Source: Arthrobacter sp. ISL-28 (GTDB taxonomy: Bacteria > Actinomycetota > Actinomycetes > Actinomycetales > Micrococcaceae). From it: a DNA stretch of 64,000 nucleotides. Where the stretch lies: the NCBI RefSeq assembly GCF_018613875.1, contig NZ_JAGGPJ010000005.1:1-64000 (forward strand), read 5' to 3'. Of the stretch, positions 1 to 64,000 are shown piece by piece. Within the stretch, counting starts at the first letter, position 1; each line of letters starts with the position of its first letter. The position numbers were made by a program, and so were the translations under genes. Under the pieces are notes generated by a model, which was not told where the DNA came from, did no database searches, and was given only the letters and a program-made list of their open reading frames with translations.

Positions 1-584
1 TCGACGAGTCCGAGGTCCTGACCCCGGCCGACTACACCAACCACATCGACAAATGGGAATTCACCGTTCCCTTCGTCTGCGGTGCCACCAACCTCGGTGA
101 GGCGCTGCGCCGCATCAACGAGGGCGCGGCCATGATCCGTTCCAAGGGCGAGGCCGGCACCGGGGACGTCTCCAACGCCACCACGCACATGCGCCAGATC
201 CGCGCCGAGCTCCGCCGGCTGTCCTCCCTGCCCGAGGACGAGTTGTATGTTGCGGCGAAGGAGCTGCAGGCCCCGTACGAACTGGTCAAGGAAGTTGCCG
301 CCACCGGCAAGCTTCCCGTGGTGCTGTTCACCGCCGGTGGCATCGCCACCCCGGCCGACGCCGCGATGATGATGCAGCTCGGCGCCGACGGCGTGTTCGT
401 CGGCTCGGGCATCTTCAAGTCCGGCAACCCGGCCCAGCGGGCCGCCGCCGTCGTGAAGGCCACCACCTTCTTCGATGACCCCGATGTCATCGCCAAGGCC
501 TCGCGCGGCCTGGGTGAAGCCATGGTGGGCATCAACGTTGACGAGATCCCGCAGCCGCACCGCCTCGCCGAGCGCGGCTGGTAA
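1..584 (+). CDS. pdxS: Pyridoxal 5'-phosphate synthase lyase subunit PdxS (3' part)
   Basis: C-terminal about 193 residues of PdxS; the reading frame is already open at position 3 and the 5' end lies outside the window. PdxS is the (beta/alpha)8 synthase that builds PLP from ribose 5-phosphate, glyceraldehyde 3-phosphate and ammonia supplied by PdxT. Visible family signatures are the segment around [19 protein letters not shown], the phosphate-binding [22 protein letters not shown] stretch (read in two parts) and the VGSGIFKS loop. The gene ends with TAA and is followed by a long hairpin. Its partner pdxT is not adjacent but 5.6 kb downstream. Confidence 0.97.
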
Positions 585-595
585 CTTCCTTCACT

Positions 596-651
596 CGATT
601 GCTCCGTAACCGCCCTTTAGAGCGACCAAAACGGCGGTTACGGAGCAATCG
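596..651. terminator. Long perfect inverted repeat between convergent genes
   Basis: A perfect 19-bp inverted repeat (arms 596-614 and 633-651, 18-nt loop) sits between the pdxS stop and the M3 peptidase stop. It probably ends transcription from both sides. Neither arm is followed by a clear T run, so it is not a textbook intrinsic terminator. Confidence 0.7.
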
Positions 652-657
652 ATGGGG

Positions 658-2670
658 TTATTCGAGGCCGCGGCGCTTCAGGAGCGGCTCAAGCTTGGCA
701 TCCCGGCCGCGGAATGTGCGGAAGGATTCCAGCGGGTCCCTGCTGTTGCCCCAGGCCAGGAGCTCGGTGCGAAAACGGTCGCCGTTGGCGCGGCTGAGGC
801 CGCCGTTCTCGGTGAACCAGTCGACGGTCTCCGCGTCCAGCACCTCGCTCCAGATATAGGAGTAGTAGCCCGCGGCGTAGTAGTCTCCGGCGAAGATGTG
901 CTGGAAGTAGCCCGAGCGGTAGCGCGGCGGTATGAGGGTGTGCGCCACTCCCGCCGCGGCCAGTGCCTTCGCCTCGAACTCCAGGGGGTCCTGGGGAACA
1001 CTGCCGGCATCGAGGACGTGCCACGCCAGGTCCAGCAGCGCGGCGCCCAGGTACTCCGTGGTGGCGAAGCCCTCGCCCCAAAGACGCGATTCGTTCAGCC
1101 GGTCAACGACGTCCTGGGGGAGCTGTTCTCCCGTGGCGTGGTGGCGTGCGTAATTGGCCAAGACCTCGGGCCACATGATCCACATTTCATTCACCTGGGA
1201 CGGGTACTCGACGAAGTCCCGCGGCACATTGGTCCCTGAGAACCGCGGATAAGTGACGTCCGAGAAAAGTCCGTGCAGGGCGTGCCCGAACTCATGGAAG
1301 AGGGTGCGGACTTCGTCGAGCGTCAGCAGGGTGGGCTCGCCGGCCGGCGGCTTGGAGATGTTCAGGTTGTTGATCACTACGGGCCTCGTGCCCAGGAGTT
1401 CGGCCTGGTCGACCAGCGAATTCATCCAGGCTCCGCCCCGCTTCGATTCCCGCGTGTAATAGTCGCCGAGGAAGAGCCCCAGCTCCGAGCCGTCCTCGTT
1501 GCGCACCTCCCAGACCCGGACATCCTCGTGGTAGCCGGAGAGGTCCGGCCGCTCCTGGAACGTGATGCCGTACAGCGACGTGGCGGCGAAAAACACACCG
1601 TCAGCCAAGACCCGGTTCAGCTCGAAATACGGCCGGATGGCCTGCTCGTCCACCGCGTAGCGTTCGCGGCGCACTTTGGCGGAATAGTAGGACCAGTCCC
1701 AGGCTTCAAGCGGGTGCCCGGCGCTCTCGGCCAAGGCCGCTGCTTCGGCGTCGGCGTTGCGGACGGCCGGCGGTGCCAGCCGGTTAAGCATGGTCCGGAC
1801 CGCCCCGAAGTCCGGCGCCGTCTGCCGGTCCACCACGAGTTCGGCGAAGTTGGCGAAGCCCAGCAGGGCAGCCTTCTCCGCACGCAGCCGCACCATGGAC
1901 CTGACGAGGTCCAGCACATCAAGGCTGCCTCCGCTGCTGCCCCGGGCGATGGATGCCTCATAGAGGCGGCGGCGGACCTCACGGTTCTCCAGGGAAGCCA
2001 GGGCGGGCTGGCTGCTCGGCTGGATGAGGGTCAGGAGGAACTTCCCCTCATGCCCCGCCAATCGGGCGGCTTCCGCGGCGCTGGAGATCTCGTCCGCCGG
2101 GAGGCCAGCCAGGTCGGCGGCATCGTCCAGCAGCAAGGACGCACTCTTCATGCCCTCCTTGACACGCTGGCCGAACTCGGTGCCCAGCCTGGCAAGCTCG
2201 GCGTTCAGTTCCTTGAGCTTTTCCTGCCCTTCGTCGCTGAGCTGGATTCCGGACTGGCGGAATTCCTTGAGGTATTCCTCAACAAGCCGCTGCGACTCCG
2301 AGTCGAGGCCTTCCGTATCGACGGCGGCGAAGCGCTCGTACAGCGCCCGGTTGAGATAGACGGCATCCTGGTGCGCGGTGAATCGCGGCGACAGCTCCGT
2401 TTCGAGTTCCTCGATGGTGTCCGAGGCGTCCGCCGACACCAGCGTGAAGAAGGAGGCAGCCGCCCGCTGCAGCAGCCGGCCTGAGCGTTCCATGGCCAGC
2501 GCGGTGTTCTCGAAGTTTGCCGGCTCCGGGTTGTCCACAATGGCCTGGATCTCTGCCAAATGTTCTGCAAGCCCGGCATCAACTGCTTCGGCGTAATGGT
2601 TGTCCTGAATGGCCGCAAAGGGAGGCAGCCCGAACGGCAGTTCGCTCGGGCTCAGCAGGGGATTAGTCAT
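658..2670 (-). CDS. M3 family zinc oligopeptidase (Dcp/oligopeptidase A type)
   Basis: A 670-residue cytoplasmic metallopeptidase that degrades short peptides. The zinc motif HEFGH is at residues 459-463, followed by the distal glutamate region (EYPSQVNEMW). The length matches peptidyl-dipeptidase Dcp and oligopeptidase A, and no signal peptide is seen. The start ATG at 2670 gives the usual MTNPLL...PFGLPPF N-terminus of actinobacterial members. It is convergent with pdxS and divergent from the CapA-like gene. The sequence does not separate a dipeptidyl carboxypeptidase from an endopeptidase. Confidence 0.93.
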   Translation of the reverse strand: MTNPLLSPSELPFGLPPFAAIQDNHYAEAVDAGLAEHLAEIQAIVDNPEPANFENTALAMERSGRLLQRAAASFFTLVSADASDTIEELETELSPRFTAHQDAVYLNRALYERFAAVDTEGLDSESQRLVEEYLKEFRQSGIQLSDEGQEKLKELNAELARLGTEFGQRVKEGMKSASLLLDDAADLAGLPADEISSAAEAARLAGHEGKFLLTLIQPSSQPALASLENREVRRRLYEASIARGSSGGSLDVLDLVRSMVRLRAEKAALLGFANFAELVVDRQTAPDFGAVRTMLNRLAPPAVRNADAEAAALAESAGHPLEAWDWSYYSAKVRRERYAVDEQAIRPYFELNRVLADGVFFAATSLYGITFQERPDLSGYHEDVRVWEVRNEDGSELGLFLGDYYTRESKRGGAWMNSLVDQAELLGTRPVVINNLNISKPPAGEPTLLTLDEVRTLFHEFGHALHGLFSDVTYPRFSGTNVPRDFVEYPSQVNEMWIMWPEVLANYARHHATGEQLPQDVVDRLNESRLWGEGFATTEYLGAALLDLAWHVLDAGSVPQDPLEFEAKALAAAGVAHTLIPPRYRSGYFQHIFAGDYYAAGYYSYIWSEVLDAETVDWFTENGGLSRANGDRFRTELLAWGNSRDPLESFRTFRGRDAKLEPLLKRRGLE

Positions 2671-2741
2671 GAAGCAACCCTTTCATGCAGCCGTGGAGTT
2701 CACAATGATGGGCGGTCACGTTTTTGGACGGTGCACCACCG

Positions 2742-2747
2742 TAGGAT
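2742..2747 (+). promoter_or_regulatory. -10 box of a leaderless promoter for the CapA-like gene
   Basis: TAGGAT followed by exactly 7 nt and then ATG at 2755, so transcription would begin at or next to the start codon. No convincing -35 hexamer is seen at 16-18 bp. Confidence 0.5.
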
Positions 2748-2754
2748 TACGGAC

Positions 2755-4032
2755 ATGGGGAATTCTGACACCACATTTTTCAGCCGGTCGGCCCGGGCGA
2801 TTGCGGCGGCATCGCTGATGGCGTCTTTAGCGTCCTGCGGCGTCGTCGCCGAGCAGGGCAACAGGTCGGGCGGATCCGCCGGCGGGGGGCAGGGTACGGT
2901 CAGTGCCTCGCCCGGCGCATCAGCGTCGCCGACGCAAGCGAGCCAGAGTCCGACGCCCAGCCCCACGCCGACGCCGGGCGCAGGACCGGAGTGCAAGGCT
3001 GTCCGCTGCGCCTCGGTCCTCGTCACCGGTGACATGCTCGTCCACACCCAACTGTGGGAGCAGGCGCGCCAGGATGCGTTCGCGACGGGCGCCAAGGGGC
3101 TGGACTTCGGCCCGCTGCTCGAGGGCCAGCGGGGCTATATCGAGCAGAGCGACCTTGCCATTTGCCACCAGGAAACGCCGGTGGCAGCTCCCGCTGGTCC
3201 CTTCTCGGCCTACCCCTCGTTTAACGTGCCGCCGCAGATCATCGCTGCCTCCAAATCCGTGGGCTATCAGGCGTGCACTACGGCGAGCAACCACACGATC
3301 GACCAGGGCACGGAAGGCCTGATCCGGACCCTGGACGCGCTGGATGCCTCCGGCCTGCAGCACACCGGCTCCTACCGCACGGAGGCGGAGGCGAAAGGTA
3401 TCCTCATCCTGCCGACGGAAGCCGCACAGATCGCCGTCATCGAGGCCACCTACGGCCTCAATGGACAGATTCCGGAACAGGACTGGCAGGTGGACATGCT
3501 CGACGCCCCGGCCATGATTGCGAAGGCGAAGAGGGCCAGGCAGCTTGGCGCGGACATCGTGCTCGGTGTCATGCACGCAGGTGACGAATATGCCAGCGCT
3601 CCGAATGCCCAGCAGCAGGAAGTGGCGCACGCCCTCGTGGACAGCGGGCAGTTCACCATGATCTATGGCCACCACACGCACTCCGTGCTGCCGATTGAAA
3701 AGTACAAAGGTACGTGGATTGTCTACGGGCTAGGCAACGGCGTGACGGAGCTGTCGCCCACCTACGTGGTCAACAACGAGGGACTGCTGGTGCGGGCCCA
3801 GTTCAGCCAGGGTGCTGACGGAAAATGGGTGGCCGCCGATCTGGGCTGGGCACCTTCCGTCATCGTCAATGCTCCCTACCGCTGGTGTTCGGTGGCGTCA
3901 GACGCGCCGCAGGGCGCCTGTGCCGGCCCTGCCGCCGACGCCGAGACGCGGCAGCGGACCAAGACGGTGGTGGAGTCGATGGGGGCAGCGAAGGCAGGGG
4001 CCCACGAGCTCCTCATCACCAAGGAGCGGTGA
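2755..4032 (+). CDS. CapA-family (PGA_cap fold) lipoprotein
   Basis: A 425-residue predicted lipoprotein. A short basic N-terminus and hydrophobic stretch end in the lipobox L-A-S-C with the lipidated Cys at residue 28, followed by a Ser/Pro/Thr-rich linker to about residue 80. The rest is a CapA-type metallophosphatase-fold domain: VLVTGDMLVH, a TTASNHTIDQG segment, MHAGDEYA and IYGHHTHSV followed by a YGLGNG loop. CapA relatives are linked to poly-gamma-glutamate or surface polymer handling, but no capB/capC genes are nearby, so the substrate is unknown. ATG 2755 is preferred over in-frame upstream codons because it directly precedes the signal peptide and a -10 box lies 7 nt before it. Confidence 0.85.
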   Translation: MGNSDTTFFSRSARAIAAASLMASLASCGVVAEQGNRSGGSAGGGQGTVSASPGASASPTQASQSPTPSPTPTPGAGPECKAVRCASVLVTGDMLVHTQLWEQARQDAFATGAKGLDFGPLLEGQRGYIEQSDLAICHQETPVAAPAGPFSAYPSFNVPPQIIAASKSVGYQACTTASNHTIDQGTEGLIRTLDALDASGLQHTGSYRTEAEAKGILILPTEAAQIAVIEATYGLNGQIPEQDWQVDMLDAPAMIAKAKRARQLGADIVLGVMHAGDEYASAPNAQQQEVAHALVDSGQFTMIYGHHTHSVLPIEKYKGTWIVYGLGNGVTELSPTYVVNNEGLLVRAQFSQGADGKWVAADLGWAPSVIVNAPYRWCSVASDAPQGACAGPAADAETRQRTKTVVESMGAAKAGAHELLITKER

Positions 4033-4046
4033 CCGGGTCGTAGCCG

Positions 4047-4077
4047 GCCCCCTTTAGCGGCATTCCGCTAAGGGGGC
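4047..4077. terminator. Hairpin terminator between convergent genes
   Basis: The arm GCCCCCTTTAGCGG (4047-4060) pairs with CCGCTAAGGGGGC (4065-4077) with one bulged base. It lies between the stops of the CapA-like gene and gatD and probably acts in both directions. Confidence 0.65.
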
Positions 4078-4097
4078 TCACTAGGGCGGGCTCTGCT

Positions 4098-4838
4098 TTA
4101 GCGGGGGCGGCGGGCGGCGTGCTCCCTGGCCAGTACCGCATAGTGGTCGTCGGGCGTGCCCGGCGTAAAGCTGCCGTACTTCCGCTCGACGGCGGTCCGG
4201 ATCAGGTAGTCGGCGATGGCAGGGTTCTTGGGCAGCAGCGATCCGTGCAGGTAGCTCGCCACGATGTTGCGGTAGCGGGCCCCCTCCTGACCGTCGCTGC
4301 TGTTGTTGCCGGTTCCCTTGGCCACGGTGCCGAGTGGCGCCACGCCGGGGCCGAGGCTGGTCTGCCCGGAGTGGTTTTCGTAGCCAAGCACCTCACCGAA
4401 CTCTGCCGTGGTGACCTTCACGTTGCCGATCAGCCGTTCGTCCGTGCCGTAGGTTTCCACATCGAGAGCGCCGATGCCGGGAATGACCTCACCGGTGCGG
4501 GTCTTGAAAAAGCGCCCGAACAGCTGGTACATGCCGCAGATGAGCAGCATGGGGGTGCCATCTTCGGTCATGTTCCTCAGCGTTTCAGCGCGGGACTGCA
4601 GATCATCCTGGATGACCAGCTGCCCGCTATCCTGCCCGCCTCCGCCGACGATGATGTCCACCTGGTCGGGAAAGGCGTCACCCACGTTGTACTCCAGCAG
4701 CTCTGGTGTGTAGCCGTGCCATTTCAGCCGCTGCTGCAAGACCAGGGCGTTGCCCCAGTCACCGTAGATGTTCATGTCGCGGGGATATAGCTGCAGGACC
4801 CTGATGGTTCCCTTGCTCCCCGTTGTCCCGGGGGTCAC
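4098..4838 (-). CDS. gatD: Lipid II glutamine amidotransferase subunit GatD
   Basis: A 246-residue class I, CobB/CobQ-like glutamine amidotransferase. With MurT it amidates the alpha-carboxyl of D-glutamate in the peptidoglycan stem peptide, giving D-isoglutamine. The nucleophile is Cys101 in LLICGMYQ and the partner histidine is His198 in SYLHGSLLP. The GGGGQDSGQ segment (65-73) is the family's oxyanion region. ATG overlaps the murT stop by 4 bp, so the two are translationally coupled. D-Glu amidation is needed for normal cross-linking in Gram-positive bacteria. Confidence 0.94.
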   Translation of the reverse strand: MTPGTTGSKGTIRVLQLYPRDMNIYGDWGNALVLQQRLKWHGYTPELLEYNVGDAFPDQVDIIVGGGGQDSGQLVIQDDLQSRAETLRNMTEDGTPMLLICGMYQLFGRFFKTRTGEVIPGIGALDVETYGTDERLIGNVKVTTAEFGEVLGYENHSGQTSLGPGVAPLGTVAKGTGNNSSDGQEGARYRNIVASYLHGSLLPKNPAIADYLIRTAVERKYGSFTPGTPDDHYAVLAREHAARRPR

Positions 4839-6127
4839 GAGACCACCTCCACTGTGGTGATTTTGGACAATTCGCGGCGGATGGCGAGCATGGCCGTATA
4901 TGTGCAGAATACTCGCTTCGGCTTGCCTTGGCCTTTGCGGATAAAGTCGGCCAGCGCGGGGGCAATCTCCGTCTGAACGTCGCTGACCGGTACTTCGTCA
5001 TACTGCAGCCGCAGTGCCATGTCGTAAGCGCGCGAGCCGGTCAGCTGGTCCACGCCGTCCGCGCGGAGAGACTCGAAGTCGACGTCCCACAGCCAGGACA
5101 TGTCGCGGCCGTCCGCGTAGTTGTCGTTGATGGCGATCATGGTGGCATAGCCGCCTGCCGGGAAGGATTTCAGCCCCAGCCGGAAACCGCTCGGGTTCTT
5201 GACCAGGACCAGATCCAGCGGGAGGCCGTCGACGACGAGGCTCTCACCTCGGCCGAAGGCCGGTGCCACCTGGGAAAGGGCAGCGAGCAGGGCGCTGTTG
5301 TCTGCTGTGCCAGCGCCGCTGCCACAGATGCTGCGGGCCAGGGACAGGGCCGCGGCCGCATTGAAGATGTTGTAGACGCCGCGGAGCTTCATCGCAGTGG
5401 TGACCGTGACGCCGTCGTACTCAAAATCGGCGTTGTCCGCGCCCACGCGGCGGAGAACGACGTCGGCATGCGGCTTTTGCGGTACGGCCGCCAGCGGGGG
5501 GCTGCCGGGACCGGCCCGCAGTTCGTCATCATTGGGGAAAGTGCTGAGCAGGGAGTCGTCCAGCCCGAAGTAGCGGACCTCAGGGCCGTCCAGTTTTTCG
5601 GCGATCCGGGCGACGCGCGTGTCTTCGCGGTTCAGGACGACGGTCCCGGTGGTCTTGGAGGCGATGTGCTGGAGTAGCTGGGCAGTCTTGTCGATTTCCC
5701 CGAAGCGGTCCAGCTGGTCGCGCAGCACGTTCAGCAGGAGGCTGTAACGCGGCGGAACCCGGTTGACGAAGTGCACGGCGTGGGCTTCGTCGAGCTCCAG
5801 CACGGCGATGTCCGCCTCGAGGCGGCCGCGCCAGTCCACCTCGCCCAGCAGTGCGGCAGCTACGCCCCTGGTGAAGTTGCTGCCGGTGCGGTTGGTAAAC
5901 ACCTTCAGACCCTGGCTTTCGAGCAGTTCCACCACCATCTTCGTGGTGGTGGTTTTGCCGTTGGTTCCGCTGATCACCGCCACACCGTGGGGGAGGGTGG
6001 ACAGTGTCCGCTGCATGAAGCCGGGGTCGATCTTCTCGACCACCAGCCCAGGAAAAGCGGAGCCTCCGCCCCGGAGCCGGGTAGCCCGGCGGACGAGCTT
6101 GCCGAGCATAACGCTGAAGGAAAACAT
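4835..6127 (-). CDS. murT: Lipid II isoglutaminyl synthase subunit MurT
   Basis: A 430-residue Mur-ligase-fold ATPase, partner of GatD, acting on lipid II at the inner face of the membrane. The P-loop SGTNGKTTTTK starts at residue 53, the middle domain carries LELDEAH and NVLRDQLDR, and the C-terminal domain ends at ITTVEVVS. ATG 6127 begins the typical MFSFSVMLGKLVRR N-terminus. A frame open further upstream is not needed, because a -10 TATATT lies 7 nt before this ATG. Unlike MurT proteins of Firmicutes, no CxxC pairs of a Cys4 zinc ribbon are present. Confidence 0.93.
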   Translation of the reverse strand: MFSFSVMLGKLVRRATRLRGGGSAFPGLVVEKIDPGFMQRTLSTLPHGVAVISGTNGKTTTTKMVVELLESQGLKVFTNRTGSNFTRGVAAALLGEVDWRGRLEADIAVLELDEAHAVHFVNRVPPRYSLLLNVLRDQLDRFGEIDKTAQLLQHIASKTTGTVVLNREDTRVARIAEKLDGPEVRYFGLDDSLLSTFPNDDELRAGPGSPPLAAVPQKPHADVVLRRVGADNADFEYDGVTVTTAMKLRGVYNIFNAAAALSLARSICGSGAGTADNSALLAALSQVAPAFGRGESLVVDGLPLDLVLVKNPSGFRLGLKSFPAGGYATMIAINDNYADGRDMSWLWDVDFESLRADGVDQLTGSRAYDMALRLQYDEVPVSDVQTEIAPALADFIRKGQGKPKRVFCTYTAMLAIRRELSKITTVEVVS

Positions 6128-6134
6128 GCTCTGT

Positions 6135-6140
6135 AATATA
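6135..6140 (-). promoter_or_regulatory. -10 box of a leaderless promoter for murT-gatD
   Basis: TATATT on the reverse strand, then 7 nt, then the murT ATG. Together with the pdxT promoter it forms a compact 90-bp divergent control region. Confidence 0.55.
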
Positions 6141-6205
6141 TCCCAGTAGCGGCATGCAATCAGGCCGGGCAGTGCCGGCGGGACCTGCGACAGCGTCCGG
6201 CACAC

Positions 6206-6211
6206 TATGAT
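6206..6211 (+). promoter_or_regulatory. -10 box of a leaderless promoter for pdxT
   Basis: TATGAT followed by 6 nt and the pdxT ATG at 6218. No Shine-Dalgarno sequence fits before this ATG, which agrees with leaderless initiation. The -35 is weak. Confidence 0.55.
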
Positions 6212-6217
6212 ATTTGG

Positions 6218-6940
6218 ATGACCAATCCCCTTTCTGCCGCGGTTCCGCGCCTTAGTGCAGGCATCGGTACAGGCTTGCGCATCGGCGTCCTGGCACTCCA
6301 AGGCGACTTCCGCGAGCACCTGCGCGCCGTCGAAACGGCCGGTGCCACCGGCGTCGGCGTCCGCCGGCCTGCGGAACTGGACGGCCTGGACGGACTCATC
6401 ATTCCCGGCGGGGAATCCACCGCGATCGACAAACTCGCGCGGGCCTTCGAGCTCGCGGACCCGCTGCGCAAGCACATCGCCGAAGGCCTCCCCGTGTACG
6501 GGTCCTGCGCCGGGATGATCCTGCTCGCGCACGACATCGCCGATCCCGCCACCGATCTGGCCGGCAATCCCCAGCAGACCTTCGGCGGCCTGGACATCAC
6601 TGTGCGGCGCAACGCCTTCGGCCGCCAGCGGGAGTCCTTTGAAACCGATCTGGACTTCAAGGGCCTGGACTTCAGCGCTACTGAAGTGGGCGTGGCGCCC
6701 GTGCACGCTGTCTTCATCCGTGGACCGTGGGTGGAGCGGGTGGGACCCGGCGTCGAGGTGCTGGCCCAGGTGGAGCCGGCGGACCCGGCCCACGCCTCCC
6801 ACGCGGCCGATCTGCAGGGGACAGCTAGAATTGTTGCAGTGCGCTCCGGCCAACTGCTGGCCACCTCCTTCCACCCGGAAGTGACGGGGGAGAAGCGCGT
6901 GCATGAACTTTTTATCCGCATGATCAGAGGAGAAGCGTAA
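6218..6940 (+). CDS. pdxT: Pyridoxal 5'-phosphate synthase glutaminase subunit PdxT
   Basis: A 240-residue class I glutaminase that feeds ammonia to PdxS. The signatures are [12 protein letters not shown] near residue 23, GGEST (64-68), the nucleophile Cys97 in YGSCAGM, and the His/Glu pair in SFHPEVTGE near the C-terminus. It carries an N-terminal extension of about 20 residues compared with the compact family form. The start is set by a -10 box 6 nt upstream. It lies 3 bp before yebC and is likely transcribed with yebC-ruvCAB. Confidence 0.95.
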
Positions 6941-6943
6941 AGC

Positions 6944-7699
6944 ATGTCAGGCCACTCCAAATGGGCAACGACCAAGCACAAGAAGGCCATCATTGACAGC
7001 CGCCGGGCAAAGTCGTTCGCCAAACTGATCAAGAACATTGAGGTTGCGGCCCGCATGGGCGGACCTGACCTCGCCGGCAACCCCGGGCTGGAACTGGCTG
7101 TCACCAAGGCCAAGAAGACCTCGGTGCCGAACGACAACATCGACCGTGCCATCAAGCGCGGCGCCGGCCTCACCGGCGAAGTTGTGGACTACACGGAGAT
7201 CATGTACGAAGCTCGCGGCCCGCAGGGCTCAGCGCTGCTGATCGAGTGCCTCACCGACAACAAGAACCGCGCGGCCTCCGAGGTGCGGCTGGCGATCTCC
7301 CGCAACGGCGGCACCATCGCCGATCCCGGTTCAGTCAGCTATCTCTTCACACGCAAGGGCGTGGTGACCCTTCCGAAGAACGACCTCAGCGAGGACGACG
7401 TCCTGATGGCCGTGCTCGAGGCGGGCGCCGAGGAAGTCAAGGACAACGGCGACGCTTTTGAAATCCACTCGGACCCGAAGGACCTTCAGGCTGTCCGTGA
7501 CGCGCTCAAGGAAGCCGGGATCGAGTACGACACCGACGAGGCCGAGTTCGTCCCGTCGATGGAGGTGCCGCTTGACCTGGATGCCGCCAAGAAGTTTATG
7601 AAGCTCGTCGACGCCCTCGAAGACCTTGACGACGTGCAGAACGTCTACAGCAACGCTGACCTCAGTGACGAAGTGCAGGCTGCACTGGAAGCCGAGTGA
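6944..7699 (+). CDS. yebC: YebC/PmpR-family protein (TACO1 family)
   Basis: A 251-residue member of the YebC family. It starts with the near-invariant [15 protein letters not shown] and contains the RGAGL and NRAASEVR blocks. Relatives act as DNA-binding regulators or, as shown for YebC and mitochondrial TACO1, help translation of proline-rich stretches. The site beside ruvC is the standard bacterial arrangement. SD GAGGAG lies about 11 nt before ATG, overlapping the end of pdxT. Confidence 0.95.
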
Positions 7700-7778
7700 C
7701 TTCCCGCTTTGCCTTCTGAGCGTTCTTTCCGGACCGCTCCGTTTCCTGAACGCTTGTTTCCTGATGGGGGGCCGGAAA

Positions 7779-8357
7779 GTGACGCTGCGCGTACTGGGTG
7801 TTGATCCCGGTCTTACCCGCTGCGGCATCGGCGTGGTGGACGTGGAAAAGAACCGCCGCGCCACCATGGTGGCCGTCGGCGTGGTGGGGACCTCTCCCCA
7901 GGAGACTCTGGATCAGCGCCTCCTGGTCATCGCGCTCTCCATTGATGACTGGCTCGACCGGTATGCGCCCGACGTACTGGCCGTGGAACGCGTGTTCTCC
8001 CAGCTGAACGTCAGCACCGTCATGGGCGTCGCCCAGGCCTCCGGCGTCGTGATAGCCGCAGCCGCCCGGCGGGGAATCCCGGTGGCTCTCCACACGCCGT
8101 CGGAAGTCAAAGCGGCGGTAACCGGCAGCGGAAGCTCGAACAAGGACGCCGTCACCAAACTGGTGACCAAGATTCTTAGGCTGGACGCCCCGCCCCGCCC
8201 GGCGGACGCCGCCGATGCGCTTGCCCTAGCCATCACACATGCGTGGCGGGCTGGCAGCGGAGCCTCAATTGCCACCACCGGGCCGGGCAGCCAGTCGCTG
8301 ACGCCGGCGCAGCGTGCCTGGGCCGAGGCGGAGGCCAAGGCGCGCCGTGCGCGCTGA
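7779..8357 (+). CDS. ruvC: Holliday junction endodeoxyribonuclease RuvC
   Basis: A 192-residue RNase H-fold resolvase that cuts Holliday junctions moved by RuvAB. The acidic catalytic residues are in GVDPGLT (first Asp), AVERVF (Glu) and the C-terminal [11 protein letters not shown] (two Asp). GTG 7779 is chosen because it gives the family N-terminus [11 protein letters not shown]; the frame is open upstream but that part resembles nothing. The tail after about residue 170 is low complexity. Confidence 0.95.
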
Positions 8358-8437
8358 TTGTCCGGGGCCCTTGCTAGGGTATTCGTAGATATGTTCGGAT
8401 AGTCGGTTTTAGCCGGCGGTAGTTCAGGAGCCCGGCC

Positions 8438-9082
8438 TTGATAAGTTTTCTCCGCGGAACCGTAGCGCACGTTGGCCTGTCGACTGCCGTGATCGACCTT
8501 AACGGGGCCGGCATGAGTGTCAACGCCACTCCGCAGACCCTCAGCAGGCTCCGCACGGGCGAGCAAGGGAAGCTCTTCACGTCCCTGATTGTGCGGGAAG
8601 ATTCCCTGACCCTCTTCGGCTTCGCCAGCGACGACGAACGTGAGGTCTTCGACGTCCTGCTCAGCGTCAGCGGGGTAGGCCCGAGGCTTGCCCTGGCCGT
8701 CCTGGCGGTCCATGATCCTGAAGCTATCCGGGTCGCGGCGCACACCGGGGACAGCAAAACGTTCACTAAGGTTCCGGGCATCGGCCCGAAAGTTGCCGGC
8801 CGCATCGTGCTCGAGCTCGCCGGAAAGCTCGTGCCGCACGGCACTGCGGCCAGCGCCGCCCCGGCCCCCTCCGGCGAATCGGTTTGGAAACCGCAGGTGG
8901 TGGCCGCCATGACCAGCCTCGGCTGGTCGGAGAAGGACGCCACCGGCAGCATCGATAAAGCCCTCGCCGAGACCCCCGACCTGGCGGACCAGGGCAATGT
9001 CGCCGAGATTCTGCGGACCACCCTGCGCTGGCTTGGCCAGGACGGGGCCAGGGCCGGCAACAGGGTAGGCAGCCGTGGCTGA
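8438..9082 (+). CDS. ruvA: Holliday junction DNA helicase subunit RuvA
   Basis: A 214-residue protein that binds the four-way junction and loads RuvB. The OB-fold N-terminus is MISFLRGTV, and two helix-hairpin-helix motifs are visible, SGVGPRLA and PGIGPKVA. A flexible linker is followed by the RuvB-binding domain. The start is TTG 8438 with SD AGGAG at 8426-8430 and a 7-nt spacing. It overlaps ruvB by 8 bp. Confidence 0.96.
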
Positions 9083-10193
9083 ACCGTCCCTCGTAGCCGG
9101 GGGAGAGGAACCCGAGGAGAGGGCCATCGAAGCGGCCCTGCGGCCCAAGAACCTGCACGACTTTGTGGGCCAGCACCGCGTCCGCAAGCAGCTGTCCCTC
9201 GTGCTGCAGGCGTCCCGCATGCGCGGCCGCAGTGCCGATCACGTCCTCTTCTCCGGTCCGCCCGGCCTCGGAAAGACCACGCTGGCCATGATTGTCGCCG
9301 CGGAGATGAACGCGCCGTTGCGGATCAGCAGCGGGCCAGCCATCCAGCACGCGGGTGATCTCGCGGCCATTCTGTCCTCGCTCTCCGAGGGTGAGGTCCT
9401 CTTCCTGGACGAAATCCACCGGATGTCCCGCCCCGCAGAGGAAATGCTCTACATGGCCATGGAGGACTTCCGCGTGGACATTGTGGTGGGCAAGGGGGCC
9501 GGTGCCACAGCCATCCCGCTGGAACTGCCCGCCTTCACCCTGGTCGGCGCCACCACGCGTGCAGGTCTCCTGCCCGGGCCGCTGCGTGACAGATTCGGCT
9601 TCACGGGGCATCTGGAGTTTTACTCTGTCGAAGAGCTCGAGCTCGTGCTTCGCCGATCCGCTGGTCTCCTGGACCTGAAGGTGAACTCCGCAGGTTTCAG
9701 CGAAATCGCCAGCAGGTCCCGCGGTACACCGCGTATCGCCAACAGGCTGCTGCGCCGCGTCCGCGACTGGGCCCTGGTGCACGGTATCGAGCAGATCGAC
9801 GCGCGGTCCGCTTCCGCAGCCCTGGATATGTACGAGGTGGACAAACGGGGACTTGACCGGCTGGACCGTGCGGTGCTGGAGGCGCTCATCACCAAGTTCG
9901 GCGGCGGCCCGGTTGGCCTTTCGACCCTGGCCATCGCGGTGGGGGAAGAACCGGAGACGGTCGAGACGGTGGCTGAGCCGTACCTCGTCCGCGAGGGACT
10001 TCTGGGCCGCACACCCCGGGGACGCATCGCCATGGCCCCAGCCTGGACCCACCTGGGTTTCGCGGTTCCCGCCGGAGTTTTTGGCCAGGAAACGCTGGAC
10101 CTGTTCGACGACGGTGCGGATCGCGACGGGGAAGATGGCGCGGGGGCGGCAGGTAAAGATTCAGCGTCCGAATGGATTTCCAATACCCAATAA
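9075..10193 (+). CDS. ruvB: Holliday junction branch migration ATPase RuvB
   Basis: A 372-residue AAA+ motor of branch migration. Walker A is GPPGLGKTT, Walker B LFLDEIHR, sensor 1 LVGATTR, and the C-terminal winged helix includes a TPRGR beta-hairpin. The GTG start lies within the end of ruvA. The C-terminal 30 residues are an Asp/Gly-rich tail beyond the family core. Confidence 0.97.
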
Positions 10194-10217
10194 CAGCGTC
10201 CTTCCAGCTTTTCCCTC

Positions 10218-10223
10218 TAGACT
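10218..10223 (+). promoter_or_regulatory. Possible -10 box upstream of yajC-secDF
   Basis: TAGACT, with transcription expected to start near 10230. This would give yajC a leader of about 150 nt and rule out the in-frame ATG at 10227, which lies only 3 nt after the box. No strong -35 is seen. Confidence 0.4.
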
Positions 10224-10382
10224 GGAATGACGCTCGGCACGTCCGTGTCTCTGTTTTCGTGTCTTGTTTACGTGGCCGGCCCCAACAGGTCGCTGCTGCC
10301 GGTCATTAAATTGGCCCGAGAATGCGTGCGGGACGGACGGTGCCGTCAACCAGCTATGCAAGTACAGAACGGAACTTTTCCT

Positions 10383-10823
10383 GTGTTCGGACATATTTCT
10401 GCCCAGGCCCAGCCGCAGGCCGGCGGCGGCATCGACATCATGACCATCTTGCTGTTCGTCATGCTCGGCGTCTTCATTTTCATGATGTTCCGCCGCAACA
10501 AGAAGACCCAGCAGCAGCAGGCCGCCCTCCAGTCGCAGTTTGCACCGGGCATCGAGGTCATGACCAGTTTCGGCCTCTTCGGCCGCATCGTGTCGATCGA
10601 TGAGGACAACAACAAGGTTCTGCTGGAACTGTCGCCGGGGAACCTTGCCACCGTCCACCGGCAGGCCGTCACCAAGATCGTTGAGCCGGTTACGGAAACC
10701 CAGGCTGTGCCCGATGATGCGTCGTCCCTCACGACTGACCAGGACGTAAGCACCACCGCCGTCGACGAAACGCCGGACGAAACCGTGAAGCGCCTTAACG
10801 ACGAGGGCAAAAAGGACATCTAG
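10383..10823 (+). CDS. yajC: Preprotein translocase accessory subunit YajC
   Basis: A small single-pass membrane protein of 146 residues associated with SecDF. One hydrophobic helix (IMTILLFVMLGVFIFMMF) is followed by a basic stretch RRNKK and a soluble domain. I prefer GTG 10383, with GGAA 8 nt upstream, which puts the membrane helix about 20 residues in. In-frame ATGs at 10227 and 10356 would add residues unlike the family. It lies upstream of secD-secF as in most bacteria. Confidence 0.85.
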   Translation: MFGHISAQAQPQAGGGIDIMTILLFVMLGVFIFMMFRRNKKTQQQQAALQSQFAPGIEVMTSFGLFGRIVSIDEDNNKVLLELSPGNLATVHRQAVTKIVEPVTETQAVPDDASSLTTDQDVSTTAVDETPDETVKRLNDEGKKDI

Positions 10824-10935
10824 TCCGCCGCCGCGTCCTGCCCCGCTGGATACCAGCATCAACGGCGGGGAGCTGCCGCCGGAGCGTGCCTGATCTGCAC
10901 CGGCGGCTCCTCCGTAATTAAAAGAAAGATCGACA

Positions 10936-12687
10936 ATGGCACGAACTGGCCGCAAGAAACCATCCCCCCGGGTGCTGGTCTGGCTTGGCGTAATCCTGGC
11001 CGTCCTGACTGCCGTCCTTGCAGGCGGCACGATGTCCGGGGTGGCAAGCTGGGCACCAAAGCTCGCGCTGGACCTGGAAGGCGGCACGCAGATGATCCTG
11101 GCGCCCAAGGTCGAGGGCGGCTCGGATATCAACGAGGAGCAGCTCAACCAGGCGGTGGCGATTATTCGTCAGCGCGTGGATGGCTCGGGCGTGGCGGAAG
11201 CTGAAATCAGCACCCAGTCCGGCAGGAACGTCGTGGTAAGCCTCCCGGGAACACCGTCCGCAGAGACGCGAGCCCTGATCCAGGCTTCCGCGGACATGAA
11301 CTTCCGCCCGGTGCTGTTGGCGGCCCCGGGTGATCCGGTTCCCGAAGCAGAGCGCACGCCGGCGGCGCAGCTGCCCAAGCCCACCGCGAAGCCGCAGAAC
11401 GGCAGTGACTCGAATTGGATTACGGCCGACATCTTTAAGCGCTTCGAGGCACTCGACTGTGCAAAGCCGCAACAGGATAAGCAGGAGCGCTCAGATCCCG
11501 CCAAACCGCTGGTCACCTGCGAGCCGGCCACCGCCGAGACGCCCGCAATCAAGTACATCCTGGGCCCGGTCGAAGTCAAGGGCGTTGAGATCCAGGGTTC
11601 CACCTTCCAGCTCCAGCAGGGCGCCCAGGGTGCGGTCACCAACGAGTGGGCCGTCAACATCCAGTTCAACGCCGAGGGCACAGCCAAGTTCAAGACGGTC
11701 ACCGAGCGGCTTCACCAGTTCTACATCACTGCCGGCGGAGACACCGGCACCGATCCGAAGTCGCAGTTCGCCATTGTGCTCGACGATCAGGTCATTTCCG
11801 CCCCGCGGGCGCAGGCTGTCATCACCGACGGCCGTCCGCAGATCACCGGCGGCTTCACCGAGAAGTCAGCCAAGGTGCTGTCCGACCAGCTGCGTTTCGG
11901 TGCGCTGCCCATCAGCTTCGATATCCAGAGCGAGCAGCAGATCTCGGCGACCCTCGGCGGTGAACAGCTCCGCATGGGTCTGCTGGCCGGCCTGATCGGT
12001 CTGTTGCTGGTGGTCGTCTATTCCCTGTTCCAGTACCGCGCCCTGGGCTTCGTCACCGTTGCCTCACTGGTGGTTGCCGGCGCCCTGACATATCTGGCCA
12101 TTGCCATCCTCGGTTGGACGGAGAACTACCGGCTGTCCCTCGCCGGCGTTGCCGGCATCATCGTTGCCATCGGCCAGACCGCAGACTCATTCATCGTGTA
12201 CTTCGAGCGCATCCGTGATGAGCTCCGTGAAGGGCGCGGTCTGGTCTCTGCGGTGGAAAACGGCTGGAAGCGTGCCAAGCGAACTGTTCTCGCCTCCAAG
12301 GCAGTCAACCTCCTGGCCGCGCTCGTGCTGTACTTCGTGGCGGTGGGCAACGTGCGTGGCTTCGCCTTCACCCTTGGCCTGACGGCCATTGCCGACCTCA
12401 TCGTAGTGTTCATGTTCACGCACCCGACGCTGCAGCAGCTGGCACGCACTCGCTTCTTCGGCGAAGGCCATAAGTTCTCGGGTCTCGATCCGGAGCGTCT
12501 CGGCGCGGTTCCGCTCTACCGCGGCGCCGGAAGGGTAAGGACCCCCGAGGATACGCCGTCCGTGGTGCGGGCCAAGAACACCGGCGCAGCGGCTGAGGCT
12601 GAACGCCGAATGACAATCGCTGAACGCCGCCGCGCGGAGCAGCAGCTTGCGGGTTCATCCAAGGGCCCGGCCAAGGAGAGCAAGTAA
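10936..12687 (+). CDS. secD: Protein translocase subunit SecD
   Basis: A 583-residue RND-fold membrane protein that uses the proton gradient to complete Sec export. An N-terminal helix is followed by LDLEGGTQM, a large extracytoplasmic domain (about residues 50-335) and five further helices with the conserved LRFGALP region and GLTAIAD near the end. The C-terminal 60 residues are cytoplasmic and Ala/Arg/Glu-rich. The stop overlaps the secF start by 1 nt (TAATG). Confidence 0.96.
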   Translation: MARTGRKKPSPRVLVWLGVILAVLTAVLAGGTMSGVASWAPKLALDLEGGTQMILAPKVEGGSDINEEQLNQAVAIIRQRVDGSGVAEAEISTQSGRNVVVSLPGTPSAETRALIQASADMNFRPVLLAAPGDPVPEAERTPAAQLPKPTAKPQNGSDSNWITADIFKRFEALDCAKPQQDKQERSDPAKPLVTCEPATAETPAIKYILGPVEVKGVEIQGSTFQLQQGAQGAVTNEWAVNIQFNAEGTAKFKTVTERLHQFYITAGGDTGTDPKSQFAIVLDDQVISAPRAQAVITDGRPQITGGFTEKSAKVLSDQLRFGALPISFDIQSEQQISATLGGEQLRMGLLAGLIGLLLVVVYSLFQYRALGFVTVASLVVAGALTYLAIAILGWTENYRLSLAGVAGIIVAIGQTADSFIVYFERIRDELREGRGLVSAVENGWKRAKRTVLASKAVNLLAALVLYFVAVGNVRGFAFTLGLTAIADLIVVFMFTHPTLQQLARTRFFGEGHKFSGLDPERLGAVPLYRGAGRVRTPEDTPSVVRAKNTGAAAEAERRMTIAERRRAEQQLAGSSKGPAKESK

Positions 12688-13712
12688 TGTCCAGTTTCGC
12701 CAAATTCGGTAACGATCTCTACACGGGCAGGCGTTCCTACGACTTCGTTGCCGCGAAGAAGATCTGGTTCATCATCGCAGCCGTCGCCGTTGCGCTGTCC
12801 ATCCTTATCCCGGTAGCCAAGGGTGGTTTCAACCTCGGCATCGAATTCCGCGGCGGCTCCGAATTCACCGTCTCCAACGTCAAGACGACGGACGCTGACC
12901 TGGGCGAGAAGGCTGTCCAGGATGTTGTTCCCGGGAGCGTTCCGAGGGTGGCGAACGTCGCCGGCACCACCATGCGCATCCAGACGGACAAGCTCACGGA
13001 CGACGAGACGATCAAGATCAAGGAAGGGCTGACGTCGGCGTACGGCGTCACTGACAACGAGGTGACCTCAACCTTCGTCGGACCGACCTGGGGTGCCGAT
13101 GTTACCAAGCAGGCCCTCATCGGCCTGGTGGTTTTCGTGGCCTTGGCAACGGTGCTGATGGCCCTGTATTTCAGGACCTGGAAGATGTCGGTCTCGGCCA
13201 TCGCGGGGATGCTCGTGACCATGTTCATCACGGCCGGCGTCTACGCCCTGAGTGATTTTGAGGTGACACCTTCGGCCATCATCGGGTTCCTGACAGTCCT
13301 CAGCTACTCGCTGTACGACACGGTCGTGGTGTTCGACAAGATCCGCGAAAACACGGCTGAGATCGAGGTCTCCACCCGCCGGACATTCGGCGAGGAGGTG
13401 AACCTGGCCGTCAACCAGACCCTGGTTCGCTCCATCAATACCATGATGGTGGCCATCCTGCCTGTGGGGGCGATCCTGTTTATCGGTGCCGGGCTGCTCG
13501 GCGCCGGAACCCTCCGCGACCTCTCGCTGGCCCTGTTCGTCGGGATCCTCATCGGCACCGCGGCCACGATTTTCATTGCCGCTCCGATGTACGCCTGGCT
13601 GCGCCAGAGCGAACCCCTGCTGGTCAAGCAGGCCCAGCGCGTGGAGCACCGCCGGGCGGAGGGCGCCAAGGCCGCCGTCGAAAAGGCCGCCGCCCAACCC
13701 GCCAAGGGTTAG
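12687..13712 (+). CDS. secF: Protein translocase subunit SecF
   Basis: A 341-residue partner of SecD. It has six predicted helices, the N-terminal motif LGIEFRGGSEF, and the conserved SYSLYDTVVVFDKIRE segment in the middle. Start ATG 12687 overlaps the secD stop. A strong terminator follows directly. Confidence 0.96.
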   Translation: MSSFAKFGNDLYTGRRSYDFVAAKKIWFIIAAVAVALSILIPVAKGGFNLGIEFRGGSEFTVSNVKTTDADLGEKAVQDVVPGSVPRVANVAGTTMRIQTDKLTDDETIKIKEGLTSAYGVTDNEVTSTFVGPTWGADVTKQALIGLVVFVALATVLMALYFRTWKMSVSAIAGMLVTMFITAGVYALSDFEVTPSAIIGFLTVLSYSLYDTVVVFDKIRENTAEIEVSTRRTFGEEVNLAVNQTLVRSINTMMVAILPVGAILFIGAGLLGAGTLRDLSLALFVGILIGTAATIFIAAPMYAWLRQSEPLLVKQAQRVEHRRAEGAKAAVEKAAAQPAKG

Positions 13713-13725
13713 CAGCCGGCGCCAT

Positions 13726-13764
13726 AAGGCCGGAGACCGTCATCATGACGGTCTCCGGCCTTTT
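13726..13764 (+). terminator. Intrinsic terminator after secF
   Basis: A near-perfect stem AAGGCCGGAGACCGTCA / TGACGGTCTCCGGCCTT with a 3-nt loop, ending in TTTT. It closes the yajC-secD-secF unit. Confidence 0.9.
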
Positions 13765-13821
13765 GCGTCCTCGTCCCGGCGATCCTCGGCGTCCCGGTTA
13801 TCGGGGACGCCGCGGCGGGAA

Positions 13822-13827
13822 TAGACT
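13822..13827 (+). promoter_or_regulatory. -10 box of the rel promoter
   Basis: TAGACT. A start about 7 nt downstream (near 13834) gives a leader of about 25 nt that contains GAGGGG at 13847-13852, which supports translation from TTG 13860. Confidence 0.5.
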
Positions 13828-13859
13828 GGAATAATTAACGGGTCGTGAGGGGTGCTTCA

Positions 13860-16253
13860 TTGGAAGAACGTTCGACGTCGGCGCCAGAGGCAGCCGGTGA
13901 TAACGGTCCGGGCCAGGGCCCGCAGACTGGTCTGGTGGCTGCCGGGCGCCCCGGACCGGGTGTTCCGGTGGACAACTCCGGTGTGCGCCCGACCTTTCCG
14001 GGCCGGCGTGAACGCACCCGGTCCCGGCTTGCGCGGCTGACCGGCAGGAGCACTGCCACGTATTCGCCCATCCTGGAGCCTCTGCTCCGGACAGTGCGGG
14101 CGAACAATCCCAAAGAGGACTTTGACCTCATCCAGCGCGCTTTTGTGGTGGCGGAACAAAGCCACCGGGGACAGAAGCGCAAGAGCGGCGATCCCTACAT
14201 CACCCACCCGGTGGCCGTGGCCACCATCCTCGCGGAACTGGGCCTCGGCGGGACCACGCTGGCCGCGGCACTGCTCCATGACACCGTGGAAGACACGCCC
14301 TACACACTTGAAGACCTGAAAGCCGACTTCGGCCCGGAAGTGGCCATGCTGGTGGACGGTGTGACCAAGCTGGACAAGGTCAGCTTCGGCGAGGCGGCAC
14401 AGTCGGAAACCGTCCGCAAAATGGTTGTGGCGATGGCCAAGGACATCCGGGTCCTGATGATCAAGCTTGCGGACAGGCTGCACAATGCACGGACGTGGCG
14501 TTTCGTCTCGGCGGAGTCTTCTGCCCGCAAGGCCCGCGAAACACTCGAAATCTTTGCACCACTGGCGCACCGCCTCGGGATGAACACCATCAAGTGGGAG
14601 CTTGAGGACCTCTCCTTCGCCGCGCTGTATCCCAAAGTCTATGAGGAAATTGTGCGCATGGTGGGCGACCGGACGCCCGAGCGCGAGAAGAGCCTCAGCG
14701 TCATCCGGAACCAGATCGCCGAGGACCTCCGGGTGGCCAAGATCAAGGCCACCATCACCGGCCGGCCGAAGCACTACTACTCGATCTACCAGAAGATGAT
14801 CGTCCGGGACAAGGACTTCGACGACATCAACGACCTCATGGGTGTCCGCGTGCTCGTGGACTCCGTCCGCGACTGCTATGCGGCCCTTGGCACCCTGCAT
14901 TCGCGGTGGAACCCGCTGCCCGGGCGGTTCAAGGACTACATCGCGATGCCCAAGTTCAACATGTACCAGTCGCTGCACACGACGGTTATCGGCCCGGGCG
15001 GCAAACCCGTTGAGATCCAGATCCGCACGCACGAGATGCACCGGCGGGCCGAGTACGGCGTGGCCGCACACTGGAAGTACAAGGACCAGCCCAACCGGAC
15101 GGCCGCCGGGCCGGGCAGCCCCCGCGACGGCGACATGGGCTGGCTCCGTTCCCTCGTGGACTGGCAGCAGGAAACCTCCGATCCGGGTGAATTCCTCGAT
15201 TCGCTCCGCTTCGAGATCAACGCCCGGGAAGTTTTCGTGTTCACGCCCAAGGGAGAGGTCATGGCACTGCCGGCGGGCTCCACGCCGGTGGACTTTGCGT
15301 ATGCGGTCCACACCGAGGTGGGCCACCGGACCATCGGAGCCAGGGTCAACGGGAAACTGGTGCCGCTCAACAGCGAACTCAACCACGGCGACTGGGTGGA
15401 GATCTTCACCTCGAAGGCCGAAGGGGCGGGACCCAGCCAGGACTGGCAGCATTTCGTCAAGAGTGCGCGGGCACGCAACAAGATTCGCCAGTGGTTCAGC
15501 AAGGAGCGGCGCGAAGAGGCCATTGACCGCGGCAAGGAGCTCCTGACCCGCGCCATGCGGAAGCAGAACCTGCCGCTGCAGCGCCTGATGACCCATGACG
15601 CCCTGGCTGCCGTGGCCGAGGAATTCAAGTACGTGGACATCTCCGGGCTGTACGCCGGCGTGGGCGACGGGCACACCTCGGCGCAGCACGTCATGGAGAA
15701 GCTCGTCGAGATGCTCGGCGGCAATGAAACTCCGGATGACGACCTTACCGAAGTGAGCATCCCGACCCAGGTCTCGAAGGCGCGCTTCTCGGACTCCGGT
15801 GTGGTGGTCCGCGGCGTGGGTGACGTGTGGGTCAAGTTGGCCCGCTGTTGCACCCCCGTGCCTCCGGACCCCATCCTTGGGTTCGTCACGCGGGGTTCAG
15901 GCGTTTCCGTGCACCGCACGGACTGCACCAACATCTCCGACCTGAAGGACCAGCCGGACAGGATTGTGGACGTCGACTGGGCTCCGACGCAGTCGAGCGT
16001 GTTCCTCGTGGAGATCCAGGTGGAGGCCCTGGACAGGAAGTCGCTCCTGTCCGACGTGACGCGGGTTCTGTCCGAGAACCACGTCAACATCCTCGCCGCG
16101 AGCGTGCACACGTCAACCGACCGCGTGGCCATCTCCAAGTTTGCCTTCGAGATGGGTGATCCCAAGTATTTGAGCCACGTCTTGAGCGCTGTCCGGAGGA
16201 TCGACGGAGTGTTCGACGTCTACCGGACCACGGGCAACCGCCGGCGCAGCTAA
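13860..16253 (+). CDS. relA: Bifunctional (p)ppGpp synthetase/hydrolase (Rel)
   Basis: A 797-residue long RSH protein that makes and degrades the alarmone (p)ppGpp. The order is an HD hydrolase domain (LLHDTVEDT intact, so hydrolase competent), a synthetase domain with [16 protein letters not shown], a TGS domain ([22 protein letters not shown]), a zinc-finger-like RCCTPVPPD region and a C-terminal ACT domain. TTG 13860 is preferred: SD GAGGGG with a 7-nt spacing, while GTG 13845 would lie only about 10 nt after the expected transcription start. The last 141 bp are overlapped on the other strand by the next gene. Confidence 0.94.
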
Positions 16254-16877
16254 GGCGAGCTTTTCCAGCGCCGCCTTCTTGTGCGGCAATCTGGGCGTTG
16301 CCTCCACGGCCAGGGTCAGAAGGCGGATGCGGACGTCAAGATCAGGGCTCTCCAACAGTTGGCGTAGGGCAGGAACGGCGCGATCGGGCTCCACGTGCAA
16401 GGCGATGTCCAGCGCCGTCCGCGATGGGCTTGACACCATCAGGCCGCCCAGGCTGACCACGTCAAAGGGACCGAGACGGACCTCATGCAACGTGCAGCCG
16501 CGGGTTGACCTCAAACTCGAGATCCGGCGTTTGGCGTCGACCAGGAGGGCCAGGAGGTCCGGTTCACTGGCGCAGCCGTAGATCCAGGCCGCGGTCATCC
16601 GCCCGGCCACCACGCGCTGCCGGATGGCAGCCGGGACGGCAAAGGCCGCTGCGCGCGCCCGCAGTTGCGGAGATGCGGGAGCACCCGGCACTGTGTAACC
16701 GTGCTGATAAAGCCGCGTCAGCACGCCGTCGGCTGCCATGGACTGCAGCTCGGGCCAGGAAAACAGTTGCCCCGGGGCGTAAAGATCCAGCAACTGGGCT
16801 GCGGAGTTGGCTACGGCGCCGGATGCGGGGGAGTCAGCGGGCCGCCCCGTGGCGTTCCCCTGCCGGATTGGGGTCAT
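16113..16877 (-). CDS. AbiEi-like (type IV antitoxin family) hypothetical protein
   Basis: 254 residues. An N-terminal helix-turn-helix-like segment ([20 protein letters not shown]) is followed by a central region with [13 protein letters not shown], the pattern of AbiEi-family 'antitoxin-like' proteins common in actinobacteria. No AbiEii-type nucleotidyltransferase toxin is adjacent, so a toxin-antitoxin role is not supported. Residues from about 209 onward are read antisense to the 3' end of rel and may be an extension produced by loss of an earlier stop. Start ATG 16877. Confidence 0.65.
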
Positions 16878-16911
16878 CCAGCCATCCTGCCGGAACGTGC
16901 CGAAATGAGTA

Positions 16912-16953
16912 CAGGCCCCGTCCCGGCTATGTGGATAACCGTTACGGGGCCTG
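16912..16953 (-). terminator. Hairpin after the DUF349 gene
   Basis: A perfect 10-bp stem (CAGGCCCCGT / ACGGGGCCTG) with a 22-nt loop, just downstream of the DUF349 stop. There is no T run. The loop contains TTATCCACA on the reverse strand (16930-16938). Confidence 0.5.
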
Positions 16954-16964
16954 CAGGGAATTAC

Positions 16965-18722
16965 TTAGGAAAGCTCGCTGGCCGACCGCTGGATCTGGTC
17001 GAGCCATGCCTGGCGGGCATCGAGGGCTTCCTGGGCGGCCTTGATCTTGCGCTCGTCGCCTGCCTTCTCGGCCTTGGCCAAGTCTTCCTTGAGCCCGGCT
17101 ATCGCGGACTCAAGCTGGCTCAGGGCACTGTTGGTGCGGGCCTTGGTTTCGGGGTTGGAGCGCTGCCAGTTTTCTTCCTCGGCCTGCCGCACCGCATCCT
17201 CGATCCTGCGCAGTCCTGCCTCGATGCGTCCCATGTCGGCGCGGGGCACCTTGCCGGCATCCTCCCAGCGGTCCCGGACGGACTGGAGGGCCTTCTTGGC
17301 GGCACCCAGGTCCTTGACCGGAAGGATCGCGTTGGCCTCTTCGAGCAGGGCTTCCTTCACCTTGAGGTTGGCGGCGTATTCCTGGTCAATTTCATCGTTC
17401 GCGGCCTGGCGATTCGTGAAGAAAACATCCTGGGCAGCCCGGAAGCGCGCCCACAGGGCGTCGTCGTCCTTGCGGCTGGCCCGCGGCGAGGCCTTCCACT
17501 CGTCCATCAGCCGGCGGTACTCCCCTGCGGCGAAGCCCCAGTCGGTCGACGAGGACAGTGCCTCGGCTTCGGCGATCAGCTTTTCCTTGGCGGCCTTGGC
17601 CGCGGAATTGTTGCTGTCCAGCTGGGAGAAGTAGGCACGGCGGTGGCGGTCAAAGACCGTCCGGGCAGCCCGGAAACGCTTCCAAAGGGCATCCTCGTTG
17701 CTGCGGCCCAAGCGGATTCCGCTCTTCTGCGCGGTCTTCCAGCTTTCGAACAGTTCGTTCATCCTGGCGCTGGAGGTCTTCCACTGGATCTGCGCCGGAT
17801 CCGTTCCGGAAATGGCTTCGGCCTCGGCGACGATCGCTTCACGCGCGGCAAGCTCGGCTGAGCGGACGGCGTCGTGCTGGGCCTTTTCCGCCTTTTCGAG
17901 CTCGGTGATCTGCGTGGACAGCGTGTCCAGACGGCCTTCAGCCGAACGGATGTCACCCACCATGTTCCGCTCGGCCAGCTGCTCACGAAGGTGCGTGACT
18001 GTCTTCTGCATGTCCGTGGTCGGCGCCTTGGATGCAACGCGCTGTTCCAGCAGCACAATCTGGGCCACGACGTCGTCGTACTTCCGGGCGAAGTAGGCCA
18101 GCGCCTCGTCGTTGCTGACGCCAGGGTACTGACCGACAGGGTGTTCCTCGCCGTCGATGGTCAGGAAGACGTGGCCGTCCCCCTCGACGCGGCCCCAGCG
18201 GGCTGCTTCCGCGAGCGACGTGGCCGGCGCCGGGGGCACGGGCGTCACGTTTGCAGCGGGGCCTGCCTTGGGGCGGGCAGCGAAAGCTGCCGGCGACGGG
18301 GCCGGACGGGGAGCCGGCGTGGGGCGCGGACCGGGAGCGGCGGCTTCAGCGGCGGCAGACTCTCCGGCGGGAGCGGCGGCTTCAGCGGCCCCAGACTCTT
18401 CGGCGGGCGCGGCGGCTTCAGAGGCCCCAGACTCTTCGGCGGGCGCGGCTGCTTCAGCGGGAGCGGCGCTTTCTTCGCCTGCCGCGGCTTCTTCCGCCGC
18501 CAGCTGCTCGGCCTGTGCCTGAACTGGCTCAGGCTGCTGGGCCTGGGACTGCGCGTGTTCGCTTGGCTCACCTTCAGCCGGCGCGAGCTCCGTTGCTGCG
18601 CCTTCGGGCTGCACTTCTTCTGCCTGGGTACCTTCGGCAGCTGCCTCTGCGGGCTCGGCTGGGGGAGCCGGAACCTCAATCAGGTCTGCTGCTGTTTCGT
18701 CGGATTTCTGACTGTCTGTCAC
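16965..18722 (-). CDS. DUF349-domain protein with Ala/Glu/Pro-rich N-terminus
   Basis: 585 residues. The first about 170 are low complexity (Ala, Glu, Pro) and include a 12-residue tandem repeat. Next comes a short folded segment (VEGDGHVFLTIDGEEHPVGQYPG), then a long alpha-helical region with DUF349 repeats recognisable by LWKRFRAARTVFDRHR and LWARFRAAQDVFFTNR. The function of DUF349 is not established; a coiled-coil scaffold or nucleic-acid role is possible. It is likely co-transcribed with the cyclophilin gene 70 bp upstream. Confidence 0.85.
   Translation of the reverse strand: MTDSQKSDETAADLIEVPAPPAEPAEAAAEGTQAEEVQPEGAATELAPAEGEPSEHAQSQAQQPEPVQAQAEQLAAEEAAAGEESAAPAEAAAPAEESGASEAAAPAEESGAAEAAAPAGESAAAEAAAPGPRPTPAPRPAPSPAAFAARPKAGPAANVTPVPPAPATSLAEAARWGRVEGDGHVFLTIDGEEHPVGQYPGVSNDEALAYFARKYDDVVAQIVLLEQRVASKAPTTDMQKTVTHLREQLAERNMVGDIRSAEGRLDTLSTQITELEKAEKAQHDAVRSAELAAREAIVAEAEAISGTDPAQIQWKTSSARMNELFESWKTAQKSGIRLGRSNEDALWKRFRAARTVFDRHRRAYFSQLDSNNSAAKAAKEKLIAEAEALSSSTDWGFAAGEYRRLMDEWKASPRASRKDDDALWARFRAAQDVFFTNRQAANDEIDQEYAANLKVKEALLEEANAILPVKDLGAAKKALQSVRDRWEDAGKVPRADMGRIEAGLRRIEDAVRQAEEENWQRSNPETKARTNSALSQLESAIAGLKEDLAKAEKAGDERKIKAAQEALDARQAWLDQIQRSASELS
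18340..18447. repeat. 36-bp tandem repeat (3 copies) inside the DUF349 gene
   Basis: Three consecutive 36-bp units (18340-18375, 18376-18411, 18412-18447) differ at a few positions, with a partial fourth. They encode a 12-residue unit of the type EESGAAEAAAPA. Confidence 0.8.
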
Positions 18723-18792
18723 CGCTAAAAGTCTTTCGCTTGGAGGAAAATACTCTCGTAATACACCCGTGGCCGCTTGGGACGCTGGCTTC

Positions 18793-19599
18793 TTACTTCA
18801 GAGAGAACGAGTCTATCGTGACTGGTTCCACAGGTGCGCCGTCGGTGGCATTTTCGCCATTCTTAAGTCCTGCTTCCGCAATCTTCGTCACGACGTCCAG
18901 TCCCGAGGTAACCTTGCCCACCACCGTGTAGCCACCCGCGGCGTCGGCCGGTATCACAGTGTCCTTGTACACGATGAAGAACTGCGTGCCGTTGCCGTAG
19001 GCGTTTCCCCCGGTGCGTGCCACCGCAATGGTGCCCGCCGGATATTTGTTGTTCGCCGGGGTATTTTCCAGCGGGCCCCAGGTGTAGTTGGGGTCGCCTT
19101 GGCCATCTCCGGTCTTGGAACCGCACTGGAGCACGCCGAAGTTCTCCGCAGTGGTGAGGCGGTGGCAGCTGACGCCCTTGTAGTAGCCCTCATCGGCGAG
19201 GGACTTGAAGACGGCTGCGGCCTGCGGTGCCTTCGTGCCGTCCAGCTGGACGCCCAAGGCTCCGCGGTTGAGTTTCAGCTGACCGGTGAAGACCTTGCCC
19301 GCGGCTGTTTCGGGCTTGGGGATGTTGGCGGCGTTGGTGGCGGACGCAGAAGGAGAAGCGGATGCCGGGGGGGAGTTCAGTTCTGCCTCAGCGGCAGCGA
19401 ACTCTTCTTCGGTCGGGTTTCCCGAGAAGACGGCAAGCTGAAGCACGACGGCGAGGGTGACTGCCGCCGCTGCGGCGCCACCTGCAATCAGGTTGTCACG
19501 CTTTCGCCGCTTTTCCTGATCCCGGCGAAGCGCGCGCTTTGCTTCCATTTGCTGGATGCGCCGCTTGGCTTCGCGCGTTTCGCGTGGACTGGGCGCCAC
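18793..19599 (-). CDS. Membrane-anchored cyclophilin-type peptidyl-prolyl isomerase
   Basis: 268 residues. A basic cytoplasmic N-terminus (about 36 residues) and one transmembrane helix (about 37-58) are followed by a Ser/Ala-rich linker and a cyclophilin domain facing outside. Core motifs are YYKGVSCHRL, GDGQGDPNYTWGPLENTP, GTIAVARTG and NGTQFFIVYKDT. The family catalyses proline cis-trans isomerisation, here probably on exported proteins. The order cyclophilin beside hisS is common in actinobacteria. Confidence 0.93.
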   Translation of the reverse strand: MAPSPRETREAKRRIQQMEAKRALRRDQEKRRKRDNLIAGGAAAAAVTLAVVLQLAVFSGNPTEEEFAAAEAELNSPPASASPSASATNAANIPKPETAAGKVFTGQLKLNRGALGVQLDGTKAPQAAAVFKSLADEGYYKGVSCHRLTTAENFGVLQCGSKTGDGQGDPNYTWGPLENTPANNKYPAGTIAVARTGGNAYGNGTQFFIVYKDTVIPADAAGGYTVVGKVTSGLDVVTKIAEAGLKNGENATDGAPVEPVTIDSFSLK

Positions 19600-19719
19600 A
19601 GGTCCTCCTCATTGATTGGGCTGCCCGCCTGAGTCACCCGCGAAGGCATCCTCGGCTACAGCTGCACGGCGGCAGCTTGTCCGGTTCCGGCGGCTGCATT
19701 AGAGATGCCGGCGCCGAAA

Positions 19720-19750
19720 GCATAAACTGACTGCCGCACATAGTTTATGC
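19720..19750. promoter_or_regulatory. 9-bp inverted repeat in the cyclophilin/hisS intergenic region
   Basis: GCATAAACT (19720-19728) and AGTTTATGC (19742-19750) form a perfect inverted repeat with a 13-bp spacer. The AT-rich arms stand out in GC-rich DNA. It could be a repressor site or part of the hisS promoter (an AGTTTATGC-type -10 context). Confidence 0.4.
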
Positions 19751-19845
19751 ATGACAGCTTGGACTCCCGCCCCCTGCCGCCCCGTTTCGCGGGGAAAACT
19801 GCGCAGCGGACTCCGGCCGTCGGTTACCTGAGGAGAAACTCCACC

Positions 19846-21198
19846 ATGGCACGCACAGCCTCCCTGTCCGGATTCCCCGAGTGGCTTCCCGAGGAGCGGC
19901 TGGTGGAGCAGCATGTCCTGGACACTCTGCGTCGTACCTTTGAGCTGCACGGCTTCTCCTCGATCGAAACCCGCGCCGTTGAAACCGTGGGCCAGCTGCT
20001 GCGCAAGGGCGAAATCGACAAAGAGGTGTACGGGCTCAGCCGGCTCCAGGACGACGAAGGCGATGAGGGCAAAGCGAAGCACGATCCGCACGCGCTGGCC
20101 CTGCACTTCGACCTGACGGTTCCCTTTGCGCGCTACGTCGTGGAGAACGCGGGCTACCTCGCATTTCCATTCCGCCGCTACCAGATCCAGAAGGTCTGGC
20201 GGGGCGAGCGCCCGCAGGAGGGCCGCGCACGGGAGTTCACCCAAGCCGACATCGACGTGGTCGGTGACGGCGAGCTGCCGTTCCGATACGACGTCGAAAT
20301 CGCGCTGGTCATCGCCGAAGCCCTGGGCGCCCTTCCCATCCCGGACTTCCGTCTCCGCATTAACAACAGGAAGCTCGCCGAGGGTTTCTACCGTGGCATC
20401 GGCCTGGACGACACCGCCGGGGTGCTGCGCAGCATCGACAAGCTGGAAAAGATCGGGCCGGACAAGGTGGCGGAACTGCTCAAGACCGAGCTGGGGGCCA
20501 CCGATGACCAGGCGCAGGCAGCGCTGAAGCTTGCCGGCATCCGGACCGAGGACACGTCCTTCGTGGCGCAGGTGCGCTCCCTCGGCGTGAGCAACGAGCT
20601 CCTTGAAGAGGGCCTGGACGAACTCGAGCAGGTCATCGAGGCCGCGGTGAAGCGCGCCCCCGGCAAGGTTGTTGCCGACCTGAGCATCGCGCGCGGGCTC
20701 GACTATTACACCGGCACCGTGGTGGAAACAGTGCTCGTCGGCCACGAGCAGCTCGGGTCCATCTGCTCCGGCGGCCGGTACGACGCCCTGGCGAGCAAGG
20801 GCAACAGGAAGTTCCCCGGCGTCGGTCTCTCCATCGGCGTGACCCGGCTGGTTTCCCGCATCCTCAGCCACAATCTTGCGAAGGCCTCCCGTTCGGTGCC
20901 CACCGCGGTGCTGGTCGCGCTGAACGCCGACGATACCTGGGGAGAGGCCCAGGACGTTGCCACACAGCTGCGCGGCCGCGGCATTGCCACGGAGGTCGCT
21001 GCCAAGGCCGAGAAGTTCGGAAAGCAGATCAAATTCGCTGACCGCCGCGGCATCCCGTTCGTCTGGTTCACGGACGACGACGGCAAGCACCAGGTGAAGG
21101 ACATCCGCTCCGGTGTGCAGGTCGATGCAGACCCGGCGACGTGGACGCCGTCGGACGAGGACCTGTACGTCCAGGTCACCGGCGTCTCACCGGAGTAG
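19846..21198 (+). CDS. hisS: Histidyl-tRNA synthetase
   Basis: A 450-residue class II synthetase charging tRNA-His. Class II motif 2 is visible in FRRYQIQKVWRGERPQEGR, the histidine-binding loop in ARGLDYYTGTVVE, and motif 3 in PGVGLSIGVTRL. The anticodon-binding domain follows from about residue 345. ATG 19846 is preceded by SD GAGGAG at a 9-nt spacing; the frame is open upstream but carries no family sequence. Confidence 0.96.
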   Translation: MARTASLSGFPEWLPEERLVEQHVLDTLRRTFELHGFSSIETRAVETVGQLLRKGEIDKEVYGLSRLQDDEGDEGKAKHDPHALALHFDLTVPFARYVVENAGYLAFPFRRYQIQKVWRGERPQEGRAREFTQADIDVVGDGELPFRYDVEIALVIAEALGALPIPDFRLRINNRKLAEGFYRGIGLDDTAGVLRSIDKLEKIGPDKVAELLKTELGATDDQAQAALKLAGIRTEDTSFVAQVRSLGVSNELLEEGLDELEQVIEAAVKRAPGKVVADLSIARGLDYYTGTVVETVLVGHEQLGSICSGGRYDALASKGNRKFPGVGLSIGVTRLVSRILSHNLAKASRSVPTAVLVALNADDTWGEAQDVATQLRGRGIATEVAAKAEKFGKQIKFADRRGIPFVWFTDDDGKHQVKDIRSGVQVDADPATWTPSDEDLYVQVTGVSPE

Positions 21199-21207
21199 CC
21201 AGCCCCG

Positions 21208-21261
21208 AGGCGGTTGCCTGGCCGAACGCGGTAAGCGGCTGAATAAAGCGGGAAACCGCCT
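21208..21261. terminator. Weak hairpin between hisS and the permease
   Basis: AGGCGGTT (21208-21215) and AACCGCCT (21254-21261) can pair around a 38-nt loop that has further short stems. It lies between two convergent genes, but the loop is long and there is no T run. Confidence 0.3.
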
Positions 21262-22558
21262 AAGCGGCGCCGGTCCGGTTCCGGCGCAGCCGGAGCGCCA
21301 CCGCCCGGGCGCCCACCCCGGCCGCCAGCACTGCTGCCATGGTCAGGACAGATGACGGCGGCAGCGTGAAGGCGAGGACAAGGCAGCCCGCGAGCCCGGC
21401 GGCGTTGAGCCATTTGGGCGCATGAAAGGGACGCTCCTGAAGCGTGTACGCTGCCGCGTTTGCCACGGCGTAGTACATGAGCACGCCGAAGCTGGAGAAG
21501 CCGACCACGGTCATCACGTTGCTGGTCAGCAGAAGCAAAATCACGACGGCGGCCACCGCCAGTTCGGCGACGAACGGTACGGTGTGGCGGCCCCCGATGC
21601 GGGCGAGCGGACCCGGCAGGTCGCGTTCCCTGGCCATGGCCATCGCGGTGCGCCCCACACCGGTTATCAGCGCCAGCAGGGCGCCCAGGGATGCGGCAGC
21701 CGCCCCGCCCTGCACGAACGGAGCGCCGGCAGCCAGTTGTGAGTGGGCCACGGCGTCCAGCAGGGGGGCCGGTGAGGCGGCGAGCTGGGGCAGGGGAAGA
21801 TGTTGCAGGAGCAGGACCGCCAGCACCAGATAGATGCCAAAGGCTGCTGCCAGGGCGCCCAGGATGGCCCGCGGGATTACCCTGGCAGGGTCCTTTACCT
21901 CTTCGCCCAAGGTCGCGATGCGCGCGTACCCGGCAAACGCGAAGAACATGAGGCCCGCGGCGGGAAGGATGCCCCAGGCACTGCCGCTATCGCCGTCGGA
22001 CAGCTCGCCGGGGGACAGGGCTCCGGTTCCCGAAGTAAGCCCGGCCCCGGCGGGATGGGGTCCCAGGATGCTGGCCGCTGCCACGAAGATGAGGGTGGCC
22101 AGGACAATGCCCAGCAGGACGCGCGTCAGGAATGCCGTCCGCGTGATCCCCAGCAGGTTGACCCCGGTCAGCGCTGCCACGGCCGCGATGGCGACCGGCG
22201 TGGCGTAGTCCGGCGCGACATACTGCCCGAAAGTCAGCGCCATGGCGGCGCAGGATGCCGTCTTCCCCGTCACGAACCCCCAGCCGGCGAGGAAACCAGG
22301 CCATTCGCCCAGCTGCTTGCGGCCATAGACATAGGTGCCGCCGCTCTCCGGGTACTTGGCTGCAAGTTGGGCGGACGCCACGGCATTGCAGTACGCAACC
22401 GCGCCAGCGATGAGGATGGAAACGAGGAGGAGTTTTCCGGCCAGTCCGGCAGCGGGCGCGAACACGACAAAGACGCCGGCGCCAAGCATGGATCCAAGTC
22501 CGATCGATGTTGCGTCGAACACCCCCAGCCTTCGCTGCAGCTGCTGATGATTGGTCAT
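21260..22558 (-). CDS. APC-family amino acid permease
   Basis: A 432-residue integral membrane protein with about 12 helices. The first helix carries the APC signature [16 protein letters not shown], and helix 6 has [31 protein letters not shown] (read in parts), the conserved GEE/NP-type block. It probably imports an amino acid or amine by cation symport; the substrate cannot be told. It is convergent with hisS and divergent from aspS. Confidence 0.9.
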
Positions 22559-22657
22559 GGCAGGGCAGGGACCTTTCCAACGGGTAAACTCGGACGGGAT
22601 CGTTCCCGCAATGATCCTAATTCAACTTCGTTTCGTCTTCCTTCTGAAAGGAATGCT

Positions 22658-24445
22658 GTGCTGCGCACACATGACCTTGGATCCCTTCGCTCCGAGCACA
22701 TTGGACAAACCGTAACCCTGGCTGGCTGGGTAGGCCGCCGTCGTGATCACGGTGGTGTCGCATTCGTCGATCTGCGTGACGCTTCGGGCGTCGCCCAGGT
22801 CGTGGTCCGCGAAGAAGAGGTCTTCCACGGCCTGCGGAACGAGTACGTGCTTCAGGTGACCGGCACGGTCTCCAAGCGCCCGGAGGGCAACGAGAACCCG
22901 GCTCTTGCCACCGGCGAGATCGAGGTCATGGCGGACAAGGTCGTTATCCTCAACACCTCTGAGCCGCTGCCTTTCCAGATCGATGAGCATGTTGAAGTGG
23001 GCGAGGAAGCACGGCTCAAGCACCGCTACCTCGACCTCCGCCGTCCCGGCCCCAGCCGCAACCTGCGCCTGCGCTCCGAAGCCAACCGCGTCGCCCGCGA
23101 ACTGCTTCACGAGGAAGGGTTCGTTGAAATTGAAACTCCCACGCTGACGCGCTCGACGCCGGAAGGCGCCCGCGACTTCGTGGTCCCCGCACGCCTGGCG
23201 CCGGGTTCCTGGTACGCCCTGCCGCAGTCGCCGCAGCTTTTCAAGCAGCTCCTGCAGGTGGGCGGCTTCGAGAAGTACTACCAGATTGCCCGCTGCTACC
23301 GTGATGAAGATTTCCGCGCCGACCGCCAGCCGGAGTTCACTCAGCTGGACATCGAAGCCAGCTTCGTTGAACAGGATGACATCATCTCGCTCGGTGAGAA
23401 CATCGTGAAAGCGGTGTGGAAGCTGATCGACGTCGAGATCCCCACGCCGATCGAGCGCATCACCTACGCAGACGCCATGGCGCGTTACGGCACCGACAAG
23501 CCGGACCTCCGCTTCGGCCAGGAGCTGACCGAGCTGACCGAGTTCTTCAAGGACACCAACTTCGGCGTCTTCAAGGCCCCCTACGTTGGTGCAGTGGTCA
23601 TGCCCGGCGGGGCATCTCAGGCGCGCCGGGCCCTCGACGCCTGGCAGGAATGGGCCAAGCAGCGCGGAGCCAAGGGCCTGGCCTACGTCCTGTACAAGGA
23701 AGACGGCGAGCTCGCTGGACCGGTGGCCAAGAACCTGACCGAGACTGAGCGCGCCGGTCTCGCCGACGCCGTGGGCGCCAAGCCCGGCGACTGCATCTTC
23801 TTCGCCGCCGGCGAGAAGACCCCGTCCCGCGCGTTGCTCGGCGCAGCCCGCGTGGAGATCGGTCACCGCACCGGCCTCATTAACCCCACGGACTGGGCTT
23901 TCTGCTGGGTGGTGGACGCGCCCATGTTTGAGCCGGCGGCTGCCGCTGTGGCTTCGGGCGACGTCGCGGTGGGCGCAGGGCAGTGGACGGCTGTCCACCA
24001 CGCCTTCACCTCGCCCAAGCCCGAGTTCCTGGATACCTTCGACAAGGATCCGGAATCCGCGCTGTCCTACGCCTACGACATCGTCTGCAACGGCAACGAA
24101 ATCGGCGGCGGCTCCATCCGTATCCACGAGCGCGATGTCCAGGAACGTGTCTTCGAGCTCATGGGTCTGGACCGGGCAGACGCCCAGACCAAGTTTGGCT
24201 TCCTGCTGGAGGGCTTCAAGTACGGCGCCCCTCCGCACGGCGGCATTGCATTCGGCTGGGACCGCGTCGTGGCCCTGCTGGCCGGCGTGGACTCCATCCG
24301 CGACGTCATCGCATTCCCGAAGTCCGGCGGCGGCCACGATCCGCTGACCGATGCACCGGCGCCCATCACCCCGCAGCAGCGCAAGGAAGCCGGCGTCGAC
24401 TTCAGGCCCGAGGTCAGGAAGCTCGAGGCCAAGCAGCCAGAGTAG
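22658..24445 (+). CDS. aspS: Aspartyl-tRNA synthetase
   Basis: A 595-residue bacterial-type class IIb synthetase. It has an N-terminal OB anticodon domain ([19 protein letters not shown]), motif 2 [19 protein letters not shown], the bacterial GAD insertion domain in the middle, and motif 3 [16 protein letters not shown] 22658 with SD GAAAGGA (6-nt spacing) gives the usual [10 protein letters not shown] start; the upstream open frame is antisense to the permease. In actinobacteria this enzyme is often non-discriminating and works with GatCAB. Confidence 0.96.
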
Positions 24446-24472
24446 GCGGCCGAGGCGCGAGGCATCGGTCCG

Positions 24473-24540
24473 CCGTTTCGACGGTTCCCTGCGCACTCGA
24501 CGTTGCGAAGCGTCGAACCGGCAGGGAACCGTCGAAACGG
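24473..24540. terminator. Long nested inverted repeat between convergent aspS and MHS transporter
   Basis: A perfect 20-bp inverted repeat (24473-24492 and 24521-24540). Its 28-nt interior contains a second, smaller repeat (TCGACG / CGTCGA). There is no T run on either side. Probably a bidirectional transcription end. Confidence 0.7.
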
Positions 24541-24564
24541 GGCGGGGCTTAAGTTTGCTGCGGC

Positions 24565-25965
24565 TTAGCTAAGCCGGACCGCCGGCTGCCGGGTAGGTTT
24601 CTGCTCGTCGAGCGCCTCCCGACGCCGTGCGGTGCCCGCCAGGTAGGGTGCACCAAGGTCCTGAATCAGCGTCCTGTACGTCTCCCGGGAGAAGAACGCG
24701 GACCCTGCAGCAACCAGCATGCAGACAGTACCGAAGACGGCCACCGGAACCCAGCCCATGACTCCCGGCGCCAGCAGCATGCCGGCGATCATCGGCCCGA
24801 AGCCGGCGAGGACCAGCCCCAGCTGATTGCCCATGGCCATGCCGGTGTAGCGGACGGGAGCGGCGAACTGCTCGGCGAAGAATGCGGGCCAGATGCCGTT
24901 GAAGCCCGAGTAGAGCACGGTCATGTTCAGGAAAGCCGCCAGGAAGACCAGGACGATATTTCCGGTGGACAGCGCCAGGAAGTACAGGAAGATCGTGGCT
25001 GAGCACCCGAAGGCGGCGGTGAGCAGCAGGGGCCGGCGGCCGATCCGGTCCGAAAGCTTCGCCGCCAGCGGCATGGCGAACATGGACAGGCCGATGGCGA
25101 CGGCATTCACGGTGAGGATGGACGCGCGGTCGAAGCCTGCGGTGGAGGTGGCGTATGCCAGCCCGAAGACCGTGAAAATGGTCTGCATCACGGACATGAT
25201 GGACATGCCCGCGACGCGCAGCACGTCGGGGGCCTGGAAACGGAGCACTTCCTTGATGGGCATCGGGGCGACCTGGTGACTTTCCTGGGCCTCCTCGAAG
25301 ACCGGTGTTTCGTCCAGGTGTGTCCGGACCCAGTAGGCGATGGCCAGGACCACGATGGAGAGCCAGAACGGGATGCGCCAGCCCCAGCTCATCATCGCTT
25401 CCTGGGGCAGGGCAGTGACCGGAATGAACACGAGGGTGGCCAGCACCATGCCGGAGGCATAGCCCGTCATCACGAAGCTGGTGAAGAAGCCCCGCTTGCC
25501 CTCGGGCGAATGCTCCAGCGTCAGGGTGGAGGCGCCCGCAGACTCAGCGCCCGCGGAGAATCCCTGGGCCAGCCGGCCGGCCACCAGAAGGATGGGCGCC
25601 CAGACGCCGAGCTGCTCGTAGGTGGGGAGGAAGCCGATGCCGAGCGAGGCAAGGCCCATGATGCCCAGGGTCAGCAGCAGGATCTTCTTCCGTCCCAATT
25701 TGTCGCCGAAATGGCCCATGACCAGGCCGCCCACGGGCCTGGCCACGTAGGCGACGCCGAAGGTGGCGAAGGCGCCAACGAGTCCAATGGCAGGGTCCGC
25801 GGACGGGAAGAACAAGTGGGGGAACACCAAGGCGGCGGCGGTTCCGTAGATGAAGAAGTCGTAATACTCCAGCGTGCTGCCGAGGAAGGATGCCAGGGCG
25901 GCCTTGCCCGGCGTTTTCCTGGGGGCCGGCTGCGTTGCGGGCTGGCTTGTGGATGCAGACTGCAT
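24565..25965 (-). CDS. MHS-family MFS transporter (ProP/ShiA-like)
   Basis: A 466-residue, 12-helix major facilitator of the metabolite:H+ symporter branch. Markers are FLGSTLEYYDFFIYG in helix 1, the GHFGDKLGRKK loop between helices 2 and 3, and GRLAQGFSAGAESAG in helix 4. MHS members import organic acids and aromatic carboxylates. It is the last gene of a reverse operon (10 bp after the Dabb gene, SD AAGGAG), so it most likely brings in the substrate degraded by the neighbouring enzymes. Confidence 0.9.
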   Translation of the reverse strand: MQSASTSQPATQPAPRKTPGKAALASFLGSTLEYYDFFIYGTAAALVFPHLFFPSADPAIGLVGAFATFGVAYVARPVGGLVMGHFGDKLGRKKILLLTLGIMGLASLGIGFLPTYEQLGVWAPILLVAGRLAQGFSAGAESAGASTLTLEHSPEGKRGFFTSFVMTGYASGMVLATLVFIPVTALPQEAMMSWGWRIPFWLSIVVLAIAYWVRTHLDETPVFEEAQESHQVAPMPIKEVLRFQAPDVLRVAGMSIMSVMQTIFTVFGLAYATSTAGFDRASILTVNAVAIGLSMFAMPLAAKLSDRIGRRPLLLTAAFGCSATIFLYFLALSTGNIVLVFLAAFLNMTVLYSGFNGIWPAFFAEQFAAPVRYTGMAMGNQLGLVLAGFGPMIAGMLLAPGVMGWVPVAVFGTVCMLVAAGSAFFSRETYRTLIQDLGAPYLAGTARRREALDEQKPTRQPAVRLS

Positions 25966-25975
25966 GGGAATCTCC

Positions 25976-26305
25976 TTAAGACTGCGTTGTCTCAGTGGTG
26001 GCGGCAGAGGTGTCCCCGAGGTGGAAGTCCACCGAGAGGATCTGCTGGCTGTTGGGGAACGAGTACGCCTTCAACGGCTCGTGGAGCGGATGCGTGTTGT
26101 ACACCGCGATGTCCTCGACCGTTTCGAAGTCGGCCACAATGGCGTAGTCGAAAGAGCGCTCGGTGCTGAGGACGTCCGCGCCGTGGCTGAGGCTGAGCAT
26201 GCCGGGGATTTTGCCGGTCATGTTGTTGAGGCCGTCAATCCAGGCCTGCTTGTCGGCAGGCAGGAAGCCCGGCTTGAACTTGAAGAGCACCGTGTGGCGG
26301 ATCAT
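25976..26305 (-). CDS. Dabb-family (dimeric alpha/beta barrel) protein
   Basis: A 109-residue stress-responsive A/B-barrel domain protein, typical of the family in length. It begins MIRHTVLFKFKPG and has the LSHGADVLSTERSFDYAIVADF strand-helix region and YNTHPLHEPLK near the C-terminus. Relatives include small cyclases and isomerases (for example the olivetolic acid cyclase fold) and proteins of unknown role. ATG 26305 lies 1 nt after the stop of the flavoprotein gene, so the two are translationally coupled. I infer a role in converting or protecting an intermediate; the reaction is unknown. Confidence 0.8.
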   Translation of the reverse strand: MIRHTVLFKFKPGFLPADKQAWIDGLNNMTGKIPGMLSLSHGADVLSTERSFDYAIVADFETVEDIAVYNTHPLHEPLKAYSFPNSQQILSVDFHLGDTSAATTETTQS

Positions 26306-26306
26306 C

Positions 26307-27995
26307 TCAGACACCTGCCAGTTCCGCGGCTTGCCCAGTCTGTGCGGCAGCCTGTTCCGCGGCACGGTATTCCGGTGACTGGCCAGCTATGGTGCGTCCG
26401 GCGAGGTAGCCCATGGTCATGATAGGTCCCAGGGTGGCGCCGGCGCCGGGATAGCCTGCGGCGTAGGCGTTTTCCGCCGTGTTGCCGGCGGCGAACAGGC
26501 CCGGGATGGGGCGGTTGTCGACGTCGAGCACGCGGGCCAGACCGTCGGTGGCCACACCGCCGTTGGTGCCGAAGGCGCCGTTGACCACTTCCAGGGCGTA
26601 GAACGGTCCGGACTGGAGCGGGCCAAGCGAGGGGTTCGGCCACGGGTTGTCGTCGTCGCCCCAGTACTTGTCGTAGGCGCTCTCGCCGCGGCCGAAATCG
26701 GGATCCTCGCCCTTGACGGCAAACTCGTTGAACCGGGCCACTGTCGCGGCGAGGTTCGCAGCCGGAACGTTGATCTTCGCGGCCAGTTCCTCAAGGGTTG
26801 CCGCCTCGATCAGATAGCCCGGCGTCGGCTGGCCGGCCCGGTGCGCCAGGATGCCGTAACGCTCCAGGTAGCCGTGGTCCACGACCACATGCGCCGGGGT
26901 GTTGAGGGTCCGGTTCGCGGCGGAATCCCAGGACTGCAGGCTGCGGGCGAGGTCATTGTAGTTCTGCGACTCGTTGGCGAAGCGGCGGCCATGGCGGTTC
27001 ACCATGATCGATCCGGGCCCTTGGCGTTCGAAGCGGAGCAGGGTGCCCACAGGCTGCCCGTCGCGGATGTCGCCCGTGACGGACATCGGCGCCCACCACG
27101 CTTCGCGGGTGCCGCGGGTCTGGCCACCGATGCGCTGCGACATCCGCAGCCCGTCCCCGGTGTTCGACGGCGGCGAGCACATTGTGTACAGCCGCGAAGC
27201 GAGCATCGAGTCGGCCAGAGCCTTGTCCCATTCGAAGCCTCCGGTGGCCAGCACCACGCCGTCATTCGCCCGGAAGGCCTCGCCGGATTCCAGTTCGACG
27301 CCGGTCACCCGGCCGCCGTCGGTGAGCAGGCGGTGCCCGCGTGCCCCGGTGACCAGCGCGGCACCGTCGCGGACCAGGCTGGCAAGCAGCATGGAGACGA
27401 GGGCCTGGCCCTTGGCCACGAGCCCCTCGTCCTGGCGCCCGGCCAGTTCGTCCCACGGGAACTTGGTGAAGGCGCCCCAATTTTCGTATTCCTGCATGGT
27501 GAACGGCGCGCGGCCGTCGCTGCGGACGTGTGCCATGCGATCGCCCAGGGCTTCCCTGCTGTTGAACAGCTCGGGCTCCACCGTCCGGCCGCCTTCCATG
27601 GCGCCGGGTAGGTCCTGCCGGTAGTCGGGGAAGTTGTCGAGGAAGATGAAGCGGACGCCGCATTCTTCTTCCACGAAGCGGAGCATCTGGTCGCCGTAGT
27701 TGAGTGCTGCATTCAGGAGTTCGTCCCGGCCGCGTCCGCGGGCCACGGCGCGCACATATTCGGCGGCTGCCTCCTTGGAATCGGCAATGCCGGCCTTCCG
27801 TGCGTGGTGGTTGTCTGCCACCCAGAGCATTCCGCCGGAGACGGCGGAGGTGCCGCCCAGCAGTTCGCTTTTCTCCAGCACGATGATCGATTTGCCGGCC
27901 CGGGCTGCTGTGGCGGCGGCGGTGAGCGCGCCCGCACCGGAGCCCACGACGACGACGTCGTAGCTGTCCGAGGCGGTTCCGTTGATGAATTTCAT
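26307..27995 (-). CDS. KstD-like FAD-dependent dehydrogenase (candidate ring desaturase)
   Basis: A 562-residue flavoprotein of the fumarate reductase/3-ketosteroid-1-dehydrogenase family. The FAD-binding motif VVVGSGAGALTAA is at about residues 15-27, followed by GGTSAVSGGMLWV, and the C-terminal FAD loop FGTNGGVATD...GLFAAGNTAENAYAAGYPGAG ends the protein. Family members abstract hydrogens next to a ring ketone to form a conjugated enone. The Dabb and SDR neighbours suggest that the substrate is an oxidised alicyclic ring. A steroid substrate is possible, but no other steroid genes are in the window. SD GAAAGGGAA precedes ATG 27995. Confidence 0.88.
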   Translation of the reverse strand: MKFINGTASDSYDVVVVGSGAGALTAAATAARAGKSIIVLEKSELLGGTSAVSGGMLWVADNHHARKAGIADSKEAAAEYVRAVARGRGRDELLNAALNYGDQMLRFVEEECGVRFIFLDNFPDYRQDLPGAMEGGRTVEPELFNSREALGDRMAHVRSDGRAPFTMQEYENWGAFTKFPWDELAGRQDEGLVAKGQALVSMLLASLVRDGAALVTGARGHRLLTDGGRVTGVELESGEAFRANDGVVLATGGFEWDKALADSMLASRLYTMCSPPSNTGDGLRMSQRIGGQTRGTREAWWAPMSVTGDIRDGQPVGTLLRFERQGPGSIMVNRHGRRFANESQNYNDLARSLQSWDSAANRTLNTPAHVVVDHGYLERYGILAHRAGQPTPGYLIEAATLEELAAKINVPAANLAATVARFNEFAVKGEDPDFGRGESAYDKYWGDDDNPWPNPSLGPLQSGPFYALEVVNGAFGTNGGVATDGLARVLDVDNRPIPGLFAAGNTAENAYAAGYPGAGATLGPIMTMGYLAGRTIAGQSPEYRAAEQAAAQTGQAAELAGV

Positions 27996-28079
27996 GGTGG
28001 TGGTGTTCCCTTTCAGAGGAAGAAATGCCCTGCACAGCTCCCGCGGCGGGGCTGGGGCGGCTGGGGCCGGACGGCGGGG

Positions 28080-28841
28080 TCAGACGGCGGTGTAGCCGCC
28101 GTCGATCACGAGCTCGGACCCTGTGGTGAAGCGCGATTCGTCGGATGCCAGGTACAGCACGCCGTAGGCGATCTCGTCCGGCTGGCCCTGGCGGGGCAGC
28201 GGGTTGGAGCCGACCAGCTGCTTGTAATAGGCCTCGGCGCCGATCTCGGACTGCTCGGCCGAGCGGCGGCTCATCCTGGTGTTCATCGATCCGGGGTGGA
28301 TCGAGTTCACCCGGATGCCGTACCGTCCGTAGGCCGCCGCGTCCGACTTGCTCAGGAGCCGGACGGCGCCTTTGGTGGCGTGGTAGAGCGGCACATTCCT
28401 TCCCCCGGTGATGCCATGGATGGAGGAGAAGTTGACGATGCTGCCGGTGCCCTTTTCGATCATGCCGGGGACCACGTGCTTGGTCATGAGCCAGACGCCC
28501 TTGACGTTGACGTTGAAGATCGTGTCAAAATCCGCCACGGACGCCGTATGGGATGCGCCGGCGGGGCCGATGATTCCGGCGGCGTTGACCAGGATGTCCG
28601 GTGCGCCCAGTTCGTCGCGGACCCGGCGGATGGCGTCGGCGACGCTGACCTCGCTGGTGACATCGACGTCGTACTCGTGAATGCTTGCGTGTGCCGCAGC
28701 AACCGGGATGCCGGCAACGTCCAGGCTGGCGATCACGGCGCCGTGTTCAGCCAGGAGGGCGGCGGTGGCGCTGCCCAGGTCGCCGCGGCCTCCGGTGACG
28801 ATGGCGGTCTTTCCGGCCACGCGGTTCTGTGTGGGATTCAT
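28080..28841 (-). CDS. SDR-family NAD(P)-dependent alcohol dehydrogenase
   Basis: A 253-residue classical short-chain dehydrogenase. The cofactor motif is TGGRGDLG (16-23), NAAG is at 86-89, and the catalytic residues are Ser139/140, Tyr153 and Lys157 (YHATK). The C-terminus ELVIDGGYTAV is typical. It probably oxidises a secondary ring alcohol to the ketone used by the flavoprotein next in the operon. ATG 28841, preceded by AGGAGCACCC, is preferred over an in-frame codon at 28916, which lies in the promoter region. Confidence 0.92.
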   Translation of the reverse strand: MNPTQNRVAGKTAIVTGGRGDLGSATAALLAEHGAVIASLDVAGIPVAAAHASIHEYDVDVTSEVSVADAIRRVRDELGAPDILVNAAGIIGPAGASHTASVADFDTIFNVNVKGVWLMTKHVVPGMIEKGTGSIVNFSSIHGITGGRNVPLYHATKGAVRLLSKSDAAAYGRYGIRVNSIHPGSMNTRMSRRSAEQSEIGAEAYYKQLVGSNPLPRQGQPDEIAYGVLYLASDESRFTTGSELVIDGGYTAV

Positions 28842-28923
28842 GGGTGCTCCTCGTGCTCCTGCAGCCTCTTCGCTGCGTCCTAGCCAGAGTGGCAGGGGAG
28901 TTGTGATGGGGACCACATGATTA

Positions 28924-28934
28924 CCGATGAACGG
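28924..28934. promoter_or_regulatory. Putative IclR operator A (SDR operon)
   Basis: CCGATGAACGG within the wider palindrome TTnCCGnTnAnCGGnAA (28921-28937), 83 bp upstream of the SDR start. Close copies lie at 29751-29761 and 32458-32468. Confidence 0.5.
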
Positions 28935-28946
28935 AAAAACTTAGTT

Positions 28947-29732
28947 CTAGTGGCTTTGGCGGAGCGTTCCCTTCAGCTCGCCTTGCCAGCCGAGCGCCCT
29001 TGATATGCCACGGGCGGCGGCCATCAGGACGGGTACCCGGGCGGCCGCGTTCTCCTCGTTGCGCGGCACTACCACGCTGAGTGCGGCGCGGACGGTGTTG
29101 TCGGGCCCGAAGACGGGGACGGCGATGCCGCTGGATTCGGGCACGATCACGCCCGGCATGGCGGCGAAGCCGCGCTGCCTGATCTCAGCCAGGTGGCGGC
29201 GGAGTACAGCGGGATCGGTCAGGGTGGTTTCGGTGAACTTGGTCAGGGGCCGGGCCAGGATAGTGTCCTGATAGGCGGCGGAGGAGTGGGCCAGCAGGAC
29301 CAGGCCCGAGGACGTTGCATGGATGGGCAGCCTGCCGGCGATCTTGGTGATGTCGACGATGGTTTTGTCGGAGCCCAACCGCTCGATGTACAGGACCTCG
29401 TCGGAATCAAGGATGCCCAGGGTGGTGGAGTGCTGCACCACGGCCTGGACGTCCTCCATGAACGGCAGGGCGGCTTCCCGCAGCCCCAGCATCTTGGACC
29501 CGCGGGAAACGAGTTCCCACATCCGGGTGCCGATGTGGATGTCACCGCCGGATTCACGTTCGAGGAGCCGTTCGAGCAGCAGGTCATTGACCAGGCGGTA
29601 GGTCGTGGTCACGGGCAACCCGGTCCGGCGCCCCAGCTCGGCGACGCTCATGGAGGTGTGGCGGTCGTCGAACGCGCTCACGATCTTCACGAAGCGGCCG
29701 ATAATCGACTCGCCCGATGGGGAATTGGCCAC
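28947..29732 (-). CDS. IclR-family transcriptional regulator 1
   Basis: 261 residues. The N-terminal winged helix-turn-helix is SVAELGRRTGLPVTTTYRLVNDLL (about residues 29-52), followed by the IclR effector-binding domain with GRLPIHATSSGLVLLA and GVIVPESSGIAVPVFGPD. IclR regulators usually control catabolic operons in response to small aromatic or organic acids. The gene lies directly upstream of the SDR-flavoprotein-Dabb-MHS operon and diverges from the second flavoprotein. The start is GTG 29732 with SD GAGGAGG. Confidence 0.93.
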   Translation of the reverse strand: MANSPSGESIIGRFVKIVSAFDDRHTSMSVAELGRRTGLPVTTTYRLVNDLLLERLLERESGGDIHIGTRMWELVSRGSKMLGLREAALPFMEDVQAVVQHSTTLGILDSDEVLYIERLGSDKTIVDITKIAGRLPIHATSSGLVLLAHSSAAYQDTILARPLTKFTETTLTDPAVLRRHLAEIRQRGFAAMPGVIVPESSGIAVPVFGPDNTVRAALSVVVPRNEENAAARVPVLMAAARGISRALGWQGELKGTLRQSH

Positions 29733-29750
29733 GGTTCCTCCTCAGGATTC

Positions 29751-29761
29751 CCGCTCAATGG
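29751..29761. promoter_or_regulatory. Putative IclR operator B (divergent iclR1/flavoprotein 2)
   Basis: CCGCTCAATGG, flanked symmetrically as GGATT...AATCC, in the 133-bp divergent region. It is 18 bp from the iclR1 start and 104 bp from the flavoprotein start. Confidence 0.5.
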
Positions 29762-29865
29762 TAATCCTCCTCCCGGGCGGCCGTGCTCCCCGTTCTACTG
29801 GGGGTTTGTCAGTCAACGCCTGCCGCCGCAAAGGAGTGGCCTGCAGGCAGAACGGAGCAGGAACC

Positions 29866-31617
29866 ATGACAGAAACCGCAAAGACGGCGGTCTGTGACGT
29901 ACTCGTCATCGGATCCGGCGTGGCCGGAATGGCCGCGGCACTAAAGGCCGCCTCGCAGGGATTGAGCGTGATCGTCGCCGAAAAGGAACAGTACTTTGGC
30001 GGAACCACCGCGATATCCGCGGGCTGGGCCTGGGTTCCCGGCAACAAGCAGGGCCTGGCGCAGGGCGATACGCGCGAGGACGCCGAGACCTACCTGAAGA
30101 ACCTGGCGCCGGAGACGTTCAACGAGGCAGGAGTGCGGAACTTCCTGGACACCGTGCCCGAGGCGATCTCCTTCTTCGAAAACGAAACCGACGTGAAATT
30201 CACCTACCCGGAGAAGGCCCCGGATTACCAGATGGACCTGCCCGGCGCGAAGCTCTCCGGCCGGGCCATCCTGCCGCAGGACGTGGACGCACGGGTGCTC
30301 GGCAACAAGCGGCTGCTGATGCAGCCGTACATGAGTTCCTATACGGTCTTCGGCTACATGCCGCAGGTGGGGCCGGACATCAACGAGTTCTTCCACGTGA
30401 ACCAGTCGGTCAAGTCCTTCATCTACGTCGCCAGGAAGCTGCTGCGCACCTGGGCCGACGCTGCCCGCTACAAGCGTCCGGTCCTGCGCTCCAACGGCAA
30501 CGCCCTGATGACCCGCATGGTCAAAAGCGCCGACGACCTGGGCGTCCGGCTGTGGAAGTCTTCACCGGCACTGTCCCTCACCAGGGACGACGCCGGGACC
30601 GTCACCGGTGCGGTCATCGGCGGAGAGCGGGCCGTCACCGTCACCGCCCGTTCCGGCGTCATCCTCGCGGCCGGTGGGTTCTCCGGGAACAGGGAACTGC
30701 GGCAGCGGTATTTCCCGCACGACGCCGGCGGCGACAACCACTTCACCCCCACCATCGGCCACGGCGGCGACGCCGCCACCCTGGCGATGGGAGCCGGCGG
30801 CTACATCGACGATTCCGTGTTCAGCGTGGGCTCCTGGGCGCCGGTGACCGTGTTCAAATATCTCAGCGGTGAACAGCGGCTCTTCCCGCACCTGCGCGCG
30901 ATCGGCCTGCCCGGGCTTATCGCCGTCGACCGCCGCGGTAGGCGCTTCGGCAACGAGGCCCTGAGTTACCACGACTTCGGCGGGGCCATGATCGGGCACA
31001 ACAAGGACGAGGACAGGACCTTCGGCTACGTGATCGGCGACGCGAAAACGATGCACAAATACGGCATCGGCTACGCCAAGCCCTGGCCCATGCCCCGGGG
31101 CTACTTCTACCGGACCGGCTATTTGGTGAAGGGGAACACCCTTGCTGAGCTGGCCGGAAAGCTCGGCATCGATGCAGCGGGCCTGGAAGCGACAGTCGCT
31201 GAATTCAACCCGGCCGCGGAGCGCGGCGAGGACCCGGCCTTCGGCCGCGGTTCCACCCAGTACAACCACTTCCGGGGCGACCTCGAGCACAAGCCGAACC
31301 CGAACCTGGCGCCGGTGGGCAAGGGGCCCTACTACGCGGCGAAGATCCAGATGGGCGATCTGGGCACGTTCGCTGGCCTCGGCGTCAACGAACACTCCGA
31401 GGTGGTCACTGCTGAAGGATCAGTGGTGCCCGGCCTCCTGGCCGTGGGTGCGGCTGCGGTGAGCGTCTTCGGCGGCGGCTACCCCGGCTACGGCTCCCAC
31501 ATCGGCCCGGCTTTGGTTTTCGGCTACCGTGCCGGGCGGGACATCGCCAGGCTCGCCGGGGACCGAAACGGGACAGCGCGGACCGGGTGGCAGCCGGCCA
31601 ACATGGCGGCCAGTTAG
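29866..31617 (+). CDS. KstD-like FAD-dependent dehydrogenase 2 (candidate second desaturase)
   Basis: A 583-residue flavoprotein of the same superfamily as the 26.3-28.0 kb gene but clearly divergent from it. It has LVIGSGVAGMAAALKAASQG near residue 15, FGGTTAISAGWAWVPGN, and the C-terminal FAD loop AVGAAAVSVFGGGYPGYGSHIG with GYRAGRDIA. Two such dehydrogenases in one cluster fit two successive desaturations of a ring ketone. ATG 29866 is preceded by a GGAG-type SD; the longer open frame runs back across the divergent promoter and is rejected. iclR2 follows after 32 bp. Confidence 0.87.
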   Translation: MTETAKTAVCDVLVIGSGVAGMAAALKAASQGLSVIVAEKEQYFGGTTAISAGWAWVPGNKQGLAQGDTREDAETYLKNLAPETFNEAGVRNFLDTVPEAISFFENETDVKFTYPEKAPDYQMDLPGAKLSGRAILPQDVDARVLGNKRLLMQPYMSSYTVFGYMPQVGPDINEFFHVNQSVKSFIYVARKLLRTWADAARYKRPVLRSNGNALMTRMVKSADDLGVRLWKSSPALSLTRDDAGTVTGAVIGGERAVTVTARSGVILAAGGFSGNRELRQRYFPHDAGGDNHFTPTIGHGGDAATLAMGAGGYIDDSVFSVGSWAPVTVFKYLSGEQRLFPHLRAIGLPGLIAVDRRGRRFGNEALSYHDFGGAMIGHNKDEDRTFGYVIGDAKTMHKYGIGYAKPWPMPRGYFYRTGYLVKGNTLAELAGKLGIDAAGLEATVAEFNPAAERGEDPAFGRGSTQYNHFRGDLEHKPNPNLAPVGKGPYYAAKIQMGDLGTFAGLGVNEHSEVVTAEGSVVPGLLAVGAAAVSVFGGGYPGYGSHIGPALVFGYRAGRDIARLAGDRNGTARTGWQPANMAAS

Positions 31618-31649
31618 TGGCGGCCAGTTAAGCGGGGCCGGAGAACGCC

Positions 31650-32420
31650 ATGGCCAACTCGCCCTCGGGGGAATCGGTGATCAGCCGCGTGGTGCGGCTC
31701 ATGAGTGCCTTCGACCGGGACCTGCCGGCCATGACGCTCTCCGGCCTCGCACGCCGCGCCGGCCTTCCGCTGACCACCGCGCACCGGCTCGTGGACGACC
31801 TGGTCCTGCACGGCCTGATTGAGCGGCTGCCGGACGGGAACCTGTGCTCCGGGATGCGGATGTGGGAGCTCGCAGCCCGTGGCTCGCGTGCGCTGAACCT
31901 TCGTGAGGTGGCGCTGCCGTTCATGGAGGATGTCCAGGCGGCCGTGCACCAGCACACCACGCTTGCCGTGCTCGACCACGGGACGGTGCTGTACGTGGAG
32001 CGCCTCTCCTCGCCGCGCTCCAGCCTGGACGCCGCCCACATTGCACAGCGGATGCCCATCCACGCCGCCTCCTCCGGCCTGGTGCTGCTGGCTTTCTCGC
32101 CGCCCGCAGTTCAGGCCGAGGTGCTCTCGAAGCCGCTGAAGATCGTGACCCCCGAGACCATCACTGACCCTGTACTCATCCGCAAGCACCTGGCCGAGAT
32201 CAGGCAGCGCGGCTACGTTGCCCTGCCAGGCATTGGCGTCACCGAGTGGACGGGCATCGCTGTGCCCGTCTTCGGGCCGGGCAACACGATCGCGGCGGCG
32301 CTCAACGCCATCGTGCCGCGGCAGGAAGCGGCTGTTCCCTTGACCGTTCCCGCTCTCCTGACCGCCGCGCACGGGATCTCCCGCGCCCTAAGATCCCCGG
32401 CTGAGGGCCGGCCCCGCTGA
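31650..32420 (+). CDS. IclR-family transcriptional regulator 2
   Basis: 256 residues, a paralogue of the regulator at 28.9-29.7 kb: both begin MANSPSGES and share the layout of the helix-turn-helix (LSGLARRAGLPLTTAHRLVDDLV) and effector domain. It is probably co-transcribed with the flavoprotein upstream and lies just before the P450 operon. SD GGAG is 6 nt before ATG. Two related regulators may form mixed dimers or respond to different intermediates. Confidence 0.92.
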   Translation: MANSPSGESVISRVVRLMSAFDRDLPAMTLSGLARRAGLPLTTAHRLVDDLVLHGLIERLPDGNLCSGMRMWELAARGSRALNLREVALPFMEDVQAAVHQHTTLAVLDHGTVLYVERLSSPRSSLDAAHIAQRMPIHAASSGLVLLAFSPPAVQAEVLSKPLKIVTPETITDPVLIRKHLAEIRQRGYVALPGIGVTEWTGIAVPVFGPGNTIAAALNAIVPRQEAAVPLTVPALLTAAHGISRALRSPAEGRPR

Positions 32421-32457
32421 AATCCGCCCAGCCCGGAGAACAGGCCGACTTTCGCAA

Positions 32458-32468
32458 CCGATCAACGG
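32458..32468. promoter_or_regulatory. Putative IclR operator C (P450 operon)
   Basis: CCGATCAACGG, 93 bp upstream of the P450 start and one base different from operator A. The flanks are less symmetrical than at sites A and B. Confidence 0.45.
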
Positions 32469-32561
32469 AAGACCTATGGGGGCGGGTGCGGCGGATCGCG
32501 CACTGTGGAGTGAGAGGCGGATCACATCGGATTCCGCCGATGCCCACCGGAAAGAAGGACG

Positions 32562-33890
32562 ATGATGTCTTGCCCGCTGACAGCAGCACCCCCGGCCGCC
32601 ACGCACGGCAGCAGCACCCGCGCGACATTGCCACCGTACTCACATGAACTCGACTGGCCCCAGGGGATGGCGCCCTTCAAGGTGGTGGACGACGGGACCC
32701 AGGGGGATCCCTACCGCCACTACCAGTGGATGCGCGAGAACGCCCCGGTGCTCCGTGCCCATTCACCCGTATCGGATGTCTGGTTCATCTCCCGGTACGA
32801 TGACGTCCGCCGGGCCATGCGGGCACCGAAAGTCTTCTCATCGCAGGTTGTGGACCCGGTCCCGCTGACCTTCCTGACGCTGTTCGACGCCCCCAACCAC
32901 ACCAGGCTCCGCCAGGTGGTGGCGCAGGCCTTCATCCCCAAGGCCATCGCCCGCTTCGAGGACCGGGTGCGGGAGAATGCGGAAAAGTACCTGGCGCCGA
33001 TGCTCGCCGCCGGCGGCGGGGACGCCGTGGACGACTACGCCATCCCGCTGAGCATGTCCACCATCAGCGCCCTGCTCGACGTTCCTGCCGAGGACTTCGA
33101 GAAGATGAAGTTCTGGTCCGACGAGACCTTCAGCTACTTCGGCCGGCTGGCCCGCAACGCCCAAGGTACGGGCACGGACGAGCAGAGCACCCTCGAGTTC
33201 TTCGCCTACCTGAAAGACACCATGGAGCGCCTGTACCGCGAGGAGAGCGACTCCGTCGGCGGACACATCGCCCGCATGTGGAAGGAAGGCCTGCTCAGCG
33301 AGAAGGAAGCCAAAGAACTCTGCGCCTTTGTCTTCGTCGCCGGCCATGACACCACGACCATCCTCCTGGCCAACGCGTTCCGAATGTTCAGCGAACAGCC
33401 GGACCTGCTGGACCGGATCCGCCGGAATCCGGACGATGCGAACCTCTTCGTCGAGGAACTGGCCCGTTTCCGGGGCACCGTCCAGCGGGCCAGCCGGATC
33501 ACCACGGAGGAGGTGGAGGTTGCCGGCGTGACGATTCCCGCCGGCGCCATTGTCCGGCTGCTGCCCGCAGCCGCGAACCGGGACAGCAGCAAGTATCCGG
33601 ACGGCGAACGCTTCGACATCGACCGCAACACCGACGGCCACCTGGGCTTCGGGCACGGGGTCCACAGCTGCCTTGGCGCGCCCCTTGCCAGGCTTGAGGT
33701 GCTGGTCACGGTGAAGCTGCTCGCAGAGAAACTGGGGTCGCTCAGCCTGGATCCGGACAAGCCCATCGAGTACGTGCGCGGCAACAACCTGACGAACTCG
33801 GGCCCGGAGCACCTCCACGTGATGCTGCAGCGGGTCAACGGGGATCAAATCAACGCAGATCAAATCAACGTAGGGCAGCCCAATGCATAG
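32562..33890 (+). CDS. Cytochrome P450
   Basis: A 442-residue soluble bacterial P450 with no membrane anchor. The oxygen-activation motif AGHDTT is at residues 260-265 in helix I, the ExxR pair is Glu299/Arg302, and the haem-ligand loop FGHGVHSCLG has Cys370. It needs two electrons from the ferredoxin and reductase encoded next. In this setting it probably hydroxylates an unactivated ring carbon of the cluster's substrate. The C-terminus ends in a duplicated DQIN unit. Two adjacent ATGs (32562, 32565) are both possible starts after SD GAAAGAAGG. Confidence 0.95.
   Translation: MMSCPLTAAPPAATHGSSTRATLPPYSHELDWPQGMAPFKVVDDGTQGDPYRHYQWMRENAPVLRAHSPVSDVWFISRYDDVRRAMRAPKVFSSQVVDPVPLTFLTLFDAPNHTRLRQVVAQAFIPKAIARFEDRVRENAEKYLAPMLAAGGGDAVDDYAIPLSMSTISALLDVPAEDFEKMKFWSDETFSYFGRLARNAQGTGTDEQSTLEFFAYLKDTMERLYREESDSVGGHIARMWKEGLLSEKEAKELCAFVFVAGHDTTTILLANAFRMFSEQPDLLDRIRRNPDDANLFVEELARFRGTVQRASRITTEEVEVAGVTIPAGAIVRLLPAAANRDSSKYPDGERFDIDRNTDGHLGFGHGVHSCLGAPLARLEVLVTVKLLAEKLGSLSLDPDKPIEYVRGNNLTNSGPEHLHVMLQRVNGDQINADQINVGQPNA
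33843..33872 (+). repeat. 15-bp tandem duplication at the P450 3' end
   Basis: GATCAAATCAACG occurs at 33843-33855 and again at 33858-33870, giving the repeated DQIN tail. This looks like slippage and is unlikely to affect the enzyme core. Confidence 0.7.
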
Positions 33891-35178
33891 CGGCACCGGA
33901 ACACCAGCTGTACTGACCCAGGACCCGGTGGTCATCGTCGGCGCGGGACACTCCGGCGTCGCCGTCGCCGCGGGACTCCGCGCCCGGGGCTGGAAAGGCG
34001 GCATTCTGCTGATCGACGCGGAGCAGGAACTGCCCTATGAGCGGCCGCCGCTCTCCAAGGAACTCCTGAAAGACGGCGCTTCCGATGACTCAGCCGTGCT
34101 CCGCAAGCAGAAGTTCTACGCGGACAAGGGCATCGAGAGGCTCGCCGGGGTCGCCGCGGAGTCCATCGACAGGGATGGCCGGGCGGTGCTGCTGTCCGAC
34201 GGAACGCGGCAGGTATATCACCGGCTGGTCATCGCCACAGGTTCACGGGCGCGGCCCCTCACTGTGCCCGGTGCCGGTCTTCCTGGAGTTCGGTCTCTGC
34301 GGACCCGGGCCGACGCCCTCGAACTCAAGCGGCTCCTGGTCCCGGGGACCCGGGTGGCCATCATCGGCGCCGGATACATCGGACTGGAAGTGGCTGCAGC
34401 GGCGGCCGCGAAAGGTTGTGAGGTCACGGTGCTCGAATTCCAGGATCGCGTGATGAGCCGGGTAACGTCCGCCCCGGTCTCGCGCCACTTCGAGCAGCTC
34501 CACGGGCGCCATGGCGTCCGGTTCGTCTTCGGCGCCGCGGTCACCTCGATCGACGGCGTAAAACGGGCCGAAGGCGTGACCGTCGCCGACGGCACTGCCT
34601 TTCCTGCCGACGTCGTACTCGCCGGCATCGGCGTCCTGCCCAACCAGGAGCTGGCGGCGGACGCTGGCCTCGAGTGCCGGGACGGCATCCTCGTGGACGG
34701 CGACGGCCGGACTACCGATCCCGCCATCTACGCCAGCGGGGACGTCACGCGGTTCACCAGCCCCATCGACGGCGCCAGCCAGCGGCTCGAGTGCATCCAA
34801 AACGCGCTCGCACAGGCGGACAGCGTGGCCGCTCACATCACCGGCCAGGCGGCCGCTGAACCGGAAGTCCCGTGGTTCTGGACCGTTCAGCACGGCGTCC
34901 GGCTGCAGACCGCGGGCGTCCGCCACCCCGAGGACCAGGTCATCGTCCGCGGCGAGCCCGCCGGCGGCAAATTCTCGGTGGTGTATCTCCGTGATGGCAG
35001 CCTCGCCGCCGTCGACACCATCGCCAACCTGACCGACTTCCGCACCGCCAAGCGGCTTATAGCCCAGGGAGCCCGGATCGACCCGGTGCTTGCTGAGGAC
35101 CCCGCCATACCCCTCGCCGAAGCCATCTCCGGCACCCCCAACCATCCCGACGCTGACCTTGCAGCAGCCCGATCCTAA
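33883..35178 (+). CDS. FAD-dependent ferredoxin reductase (P450 partner)
   Basis: 431 residues of the putidaredoxin reductase type. An FAD Rossmann motif (VVIVGAGHSGVAVAAGLRARG, about 16-36) is followed by YERPPLSKELL, a second NAD(H) motif (AIIGAGYIGLEVAAA), and the YASGDVTRF FAD loop. It passes electrons from NAD(P)H to the 2Fe-2S ferredoxin. It overlaps the P450 gene by 8 bp, which supports a dedicated three-component monooxygenase. Confidence 0.94.
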   Translation: MHSGTGTPAVLTQDPVVIVGAGHSGVAVAAGLRARGWKGGILLIDAEQELPYERPPLSKELLKDGASDDSAVLRKQKFYADKGIERLAGVAAESIDRDGRAVLLSDGTRQVYHRLVIATGSRARPLTVPGAGLPGVRSLRTRADALELKRLLVPGTRVAIIGAGYIGLEVAAAAAAKGCEVTVLEFQDRVMSRVTSAPVSRHFEQLHGRHGVRFVFGAAVTSIDGVKRAEGVTVADGTAFPADVVLAGIGVLPNQELAADAGLECRDGILVDGDGRTTDPAIYASGDVTRFTSPIDGASQRLECIQNALAQADSVAAHITGQAAAEPEVPWFWTVQHGVRLQTAGVRHPEDQVIVRGEPAGGKFSVVYLRDGSLAAVDTIANLTDFRTAKRLIAQGARIDPVLAEDPAIPLAEAISGTPNHPDADLAAARS

Positions 35179-35188
35179 GGAAACCGGC

Positions 35189-35512
35189 ATGAGCAACAAC
35201 AAACTGACTGTCGTCGACCGCGAAGGCACCACCCATGACCTTGAATGGGAGCCTGACCAGAGCATGATGGAGGCCCTCCGGGACAACGACCTCCCCGTAC
35301 TGGCATCCTGTGGCGGCACCGCCTCCTGCGCCACCTGCCACGTGTTCCTGGAGCAGGAGGTCTTCGACACCCTCGAGGACCGCAGCGAGGACGAACTCGA
35401 GCTGCTCGTGGAGGCCGAGGGCTACCGGGAATGCGGCTCGCGGCTCTCCTGCCAGGTGGGCTTCAGCCGGGACCTCAACGGGGTCACCGTGACGCTGGCG
35501 CCCGAGGAGTAG
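35189..35512 (+). CDS. [2Fe-2S] ferredoxin (putidaredoxin/adrenodoxin type)
   Basis: 107 residues. Cluster ligands in the C-x5-C-x2-C pattern are Cys41, Cys47 and Cys50, with the fourth at Cys88 in SRLSCQ. It shuttles single electrons from the reductase to the P450. ATG 35189 has SD AAGGAAA and gives the normal ferredoxin length; an open frame from 35090 would add a proline-rich segment inside the reductase gene and is rejected. Confidence 0.95.
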   Translation: MSNNKLTVVDREGTTHDLEWEPDQSMMEALRDNDLPVLASCGGTASCATCHVFLEQEVFDTLEDRSEDELELLVEAEGYRECGSRLSCQVGFSRDLNGVTVTLAPEE

Positions 35513-35527
35513 GCGCCGGTTGCAGCC

Positions 35528-36205
35528 CTACGTGCGGGGCGGGTCGGTCACCGCGACCCGCACCGCGCAGGCGTCCGCCGCGGCTTTCTTCAGGACGGCG
35601 GCGCGGGGATCGGCAACGTCGAGGTAGGCAAGCCGCGGCAGGCCTGCCCAAGGTTTCAGGGCAGGGTGCGCCAGGACTTCGTCGGCCAGGGCGCGGTCGC
35701 CGCCCGGGAGGATGTACTCGAAGGCCTGGCCGCCAAACACAAGCCGGGCCTGCTCCGCGACCGCCTCCACCATCGCGCCCGCCTGGTTGGAGCGGCGCCG
35801 CGCAAACCTTTGCTGGGACTGGCCTCCCGCAGCGGTCCGGGACTGCACGTACTTGGAGCCCGTTTTGGACGCGTAGATCACACCTTCGCTGGCGACCGCC
35901 ACGGCGTAGCCTCCCCGACGGACCAGGACAAGCGCTATCCTGCGGGGCTGGGACGCCAGCGATGCCAGCCGCTCCACCAGATCGGATCCGCGCCCCGGCC
36001 GGCCGTCGTCGGGCCAGGGGGCCTGCAGCAGCGCAGTCGCGCCGTCGGCCGCAAGCAGCCGCACACCGTCGTCGTGGTCTTCAATCTCAAGGGGGCCATG
36101 GCCTGCGGCGAAGCGGTCCACCCAGCCGGCCAGCCGCGGGCCGGCCACGAACGCGGTGCGTGAGGCCGGGGAAGGGCGTCCGGCGGGTGAAGCGCTGTGG
36201 GGCAT
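35528..36205 (-). CDS. acVLRF1 family peptidyl-tRNA hydrolase (Vms1-like release factor)
   Basis: 225 residues matching the actinobacterial Vms1-like release factor family. The diagnostic loop is AAGGQSQQRFARRRSNQA in the middle of the protein, carrying the GxQ-type catalytic glutamine region also found in Vms1/ANKZF1. The family releases nascent chains from stalled, split large ribosomal subunits. The gene is convergent with the ferredoxin gene (15 bp between stops) and divergent from rarA. Recognition rests on this motif, and the rest of the protein is poorly conserved. Confidence 0.8.
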   Translation of the reverse strand: MPHSASPAGRPSPASRTAFVAGPRLAGWVDRFAAGHGPLEIEDHDDGVRLLAADGATALLQAPWPDDGRPGRGSDLVERLASLASQPRRIALVLVRRGGYAVAVASEGVIYASKTGSKYVQSRTAAGGQSQQRFARRRSNQAGAMVEAVAEQARLVFGGQAFEYILPGGDRALADEVLAHPALKPWAGLPRLAYLDVADPRAAVLKKAAADACAVRVAVTDPPRT

Positions 36206-36255
36206 TGCCGAATCCCTTGCTTTCGTGACCGGACTTTGTCCGCTGAATCTATGAG

Positions 36256-36261
36256 TAGCCT
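36256..36261 (+). promoter_or_regulatory. -10 box of a leaderless promoter for rarA
   Basis: TAGCCT followed by 6 nt and the GTG start at 36268; no Shine-Dalgarno fits before that codon. Confidence 0.45.
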
Positions 36262-36267
36262 ATCTAT

Positions 36268-37806
36268 GTGACTGATCTCTTTGGCTCGGGTCCGGGCAAC
36301 GACGACGAGGGCGACGACGCGCCGCCGGACGGTGGCCCGAGCGCCGGGACGCCGGGCGCGTCCCGGACCACTTCGTTGCGCAGTCCGCTGGCTGTCCGGA
36401 TGCGGCCGCGCACCCTGGATGAAGTGGTGGGCCAGCAGCACCTGCTCGGCCAGGGATCGCCGCTGCGCCAACTGGCTGCAGGTGCCGAGGCGGGCGGTCC
36501 CGCCGGTCCCAGCTCCCTCATCCTCTGGGGGCCGCCGGGCACCGGAAAGACAACGCTGGCGCACGTGATCGCCAGGGGACCGGGGCGGAAGTTCGTGGAA
36601 CTCTCGGCGCTCACGGCCGGAGTCAAGGACGTCCGCCGGGTCATGGATGAGGCACTCACCGCCCGCGACCTCTACAAGACCACGACAGTGCTGTTCCTGG
36701 ACGAGATCCACCGCTTCAACAAGGCCCAGCAGGACGCGCTGCTGCCCGGCGTCGAGAACCGCTGGGTGGTGCTCGTGGCGGCGACCACCGAAAACCCGTC
36801 CTTCTCCGTGGTCTCGCCGCTGCTGTCCCGATCCCTGCTGCTCACCCTGAGGCCCCTGACCGACGCCGATATCGAAGGCCTGCTCCAGCGCGCCGTGGCG
36901 GACGTCCGCGGGCTCAACGGCGCGGTCCGGCTCAGCGACGAAGCCCTGGCCCACCTCGTCCGGCTGTCCGGCGGGGACGCGCGTCGCGCCCTGACGGCGC
37001 TCGAAGCAGCCGCCGGGGTTGCGTTTGGCGACGCGGACGACGTCGGCACCTCCGTGGGTGCCGTCGGCACCGATGCGGACGTCACCACTGGGGACGGCAC
37101 CACTGGAGGCGGCGCCGCTGTCGTCAGCGCAGCCCGGCCGACCGCTGCGAAATCGGCCGCTCCCGAACCTGTCATTGTCGATCTCCGGCGCACCGAGCGG
37201 GCGCTCGACGTTGCCGCTGTCCGCTACGACCGCGCCGGCGACCAGCACTACGACGTTGCCAGCGCCTTCATCAAGTCCATCCGCGGCTCCGACGTGGACG
37301 CGGCCCTGCACTACCTCGCCAGGATGCTGGAAGCGGGGGAGGACCCGCGCTTCGTGGCCCGGCGCATTGTGATCTCCGCCGCCGAGGACGTCGGCATGGC
37401 AGACCCCACCGCCCTGCAGACCGCCGTCGCAGCGGCGCAGGCCGTCCAGCTCATCGGCATGCCTGAAGGCCGGATTGTCCTGGCAGAAGCGGTGGTTCAC
37501 CTCGCCACGGCGCCGAAGTCCAATGCCGCCTACCTCGGCATCAACAAGGCCATCGCCGATGTGCGGGCCGGGCTGGGGAACGGGATTCCGGCGCCCCTGC
37601 GGGACGCGCACTACCCGGGATCGAAGCAGTTGGGCCACGGCCTCGGCTACAAGTACGCCCACGATGCCCCCCATTCCGTGGCCACCCAGCAGTATCCGCC
37701 GGACGATCTTGTGGGCCGCGACTACTACGAACCCACCGGCAACGGCGCGGAGCGGGACATCGCCGTCCGGCTCGAGCGGCTGCGGAAGATCGTCCGGGGT
37801 AAGTGA
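36268..37806 (+). CDS. rarA: Replication-associated recombination protein A (RarA/MgsA)
   Basis: A 512-residue AAA+ clamp-loader-like ATPase acting at stalled replication forks and DNA gaps. Walker A is GPPGTGKTT, Walker [20 protein letters not shown], followed by sensor 1 [10 protein letters not shown]. The C-terminal MgsA tetramerisation domain includes [25 protein letters not shown] (read in parts). An Ala/Gly/Thr-rich insert (about residues 250-300) separates the two domains and is longer than usual. Confidence 0.95.
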
Positions 37807-37815
37807 CCACCGTGG

Positions 37816-37821
37816 TAGGAT
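37816..37821 (+). promoter_or_regulatory. -10 box of the rpsD promoter
   Basis: TAGGAT just after the rarA stop. A start near 37828 would give rpsD a leader of about 150 nt. Confidence 0.5.
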
Positions 37822-37827
37822 GGATGC

Positions 37828-37978
37828 TTGTCTGGCAAGGCACGGACGCACAATCCACCGAATTTTCCGTTTGATGGAGCTGTGCCCTGCGCCCAGTAGC
37901 AAAAGGCAGCGGTTGGCCGATGCTCTCCATCGTGGAGGCCAGTAACACTGACACACCGCAGTTATTGGAAGGACACAA
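37828..37978 (+). promoter_or_regulatory. Structured 5' leader of rpsD (candidate autoregulatory region)
   Basis: This region has no gene. It can fold locally, for example GGCC-GATG / CATC...GGCC at about 37917-37940, and ends in the strong SD GGAAGGA (37967-37973), 5 nt before GTG. Ribosomal protein S4 represses its own mRNA in other bacteria, so a leader of this size before a lone rpsD is a candidate S4 site. There is no sequence proof. Confidence 0.35.
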
Positions 37979-38605
37979 GTGGCTAACAACACTCGTGCTC
38001 GCCGTCAGGCCCGCCTCTCGCGGTCCCTCGGCATCGCTCTGACCCCCAAGGCCGCCAAGTACATGGAGCGCCGCCCGTACGGCCCCGGTGAGCATGGCCG
38101 TGCCCGCAAGAAGCAGGACTCCGACTACGCCGTACGTCTGCGCGAAAAGCAGCGTCTGCGCGCCCAGTACGGCATCCGCGAAGCCCAGATGACCCGTGCC
38201 TTCGAAGAAGCACGCCGCACCAAGGGCCTGACCGGTGAAAACCTGATCGAACTGCTCGAAATGCGTCTCGACGCCCTCGTGCTGCGTGCCGGCTTCGCCC
38301 GCACCATCGCCCAGGCCCGCCAGCTGGTTGTGCACCGCCACATCCTGGTTGACGGCATCCGCGTTGACCGCCCGTCTTTCCGCGTCGGCGAGGGCCAGCT
38401 GGTCCACGTTCACAGCCGCAGCGAAACCATGCCTCCGTTCCAGGTTGCAGCAGCCGGCGCGCACCGCGACGTCCTGCCCCAGGTCCCGGCCTACCTGGAC
38501 GTCAAGCTTGACGCCCTGCAGGCACGCCTGGTCCGTCGCCCGAAGCGCTCCGAGGTCCCCGTGACCTGCGAAGAGCAGCTCGTCGTCGAATTCTACGCAC
38601 GCTAA
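37979..38605 (+). CDS. rpsD: 30S ribosomal protein S4
   Basis: A 208-residue primary 16S rRNA-binding protein. The N-terminus is ANNTRARRQARLSRSLG and the S4 RNA-binding domain starts near residue 98 (RLDALVLRAGFARTIAQARQLVVHRHI, read in parts). It lacks the N-terminal zinc-binding CxxC...C cysteines (C- type S4); the only Cys is near the C-terminus. Outside the main ribosomal operons, as in many actinobacteria. Confidence 0.97.
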   Translation: MANNTRARRQARLSRSLGIALTPKAAKYMERRPYGPGEHGRARKKQDSDYAVRLREKQRLRAQYGIREAQMTRAFEEARRTKGLTGENLIELLEMRLDALVLRAGFARTIAQARQLVVHRHILVDGIRVDRPSFRVGEGQLVHVHSRSETMPPFQVAAAGAHRDVLPQVPAYLDVKLDALQARLVRRPKRSEVPVTCEEQLVVEFYAR

Positions 38606-38623
38606 ATTTTCGGCGTACCCAAG

Positions 38624-38655
38624 GAAGCCCGTGGCAAGCGCCGCGGGCTTCTTTG
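38624..38655 (+). terminator. Intrinsic terminator after rpsD
   Basis: GAAGCCCG (38624-38631) pairs with CGGGCTTC (38644-38651), followed by TTTG. Confidence 0.75.
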
Positions 38656-38747
38656 TATGTAAGGTACTTGGGGGACATCCGCGGCTGCAGCACGCTGCCG
38701 CCGCGCACCGAGTACCGTTCCACGGAGTTTCAAGGAGATGAACGTCT

Positions 38748-39122
38748 ATGTCTGGTGGCGATATTGCCGGCCTGATCGCGGCCGGGGTATTTGCGCTCCT
38801 GGTCCTGTTGCTTGCTGTCCCGATCCTCAAGCTCGGCCGGGTATTCGATGAGGTGCGGACCTCGATCCGTTCCATCAGCGACGGCGCAACGCCCCTCATG
38901 GACGAAGTCACCGCCACCGTCTCCACCACCAACCAGCAGCTGAAGAAAGTGGATGGCATCGCCTCCAACGTTTCGGACGCCTCGGCCAACCTTTCGGCGC
39001 TGTCGTCCCTGGTTGCCGCCACGGTGGGCTCTCCCCTGATCAAGGTTGCAGCCTTCAGCTATGGCGTGCGCTCCGCCTTCGCCGCCCGCAAAAAGCCCGC
39101 CGCCGGCCGTCGCAGCCGCTAA
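38748..39122 (+). CDS. DUF948-domain membrane protein
   Basis: 124 residues. One N-terminal transmembrane helix (IAGLIAAGVFALLVLLLAVPIL) is followed by an amphipathic coiled-coil-like DUF948 region and a basic C-terminal tail. The function is unknown. SD AAGGAG precedes ATG. It is paired with the next gene upstream of alaS, a conserved actinobacterial arrangement. Confidence 0.85.
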   Translation: MSGGDIAGLIAAGVFALLVLLLAVPILKLGRVFDEVRTSIRSISDGATPLMDEVTATVSTTNQQLKKVDGIASNVSDASANLSALSSLVAATVGSPLIKVAAFSYGVRSAFAARKKPAAGRRSR

Positions 39123-39140
39123 GCCACCCGGAGAACTGAA

Positions 39141-39371
39141 ATGAAGAGACTTGTCTGGATGGGCATCGGCGTTGCAATCGGTGTCATCGCTTTCCGCAAG
39201 GTGACCGAGGCACAGGCGACCCTGGGGCCTGAAGGCCTGAACCGGGCCGTGGGCAGGCTGGCCGACGGCGTCTACGACTTCGCCGACGCCGTCCGCGCTG
39301 GAATGCGCGAGCGGGAAACCGATCTGCGCACCGCGCTCGGCGTCGAGTCCCAGGACGTTGTCCGCCGCTAG
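39141..39371 (+). CDS. Small conserved hypothetical protein (DUF6167-like)
   Basis: 76 residues. A short N-terminal hydrophobic segment (LVWMGIGVAIGVIAF) is followed by a helical region with LGPEGLNRAVGRLADGVYDF. I assign it tentatively to DUF6167 from its size, pattern and position between a DUF948 gene and alaS. No function is known. GGAGAACTGAA before ATG is a usable SD. Confidence 0.7.
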   Translation: MKRLVWMGIGVAIGVIAFRKVTEAQATLGPEGLNRAVGRLADGVYDFADAVRAGMRERETDLRTALGVESQDVVRR

Positions 39372-39380
39372 CACGGCCGC

Positions 39381-39406
39381 GAGAGAATTAAACGAGAGAA
39401 TTAAGC
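39381..39406 (+). repeat. 13-bp tandem repeat upstream of alaS
   Basis: GAGAGAATTAAAC is followed directly by GAGAGAATTAAGC, an AT-rich duplication in the 126-bp gap before alaS. It may lie in the promoter region. Confidence 0.6.
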
Positions 39407-39497
39407 CAGCAGGATCCGCCGCTATCGCCGGAACTGCCACTGAATCAAATTGTCACGCGCCAGAATGCGTGAACCAAGAAGGGTATGTAATCAGCTC

Positions 39498-42176
39498 ATG
39501 AAGTCGCAGGAGATCACAAAGCGCTGGGTGGACTTTTTCGTCAGCAAAGGCCACACCGCGGTTCCCTCCGCGTCGCTGGTGTCCAGCGACCCCTCCCTGC
39601 TGTTCACAGTTGCGGGCATGGTCCCGTTCATCCCTTACCTGACGGCACGTGAGGAAGCGCCCTACTCCCGTGCCACCAGTGTGCAGAAGTGCATCCGCAC
39701 CGGCGACATCGAGGAAGTGGGCAAGACTGCCCGTCACGGCACGTTCTTCCAGATGTGCGGCAACTTTTCCTTCGGCGACTACTTCAAGGAAGACGCCATC
39801 AAGTTCGCCTGGGAACTGCTGACCACCAGCGTCGAGAACGGCGGCTACGGCCTGCCGCCGGAACTGCTGTGGGTGACTGTCTACGAAGAAGACGACGAAG
39901 CCAAGGACCTGTGGCTGAAGAACACCGGCGTCCCGGCCAGCCGCATCCAGCGCATGGGCAAGGCGGACAACTACTGGCACACGGGCCAGCCCGGCCCGGC
40001 CGGCCCCTGCTCGGAGATCTACTACGACCGCGGCTCCGCCTACGGCGTCGAAGGCGGGCCCATTGCCGACGAGAACCGTTACGTGGAGATCTGGAACCTG
40101 GTGTTCATGCAGTACCAGATCGACAACGTCCGTTCCAAGGACGACTTCGACATCGTGGGCGAACTGCCCAAGAAGAACATCGACACCGGCCTCGGCATGG
40201 AACGCCTCGCCATGATCCTGCAGGGCGTCGAGAACATGTACGAGACCGATCAGGTCCGGCCGGTCATCGACAAGGCCGCCGAGCTTTCCGGCAAGGAATA
40301 CACCTCCGCAGAAACGGACGACGACCCGCACCACACCGATGACGTCCGGATGCGCGTTGTGGGCGACCACATCCGTTCGGCCCTGATGCTTATCGCCGAC
40401 GGCGTGACACCCTCCAATGAAGGCCGCGGCTACGTGCTGCGACGCCTGATCCGCCGCGCCGTGCGTTCGATGCGCCTGCTCGGCGTCGAAAAGGCCTGCC
40501 TGCCGGACCTCCTGCCCGCCTCGCGGGACGCTATGAAGGGCGTCTACCCGATTGTGGAGACGGACTTCGAACGCATCAGCCGCATCGCCTACGCGGAAGA
40601 AAAGGCCTTCCTGCGGACCATCGCCTCCGGCACGGCACGCCTCGAGGACGCCGTGAACGAATCGAAGGCTGCCGGCCGTCCACTGTCCGGAGCCGACGCG
40701 TTCACGCTCCACGACACGTACGGCTTCCCGATCGACCTCACGCTGGAAATGGCCGAGGAAGCCGGGCTGAAGGTCGACGAGCCCGAATTCCGCAAGCTCA
40801 TGCTCGAGCAGCGCAAGCGCGCCCAGGCGGACGCCAAGGGCAAGAAGGGCGCCCACGCGGACCTCAGCGCCTTCCAGGAACTGCTCTCCGAGGGTGAGAC
40901 GGTCTTCACCGGCTACACCGACCTCGACGGCGAATCGCGGGTCCGCGGGATCCTCAGCGCCGGCCGCAAAGTTTCACAGGCAGCCACCGGCGACGAGATC
41001 GAGCTGGTCCTCGCCGAGACGCCGTTCTATGCCGAAGCCGGCGGCCAGGCTGCGGACACGGGCCTGATCACGGGTGATGGCTTCGTCGTCGAGGTCCTGG
41101 ACGTCCAGCGGCCGGTGAAGGGGCTGAGCGTCCACAAGGCAATCGTGCGTGAAGGTGAAATCGCCTCCGACGCGCTGGTCAGGGCAGCGGTGGACCGCGA
41201 ACGGCGTCACGCCGCCGAGCAGGCGCACACGGGCACGCACATTGTCCATGCCGCGCTGCACCAGATCCTCGGTCCTCAGGCCGTCCAGCGCGGTTCTTAC
41301 AACAAGGCCGGCTACCTGCGCTTCGACTTCGCCTGGGGCGAAGGACTCAGCACGGCCACGCGCTCGGAGATCGAGGAAGTGTCCAACCTGGCCATCCGGA
41401 ACAACTTCCGCGTGGATACCAAGGTCATGCCCCTCGCCGAAGCCAAAGCCCTCGGCGCCATGGCCCTGTTCGGCGAGAACTACGGCAGCGAAGTCCGTGT
41501 CGTGGAGATCGACGGCGCATGGTCGCGTGAGCTGTGCGGTGGCACCCATGTTTCGAACACCTCCCTGATCGGCAGCCTGTCGCTGCTCGGGGAGCAGTCG
41601 GTCGGTTCGGGAAACCGCCGCGTAGAGGCCTTTGTGGGAATGGACGCCTTCCGGCACCTTGCCGCCGAACGCGCGCTTGTCACCGAGCTGACCGAAATGC
41701 TGAAGGTGCCGTCCGGCCAGCTTGCCGACCGGATCGCCACGACACTGACGAAGCTCAAGACGGCGGAAAAAGAGCTCGAGCGGCTCCGCAAGGAACAGCT
41801 CGCCGCCACAGCCGCCCAGCTCGTCGGAACCGCCCAGGACGCCGCCGGCGTGCGCGTCATAGCGCACGACGCCGGACAGGTCGGCGGAGCTGATGACCTC
41901 CGCGGCCTCGCCCTCGACCTGCGGAACCGCTTGGGATCCGCGGCTTCAACCGTGGCCGTGGCCGGCGTCAGCAACGACCGGCCGGTGATCCTCATCGCCA
42001 CTAACGAGGCTGCGCGCGAAGCGGGCGTCAAGGCCGGCGCGCTGGTACGGCTCGCGGCCGGCATTCTCGGCGGCGGCGGAGGCGGCAAGGACGACGTTGC
42101 CCAGGGCGGCGGCACCGATGCGTCCAAGGTCGGCGCGGCGCTGTCGGCAGTCGTAGATTCCGTAACACGGCGCTAG
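39498..42176 (+). CDS. alaS: Alanyl-tRNA synthetase
   Basis: An 892-residue class II synthetase. The order is the aminoacylation domain (HGTFFQMCGNFSFGDYFK), the tRNA recognition domain, the editing domain with zinc motif HTGTHIVHAAL and the later CGGTH, then the C-Ala domain ending in the glycine-rich GGGGGGKDDVAQGGG segment. ATG 39498 gives the family start MKSQEITKRW; the frame continues upstream to 39450 without conserved residues. No good SD lies close to this ATG. Confidence 0.95.
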   Translation: MKSQEITKRWVDFFVSKGHTAVPSASLVSSDPSLLFTVAGMVPFIPYLTAREEAPYSRATSVQKCIRTGDIEEVGKTARHGTFFQMCGNFSFGDYFKEDAIKFAWELLTTSVENGGYGLPPELLWVTVYEEDDEAKDLWLKNTGVPASRIQRMGKADNYWHTGQPGPAGPCSEIYYDRGSAYGVEGGPIADENRYVEIWNLVFMQYQIDNVRSKDDFDIVGELPKKNIDTGLGMERLAMILQGVENMYETDQVRPVIDKAAELSGKEYTSAETDDDPHHTDDVRMRVVGDHIRSALMLIADGVTPSNEGRGYVLRRLIRRAVRSMRLLGVEKACLPDLLPASRDAMKGVYPIVETDFERISRIAYAEEKAFLRTIASGTARLEDAVNESKAAGRPLSGADAFTLHDTYGFPIDLTLEMAEEAGLKVDEPEFRKLMLEQRKRAQADAKGKKGAHADLSAFQELLSEGETVFTGYTDLDGESRVRGILSAGRKVSQAATGDEIELVLAETPFYAEAGGQAADTGLITGDGFVVEVLDVQRPVKGLSVHKAIVREGEIASDALVRAAVDRERRHAAEQAHTGTHIVHAALHQILGPQAVQRGSYNKAGYLRFDFAWGEGLSTATRSEIEEVSNLAIRNNFRVDTKVMPLAEAKALGAMALFGENYGSEVRVVEIDGAWSRELCGGTHVSNTSLIGSLSLLGEQSVGSGNRRVEAFVGMDAFRHLAAERALVTELTEMLKVPSGQLADRIATTLTKLKTAEKELERLRKEQLAATAAQLVGTAQDAAGVRVIAHDAGQVGGADDLRGLALDLRNRLGSAASTVAVAGVSNDRPVILIATNEAAREAGVKAGALVRLAAGILGGGGGGKDDVAQGGGTDASKVGAALSAVVDSVTRR

Positions 42177-42182
42177 TAAACA

Positions 42183-42782
42183 GTGACCTCATCTGCTGCA
42201 CCCGGCGTCTACCCCCAGGGAATCAAACTGGGGGTGGACGTGGGCACCGTCCGCGTCGGCCTGGCGATCTGCGACAGTGACGCCATCCTGGCCACTCCCT
42301 TGAAGACCCTGGACCGCAATCCCAAGAAGAACTCGGACGTGCGGGTCATTGCCGGCCTTGCGGCGGAGCGTGGGGCAGTACAGATTTTCGTGGGCCTTCC
42401 GAGGACCATGAAAGGTGAAGAACATGCCTCCGCACGCATGGCCACGGAGTATGCCCAGTTGCTCGCAACGGAGCTTCAGCGTGCAGGATTGGACGTGCCC
42501 GTCCACCTCGTGGATGAGCGTCTTAGCACGGTTTCCGCGCACCGGCACCTCCACGAAGCTGGCATGAGCAGCAAAAATCACCGTAAAGTGGTAGATCAGG
42601 TTGCTGCTGCGGGAATTCTGCAGCACGCCATTGACATGCAAAAAGCCAGGGGAACGGATGTGGGGAGCCGCGTACGCGCGCTTTCGCAGCCGGGGCTTTC
42701 CGGAGACGCCGCAGCGGATCACGCTGCGCAGGCTGTCCCGGGGACAGAGACGCAATCTTCAGAGGACGGAAGGCTACAGTGA
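42183..42782 (+). CDS. ruvX: Putative pre-16S rRNA nuclease / Holliday junction resolvase-like YqgF (RuvX)
   Basis: A 199-residue RNase H-fold protein. The first acidic residue is in LGVDVGTVRVGLA, the FVGLPRTMKGEEHA region follows, and VDERLST carries the second. YqgF matures the 16S rRNA 5' end in E. coli and was also proposed to be a resolvase. The C-terminal 45 residues are a low-complexity tail. The GTG start is 6 nt after the alaS stop, and the gene overlaps mltG by 4 bp. Confidence 0.92.
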   Translation: MTSSAAPGVYPQGIKLGVDVGTVRVGLAICDSDAILATPLKTLDRNPKKNSDVRVIAGLAAERGAVQIFVGLPRTMKGEEHASARMATEYAQLLATELQRAGLDVPVHLVDERLSTVSAHRHLHEAGMSSKNHRKVVDQVAAAGILQHAIDMQKARGTDVGSRVRALSQPGLSGDAAADHAAQAVPGTETQSSEDGRLQ

Positions 42783-44617
42783 GCCCGGTCAACAGCGACG
42801 ACGCCTCCGGCAGGAACTTCAGGACCGCCGGACGGCCGCTGACGCGCAAGGAAATCCGAGCCCGGGAGAAGTCCCTCACGGCGGATTCCGGGGACCTCGT
42901 GCCCGAACATGCCTACGAGTCGGAGGACGACGTGCCGGACGTTCCGGATCACCCCCCGGCCGCCCCGCCGCAGCGGGCTCCGCAGGCGCCGGCACCGGCA
43001 CAGGCGCGGGTAGAGCAGCCGCTCCCCGTTGCCGTTCCGGCACCAGTTCCTGCGGCATCAGTTGCACCGATCCCATCGGCGGATGTTGTGGCACCCACGG
43101 TTGGTGTTCCCCTGGTCCCGCCCCTTTCGCCCACCATCCAGCCGACTGCTGGCCATCACGTGGACGCTGCCCCCGTTCCGCACGAGGATGTCCCCGTTCC
43201 GCACGAGTACGCGGCTGACACCCACGACTCCCATGGTGCCCACGCCGCCCATGGAGCTCACGCTGCCGACGCCTACGCCGGCGACACCCACGCTGGGCAC
43301 GCCCACGGCGCTCACAAGCATGCTGCCCACGCGGCCCCCGCCCACGTGGCTTCCGCGGATGCCGATGCTGGGGGAGCGTACGTCCACGCTGACGAGATCC
43401 AGCACCCCGCTGTCCATGCAGAAGAGGACTACGCCGCTTACCACCACGACGCTCACCACGAGGTGGCGTTCGAGGATCATGAGCCGTATGAACACGAAGC
43501 GGTCGGGCACCAGCTGCTCGGCAGCGCCGAAAGCGTGACGACCGTTGCCCGTCCGTCGAAGAAGGTCCGCCGACGACGCCGGCTGGTGGCCCTGCTGCTG
43601 ACCCTTGCACTCTTTGTCACAGCCGCAGTCGTAGGCGCCCAGTTCCTCAAACCGCTGCTCGGCGGCGGAAAACTCAGCGACTATCCCGGCCCCGGCACCG
43701 GACAGGTGAAGGTCAGCGTCCTTCCCGGCGAGGGGCCGGTATCGGTGGCGGCCAAGCTGGAGGAGGCGAGGGTGGTGGCCAACGCTGACACATTTGTTGC
43801 GGCACTCGCCGCATCGGACGGAACCCTCAACCCCGGCGAATACGACTTCAAGCAGGAAATGAAGAACGAGGACGCCGTATCCGTCCTGCTCAACGAGGGA
43901 CAGTCGAAGGTCATGTACGTCGCGTTGAACGCCGGCCTTCGGATCAACGAATCACTGGAGGCGATCTCGGAAGGCTCGGGGATTCCGGTGGCGCAGTTCA
44001 AGGCACTCAGCGACTCGCCCCAACAATTCGGGCTCCCGGCCAAGGCAAAGAACCTCGAGGGCTTCCTCGCGCCGGGCGAGCACCGGTTTCCGCTGGGCTC
44101 CACGCCGAAGGACATCCTGACGGAACTCGTCAAAGTCACCAAGGATGAACTGAAGTCGCAGGGCGTTACGGATCCCGTGAAGCAATACGATGTCGTCACC
44201 GTGGCAAGCATCGTGCAGGCTGAGGGTGGCCAGGCAGAATACAAAGATGTTGCCGGCGCCATTTACAACCGCCTCAAGCCCAACAACACTGAGACGGCCG
44301 GGCTGATCCAGTCCGATGCCACGGTCACCTACGGCCTGGGCCGGAAGAGTTTCCACATCGACGAAGACGAAAAGGCGGACAAGTCCAATCCGTACAACAC
44401 GTACGCGATCCCGGGACTGCCCGTGGGCCCCATCGGTTCGCCGGGAAAGACGGCCATCGATGCGGCGGCCAAGCCGAAGAAGAACGACTACATGTACTGG
44501 GTGACCATCAACCTGGACACCAAGGAGACCAAGTTCTCCAAGACGCTTGAGGAGCACCAGCGTTACGTTGATCAGTACAACGTCTGGTGCGAGGCCAACC
44601 CCGGCCGTTGCGTATGA
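42779..44617 (+). CDS. mltG: Endolytic murein transglycosylase MltG with His-rich cytoplasmic region
   Basis: 612 residues. The cytoplasmic part (1-265) is disordered, with a Pro/Ala segment (about 55-120) and then a histidine-rich block at about 126-248 (26 His in 123 residues). One transmembrane helix lies at about 269-290. The outer part has the LysM-like segment and the YceG/MltG catalytic domain: VASIVQAEGGQAE with the catalytic Glu, then YNRL and the SPYNTY-type segment SNPYNTYAIPGLPVGPIGSPG. MltG cuts nascent glycan strands and ends their growth. The His block is not a usual family feature. Confidence 0.93.
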   Translation: MSPVNSDDASGRNFRTAGRPLTRKEIRAREKSLTADSGDLVPEHAYESEDDVPDVPDHPPAAPPQRAPQAPAPAQARVEQPLPVAVPAPVPAASVAPIPSADVVAPTVGVPLVPPLSPTIQPTAGHHVDAAPVPHEDVPVPHEYAADTHDSHGAHAAHGAHAADAYAGDTHAGHAHGAHKHAAHAAPAHVASADADAGGAYVHADEIQHPAVHAEEDYAAYHHDAHHEVAFEDHEPYEHEAVGHQLLGSAESVTTVARPSKKVRRRRRLVALLLTLALFVTAAVVGAQFLKPLLGGGKLSDYPGPGTGQVKVSVLPGEGPVSVAAKLEEARVVANADTFVAALAASDGTLNPGEYDFKQEMKNEDAVSVLLNEGQSKVMYVALNAGLRINESLEAISEGSGIPVAQFKALSDSPQQFGLPAKAKNLEGFLAPGEHRFPLGSTPKDILTELVKVTKDELKSQGVTDPVKQYDVVTVASIVQAEGGQAEYKDVAGAIYNRLKPNNTETAGLIQSDATVTYGLGRKSFHIDEDEKADKSNPYNTYAIPGLPVGPIGSPGKTAIDAAAKPKKNDYMYWVTINLDTKETKFSKTLEEHQRYVDQYNVWCEANPGRCV

Positions 44618-45471
44618 GCCGCAGGGCGGCCGTCCTCGGGCATCCGATCGGCCATTCCAAGTCTCCCGCCCTGCATTTGGCAGCGTACACGCAGCTCGGC
44701 GAGCAGATCGGCTACAGCGCCATCGACGTGACGGAGGAGTCCCTTCCGGCGTTCATGGCGTCGGTGCGGGTTGAGGCGGGCTGGCGCGGGCTTTCCGTCA
44801 CCATGCCGCTCAAGAAGGCCATGGTCAGTGAAGTCGACGAAATCCGCGGCGTGGCGCGCGTGCTAGGGGTCATCAACACCGTTGTGTTCGACGGTGAAGG
44901 TGCGTCCGGCAGGCGGATCGGCTATAACACGGATGTCGCCGGCATCATCAACGCCCTGCGCAATGCCGGGGCGGTCGAAGCCCCGGCCGCCGCTGTCCTC
45001 GGCGGCGGCGGAACGGCGGCGGCCGCGGTGGCTGCCCTTCAGGAACTTGGCGCAAAATCAATTGATGTCTACGTCAGGGACACGGCCCGGGCGGCCGAGG
45101 CCAGGGCCGCGGCCGCCGGCCTTGCCCTGGAGCTCACCGTGCGCCCCATGACCGAGGCCGTCGCCGGAATGGCGGGCGCCGACGTCGTCATTTCCACGCT
45201 GCCGCCGCGGGCGGCTGACGGTATGGCCCTGGAACTGGAGCAGCGGGGCGGGTCGACGGACGGTGTCCTGCTCGACGTCGCCTACGACCCCTGGCCCAGC
45301 CGCATCGCTGCTGCCTGGCAAAGAGGCGGCGGAACAGTGGTGCCCGGACTGGAGATGCTGTTGTACCAGGCAGTTGAGCAGGTCCGCCTTTTCACGGGCC
45401 GGGAGGATGCTGCAAGCGCCGAAGTCATAGATGTGATGTGTGACGCAGTCGGGGCACCCCGACGCGTGTAG
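44614..45471 (+). CDS. aroE: Shikimate dehydrogenase
   Basis: 285 residues, reducing 3-dehydroshikimate to shikimate. Shikimate is bound by Ser15/Ser17 in GHSKSPAL; the catalytic pair is Lys67 (VTMPLK) and Asp107 (NTDVAG). A cofactor loop GGGGTAAAA follows. ATG 44614 overlaps the mltG stop (ATGA), so it is coupled to mltG and heads the aroE-aroC-aroK-aroB run. Confidence 0.95.
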
Positions 45472-45487
45472 TGACCGCCAGACATGG

Positions 45488-45493
45488 CAGGAT
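45488..45493 (+). promoter_or_regulatory. -10 box of an internal leaderless promoter for aroC
   Basis: CAGGAT, then 7 nt, then ATG 45501. It allows aroC-aroK-aroB to be expressed apart from mltG-aroE. Confidence 0.45.
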
Positions 45494-45500
45494 GGATTGT

Positions 45501-46699
45501 ATGTTGCGTTGGTTGACTGCCGGAGAATCCCATGGTCCGGCCCTGGTCGGAATTATCGAAGGCGTGCCCGCAGGTGTTGAACTCACCAGCGGGCAGATTG
45601 CTGATGCCCTGGCGCGCCGCCGCCTCGGCTACGGCCGCGGAGCCCGGATGAAGTTCGAGCAGGACGTGGTGACCATCCTTGGCGGCGTCCGACACGGCAC
45701 CACGCAGGGCGGCCCCGTCGCCGTTCAGGTGGGCAACACCGAATGGCCGAAGTGGGAGCAGATCATGTCTGCAGACCCGGTAGACGCCGAGACACTTGCG
45801 GACCAGGCCCGCAACGCTCCGCTGACCCGCCCGCGGCCCGGCCACGCAGACTTCACCGGCATGCAGAAGTACGGCTTTGATGAAGCCAGGCCCGTGCTTG
45901 AACGCGCCAGCGCCCGCGAAACTGCCACACGTGTTGCCATGGGAACAGTTGCCGCCCAGTTCCTGAAGCACCTCGGCATCGAACTCGTGAGTCACACCGT
46001 CTCCATCGCCAGCGTCACCGTCCCCGAGGGCAGGCCCCTGCCCGCCCCGGAGAACGTGATTGCGCTCGACGCCGACCCGCTCCGCTGCTTTGACCGTGAA
46101 ACGTCCGACGCAATGGTCGCCGAGGTGGATGCCGCACACAAGGAAGGCGAAACACTCGGCGGAGTGGTTGAAGTGCTCGCCTACGGTCTCCCGCCGGGAC
46201 TGGGGAGCTACGTCCACTGGGACCGCCGCCTCGATTCGCGCCTTGCCGCCGCCCTGATGGGCATCCAGGCGATCAAGGGCGTCGAAGTGGGCGACGGGTT
46301 CCTCACGGCTGCCAGGCGCGGATCGGCTGCCCATGACGAAATCGTCAAGGACGCCGACGGCCGGATCATCCGCACCAGCAACCGTGCCGGCGGCATCGAA
46401 GGCGGCATGAGCATCGGCGACGTCCTGCGTGTGCGGGCCGCCATGAAGCCGATCGCGACGGTTCCCCGCGCCCTGAAGACCATCGATGTCAGCACCGGCG
46501 AAGCCGCCAAAGCCCATCACCAGCGTTCCGACGTCTGTGCCGTTCCCGCCGCGGGCGTAGTGGCAGAGGCCATGGTTGCCCTGGTGCTCGCCGAAGCCGT
46601 GACCGAGAAGTTCGGCGGCGACTCCGTGGCCGAGACTGCCCGCAACATCAGGGGCTACCTCGACAACATTCCGGCGTCGCTGGACTCGATCGGACGCTA

Positions 46700-46700
<1 letters not shown>
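45501..46700 (+). CDS. aroC: Chorismate synthase
   Basis: 399 residues, making chorismate from EPSP with reduced FMN. The signatures are [16 protein letters not shown] at the start, [22 protein letters not shown] and [18 protein letters not shown] 45501 gives the family N-terminus [12 protein letters not shown]; an open frame from 45471 adds only ten unrelated residues. It overlaps aroK by 1 nt. Confidence 0.96.
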
Positions 46701-48476
<1,776 letters not shown>

Positions 48477-48477
<1 letters not shown>

Positions 48478-48995
48478 TGAGTGTCATCACAGGTGGAACC
48501 ACTGAATGGCCCGATGGAGGTTTCCCGGGCATCAGGATCAACCCGGAACTCCTGACCCCGGAAATCACCAGCCCCGAAACATGCGCGGAGGCGCTCGGGG
48601 CTTCCATGGACCCGGCGGACCGGGTATTCGTGATGCTCGTGGAGGGCAACGCCTCTGATGCCGCTGAACTGCTGGCCGAGGCCCGGTACAAGGACCCCGA
48701 ATCGTTCCGGCTGCGGGCCTTCGAGGCTGAAGTGCTGCGCGTCTCCCACCGCTATGACCCGGCCGTGGAGCTCTTCAAGCAGCTGCTCGCCGAAGTGTCT
48801 GGAACGCCCAATGAGGCACTGGTGCATCAGTGCCTGGGCAGGACGCACTTTGCTTCCGGCAACATCGGCGCGGCCGTGGAATCGTTCTCCCGGGCACTGG
48901 ATCTGAGAGTCGCCCAGTCCGCCGATGCGGCCCTCATTTACTCGTCCACTGTGGCGCTGCAGCGTGCGCGGGACGTGCTCGAACTGGCCTCCTGA
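48477..48995 (+). CDS. TPR-like protein downstream of aroB
   Basis: 172 residues, no signal peptide. The C-terminal two thirds are helical with tetratricopeptide-like spacing (RYDPAVELFKQLLAE; CLGRTHFASGNIGAAVESFSRAL). It overlaps the aroB stop by 1 nt, so it is expressed with the shikimate genes. The function is unknown; a protein-binding role is inferred only from the repeat. Confidence 0.75.
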
Positions 48996-49040
48996 CCGCC
49001 TGCGCAGGACGGGGCCGGCGGAGTGCGCCAGCTTGTCCGC

Positions 49041-49046
49041 TAGAAT
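49041..49046 (+). promoter_or_regulatory. -10 box upstream of efp-nusB
   Basis: TAGAAT in the 157-bp gap before efp, implying a leader of about 100 nt. No clear -35. Confidence 0.4.
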
Positions 49047-49152
49047 GGTTCTTGGATTTTTGATAAATACACGCTGGCGGGCCGAACGGCATGCTGGCCT
49101 GGCATAACCGGCTGGCAGCTAGAAGCAGTCAGATAGAAACCAGAGGAAATCA

Positions 49153-49716
49153 GTGGCAACCACAAACGACATCAAGAACGGAACCGTCCTGAAGCTTGAG
49201 GGCCAGCTCTGGAACATCATCGAGTTCCAGCACGTCAAGCCGGGCAAGGGCGGGGCGTTCGTGCGCACCAAGATGCGCAACGTCATGTCCGGGAAGGTCG
49301 TCGACAAGACCTTCAACGCCGGCCTCAAGATCGAAACCGCCACGGTGGACCGCCGCGATTACCAGTACCTGTACCAGGACGGCGCCGACTTCGTGTTCAT
49401 GGACACGCAGGACTATGACCAGATCACCGTTTCCGGCGCCACGGTGGGCGACGCCACCAACTTCATGCTGGAAAACCAGATGGTCAACATCGCCATCCAC
49501 GAAGGTACCCCGCTCTACATCGAGCTGCCGCCGAGCGTTGTCCTCGAAATCACCTACACCGAGCCGGGCCTGCAGGGCGACCGCTCCTCTGCCGGCACCA
49601 AGCCCGCCACGCTCGAGACCGGCTACGAGATCCAGGTGCCGCTGTTCGTCGAGAACAACACCAAGGTCAAGGTCGACACCCGCGACGGCAGCTACCTGGG
49701 CAGGGTCAGCGAGTAG
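49153..49716 (+). CDS. efp: Elongation factor P
   Basis: 187 residues, three beta-barrel domains. It enters the ribosomal E site and rescues polyproline stalling. The tip loop is KPGKGGAF with Lys32 at the position modified in other bacteria; no EpmA/YmfI-type modification gene is seen here. The GTG start follows AGAGGAAA. Confidence 0.97.
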
Positions 49717-50126
49717 TGAGCGCACGCGGTAAGGCCCGTAACAGGGCACTTGAGGTCCTCTTCGAGGCTGAGCAGCGCTCCGTCTCTGCTTTTGACGTGC
49801 TGCGCGCGCGGCGCGAGAGGACCGATCAGATCGTCAATCCCTACACGCTGGAAATCGTTGAGGGCGTGGTTTCACTGCAGCCTGCCATCGATGAATTCCT
49901 TGAAACGTACTCGCAGGGCTGGACCCTCGAACGCATGCCGTCCGTGGACCGGATCATCCTGCGGATCGGCGCCTGGGAGCTGCTCTACAACGACGACGTC
50001 CCCGACGGCGTCGCCGTCAGCGAAGCAGTCACACTGGCCAAGACTCTCTCAACGGATGAGTCGCCGTCGTTCATCAACGGCCTGCTGGGACGTCTCCAGC
50101 AGCTGAAGCCCTCGTTGCTGGCCTGA
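49716..50126 (+). CDS. nusB: Transcription antitermination factor NusB
   Basis: A 136-residue all-helical protein that binds boxA RNA with S10 in rRNA antitermination. It has KARNRALEVLFEAEQR at the start, DRIILRIGAWELLY and INGLLGRL near the end. GTG overlaps the efp stop. A strong terminator follows. Confidence 0.96.
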   Translation: MSARGKARNRALEVLFEAEQRSVSAFDVLRARRERTDQIVNPYTLEIVEGVVSLQPAIDEFLETYSQGWTLERMPSVDRIILRIGAWELLYNDDVPDGVAVSEAVTLAKTLSTDESPSFINGLLGRLQQLKPSLLA

Positions 50127-50147
50127 CGCCAGCAGTGCGCAGACGCT

Positions 50148-50179
50148 AAAAAGCCCCGGCCGCCCGGCCGGGGCTTTTT
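50148..50179 (+). terminator. Intrinsic terminator after nusB
   Basis: AAAAAGCCCCGGCCG / CGGCCGGGGCTTTTT with a 2-nt loop region. With A and T runs on both sides it can end transcription from nusB and from the opposing prsW gene. Confidence 0.92.
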
Positions 50180-50205
50180 GCTGCCCATTAATGTCCGACG
50201 GCGGC

Positions 50206-51474
50206 TTAATGTCCGATGGCGGCGCGCAACGCACCGAGCTCGCGCAGCTGCTGCAGCTCGTCCTGCTGGTGGGACTGGACGTCCCTGCCGCTGAGGATCC
50301 GCTGCCGGGTGAAGGCAAGCCGGGTGGCCGCTTTCACGAAGGCCTTCATCTCGGCTCCCCGATTGTAGGAACCGGCCCAGCGCACCGCCTGCCGCCTGCC
50401 GCCCGGGGTGGCCAGCATGGCCACTTCAGCCGGAGTGAACCACCCTGCGGCTGAATACTCAAGCAGCCGCTGGCGGGTGAGCCGTGTCTCGGCCACCCGC
50501 AGCACCACAATGCATCCCACGGCCAGCAGGAAGATCGGAACCTGCACCAGCACATACTGCGCCAGGAAGTCCTGTCCCATGCTGTTCCAGCGGTTGTGCA
50601 GGATCATCGCGGGGACCAGACCCACGGCAAACGCCGCAATGGACAGTCCGGAATGCCAGCGGCGTGCGGCGAAGCCCATGATCAGCCCGGTGGTCCCGGT
50701 GAAGATTGCGTGCGCGAACGGCGACATGACACCGCGCAGGAAGAAGATCTGGGCCAGGTCGCTGCCCGGGGTTGTGGATTCGGCGATGGCACGGCCGAAG
50801 TAGAGGATGTTCTCCGTGAAGGCGAAGCCGCCGGCGATGGTGAAGGCGAAGACCACGCCGTCCACCGGCCCGTCGAAGTGCTTCCGGGCGAGCAGCACCA
50901 GGAGCAGCAGGCCGAGGGACTTGGCGAATTCCTCCACGATGGGTGCCTGGACGGTGGTCATGAAATCGCGGTAGGACGCTTCGTCGGAGACGGGCGCGGC
51001 CAAGGCAAACACCGGCTGGATGAGCAGTGTGACGGCGATGGACACGGCCGCGCCCCACGTGAACGCAAACAGGAGCAATCGCTTGGGCTCCGGTTCCCAG
51101 CGGTCAATGTGGGAGACGGAAAGGAGCACCGCGCCGAGCGGGATCAGTGAGGCAACGAATCCGATGGCGAAGCCCGTTACGCCCGTGTTGGCCAGCAGGA
51201 AAGGGACCACCAGGAACAGGCTGACGAACGCGAGCACGCCTCCGCCCATCACCAGCGAGAGAACGCCGGACGACGGGCGGGCGGCCACGGTGGATGCCGA
51301 TTCCGGGATGACCTGGGCTACGGATCCGCCGCTGTGTCCGGGCGCCGGTTGGTAGTTCTGCTGCTGGACATGGCCCATCCAGGTGGGGTTGGTCTGCTCA
51401 TGGAACTGCCACTGCGGGTCGCCGGGGCGGTTGCCTGACGGTCCGGGACCAGGCTGGTGCGGGTTCATCGACAT
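50206..51474 (-). CDS. PrsW-family intramembrane metalloprotease
   Basis: 422 residues. A soluble Pro/Gln-rich N-terminus (about 70 residues) is followed by at least eight membrane helices with the family motifs APIVEEFAK (EExxK), FAFTENILYFG and SPFAHAIFTG (His). In Bacillus PrsW cleaves an anti-sigma factor, but the substrate here is unknown. ATG 51474 is chosen because a full promoter places its start there; in-frame ATGs at 51480 and 51510 lie inside that promoter. Confidence 0.9.
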   Translation of the reverse strand: MSMNPHQPGPGPSGNRPGDPQWQFHEQTNPTWMGHVQQQNYQPAPGHSGGSVAQVIPESASTVAARPSSGVLSLVMGGGVLAFVSLFLVVPFLLANTGVTGFAIGFVASLIPLGAVLLSVSHIDRWEPEPKRLLLFAFTWGAAVSIAVTLLIQPVFALAAPVSDEASYRDFMTTVQAPIVEEFAKSLGLLLLVLLARKHFDGPVDGVVFAFTIAGGFAFTENILYFGRAIAESTTPGSDLAQIFFLRGVMSPFAHAIFTGTTGLIMGFAARRWHSGLSIAAFAVGLVPAMILHNRWNSMGQDFLAQYVLVQVPIFLLAVGCIVVLRVAETRLTRQRLLEYSAAGWFTPAEVAMLATPGGRRQAVRWAGSYNRGAEMKAFVKAATRLAFTRQRILSGRDVQSHQQDELQQLRELGALRAAIGH

Positions 51475-51481
51475 AGCCATG

Positions 51482-51510
51482 AGCCTATGTCGCGGCGTCG
51501 GGGTCGCCAA
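51482..51510 (-). promoter_or_regulatory. Leaderless promoter of the prsW gene
   Basis: -35 TTGGCG (complement of 51505-51510), 17-bp spacer, -10 TAGGCT (complement of 51482-51487), then 7 nt to ATG 51474. This is the best-formed promoter in the window. Confidence 0.65.
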
Positions 51511-51602
51511 AGGCCCGAAGGCCGGATGTGACCGACGACGCTCTCAGCCCGGGGATTCAGGCAAACTCCGTGTGGTAATTTTGGAAGGCAAATGTTCCTT
51601 TT

Positions 51603-51642
51603 TTAATTCCGTCCCGTGAGGCGGGGAAAGGGGAGACGAGCG
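51603..51642 (+). promoter_or_regulatory. PyrR-binding RNA loop overlapping the pyrR ribosome site
   Basis: TCCCGTGAGGCG (51612-51623) matches the PyrR-binding loop consensus UCCAGAGAGGCU at 9 of 12 positions. It can form a hairpin with upper stem CCCG/CGGG, a short internal bulge and lower stem TTC/GAA. It lies directly before SD GGGAG (51631-51635). This fits PyrR-dependent translational repression as described in Mycobacterium smegmatis; no antiterminator/terminator pair is visible. Confidence 0.6.
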
Positions 51643-52227
51643 TTGACTCCTGTCACACAGGCACCGGTTCCGGCCAGGGTTGTTCTCAACCATGCGGATA
51701 TCGACCGTGCACTCACTCGTATCGCCCATGAGATCCTCGAGGCCAACAAGGGCTCCCAGGACCTGGTGCTTCTCGGCATTCCTCGCCGCGGCTACCCGTT
51801 GGCCGTCCGGCTTGCGCAGAAAATTGCCGCCGCAGACCCTGCTGTGGACGCTGCATCCATCGTCGGACAGCTGGACGTCACCATGTTCCGCGATGATCTT
51901 TCCCACCAGCCCACCCGGCCGCCGCACCGCACCCAACTGCCGCTGACCGGAATCGACAACAAGGTTGTCGTCCTGATTGACGACGTCCTGTACTCGGGCC
52001 GCACCATCCGTGCCGCCCTGGACGCCCTCGTTGATCTGGGCCGGCCCCGCATTGTGCGCCTGGCCGTGCTGATCGACCGCGGGCACCGGGAGCTTCCCAT
52101 CCGGGCAGACCATGTGGGAAAGAACCTGCCCACGTCCTCCGCCGAAAAAGTCCGTGTCCGCCTCGAGGAAACCGACTCCGTTGACGGCGAGACGGTCAAC
52201 GAAGTGGTCATCGAGGCCGGCGCATGA
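51643..52227 (+). CDS. pyrR: Bifunctional pyr operon regulator / uracil phosphoribosyltransferase PyrR
   Basis: 194 residues. It binds pyr mRNA when UMP/UTP is high and has some UPRTase activity. The PRPP-binding loop is [19 protein letters not shown], and [16 protein letters not shown] and [11 protein letters not shown] precede it. TTG 51643 is preferred: SD GGGAG with a 7-nt spacing; GTG 51616 lies inside the PyrR-binding loop. It overlaps pyrB by 4 bp. Confidence 0.94.
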
Positions 52228-53219
52228 AGCACCTGCTGTCCACGGAGAATCTGAGCCTTTCCAACGCCGTGCGCATCCTCGACACCGCCGAGGAAATGGC
52301 GGCCGTCGGCGACCGTGAGGTCAAGAAACTTCCCGCACTCCGCGGCCGCACGGTGGTCAACCTCTTCTTCGAGGATTCCACGCGTACTCGCATATCGTTC
52401 GAGGCGGCGGCCAAGCGGCTGTCCGCAGACGTAATCAACTTTGCCGCCAAGGGATCGTCGGTTTCCAAGGGGGAGTCCCTCAAGGACACTGCCCAAACGC
52501 TGTCCGCGATGGGTGCGGACGCCGTCGTGATCCGGCACTGGGCGTCAGGGGCACCGCACCGGCTCGCCGCGACCGACTGGATCGACGCCGCCGTCATCAA
52601 CGCCGGTGACGGAACGCATGAGCATCCCACGCAGGCACTCCTGGACGCCTTCACCATGCGCCGGCACTGGACAAAACTCGCGGGCCTGCCCTCGACCGGC
52701 GCCGACCTTATGGGCATGCGGGTTGCCATTGCCGGGGACGTCCTGCACTCCCGCGTCGCGCGCTCCAACGTCTGGCTGCTGCGAACCCTCGGTGCCGAAG
52801 TCACGCTGGTGGCGCCGCCCACGCTGCTGCCCATCGGCGTCGAAAAATGGCCATGCAATGTCAGCTACAACATGGACGATACGCTCGAAAAGGGCGTTGA
52901 CGCCGTGATGATGCTCCGCGTCCAGGGCGAACGGATGAATGCGTCATTCTTCCCCTCCACCCGGGAGTATTCGCGCCGCTGGGGCTTTGACGACAACCGG
53001 CTCCGCGCGCTGGACAGCCTCGGGCTCAAGGACACCATCATCATGCACCCCGGGCCCATGAACCGTGGCCTGGAAATTTCCGCCGCCGCCGCCGATTCGC
53101 CCCGCTCCACCGTGCTTGCACAGGTCCGGAACGGCGTGTCCGTCCGCATGGCCGCCCTGTATCTGCTGCTCTCCGGGGACACCCGCGAACCAGCCGCCAC
53201 CCCTAAGGAGAGCAAATAA
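52224..53219 (+). CDS. pyrB: Aspartate carbamoyltransferase catalytic subunit
   Basis: 331 residues, condensing carbamoyl phosphate and aspartate. The carbamoyl-phosphate loop is [13 protein letters not shown], with [13 protein letters not shown] and [11 protein letters not shown] further on. No pyrI regulatory gene is present, consistent with control through PyrR. Confidence 0.97.
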
Positions 53220-54620
53220 ATGGCTGAACGTCCCGCCGTCAACGGCACAAACAGTAACGGCACCGACAGCAACGCCACCAGCGGAACCTACCTCATCCGC
53301 GGCGCATCGATCCTTGGCGCCGGAGCCGAGGACCTGCTCATCCGCGACGGAGTCATCACCGGGCGCGGCACAGACCTCTCCGACGACGGAGCCACCATCA
53401 TCGACGCCGACGGCCTCATCGCGCTGCCGGGCATGGTGGACGTCCACACGCACCTGCGCGAGCCGGGCCGCGAGGACGCCGAAACCGTTGAAACCGGCAC
53501 CCGGGCGGCTGCGCTGGGCGGCTTCACCGCTGTGCACGCCATGGCCAACAGCACCCCGGTGGCCGACACGGCGGGGGTCGTGGAGCAGGTCCACAGCCTG
53601 GGCCGCGCCGCAGGCTGGGTGGACGTCCGTCCGGTCGGTGCTGTCACCGTCGGCCTGGCGGGGGAGCAGCTGGCCGAACTCGGTGCCATGGCCGACTCCC
53701 GCGCCCAGGTCCGCATGTTCTCCGACGACGGCATCTGCGTCCACGATCCCGTCCTCATGCGCCGCGCCCTCGAATACGTCAAGGCGTTCGACGGCGTCGT
53801 GGCCCAGCATGCGCAGGAACCCCGCCTCACCGCCGGGGCACAGATGAACGAAGGCGAGGTCTCCGCAGTCCTCGGGCTGACCGGATGGCCGGCCGTCGCC
53901 GAGGAAAGCATCATCGCCCGCGACGTCCTGCTGGCCCAGCACGTGGGCTCCAGGCTCCATGTCTGCCATGTGTCCACCGCAGGGTCCGTGGAGATCATCC
54001 GCTGGGCCAAGGGCCGCGGCATCAACGTCACCGCTGAGGTGACGCCGCACCACCTCCTGCTCACCGACGAACTGGTCCGCAGCTATGACCCTGTCTACAA
54101 GGTTAACCCGCCGCTGCGGACCGATGCAGACGTCCAGGCCCTGCGTGCCGCCCTCGCAGACGGCACCATCGACGTCGTCGGCACCGACCACGCCCCGCAC
54201 CCCAGCGAGCACAAGGAATGCGAATGGGCGCAGGCCGCCCTGGGGATGACCGGGCTGGAGACGGCACTGTCCGTTGTCCAGCACGCCATGATCGAATCCG
54301 GCCTGATGACCTGGTCCGACTTCGCCCGGGTCACCTCCATTGCGCCGGCCGCCATCGGCCGCCTCGAAGACCAGGGGCGCCCCCTGGAGGAAGGCGAGCC
54401 CGCGAACCTCATCCTCGTGGACCCGGCCGCACGCTGGACCGTGGACCCGTCCGCCATGGCGACGATGGGACGCAACTCCCCGTTCTCCGGCATGGAACTT
54501 CCGGGCAAGGTGGTGGCAACGTTCTTCAAGGGCCACCCCACGGTTCTCGAGGGCCATCTCAACACGCCGTACCGCTACCCGGCGGACGTGCCGGCAGCAG
54601 GCACGGCGGCAGGAAACTGA
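53220..54620 (+). CDS. pyrC: Dihydroorotase
   Basis: 466 residues, class I amidohydrolase closing the dihydroorotate ring. Metal ligands are in DVHTHLREPG (His-x-His), VCHVSTAG and GTDHAPH. The first about 22 residues are an Asn/Thr/Ser/Gly-rich low-complexity extension absent from most relatives. SD AAGGAG precedes ATG 53220, which follows directly after the pyrB stop. Confidence 0.96.
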   Translation: MAERPAVNGTNSNGTDSNATSGTYLIRGASILGAGAEDLLIRDGVITGRGTDLSDDGATIIDADGLIALPGMVDVHTHLREPGREDAETVETGTRAAALGGFTAVHAMANSTPVADTAGVVEQVHSLGRAAGWVDVRPVGAVTVGLAGEQLAELGAMADSRAQVRMFSDDGICVHDPVLMRRALEYVKAFDGVVAQHAQEPRLTAGAQMNEGEVSAVLGLTGWPAVAEESIIARDVLLAQHVGSRLHVCHVSTAGSVEIIRWAKGRGINVTAEVTPHHLLLTDELVRSYDPVYKVNPPLRTDADVQALRAALADGTIDVVGTDHAPHPSEHKECEWAQAALGMTGLETALSVVQHAMIESGLMTWSDFARVTSIAPAAIGRLEDQGRPLEEGEPANLILVDPAARWTVDPSAMATMGRNSPFSGMELPGKVVATFFKGHPTVLEGHLNTPYRYPADVPAAGTAAGN

Positions 54621-55138
54621 TGGAAAAAGTCCTCCCCGGACTGGCCATGCTGGCCGTCGCGGCCGTCGTCTTTGCCCTCATCGGCATGGGATGGCGCAGC
54701 CGCCTCCGGCGCCAGTCGGACATCGAGCAGCTGCCGGCCGTGCCCCCGGAACTGGGTGCGCCGCTCGTCGCCGCTGATGGCCAGTACGTCGCGTCCACGA
54801 CCGCCGGCGACTGGCTCGACAGGATTGCCGTGCACGACCTCGGAATCCGCACCAATGCCCGACTCACCGTGCATCCGGAGGGCGTGTTGATGGACCGGTC
54901 AGGTGCGCCGGCTCTCTTCATCCCGACGGCCAGGCTGTCGGGAATCCGCCAGGACAGCGGCATGGCCGGCAAGTTCGTCGAGAAGGACGGGCTGCTGGTC
55001 CTGAGCTGGACTCTCGGAGCCCACCAGCTGGACACCGGCTTCCGCACCCGCAGAGCCGCGGACAAGCCGGCCCTCCTCCAAACTCTTCAGGAATTGATCT
55101 CTGCAGGCCCTCAGACAGATGCCCATAGTGGAAAGTAA
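54620..55138 (+). CDS. Conserved membrane protein between pyrC and carA (Rv1382-like position)
   Basis: 172 residues. One N-terminal transmembrane helix ([18 protein letters not shown]) is followed by a cytoplasmic beta-rich domain (about 50-160), PH-like in pattern. ATG overlaps the pyrC stop by 1 nt and the end overlaps the region before carA, so it is a true operon member. A gene of this kind occupies the same place in mycobacteria (Rv1382). Its role is unknown. Confidence 0.8.
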
Positions 55139-55142
55139 TACA

Positions 55143-56383
55143 GTGACGGACAACAACACAGCAAGCTCCACCCCGGCCGCCCTGGTGCTCGAAGACGGCC
55201 GCATCTTCCGCGGCAGCAGCTACGGCGCCCAGGGCGCCGCCCTCGGCGAGGCGGTCTTTGCCACCGGCATGACCGGCTACCAGGAGACCATCACGGATCC
55301 GTCCTACGCCCGCCAACTGGTGGTGCAGACGGCGCCGCACATCGGCAACACCGGCGTGAACAGCGAAGACGCCGAGTCCCGCCGCATCTGGGTGGCCGGC
55401 TACATCGTCCGCGACGCCGCCCGCCGCCCGTCCAACTGGCGCTCAGAGCGCAGTCTCGACGACGAACTCGTGGAGCAGGGCATCGTGGGCATCCAGGGCG
55501 TGGACACCCGGGCCATCACCCGCCACCTGCGCGAGCACAAGACCATGCGCGCCGGCATCTTCTCCGGCGAGGCGGCCCAGGCCACGGACAAGGAACTGCT
55601 CGACGCCGTGCTGGCCAGCGCGCCGATGGAAGGCGCCCGGCTGGCCGAGGAAGTCAGCATCGACGAGGCCTACGTCGTGGAGCCCAAGGATTACGGCTGG
55701 GAAGGCGATGCCCGGTTCAGCATCGCCGCAATCGACCTCGGCATCAAAGCCATGACGCCCATCCGCTTCGCCGAACGCGGCGTCCGCGTCCATGTGCTGC
55801 CCGCCACCGCCACCATCGAGGACGTCAAGGCCGTCAACCCGGACGGGTTCTTCATGTCCAACGGCCCCGGCGACCCCGCCACGGCCGACACCCAGGTCAA
55901 GCTGCTCCGTTCCGTGCTGGACGAGAAGCTGCCGTACTTCGGCATCTGCTTCGGCAACCAGATCCTGGGCCGGGCATTGGGCTTCGGCACGTACAAGCTC
56001 AAGTACGGCCACCGCGGCATCAACCAGCCGGTCATGGACCGCCGCACCGGAAAGGTGGAGATCACGTCGCAGAACCACGGCTTCGCCGTCGACGCGCCCC
56101 TTGACGGCCCCACTACCGCACCGGAGGAGCGCTTCGGCCGGGTCGAGGTCAGCCACATCAGCCTGAACGACGACGTCGTTGAAGGCCTCGCGTGCCTCGA
56201 CATCCCGGCGTTCTCGGTCCAGTACCACCCTGAAGCCGCGGCCGGTCCGCACGACGCCGCCTACCTGTTCGACCGCTTCATCGACCTGATGGAAGGCACG
56301 CGGGACGGCCGCAGCGCCAACCTGTCGGAGAAGCCCGCTGACGATCAGAACACCACCGATTCCAAGACTGAGGACAAGAAGTA

Positions 56384-56384
<1 letters not shown>
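55143..56384 (+). CDS. carA: Carbamoyl-phosphate synthase small subunit
   Basis: 413-residue glutaminase supplying ammonia to CarB. The nucleophile Cys is in YFGICFGNQ and the partner His is in [15 protein letters not shown] 55143 follows GGAAAG with a 7-nt spacing; ATG 55119 in the same frame lies within the previous gene and has no SD. It overlaps carB by 1 nt. Confidence 0.95.
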
Positions 56385-59702
<3,318 letters not shown>

Positions 59703-59710
<8 letters not shown>

Positions 59711-60572
59711 GGCAGGACCTGTTGGGCCCGTCGCCGGCCGGGAGCCCTTCGGCTCCCGGCTCGGCCGGGCCATGGCTGACCGCGGCCCCCTCTGCGCGGG
59801 CATCGATCCGCACCCGGCGCTGCTGAACGCTTGGGGGCTGAACGACGACGCCGCAGGGCTCGAGCGCTTCTCGCTGACGGTCCTGGAGGCCGTGGGTTCC
59901 CTCGCTGCCGCGGTGAAGCCGCAGGTGGCGCTCTACGAGCGCCACGGTTCCGCCGGGATGGCAGCCTTGGAGCGCACCCTCGAAGCGGCCGCGGATGCCG
60001 GGGTCCTGACCATCGCGGATGCCAAACGCGGCGATATCGGCTCCACCATGGCCGCGTACGCTGACGCCTGGCTCCGGGACGGCTCGTCGCTCGCTGCCGA
60101 CTCAGTGACGCTGAGCCCCTACCTGGGCTTCGAATCACTCCGCCCGGCGCTGGACCTCGCGGCAGACTACGGCCGCGGCGTGTTTGTCCTGGCGCTCACC
60201 TCCAACCCGGAGGGGGCGTCGGTCCAGCACGTGGGCGGCAGCGACTCTGTTGCCCGACGGATCGTGCAGGCTGCTGCCGGCGAAAACGGGCGGTATGAAG
60301 GGCCCCTTGGCTCCGTCGGACTCGTCGTCGGCGCTACGGTGGGAACGGCCCTTGCGGACCTGGACCTGGATCTGGGCGCGGTCCGCGGGCCGATCCTGGC
60401 CCCGGGACTGGGTGCACAGGGCGCCACTCCGGCGGATCTGCGGCGAACTTTCGGCGCTGCCTACCCCCAGGTTCTCGGAACGTCGAGCCGGGACATCCTC
60501 AAGGCAGGTCCCGGCGTCCGGGAGCTGACGGACGCTGCAGCCCGCACGCTGGACGGGCTGCGCGCCCAATAG
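59703..60572 (+). CDS. pyrF: Orotidine 5'-phosphate decarboxylase (type 2)
   Basis: 289 residues of the long, actinobacterial/Myxococcus-type OMPDC subfamily. Active-site motif [10 protein letters not shown], with GIDPHPALL near the start and LAPGLGAQG near the phosphate site. ATG 59703 overlaps the carB stop by 8 bp. It ends the pyr operon; pyrD and pyrE are not in the window. Confidence 0.93.
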
Positions 60573-60576
60573 TCCA

Positions 60577-60606
60577 TTGATTTCTGCCGCCGCCGAGGAG
60601 TAGGTT
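60577..60606 (+). promoter_or_regulatory. Promoter of mihF
   Basis: -35 TTGATT (60577-60582), 18-bp spacer, -10 TAGGTT (60601-60606), just after the pyrF stop. Confidence 0.55.
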
Positions 60607-60664
60607 CAGGACAAGTCCAACGGCCTCGGCCGTGGATCCATTTGGCTACCCCCGGGGGATCACC

Positions 60665-60982
60665 GTGACTTTGCGACCCTTGTCAGCCCAGGAACGTTCC
60701 GATGCGCTGAAGAAAGCCGCCGCAGCAAGGGCAACCAGGGCCGCCGCCAAGGAGAGGCTTAAAGCCGGCGACCTGTCCATCGCCGAAGTGCTGGACTCCG
60801 GAGGCAGCGAGGAGGCGATCGCGCGCATGCGCGTGTCCGAACTGCTCGAGGCCCTGCCGGGCATCGGAAAGGTCCGGGCGGCCGCCATCATGGAGGCCGT
60901 GGGCATCGCAGCTTCGAGGAGGGTGCGGGGACTGGGCGTGCACCAGCGCCGGGCGCTGGTAGATTTTATGAACGAGAAATAG
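60665..60982 (+). CDS. mihF: Actinobacterial integration host factor mIHF
   Basis: A 105-residue nucleoid-associated DNA-bending protein. It has the mIHF pattern: a basic N-terminal helix ([19 protein letters not shown]), then a helix-two-turn-helix region [22 protein letters not shown] with the conserved PGIGK loop. GTG 60665 with SD GGGGGA gives the family length; the frame is open to 60632. Its place before gmk is conserved in actinobacteria. Confidence 0.93.
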
Positions 60983-61025
60983 ATTCATCCGAACAGAGTC
61001 ATCTGAAGACCGCCCAAAGGAATAC

Positions 61026-61598
61026 GTGAGCAAGAAACCCGGACTGACAGTCCTCGCTGGTCCCACGGCTGTTGGCAAAGGCACCGTGTCCACCTATATC
61101 CGGGACAACTACCCGGAGGTATGGCTGTCGGTTTCAGCTACGACCCGTGCTCCGCGGCCGGGTGAAATCGATGGAGTGCACTACTACTTCAAGTCCAAGG
61201 AGGAGTTCGAGTCCCTGGTGGCTGCCGGCGAATTCCTGGAGTGGGCGGTGGTGCATGGGGAGAACACCTACGGCACGCTGAAGAGCACGGTGAAGCAGGC
61301 CATCGCCGAAGGCCGCTCCGTGCTGCTGGAGATCGATCTGCAGGGAGCGCGGCAGGTGAAGCAGGCTCTGCCGGATGCACAGTTCGTGTTCCTGGCACCA
61401 CCCAGCTGGGAAGAATTGGTGCGCCGTCTGGTGGGCCGCGGCACGGAATCGGCCGAGGAACAGCAGCGGCGGCTGGAAACCGGTAAAGTAGAGCTTGCTG
61501 CTGAACCGGAGTTCGACCACACCGTCATTAATGACGACGTTCGCCGGGCAGCGGACGAGCTTGTTTCACTCATGGGGCTGACCCCGCACCCGCGCTAG
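61026..61598 (+). CDS. gmk: Guanylate kinase
   Basis: 190 residues, phosphorylating GMP to GDP. P-loop [12 protein letters not shown]-binding [17 protein letters not shown] and [17 protein letters not shown], and a lid [12 protein letters not shown] start. Confidence 0.97.
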
Positions 61599-61637
61599 CC
61601 GCAGAAGCCATCAGCCCGTTAGAAATTTGGAGAATTC

Positions 61638-61898
61638 GTGTCCACGAACCTTGAAGGCATCATCAACCCGCCGATCGATTCGCTGCTCAAGGCAGCCGAT
61701 TCCAAGTACGGCCTGGTGATCTTCGGTGCCAAGCGTGCACGTCAGATCAACGCTTACTACGCCCAGCTCCACGAGGGCCTGTTCGAGTACGTCGGCCCGC
61801 TGGTCGACACCAAGCTGAACGAGAAGTCGCTGTCGATCGCCCTGCGCGAGATCAACGAAGGCAAGCTGGTCTCCACGCCGATCGAGGCTTCCGAGTAA
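61638..61898 (+). CDS. rpoZ: RNA polymerase omega subunit
   Basis: 86 residues, assisting beta' folding in RNA polymerase. The conserved core is [25 protein letters not shown] 61638 follows TTGGAGAA. The position between gmk and coaBC is standard. Confidence 0.95.
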
Positions 61899-61939
61899 CG
61901 TTCGCAGAGTAAAACAGACTGCTTGGTGACGGAGATCAC

Positions 61940-63193
61940 GTGCGCATAGTCCTCGGAGTCGGGGGAGGGATTGCCGCCTACAAGGTGGCATCGCTCCTCC
62001 GGCTTTTTACTGAAGCCGGCCATGACGTCACCGTCATCCCCACTGAGGCCGCCACCCGGTTTGTCGGTGTGGCAACCTGGGAGGCGCTTTCCGGGAATCC
62101 GGTCAGCAACAGCGTCTTCGACGACGTTCCTCTGGTGAATCATGTCAGGCTGGGCCATGAGGCGGACCTGATCGTCGTTGCCCCTGCCACGGCCGACCTT
62201 CTGGCCCGCGCCGCAACCGGCCAGGCCAACGACCTCCTCACCAACACGCTGCTGATGGCCCGCGGGCCGGTGCTCTTCGCGCCGGCCATGCACACCGAGA
62301 TGTGGCAGCACGCTGCCACGCAGGCCAACGTGGAAACCCTCCGCAGCAGGGGAGTCACCGTGCTGGAGCCGGCCAGCGGCAGGCTGACCGGCTCCGATTC
62401 CGGTCCCGGCCGCCTGCCGGAACCTGAGGCGATCTTCGACGCTGCCTTGGCACTGGCCGACGGACTCCGTGACGCCGGCACCGGCGAATCCGAAGGCATT
62501 TTCCCGCTGGCCGGCCGGACCGTGACCATCAGTGCCGGCGGAACGCGTGAGCCCCTGGACCCGGTGCGGTTCCTGGGCAACCGTTCCTCCGGAAAGCAGG
62601 GGGTCGCCTTGGCCGCCGCGGCGCGCGACGCCGGAGCCACTGTACGGCTCGTGGCCGCCCACATGGAGGTTCCCGCTCCGGCGGGTGTGGAACTGATCGA
62701 GGTCGAAACAGCTCTGCAGCTCCGGGAAGCCATGCTGTCGGCGGCAGCCGGCTCCGACGTCGTCATCATGGCTGCGGCTGTAGCGGACTTCCGCCCGGCG
62801 GACGTTTCCGGCACCAAAATCAAGAAACGGGATGACCACACCGACCCCGTCATCACGCTGGTCCGGAACCCCGATATCCTCCACGAACTCGTTGCGGTCC
62901 GCGACGACGCCGGAACCAGCCAGCTCGTGGTCGGGTTTGCCGCCGAAACCGGTGATGCCCACGGTGACGTCCTCGAATACGCCGAGGCGAAGCTTAAGCG
63001 CAAGGGCTGCGACCTCCTGGTTGTCAACCATGTCGGCGCGGACAAGGTCTTCGGCCAGGACCACAACTCGGTGGTCATCCTTTCCCGGGGCGGTGCCGAA
63101 CCCCAGTCGGCGTCCGGCTCCAAGCATGACGTCGCCGCCGTCGTCATAGACCGCATCAGCGCCGAGCTGAGCAGGGTCTTCCCGCGAACCTGA
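61940..63193 (+). CDS. coaBC: Bifunctional phosphopantothenoylcysteine decarboxylase / phosphopantothenate-cysteine ligase
   Basis: 417 residues, steps two and three of CoA synthesis from phosphopantothenate. The N-terminal FMN-dependent CoaC domain has VGGGIAAYK, the catalytic His in NHVRLGHEADL and PAMHTEMW. The C-terminal CoaB domain starts with ISAGGTREPLDPVRF and has NRSSGKQG and AAAVADFRP. Confidence 0.96.
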   Translation: MRIVLGVGGGIAAYKVASLLRLFTEAGHDVTVIPTEAATRFVGVATWEALSGNPVSNSVFDDVPLVNHVRLGHEADLIVVAPATADLLARAATGQANDLLTNTLLMARGPVLFAPAMHTEMWQHAATQANVETLRSRGVTVLEPASGRLTGSDSGPGRLPEPEAIFDAALALADGLRDAGTGESEGIFPLAGRTVTISAGGTREPLDPVRFLGNRSSGKQGVALAAAARDAGATVRLVAAHMEVPAPAGVELIEVETALQLREAMLSAAAGSDVVIMAAAVADFRPADVSGTKIKKRDDHTDPVITLVRNPDILHELVAVRDDAGTSQLVVGFAAETGDAHGDVLEYAEAKLKRKGCDLLVVNHVGADKVFGQDHNSVVILSRGGAEPQSASGSKHDVAAVVIDRISAELSRVFPRT

Positions 63194-63269
63194 CGGGCGT
63201 AAGCAACGTCTCCTTAGCATGGGGACACACGCTGCCGTCCGGCCGATTGCCAACCAGTAAGGTAGTTGA

Positions 63270-64000
63270 GTGACTTTACCGCTGCACATTCCTGAATCCC
63301 ACGGGTCCGTACCCTCCGCGCTCCGGCTCTTCACGTCCGAGTCGGTGACTGAAGGCCACCCGGACAAGATCTGTGACCAGATCAGCGATGCGATCCTCGA
63401 CGCCCTGCTGGACAAGGATCCGGAGTCGCGCGTCGCCGTGGAAACCATGGCCACCACCGGCCTGGTCCACGTGGCCGGTGAAGTGACCACCGACGCCTAC
63501 GTTGAAATCCCGCAGATCGTCCGAGAGACCATCCTGGGCATCGGTTACGACTCCTCTGCCAACGGCTTCGATGGTGCCCGCTGCGGCGTCTCCGTTTCCA
63601 TCGGCCAGCAGTCGAACGACATTGCCGGCGGGGTGTTCAACTCGCTGGAAGCAAGGGAAGGCCGCCAGGAAGACGACTACGATCTCCAAGGCGCCGGGGA
63701 TCAGGGCCTCATGTTCGGCTATGCCAGCGACGAGACGCCGTCCTACATGCCCGTGCCGATCTGGATCGCCCACCGGCTGTCCGAGCGGCTCACCGAGGTC
63801 CGCAAGAGCGGTGAACTTGCCTACCTCCGGCCGGACGGCAAGACCCAGGCAACGATCGGGTACGACGGCGACCGCCCCGTCTCGGTCGAAACCATCGTGA
63901 TCTCCAGCCAGCACGCCGAGGGCTTCAGCCTCGACCAGCTCCGCGCTGACCTCGCCTCGCACGTCATCGATCCGGTGCTTGCCGTCGCGAACCTGGACAT
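63270..64000 (+). CDS. metK: S-adenosylmethionine synthetase (5' part)
   Basis: First 243 residues, open at the window edge. Motifs are [21 protein letters not shown] (ATP-binding, first His) and [15 protein letters not shown] 63270; the 76-bp gap after coaBC shows no SAM riboswitch fold that I can recognise. Confidence 0.96.

What the first reader, a model, noticed from the sequence alone, without database searches (positions are those of the whole stretch)
42779..44617. MltG with a histidine-rich cytoplasmic domain
Residues about 126-248 hold 26 His among Ala, Asp and Glu, before the membrane helix at about 269. MltG normally has a short cytoplasmic end. Such a stretch could bind Zn, Ni or Cu, or act as a pH- or phase-separation-sensitive segment linking peptidoglycan strand termination to cytoplasmic state.
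Basis: seen in the sequence. Interest (0 to 1): 0.55.

Follow-up and report, generated by a model that had tools for sequence, protein, structure and literature searches.

The report
Histidine-rich disordered tail on MltG
A wall-trimming enzyme of the soil bacterium Arthrobacter carries, on the inside of the cell membrane, a floppy tail unusually rich in histidine; the letter order of the tail drifts from species to species but its histidine richness is kept, which suggests that the chemistry of the tail is useful, although what it does is not yet known.

Summary
It is neither chance nor a quirk of this strain. In 108 distinct same-genus sequences (Arthrobacter, Pseudarthrobacter, Paenarthrobacter) the stretch from head motif to membrane holds 5.3-14.9% His, and 107 of 108 pass a strict test on the last 120 residues. 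In other genera of the family 8 of 66 pass, in other families of the order 4 of 64, in other orders of the class 0 of 48. The segment evolves fast: random pairs align at 45% identity, shuffled partners at 41%. Yet His is replenished: polarised substitutions show 19 gains and 29 losses, where a simple neutral model expects about one gain in five changes (p 0.0002-0.003). Composition, not sequence, appears to be under selection. His peaks 20-60 residues from the membrane, mixed with Asp/Glu; Cys is absent. A long MltG tail is not unusual; its His content is. My reading: a disordered acidic-His tether between a near-invariant TRKEIR head and a basic membrane anchor, tunable by protonation or metal ions. 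The function is inferred, not shown.

The parts
42779..44617 (+). mltG: membrane-anchored endolytic transglycosylase with a 268-residue cytoplasmic part
   Evidence: ORF; PF02618 E 2.6e-63; TIGR00247 113.9 bits over a cut-off of 103.4
42839..42868 (+). conserved head motif, residues 21-30 (LTRKEIRARE); modelled helix 23-35; Thr22 nearly invariant
   Evidence: invariant L21 T22 R23 E25 R27 E30 in 17 sequences; T in 107 and S in 1 of 108 (the set was chosen by a motif that allows T or S there); helix H23-35 in the model
43154..43510 (+). His-rich acidic disordered segment, residues 126-244, 26 His
   Evidence: block pLDDT 30-39 over residues 121-250 with a shallow alignment
43556..43582 (+). basic juxtamembrane cluster, residues 260-268 (SKKVRRRRR)
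   Evidence: K262 and R264-268 invariant in 17 sequences; the last 20 residues carry a computed +7.8 on average in 108 sequences
43583..43639 (+). membrane helix, residues 269-287
   Evidence: hydropathy maximum; helix 261-290 in the model
43712..44572 (+). YceG catalytic domain, residues 312-598
   Evidence: PF02618; solved relatives 4iiw, 8yoa, 8yq7, 2r1f by sequence
42183..42782 (+). ruvX-like gene directly upstream, overlapping the mltG start by 4 bases
   Evidence: PF03652 E 7.3e-38; ORF ends

Best explanation
Shown: MltG of this genus has a cytoplasmic tail made of a conserved head (about residues 1-45), a Pro/Ala-rich spacer, a 100-130 residue His/Asp/Glu/Ala segment and a basic anchor at the membrane. 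The segment drifts in order and length, while its His content stays high. Inferred: the tail is disordered and selection acts on a bulk chemical property of the segment. Most likely it works as a tether or brush between the docking head and the membrane, whose charge and self-association can be changed reversibly by histidine: at cytoplasmic pH it is strongly negative (computed mean -24) next to a +8 anchor; protonation or bound divalent metal would neutralise and cross-link it, changing how MltG clusters or is placed at sites of wall synthesis, and so where nascent glycan strands are cut. The head, with its nearly invariant Thr22, would be the binding or phosphorylation site.
For: Retention in 107 of 108 same-genus sequences; near-saturated positional divergence with stable composition; His gains above a neutral expectation; peak 20-60 residues from the membrane with a sharp edge, no Cys, His often followed by His, Asp or Glu; computed charge swing; reading-frame specific: His 16.6% in frame, 1.0 and 2.0% in the other two sense frames; not seen in FtsQ, DivIVA or the class A PBPs of the same genome. 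Precedent that a disordered MltG tail is regulatory: phosphorylation of E. faecalis MltG by IreK needs T20 of its cytoplasmic segment, predicted to be disordered (PMC12369325, abstract and passages seen).
Against: No metal, pH or clustering data exist. Cytoplasmic pH and free metal are normally held where few such His would be protonated or metal-bound (recalled). Single His sites are hardly better kept than their neighbours: 22% of His sites changed in close pairs against 19-30% for Tyr, Pro, Ala, Glu and Asp. His losses still exceed gains (29 to 19). The neutral model is simple, the triples share some sequences, and alignment of repetitive sequence is noisy. Glu, Ala and Pro also show more gains than the model, so the signal is not His alone. 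Most other genera examined do without the enrichment, so it is not needed for MltG function as such.
Confidence: 0.37

Rival explanations
1. Metal-binding tail: the segment is a low-affinity Zn, Ni or Cu(II) ligand that buffers metal at the membrane or switches MltG during metal excess.
For: HH pairs (mean 3.8 per sequence), HxH in 81 and HxxxH in 97 of 108, many neighbouring acids; such binding would tolerate positional drift (inference).
Against: HH pairs are absent from some sequences (minimum 0); no Cys in any of 108; six neighbours read are alaS, ruvX and shikimate-pathway genes, none for metals; MltG is not known to need a metal (recalled).
Confidence: 0.25
2. Generic entropic spacer: any soluble, acidic, non-aggregating disordered chain would do; His is only one of several tolerated residues and was fixed early in this clade.
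For: Length varies from 147 to 269 residues; Glu, Ala and Pro are also gained above the neutral expectation, and His sites change about as often as their neighbours; other genera have long tails with less His.
Against: His is 10.5% against 1.6% in disorder-like windows of the genus; gains of His are about twice the neutral share; high His recurs in other families (L003, L009, L011, L341).
Confidence: 0.26
3. Mutational: repeat slippage (units such as VHEEP, LHHDE, AGHHD) keeps copying a His-rich seed, without selection.
For: 32 of 108 sequences contain exact tandem units with His, with 27 different shortest units; short arrays in the window.
Against: 76 of 108 have no exact unit of this kind; polarised point substitutions create His more often than the neutral model expects; no comparable tract in the genes called in the 400 kb sample, apart from probable antisense miscalls.
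Confidence: 0.08
4. The His pattern is a by-product of base composition or of an overlapping antisense gene.
For: Antisense ORFs cover the segment; the base make-up of the segment alone predicts 11.3% His (that make-up is partly caused by the His codons).
Against: Observed His exceeds the base-composition expectation in 105 of 108; no RNA family match. Conservation of the antisense ORFs was not tested.
Confidence: 0.04

Closest known systems
MltG (YceG family, TIGR00247, PF02618), endolytic transglycosylase
   Same: Catalytic domain, single membrane helix, topology; this protein is a member.
   Different: A 268-residue cytoplasmic part rich in His, where E. coli MltG is described as a membrane domain, a PG-binding domain and a catalytic domain (passage in PMC11533991).
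Enterococcus faecalis MltG, phosphorylated by IreK (PMC12369325, abstract and passages)
   Same: Extended cytoplasmic segment, predicted to be disordered, before the membrane helix; an N-terminal Thr (T20 there, T22 here).
   Different: His richness is not mentioned in the passages read; phosphorylation of the Arthrobacter protein is unknown, and equivalence of T20 and T22 is not shown.
[quoted passage not shown]
   Same: Cytoplasmic extension of a wall-strand-cutting enzyme.
   Different: Its sequence was not compared here; its His content is unknown to me.
His-rich metal chaperones and stores such as HypB, UreE and Hpn (recalled, no sequence compared)
   Same: Dense His in a flexible segment.
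   Different: Those sit on nickel-handling proteins; here the host is a peptidoglycan enzyme and no metal gene was among the six neighbours read.
Histidine-rich disordered peptides that phase-separate, squid beak proteins (PMC6884462, start of abstract seen in a search listing)
   Same: His-rich and disordered.
   Different: Extracellular eukaryotic material, Gly-rich (recalled); this segment is acidic and Ala-rich.

Membership tests
MltG / YceG family | YceG catalytic domain over the curated cut-off | tested here: met
   PF02618 214.5 bits against 32.4; TIGR00247 113.9 against 103.4
MltG / YceG family | Single N-terminal membrane helix before the catalytic domain | tested here: met
   269-287 by hydropathy; helix 261-290 in the model
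MltG / YceG family | Catalytic glutamate | tested here: inconclusive
   E482 in SIVQAEGG is invariant in 17 of 17; that this is the catalytic residue was not verified against a solved structure
MltG / YceG family | Transglycosylase activity on nascent peptidoglycan | not testable with these tools
   needs an enzyme assay
MltG with kinase-regulated disordered cytoplasmic segment (E. faecalis type) | Extended disordered N-terminal cytoplasmic segment | tested here: met
   268 residues, low hydrophobicity, low pLDDT (the shallow alignment makes low pLDDT weak evidence, parts of the catalytic domain are low too)
MltG with kinase-regulated disordered cytoplasmic segment (E. faecalis type) | Phosphorylation by a PASTA-type Ser/Thr kinase | not testable with these tools
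   T22 is conserved (T 107, S 1 of 108); phosphorylation unknown
His-rich metal-binding proteins | Measured metal binding or a metal-linked phenotype | not testable with these tools
   only sequence patterns seen
His-rich metal-binding proteins | Genomic link to metal transport or metalloenzyme maturation | tested here: not met
   six neighbours read by Pfam (alaS, ruvX, aroE, aroC, aroK, aroB; names are mine from the domains), none metal-related; no wider search was made

The most novel reading that the evidence does not exclude
A whole bacterial genus uses a composition-coded, rapidly rewritten His/acid disordered tail on its glycan-strand-cutting enzyme as a reversible pH- or metal-responsive element that places or gates wall cutting from the cytoplasmic side, a kind of control that I did not meet for any lytic transglycosylase in the paper listings seen.
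Probability: 0.3. Interest if true: 0.75.

Novelty: new variant of a known kind. Interest (0 to 1): 0.45.

Why it matters
What regulates MltG from inside the cell is open: in E. faecalis a disordered tail is a kinase target, and for S. pneumoniae its role is called unknown in the paper read. A clade in which the tail's composition is retained above a neutral expectation while its sequence drifts gives a clean system: swap or neutralise the histidines and see which property matters. It would also be a clear bacterial case of a disordered region conserved by composition rather than by sequence.

Tried and rejected
Rejected: chance composition, the other sense frames, an RNA family, a hidden known domain in residues 1-268 (no Pfam match up to E 1), a habit of envelope proteins in general (FtsQ 1 His in 97 residues counted from the upstream stop; DivIVA 2 in 237; the two class A PBPs have short cytoplasmic tails and 0.7-0.8% His overall; of the three LCP proteins two have 5 His in 74 and 2 in 58 residues counted from the upstream stop, their starts not set, and the third a short tail). 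Literature terms tried: MltG with cytoplasmic domain, Arthrobacter, Mycobacterium and Streptomyces; histidine-rich with lytic transglycosylase; YceG-like with histidine. Nothing in the listings shown (titles and starts of abstracts; 11 of 11, 1 of 1, 15 of 43, 12 of 15, 4 of 4 and 2 of 2 papers) speaks of a His-rich MltG tail; the library lacks most subscription papers. Two further searches on His-rich disorder gave only background, and the passage of PMC12288455 shown has nothing on the tail.

Led nowhere: a HHD-pattern scan of the own genome gave 72 places (29 forward, 43 reverse; 21 for the reversed control pattern) and does not hit mltG itself, so it is a poor control; of the 10 loci it returned, most looked like out-of-frame or antisense reading (my judgement). 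A search for the TRKEIR-like motif in the 400 kb sample and the window found, besides mltG, two chance-like places. The script ended in an error after its main tables; its last listing was not printed. In one search the ORF chosen for L345 and L348 was antisense; redid these.

Dropped rows: of 128 same-genus loci, 4 were left out of the counts: L077, L106 and L197 (cut by a contig end, start motif not found) and L196 (G010), whose mltG is split over two frames next to the membrane helix; the upstream frame holds 10 His in 267 residues, fewer than most. The other 124 collapse to 108 distinct sequences; named and unnamed sets overlap in species. G030 of the same genus has a broken mltG with a TGA inside and was not read. 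In the outside groups 8 of 186 loci were dropped because the start could not be set from ruvX (178 counted). Outside loci were not drawn evenly: many are best-scoring matches returned by the search, others were picked by me for genus spread or for long open frames. In one search the bands of catalytic identity, counted without gaps, hold 2943 of 5778 pairs; the rest lie under 60%, probably because a one-residue gap shifts the count.

Full report
What is there. The ORF at 42779-44617 (+) encodes 612 residues. The C-terminal part is a normal MltG: PF02618 at 312-598, TIGR00247 over its cut-off, and four solved relatives by sequence (4iiw, 8yoa, 8yq7, 2r1f). It sits between a ruvX-like gene, whose stop overlaps its start by 4 bases, and aroE-aroC-aroK-aroB; alaS lies further upstream (gene names are mine from the Pfam domains). 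The first 268 residues are cytoplasmic by the usual topology of MltG (inferred) and contain 28 His, 26 of them in residues 126-244. Pfam finds nothing in them up to E 1.

Is it more than chance. Twenty 20-kb stretches of a same-genus genome (G001) gave 276 called genes and 102142 residues with 2.17% His. Sixty-six disorder-like 60-residue windows had a mean of 1.6% and a maximum of 6.7%. The highest 100-residue counts in that sample were 16, 12, 11, 11 and three of 10; several of these, including the top one, look like antisense ORFs miscalled as genes (my judgement). MltG of the window has 22 per 100. In the frame used, His is 16.6% of the 120-residue block over 108 relatives; in the two other sense frames 1.0 and 2.0%. 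Position-specific base composition predicts 11.3%, and 105 of 108 sequences exceed their own prediction; that prediction is itself inflated by the His codons.

Relatives. A scan of genome contigs gave 80 named loci (80 kept of 95) from Arthrobacter, Pseudarthrobacter and Paenarthrobacter; whole-genome searches and fetched stretches gave further same-genus, same-family, same-order and same-class loci. Of 128 same-genus loci, counting the window's own, 124 had an intact stretch from the head motif to the membrane helix, 108 of them distinct. His in that stretch: 11 to 32 (median 22), 5.3 to 14.9% (median 10.4%), stretch length 147-269 residues. With one test for all groups (the last 120 residues before the helix, or the whole tail if shorter; binomial p below 0.001 against 2.2% His), 107 of 108 same-genus sequences pass; the exception, L208, has 8 His in 120. 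In other genera of the family 8 of 66 pass, in other families of the order 4 of 64, in other orders of the class 0 of 48. A maximum-likelihood tree of the catalytic domain (97 rows; the 27 same-genus rows were labelled His-rich as a group, the family rows by the test) puts the genus and two unnamed genera, g28 and g40, in one clade (100/97) that holds 33 of the 35 His-rich rows. In that clade 5 rows, all of g28, are not His-rich, which reads as loss or non-gain there. Two His-rich rows lie elsewhere in the family, L160 unresolved and L179 inside an otherwise His-poor group; the tree needs 5 changes of the label, of which well-supported branches force 3. L009 was given to the tree as 'not' although its short tail passes the test. 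L003, L009 and L011 have short tails of 50-59 residues with 7-8 His, so the trait may have arisen more than once.

Anatomy. In an alignment of 17 proteins the head is conserved (M1 S2 P3, L21 T22 R23 E25 R27 E30, P42) and so is the anchor (K262, R264-268); between P42 and the anchor only P114 is invariant. Counted back from the membrane helix, His is 0.1-0.3% in the first 20 residues, 22-25% at 20-60 residues, and falls off further out. His is most often followed by His, Asp or Glu; spacings of 1 and 5 are the commonest; no Cys occurs in 108 sequences. AlphaFold2 with the 17 sequences gives helix 23-35, helix 261-290 and no structure between (block pLDDT 30-47 over residues 41-260); the alignment is shallow and part of the catalytic domain is also low, so this is weak evidence for disorder. 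The low hydrophobicity and the drift are better evidence.

Drift with retained composition. Over pairs of same-genus sequences the 120-residue block aligns at 43-52% identity where the catalytic domain (counted without gaps) has 60-95%, and at 66% above that; these bands hold 2943 of 5778 pairs. For 400 random draws of pairs the identity is 45.1% against 41.5% when one partner is shuffled; His falls on His in 60% against 55%. So order is nearly lost and composition is not. In 12 disjoint close pairs the segment shows 169 synonymous and 219 nonsynonymous codons (my sums of the table, in which each nonsynonymous codon stands twice), whereas the catalytic domain of the same pairs shows 512 synonymous and 114 nonsynonymous. 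Single His sites are not much better kept than their neighbours: 22% of His sites changed, against 24% for Ala, 23% Pro, 28% Glu, 30% Asp and 19% Tyr. Polarising changes with an outgroup in 18 triples (pairs disjoint, some outgroups shared or used in other pairs, so not fully independent) gives 19 His gains and 29 losses. A single-step neutral model on the observed codons expects gains to be 17-21% of changes for transition weights 1-4 and GC bias 1-4; observed 40%, one-sided p 0.0002-0.003. Losses still exceed gains. Controls in the same data (transition weight 2, no GC bias): Glu 0.52 against 0.29, Ala 0.46 against 0.33 and Pro 0.50 against 0.33 also exceed the model; Asp 0.39 against 0.37 and Gly 0.54 against 0.55 match it; Val, Tyr, Gln and Thr lie below. 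So selection seems to hold an overall make-up (His, Glu, Ala, Pro), not His alone and not single sites. The model ignores indels, alignment error and selection on neighbouring residues.

Specificity. In the window's own genome two class A PBPs, three LCP proteins, FtsQ and DivIVA were located by family search. FtsQ has 1 His in 97 residues before its helix (counted from the upstream stop) and DivIVA 2 in 237; the PBPs have short cytoplasmic tails. Of the LCP proteins, L346 has 5 His in 74 and L347 2 in 58 residues counted from the upstream stop, with the true starts not set; L348 has a short tail.

What it may do. A computed charge (simple pKa values, His 6.5) is -23.9 at pH 7.5 and -6.4 at pH 5.5 for the 120-residue block, beside +7.8 for the last 20 residues before the helix (means of 108). 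For the window's own protein it is -19.9 at pH 7.8 and +1.7 at pH 5.5. A His/acid brush next to a basic anchor is therefore titratable and could bind divalent metal. Both would be compatible with free positional drift, because only bulk composition matters. I favour a tunable tether between the docking head and the membrane; the steps from composition to function are inferred. The nearest experimental precedent is E. faecalis MltG: PMC12369325 (abstract and passages read) reports that its cytoplasmic domain is predicted to be disordered, that phosphorylation by IreK requires T20, and that phospho-ablative and phosphomimetic forms change cephalosporin resistance; it says only a few MltG homologues have such an extension. 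PMC8135044 (passages) notes a cytoplasmic domain of unknown function in pneumococcal MltG. PMC10269899 (listing and passages) reports DivIVA-MltG interaction in Streptococcus suis; the passages shown do not say which part of MltG is bound. PMC11533991 (passages) describes the domain plan of E. coli MltG and a construct of M. abscessus MltG without its first 84 residues.

Verdict. It is a new variant of a known enzyme, not a new system. Metal binding and pH response stay open.

Noticed in passing
G094, G161, G178, G192, G232, G253, G263, G281, G290 (genus g28): Genomes of this neighbouring genus often carry two YceG genes, one in a long open frame (about 700 residues) and one in a shorter frame (about 420-490 residues); the division of labour is unknown.
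   Followed up: partly
L004, L005, L010, L012, L018, L019 (other families of the order): Short-tailed MltG proteins begin with a recurrent motif like [ST][DE]LF (DDLF in L018) followed by a basic stretch, which looks like a short linear motif of its own.
   Followed up: no
window 42839-42868 and same-family loci L058, L157, L160, L165, L177: A [ST]R(R/K)ExR motif near the N-terminus recurs in MltG tails of other genera of the family whether or not His is enriched; it may be the real docking site of the tail.
   Followed up: partly
L196 (G010) and G030:C1:1931251-1932105: Two same-genus genomes have mltG split over frames or broken by a stop; sequencing error or real loss was not decided.
   Followed up: partly
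L167, L168, L169 (genus g43): MltG of this genus has very long cytoplasmic parts of 424-624 residues (starts set by script) with 10-18 His.
   Followed up: no
window 42183-42782: The ruvX-like gene has about 48 residues beyond the RuvX domain at its C-terminus (domain 15-151 of 199).
   Followed up: no
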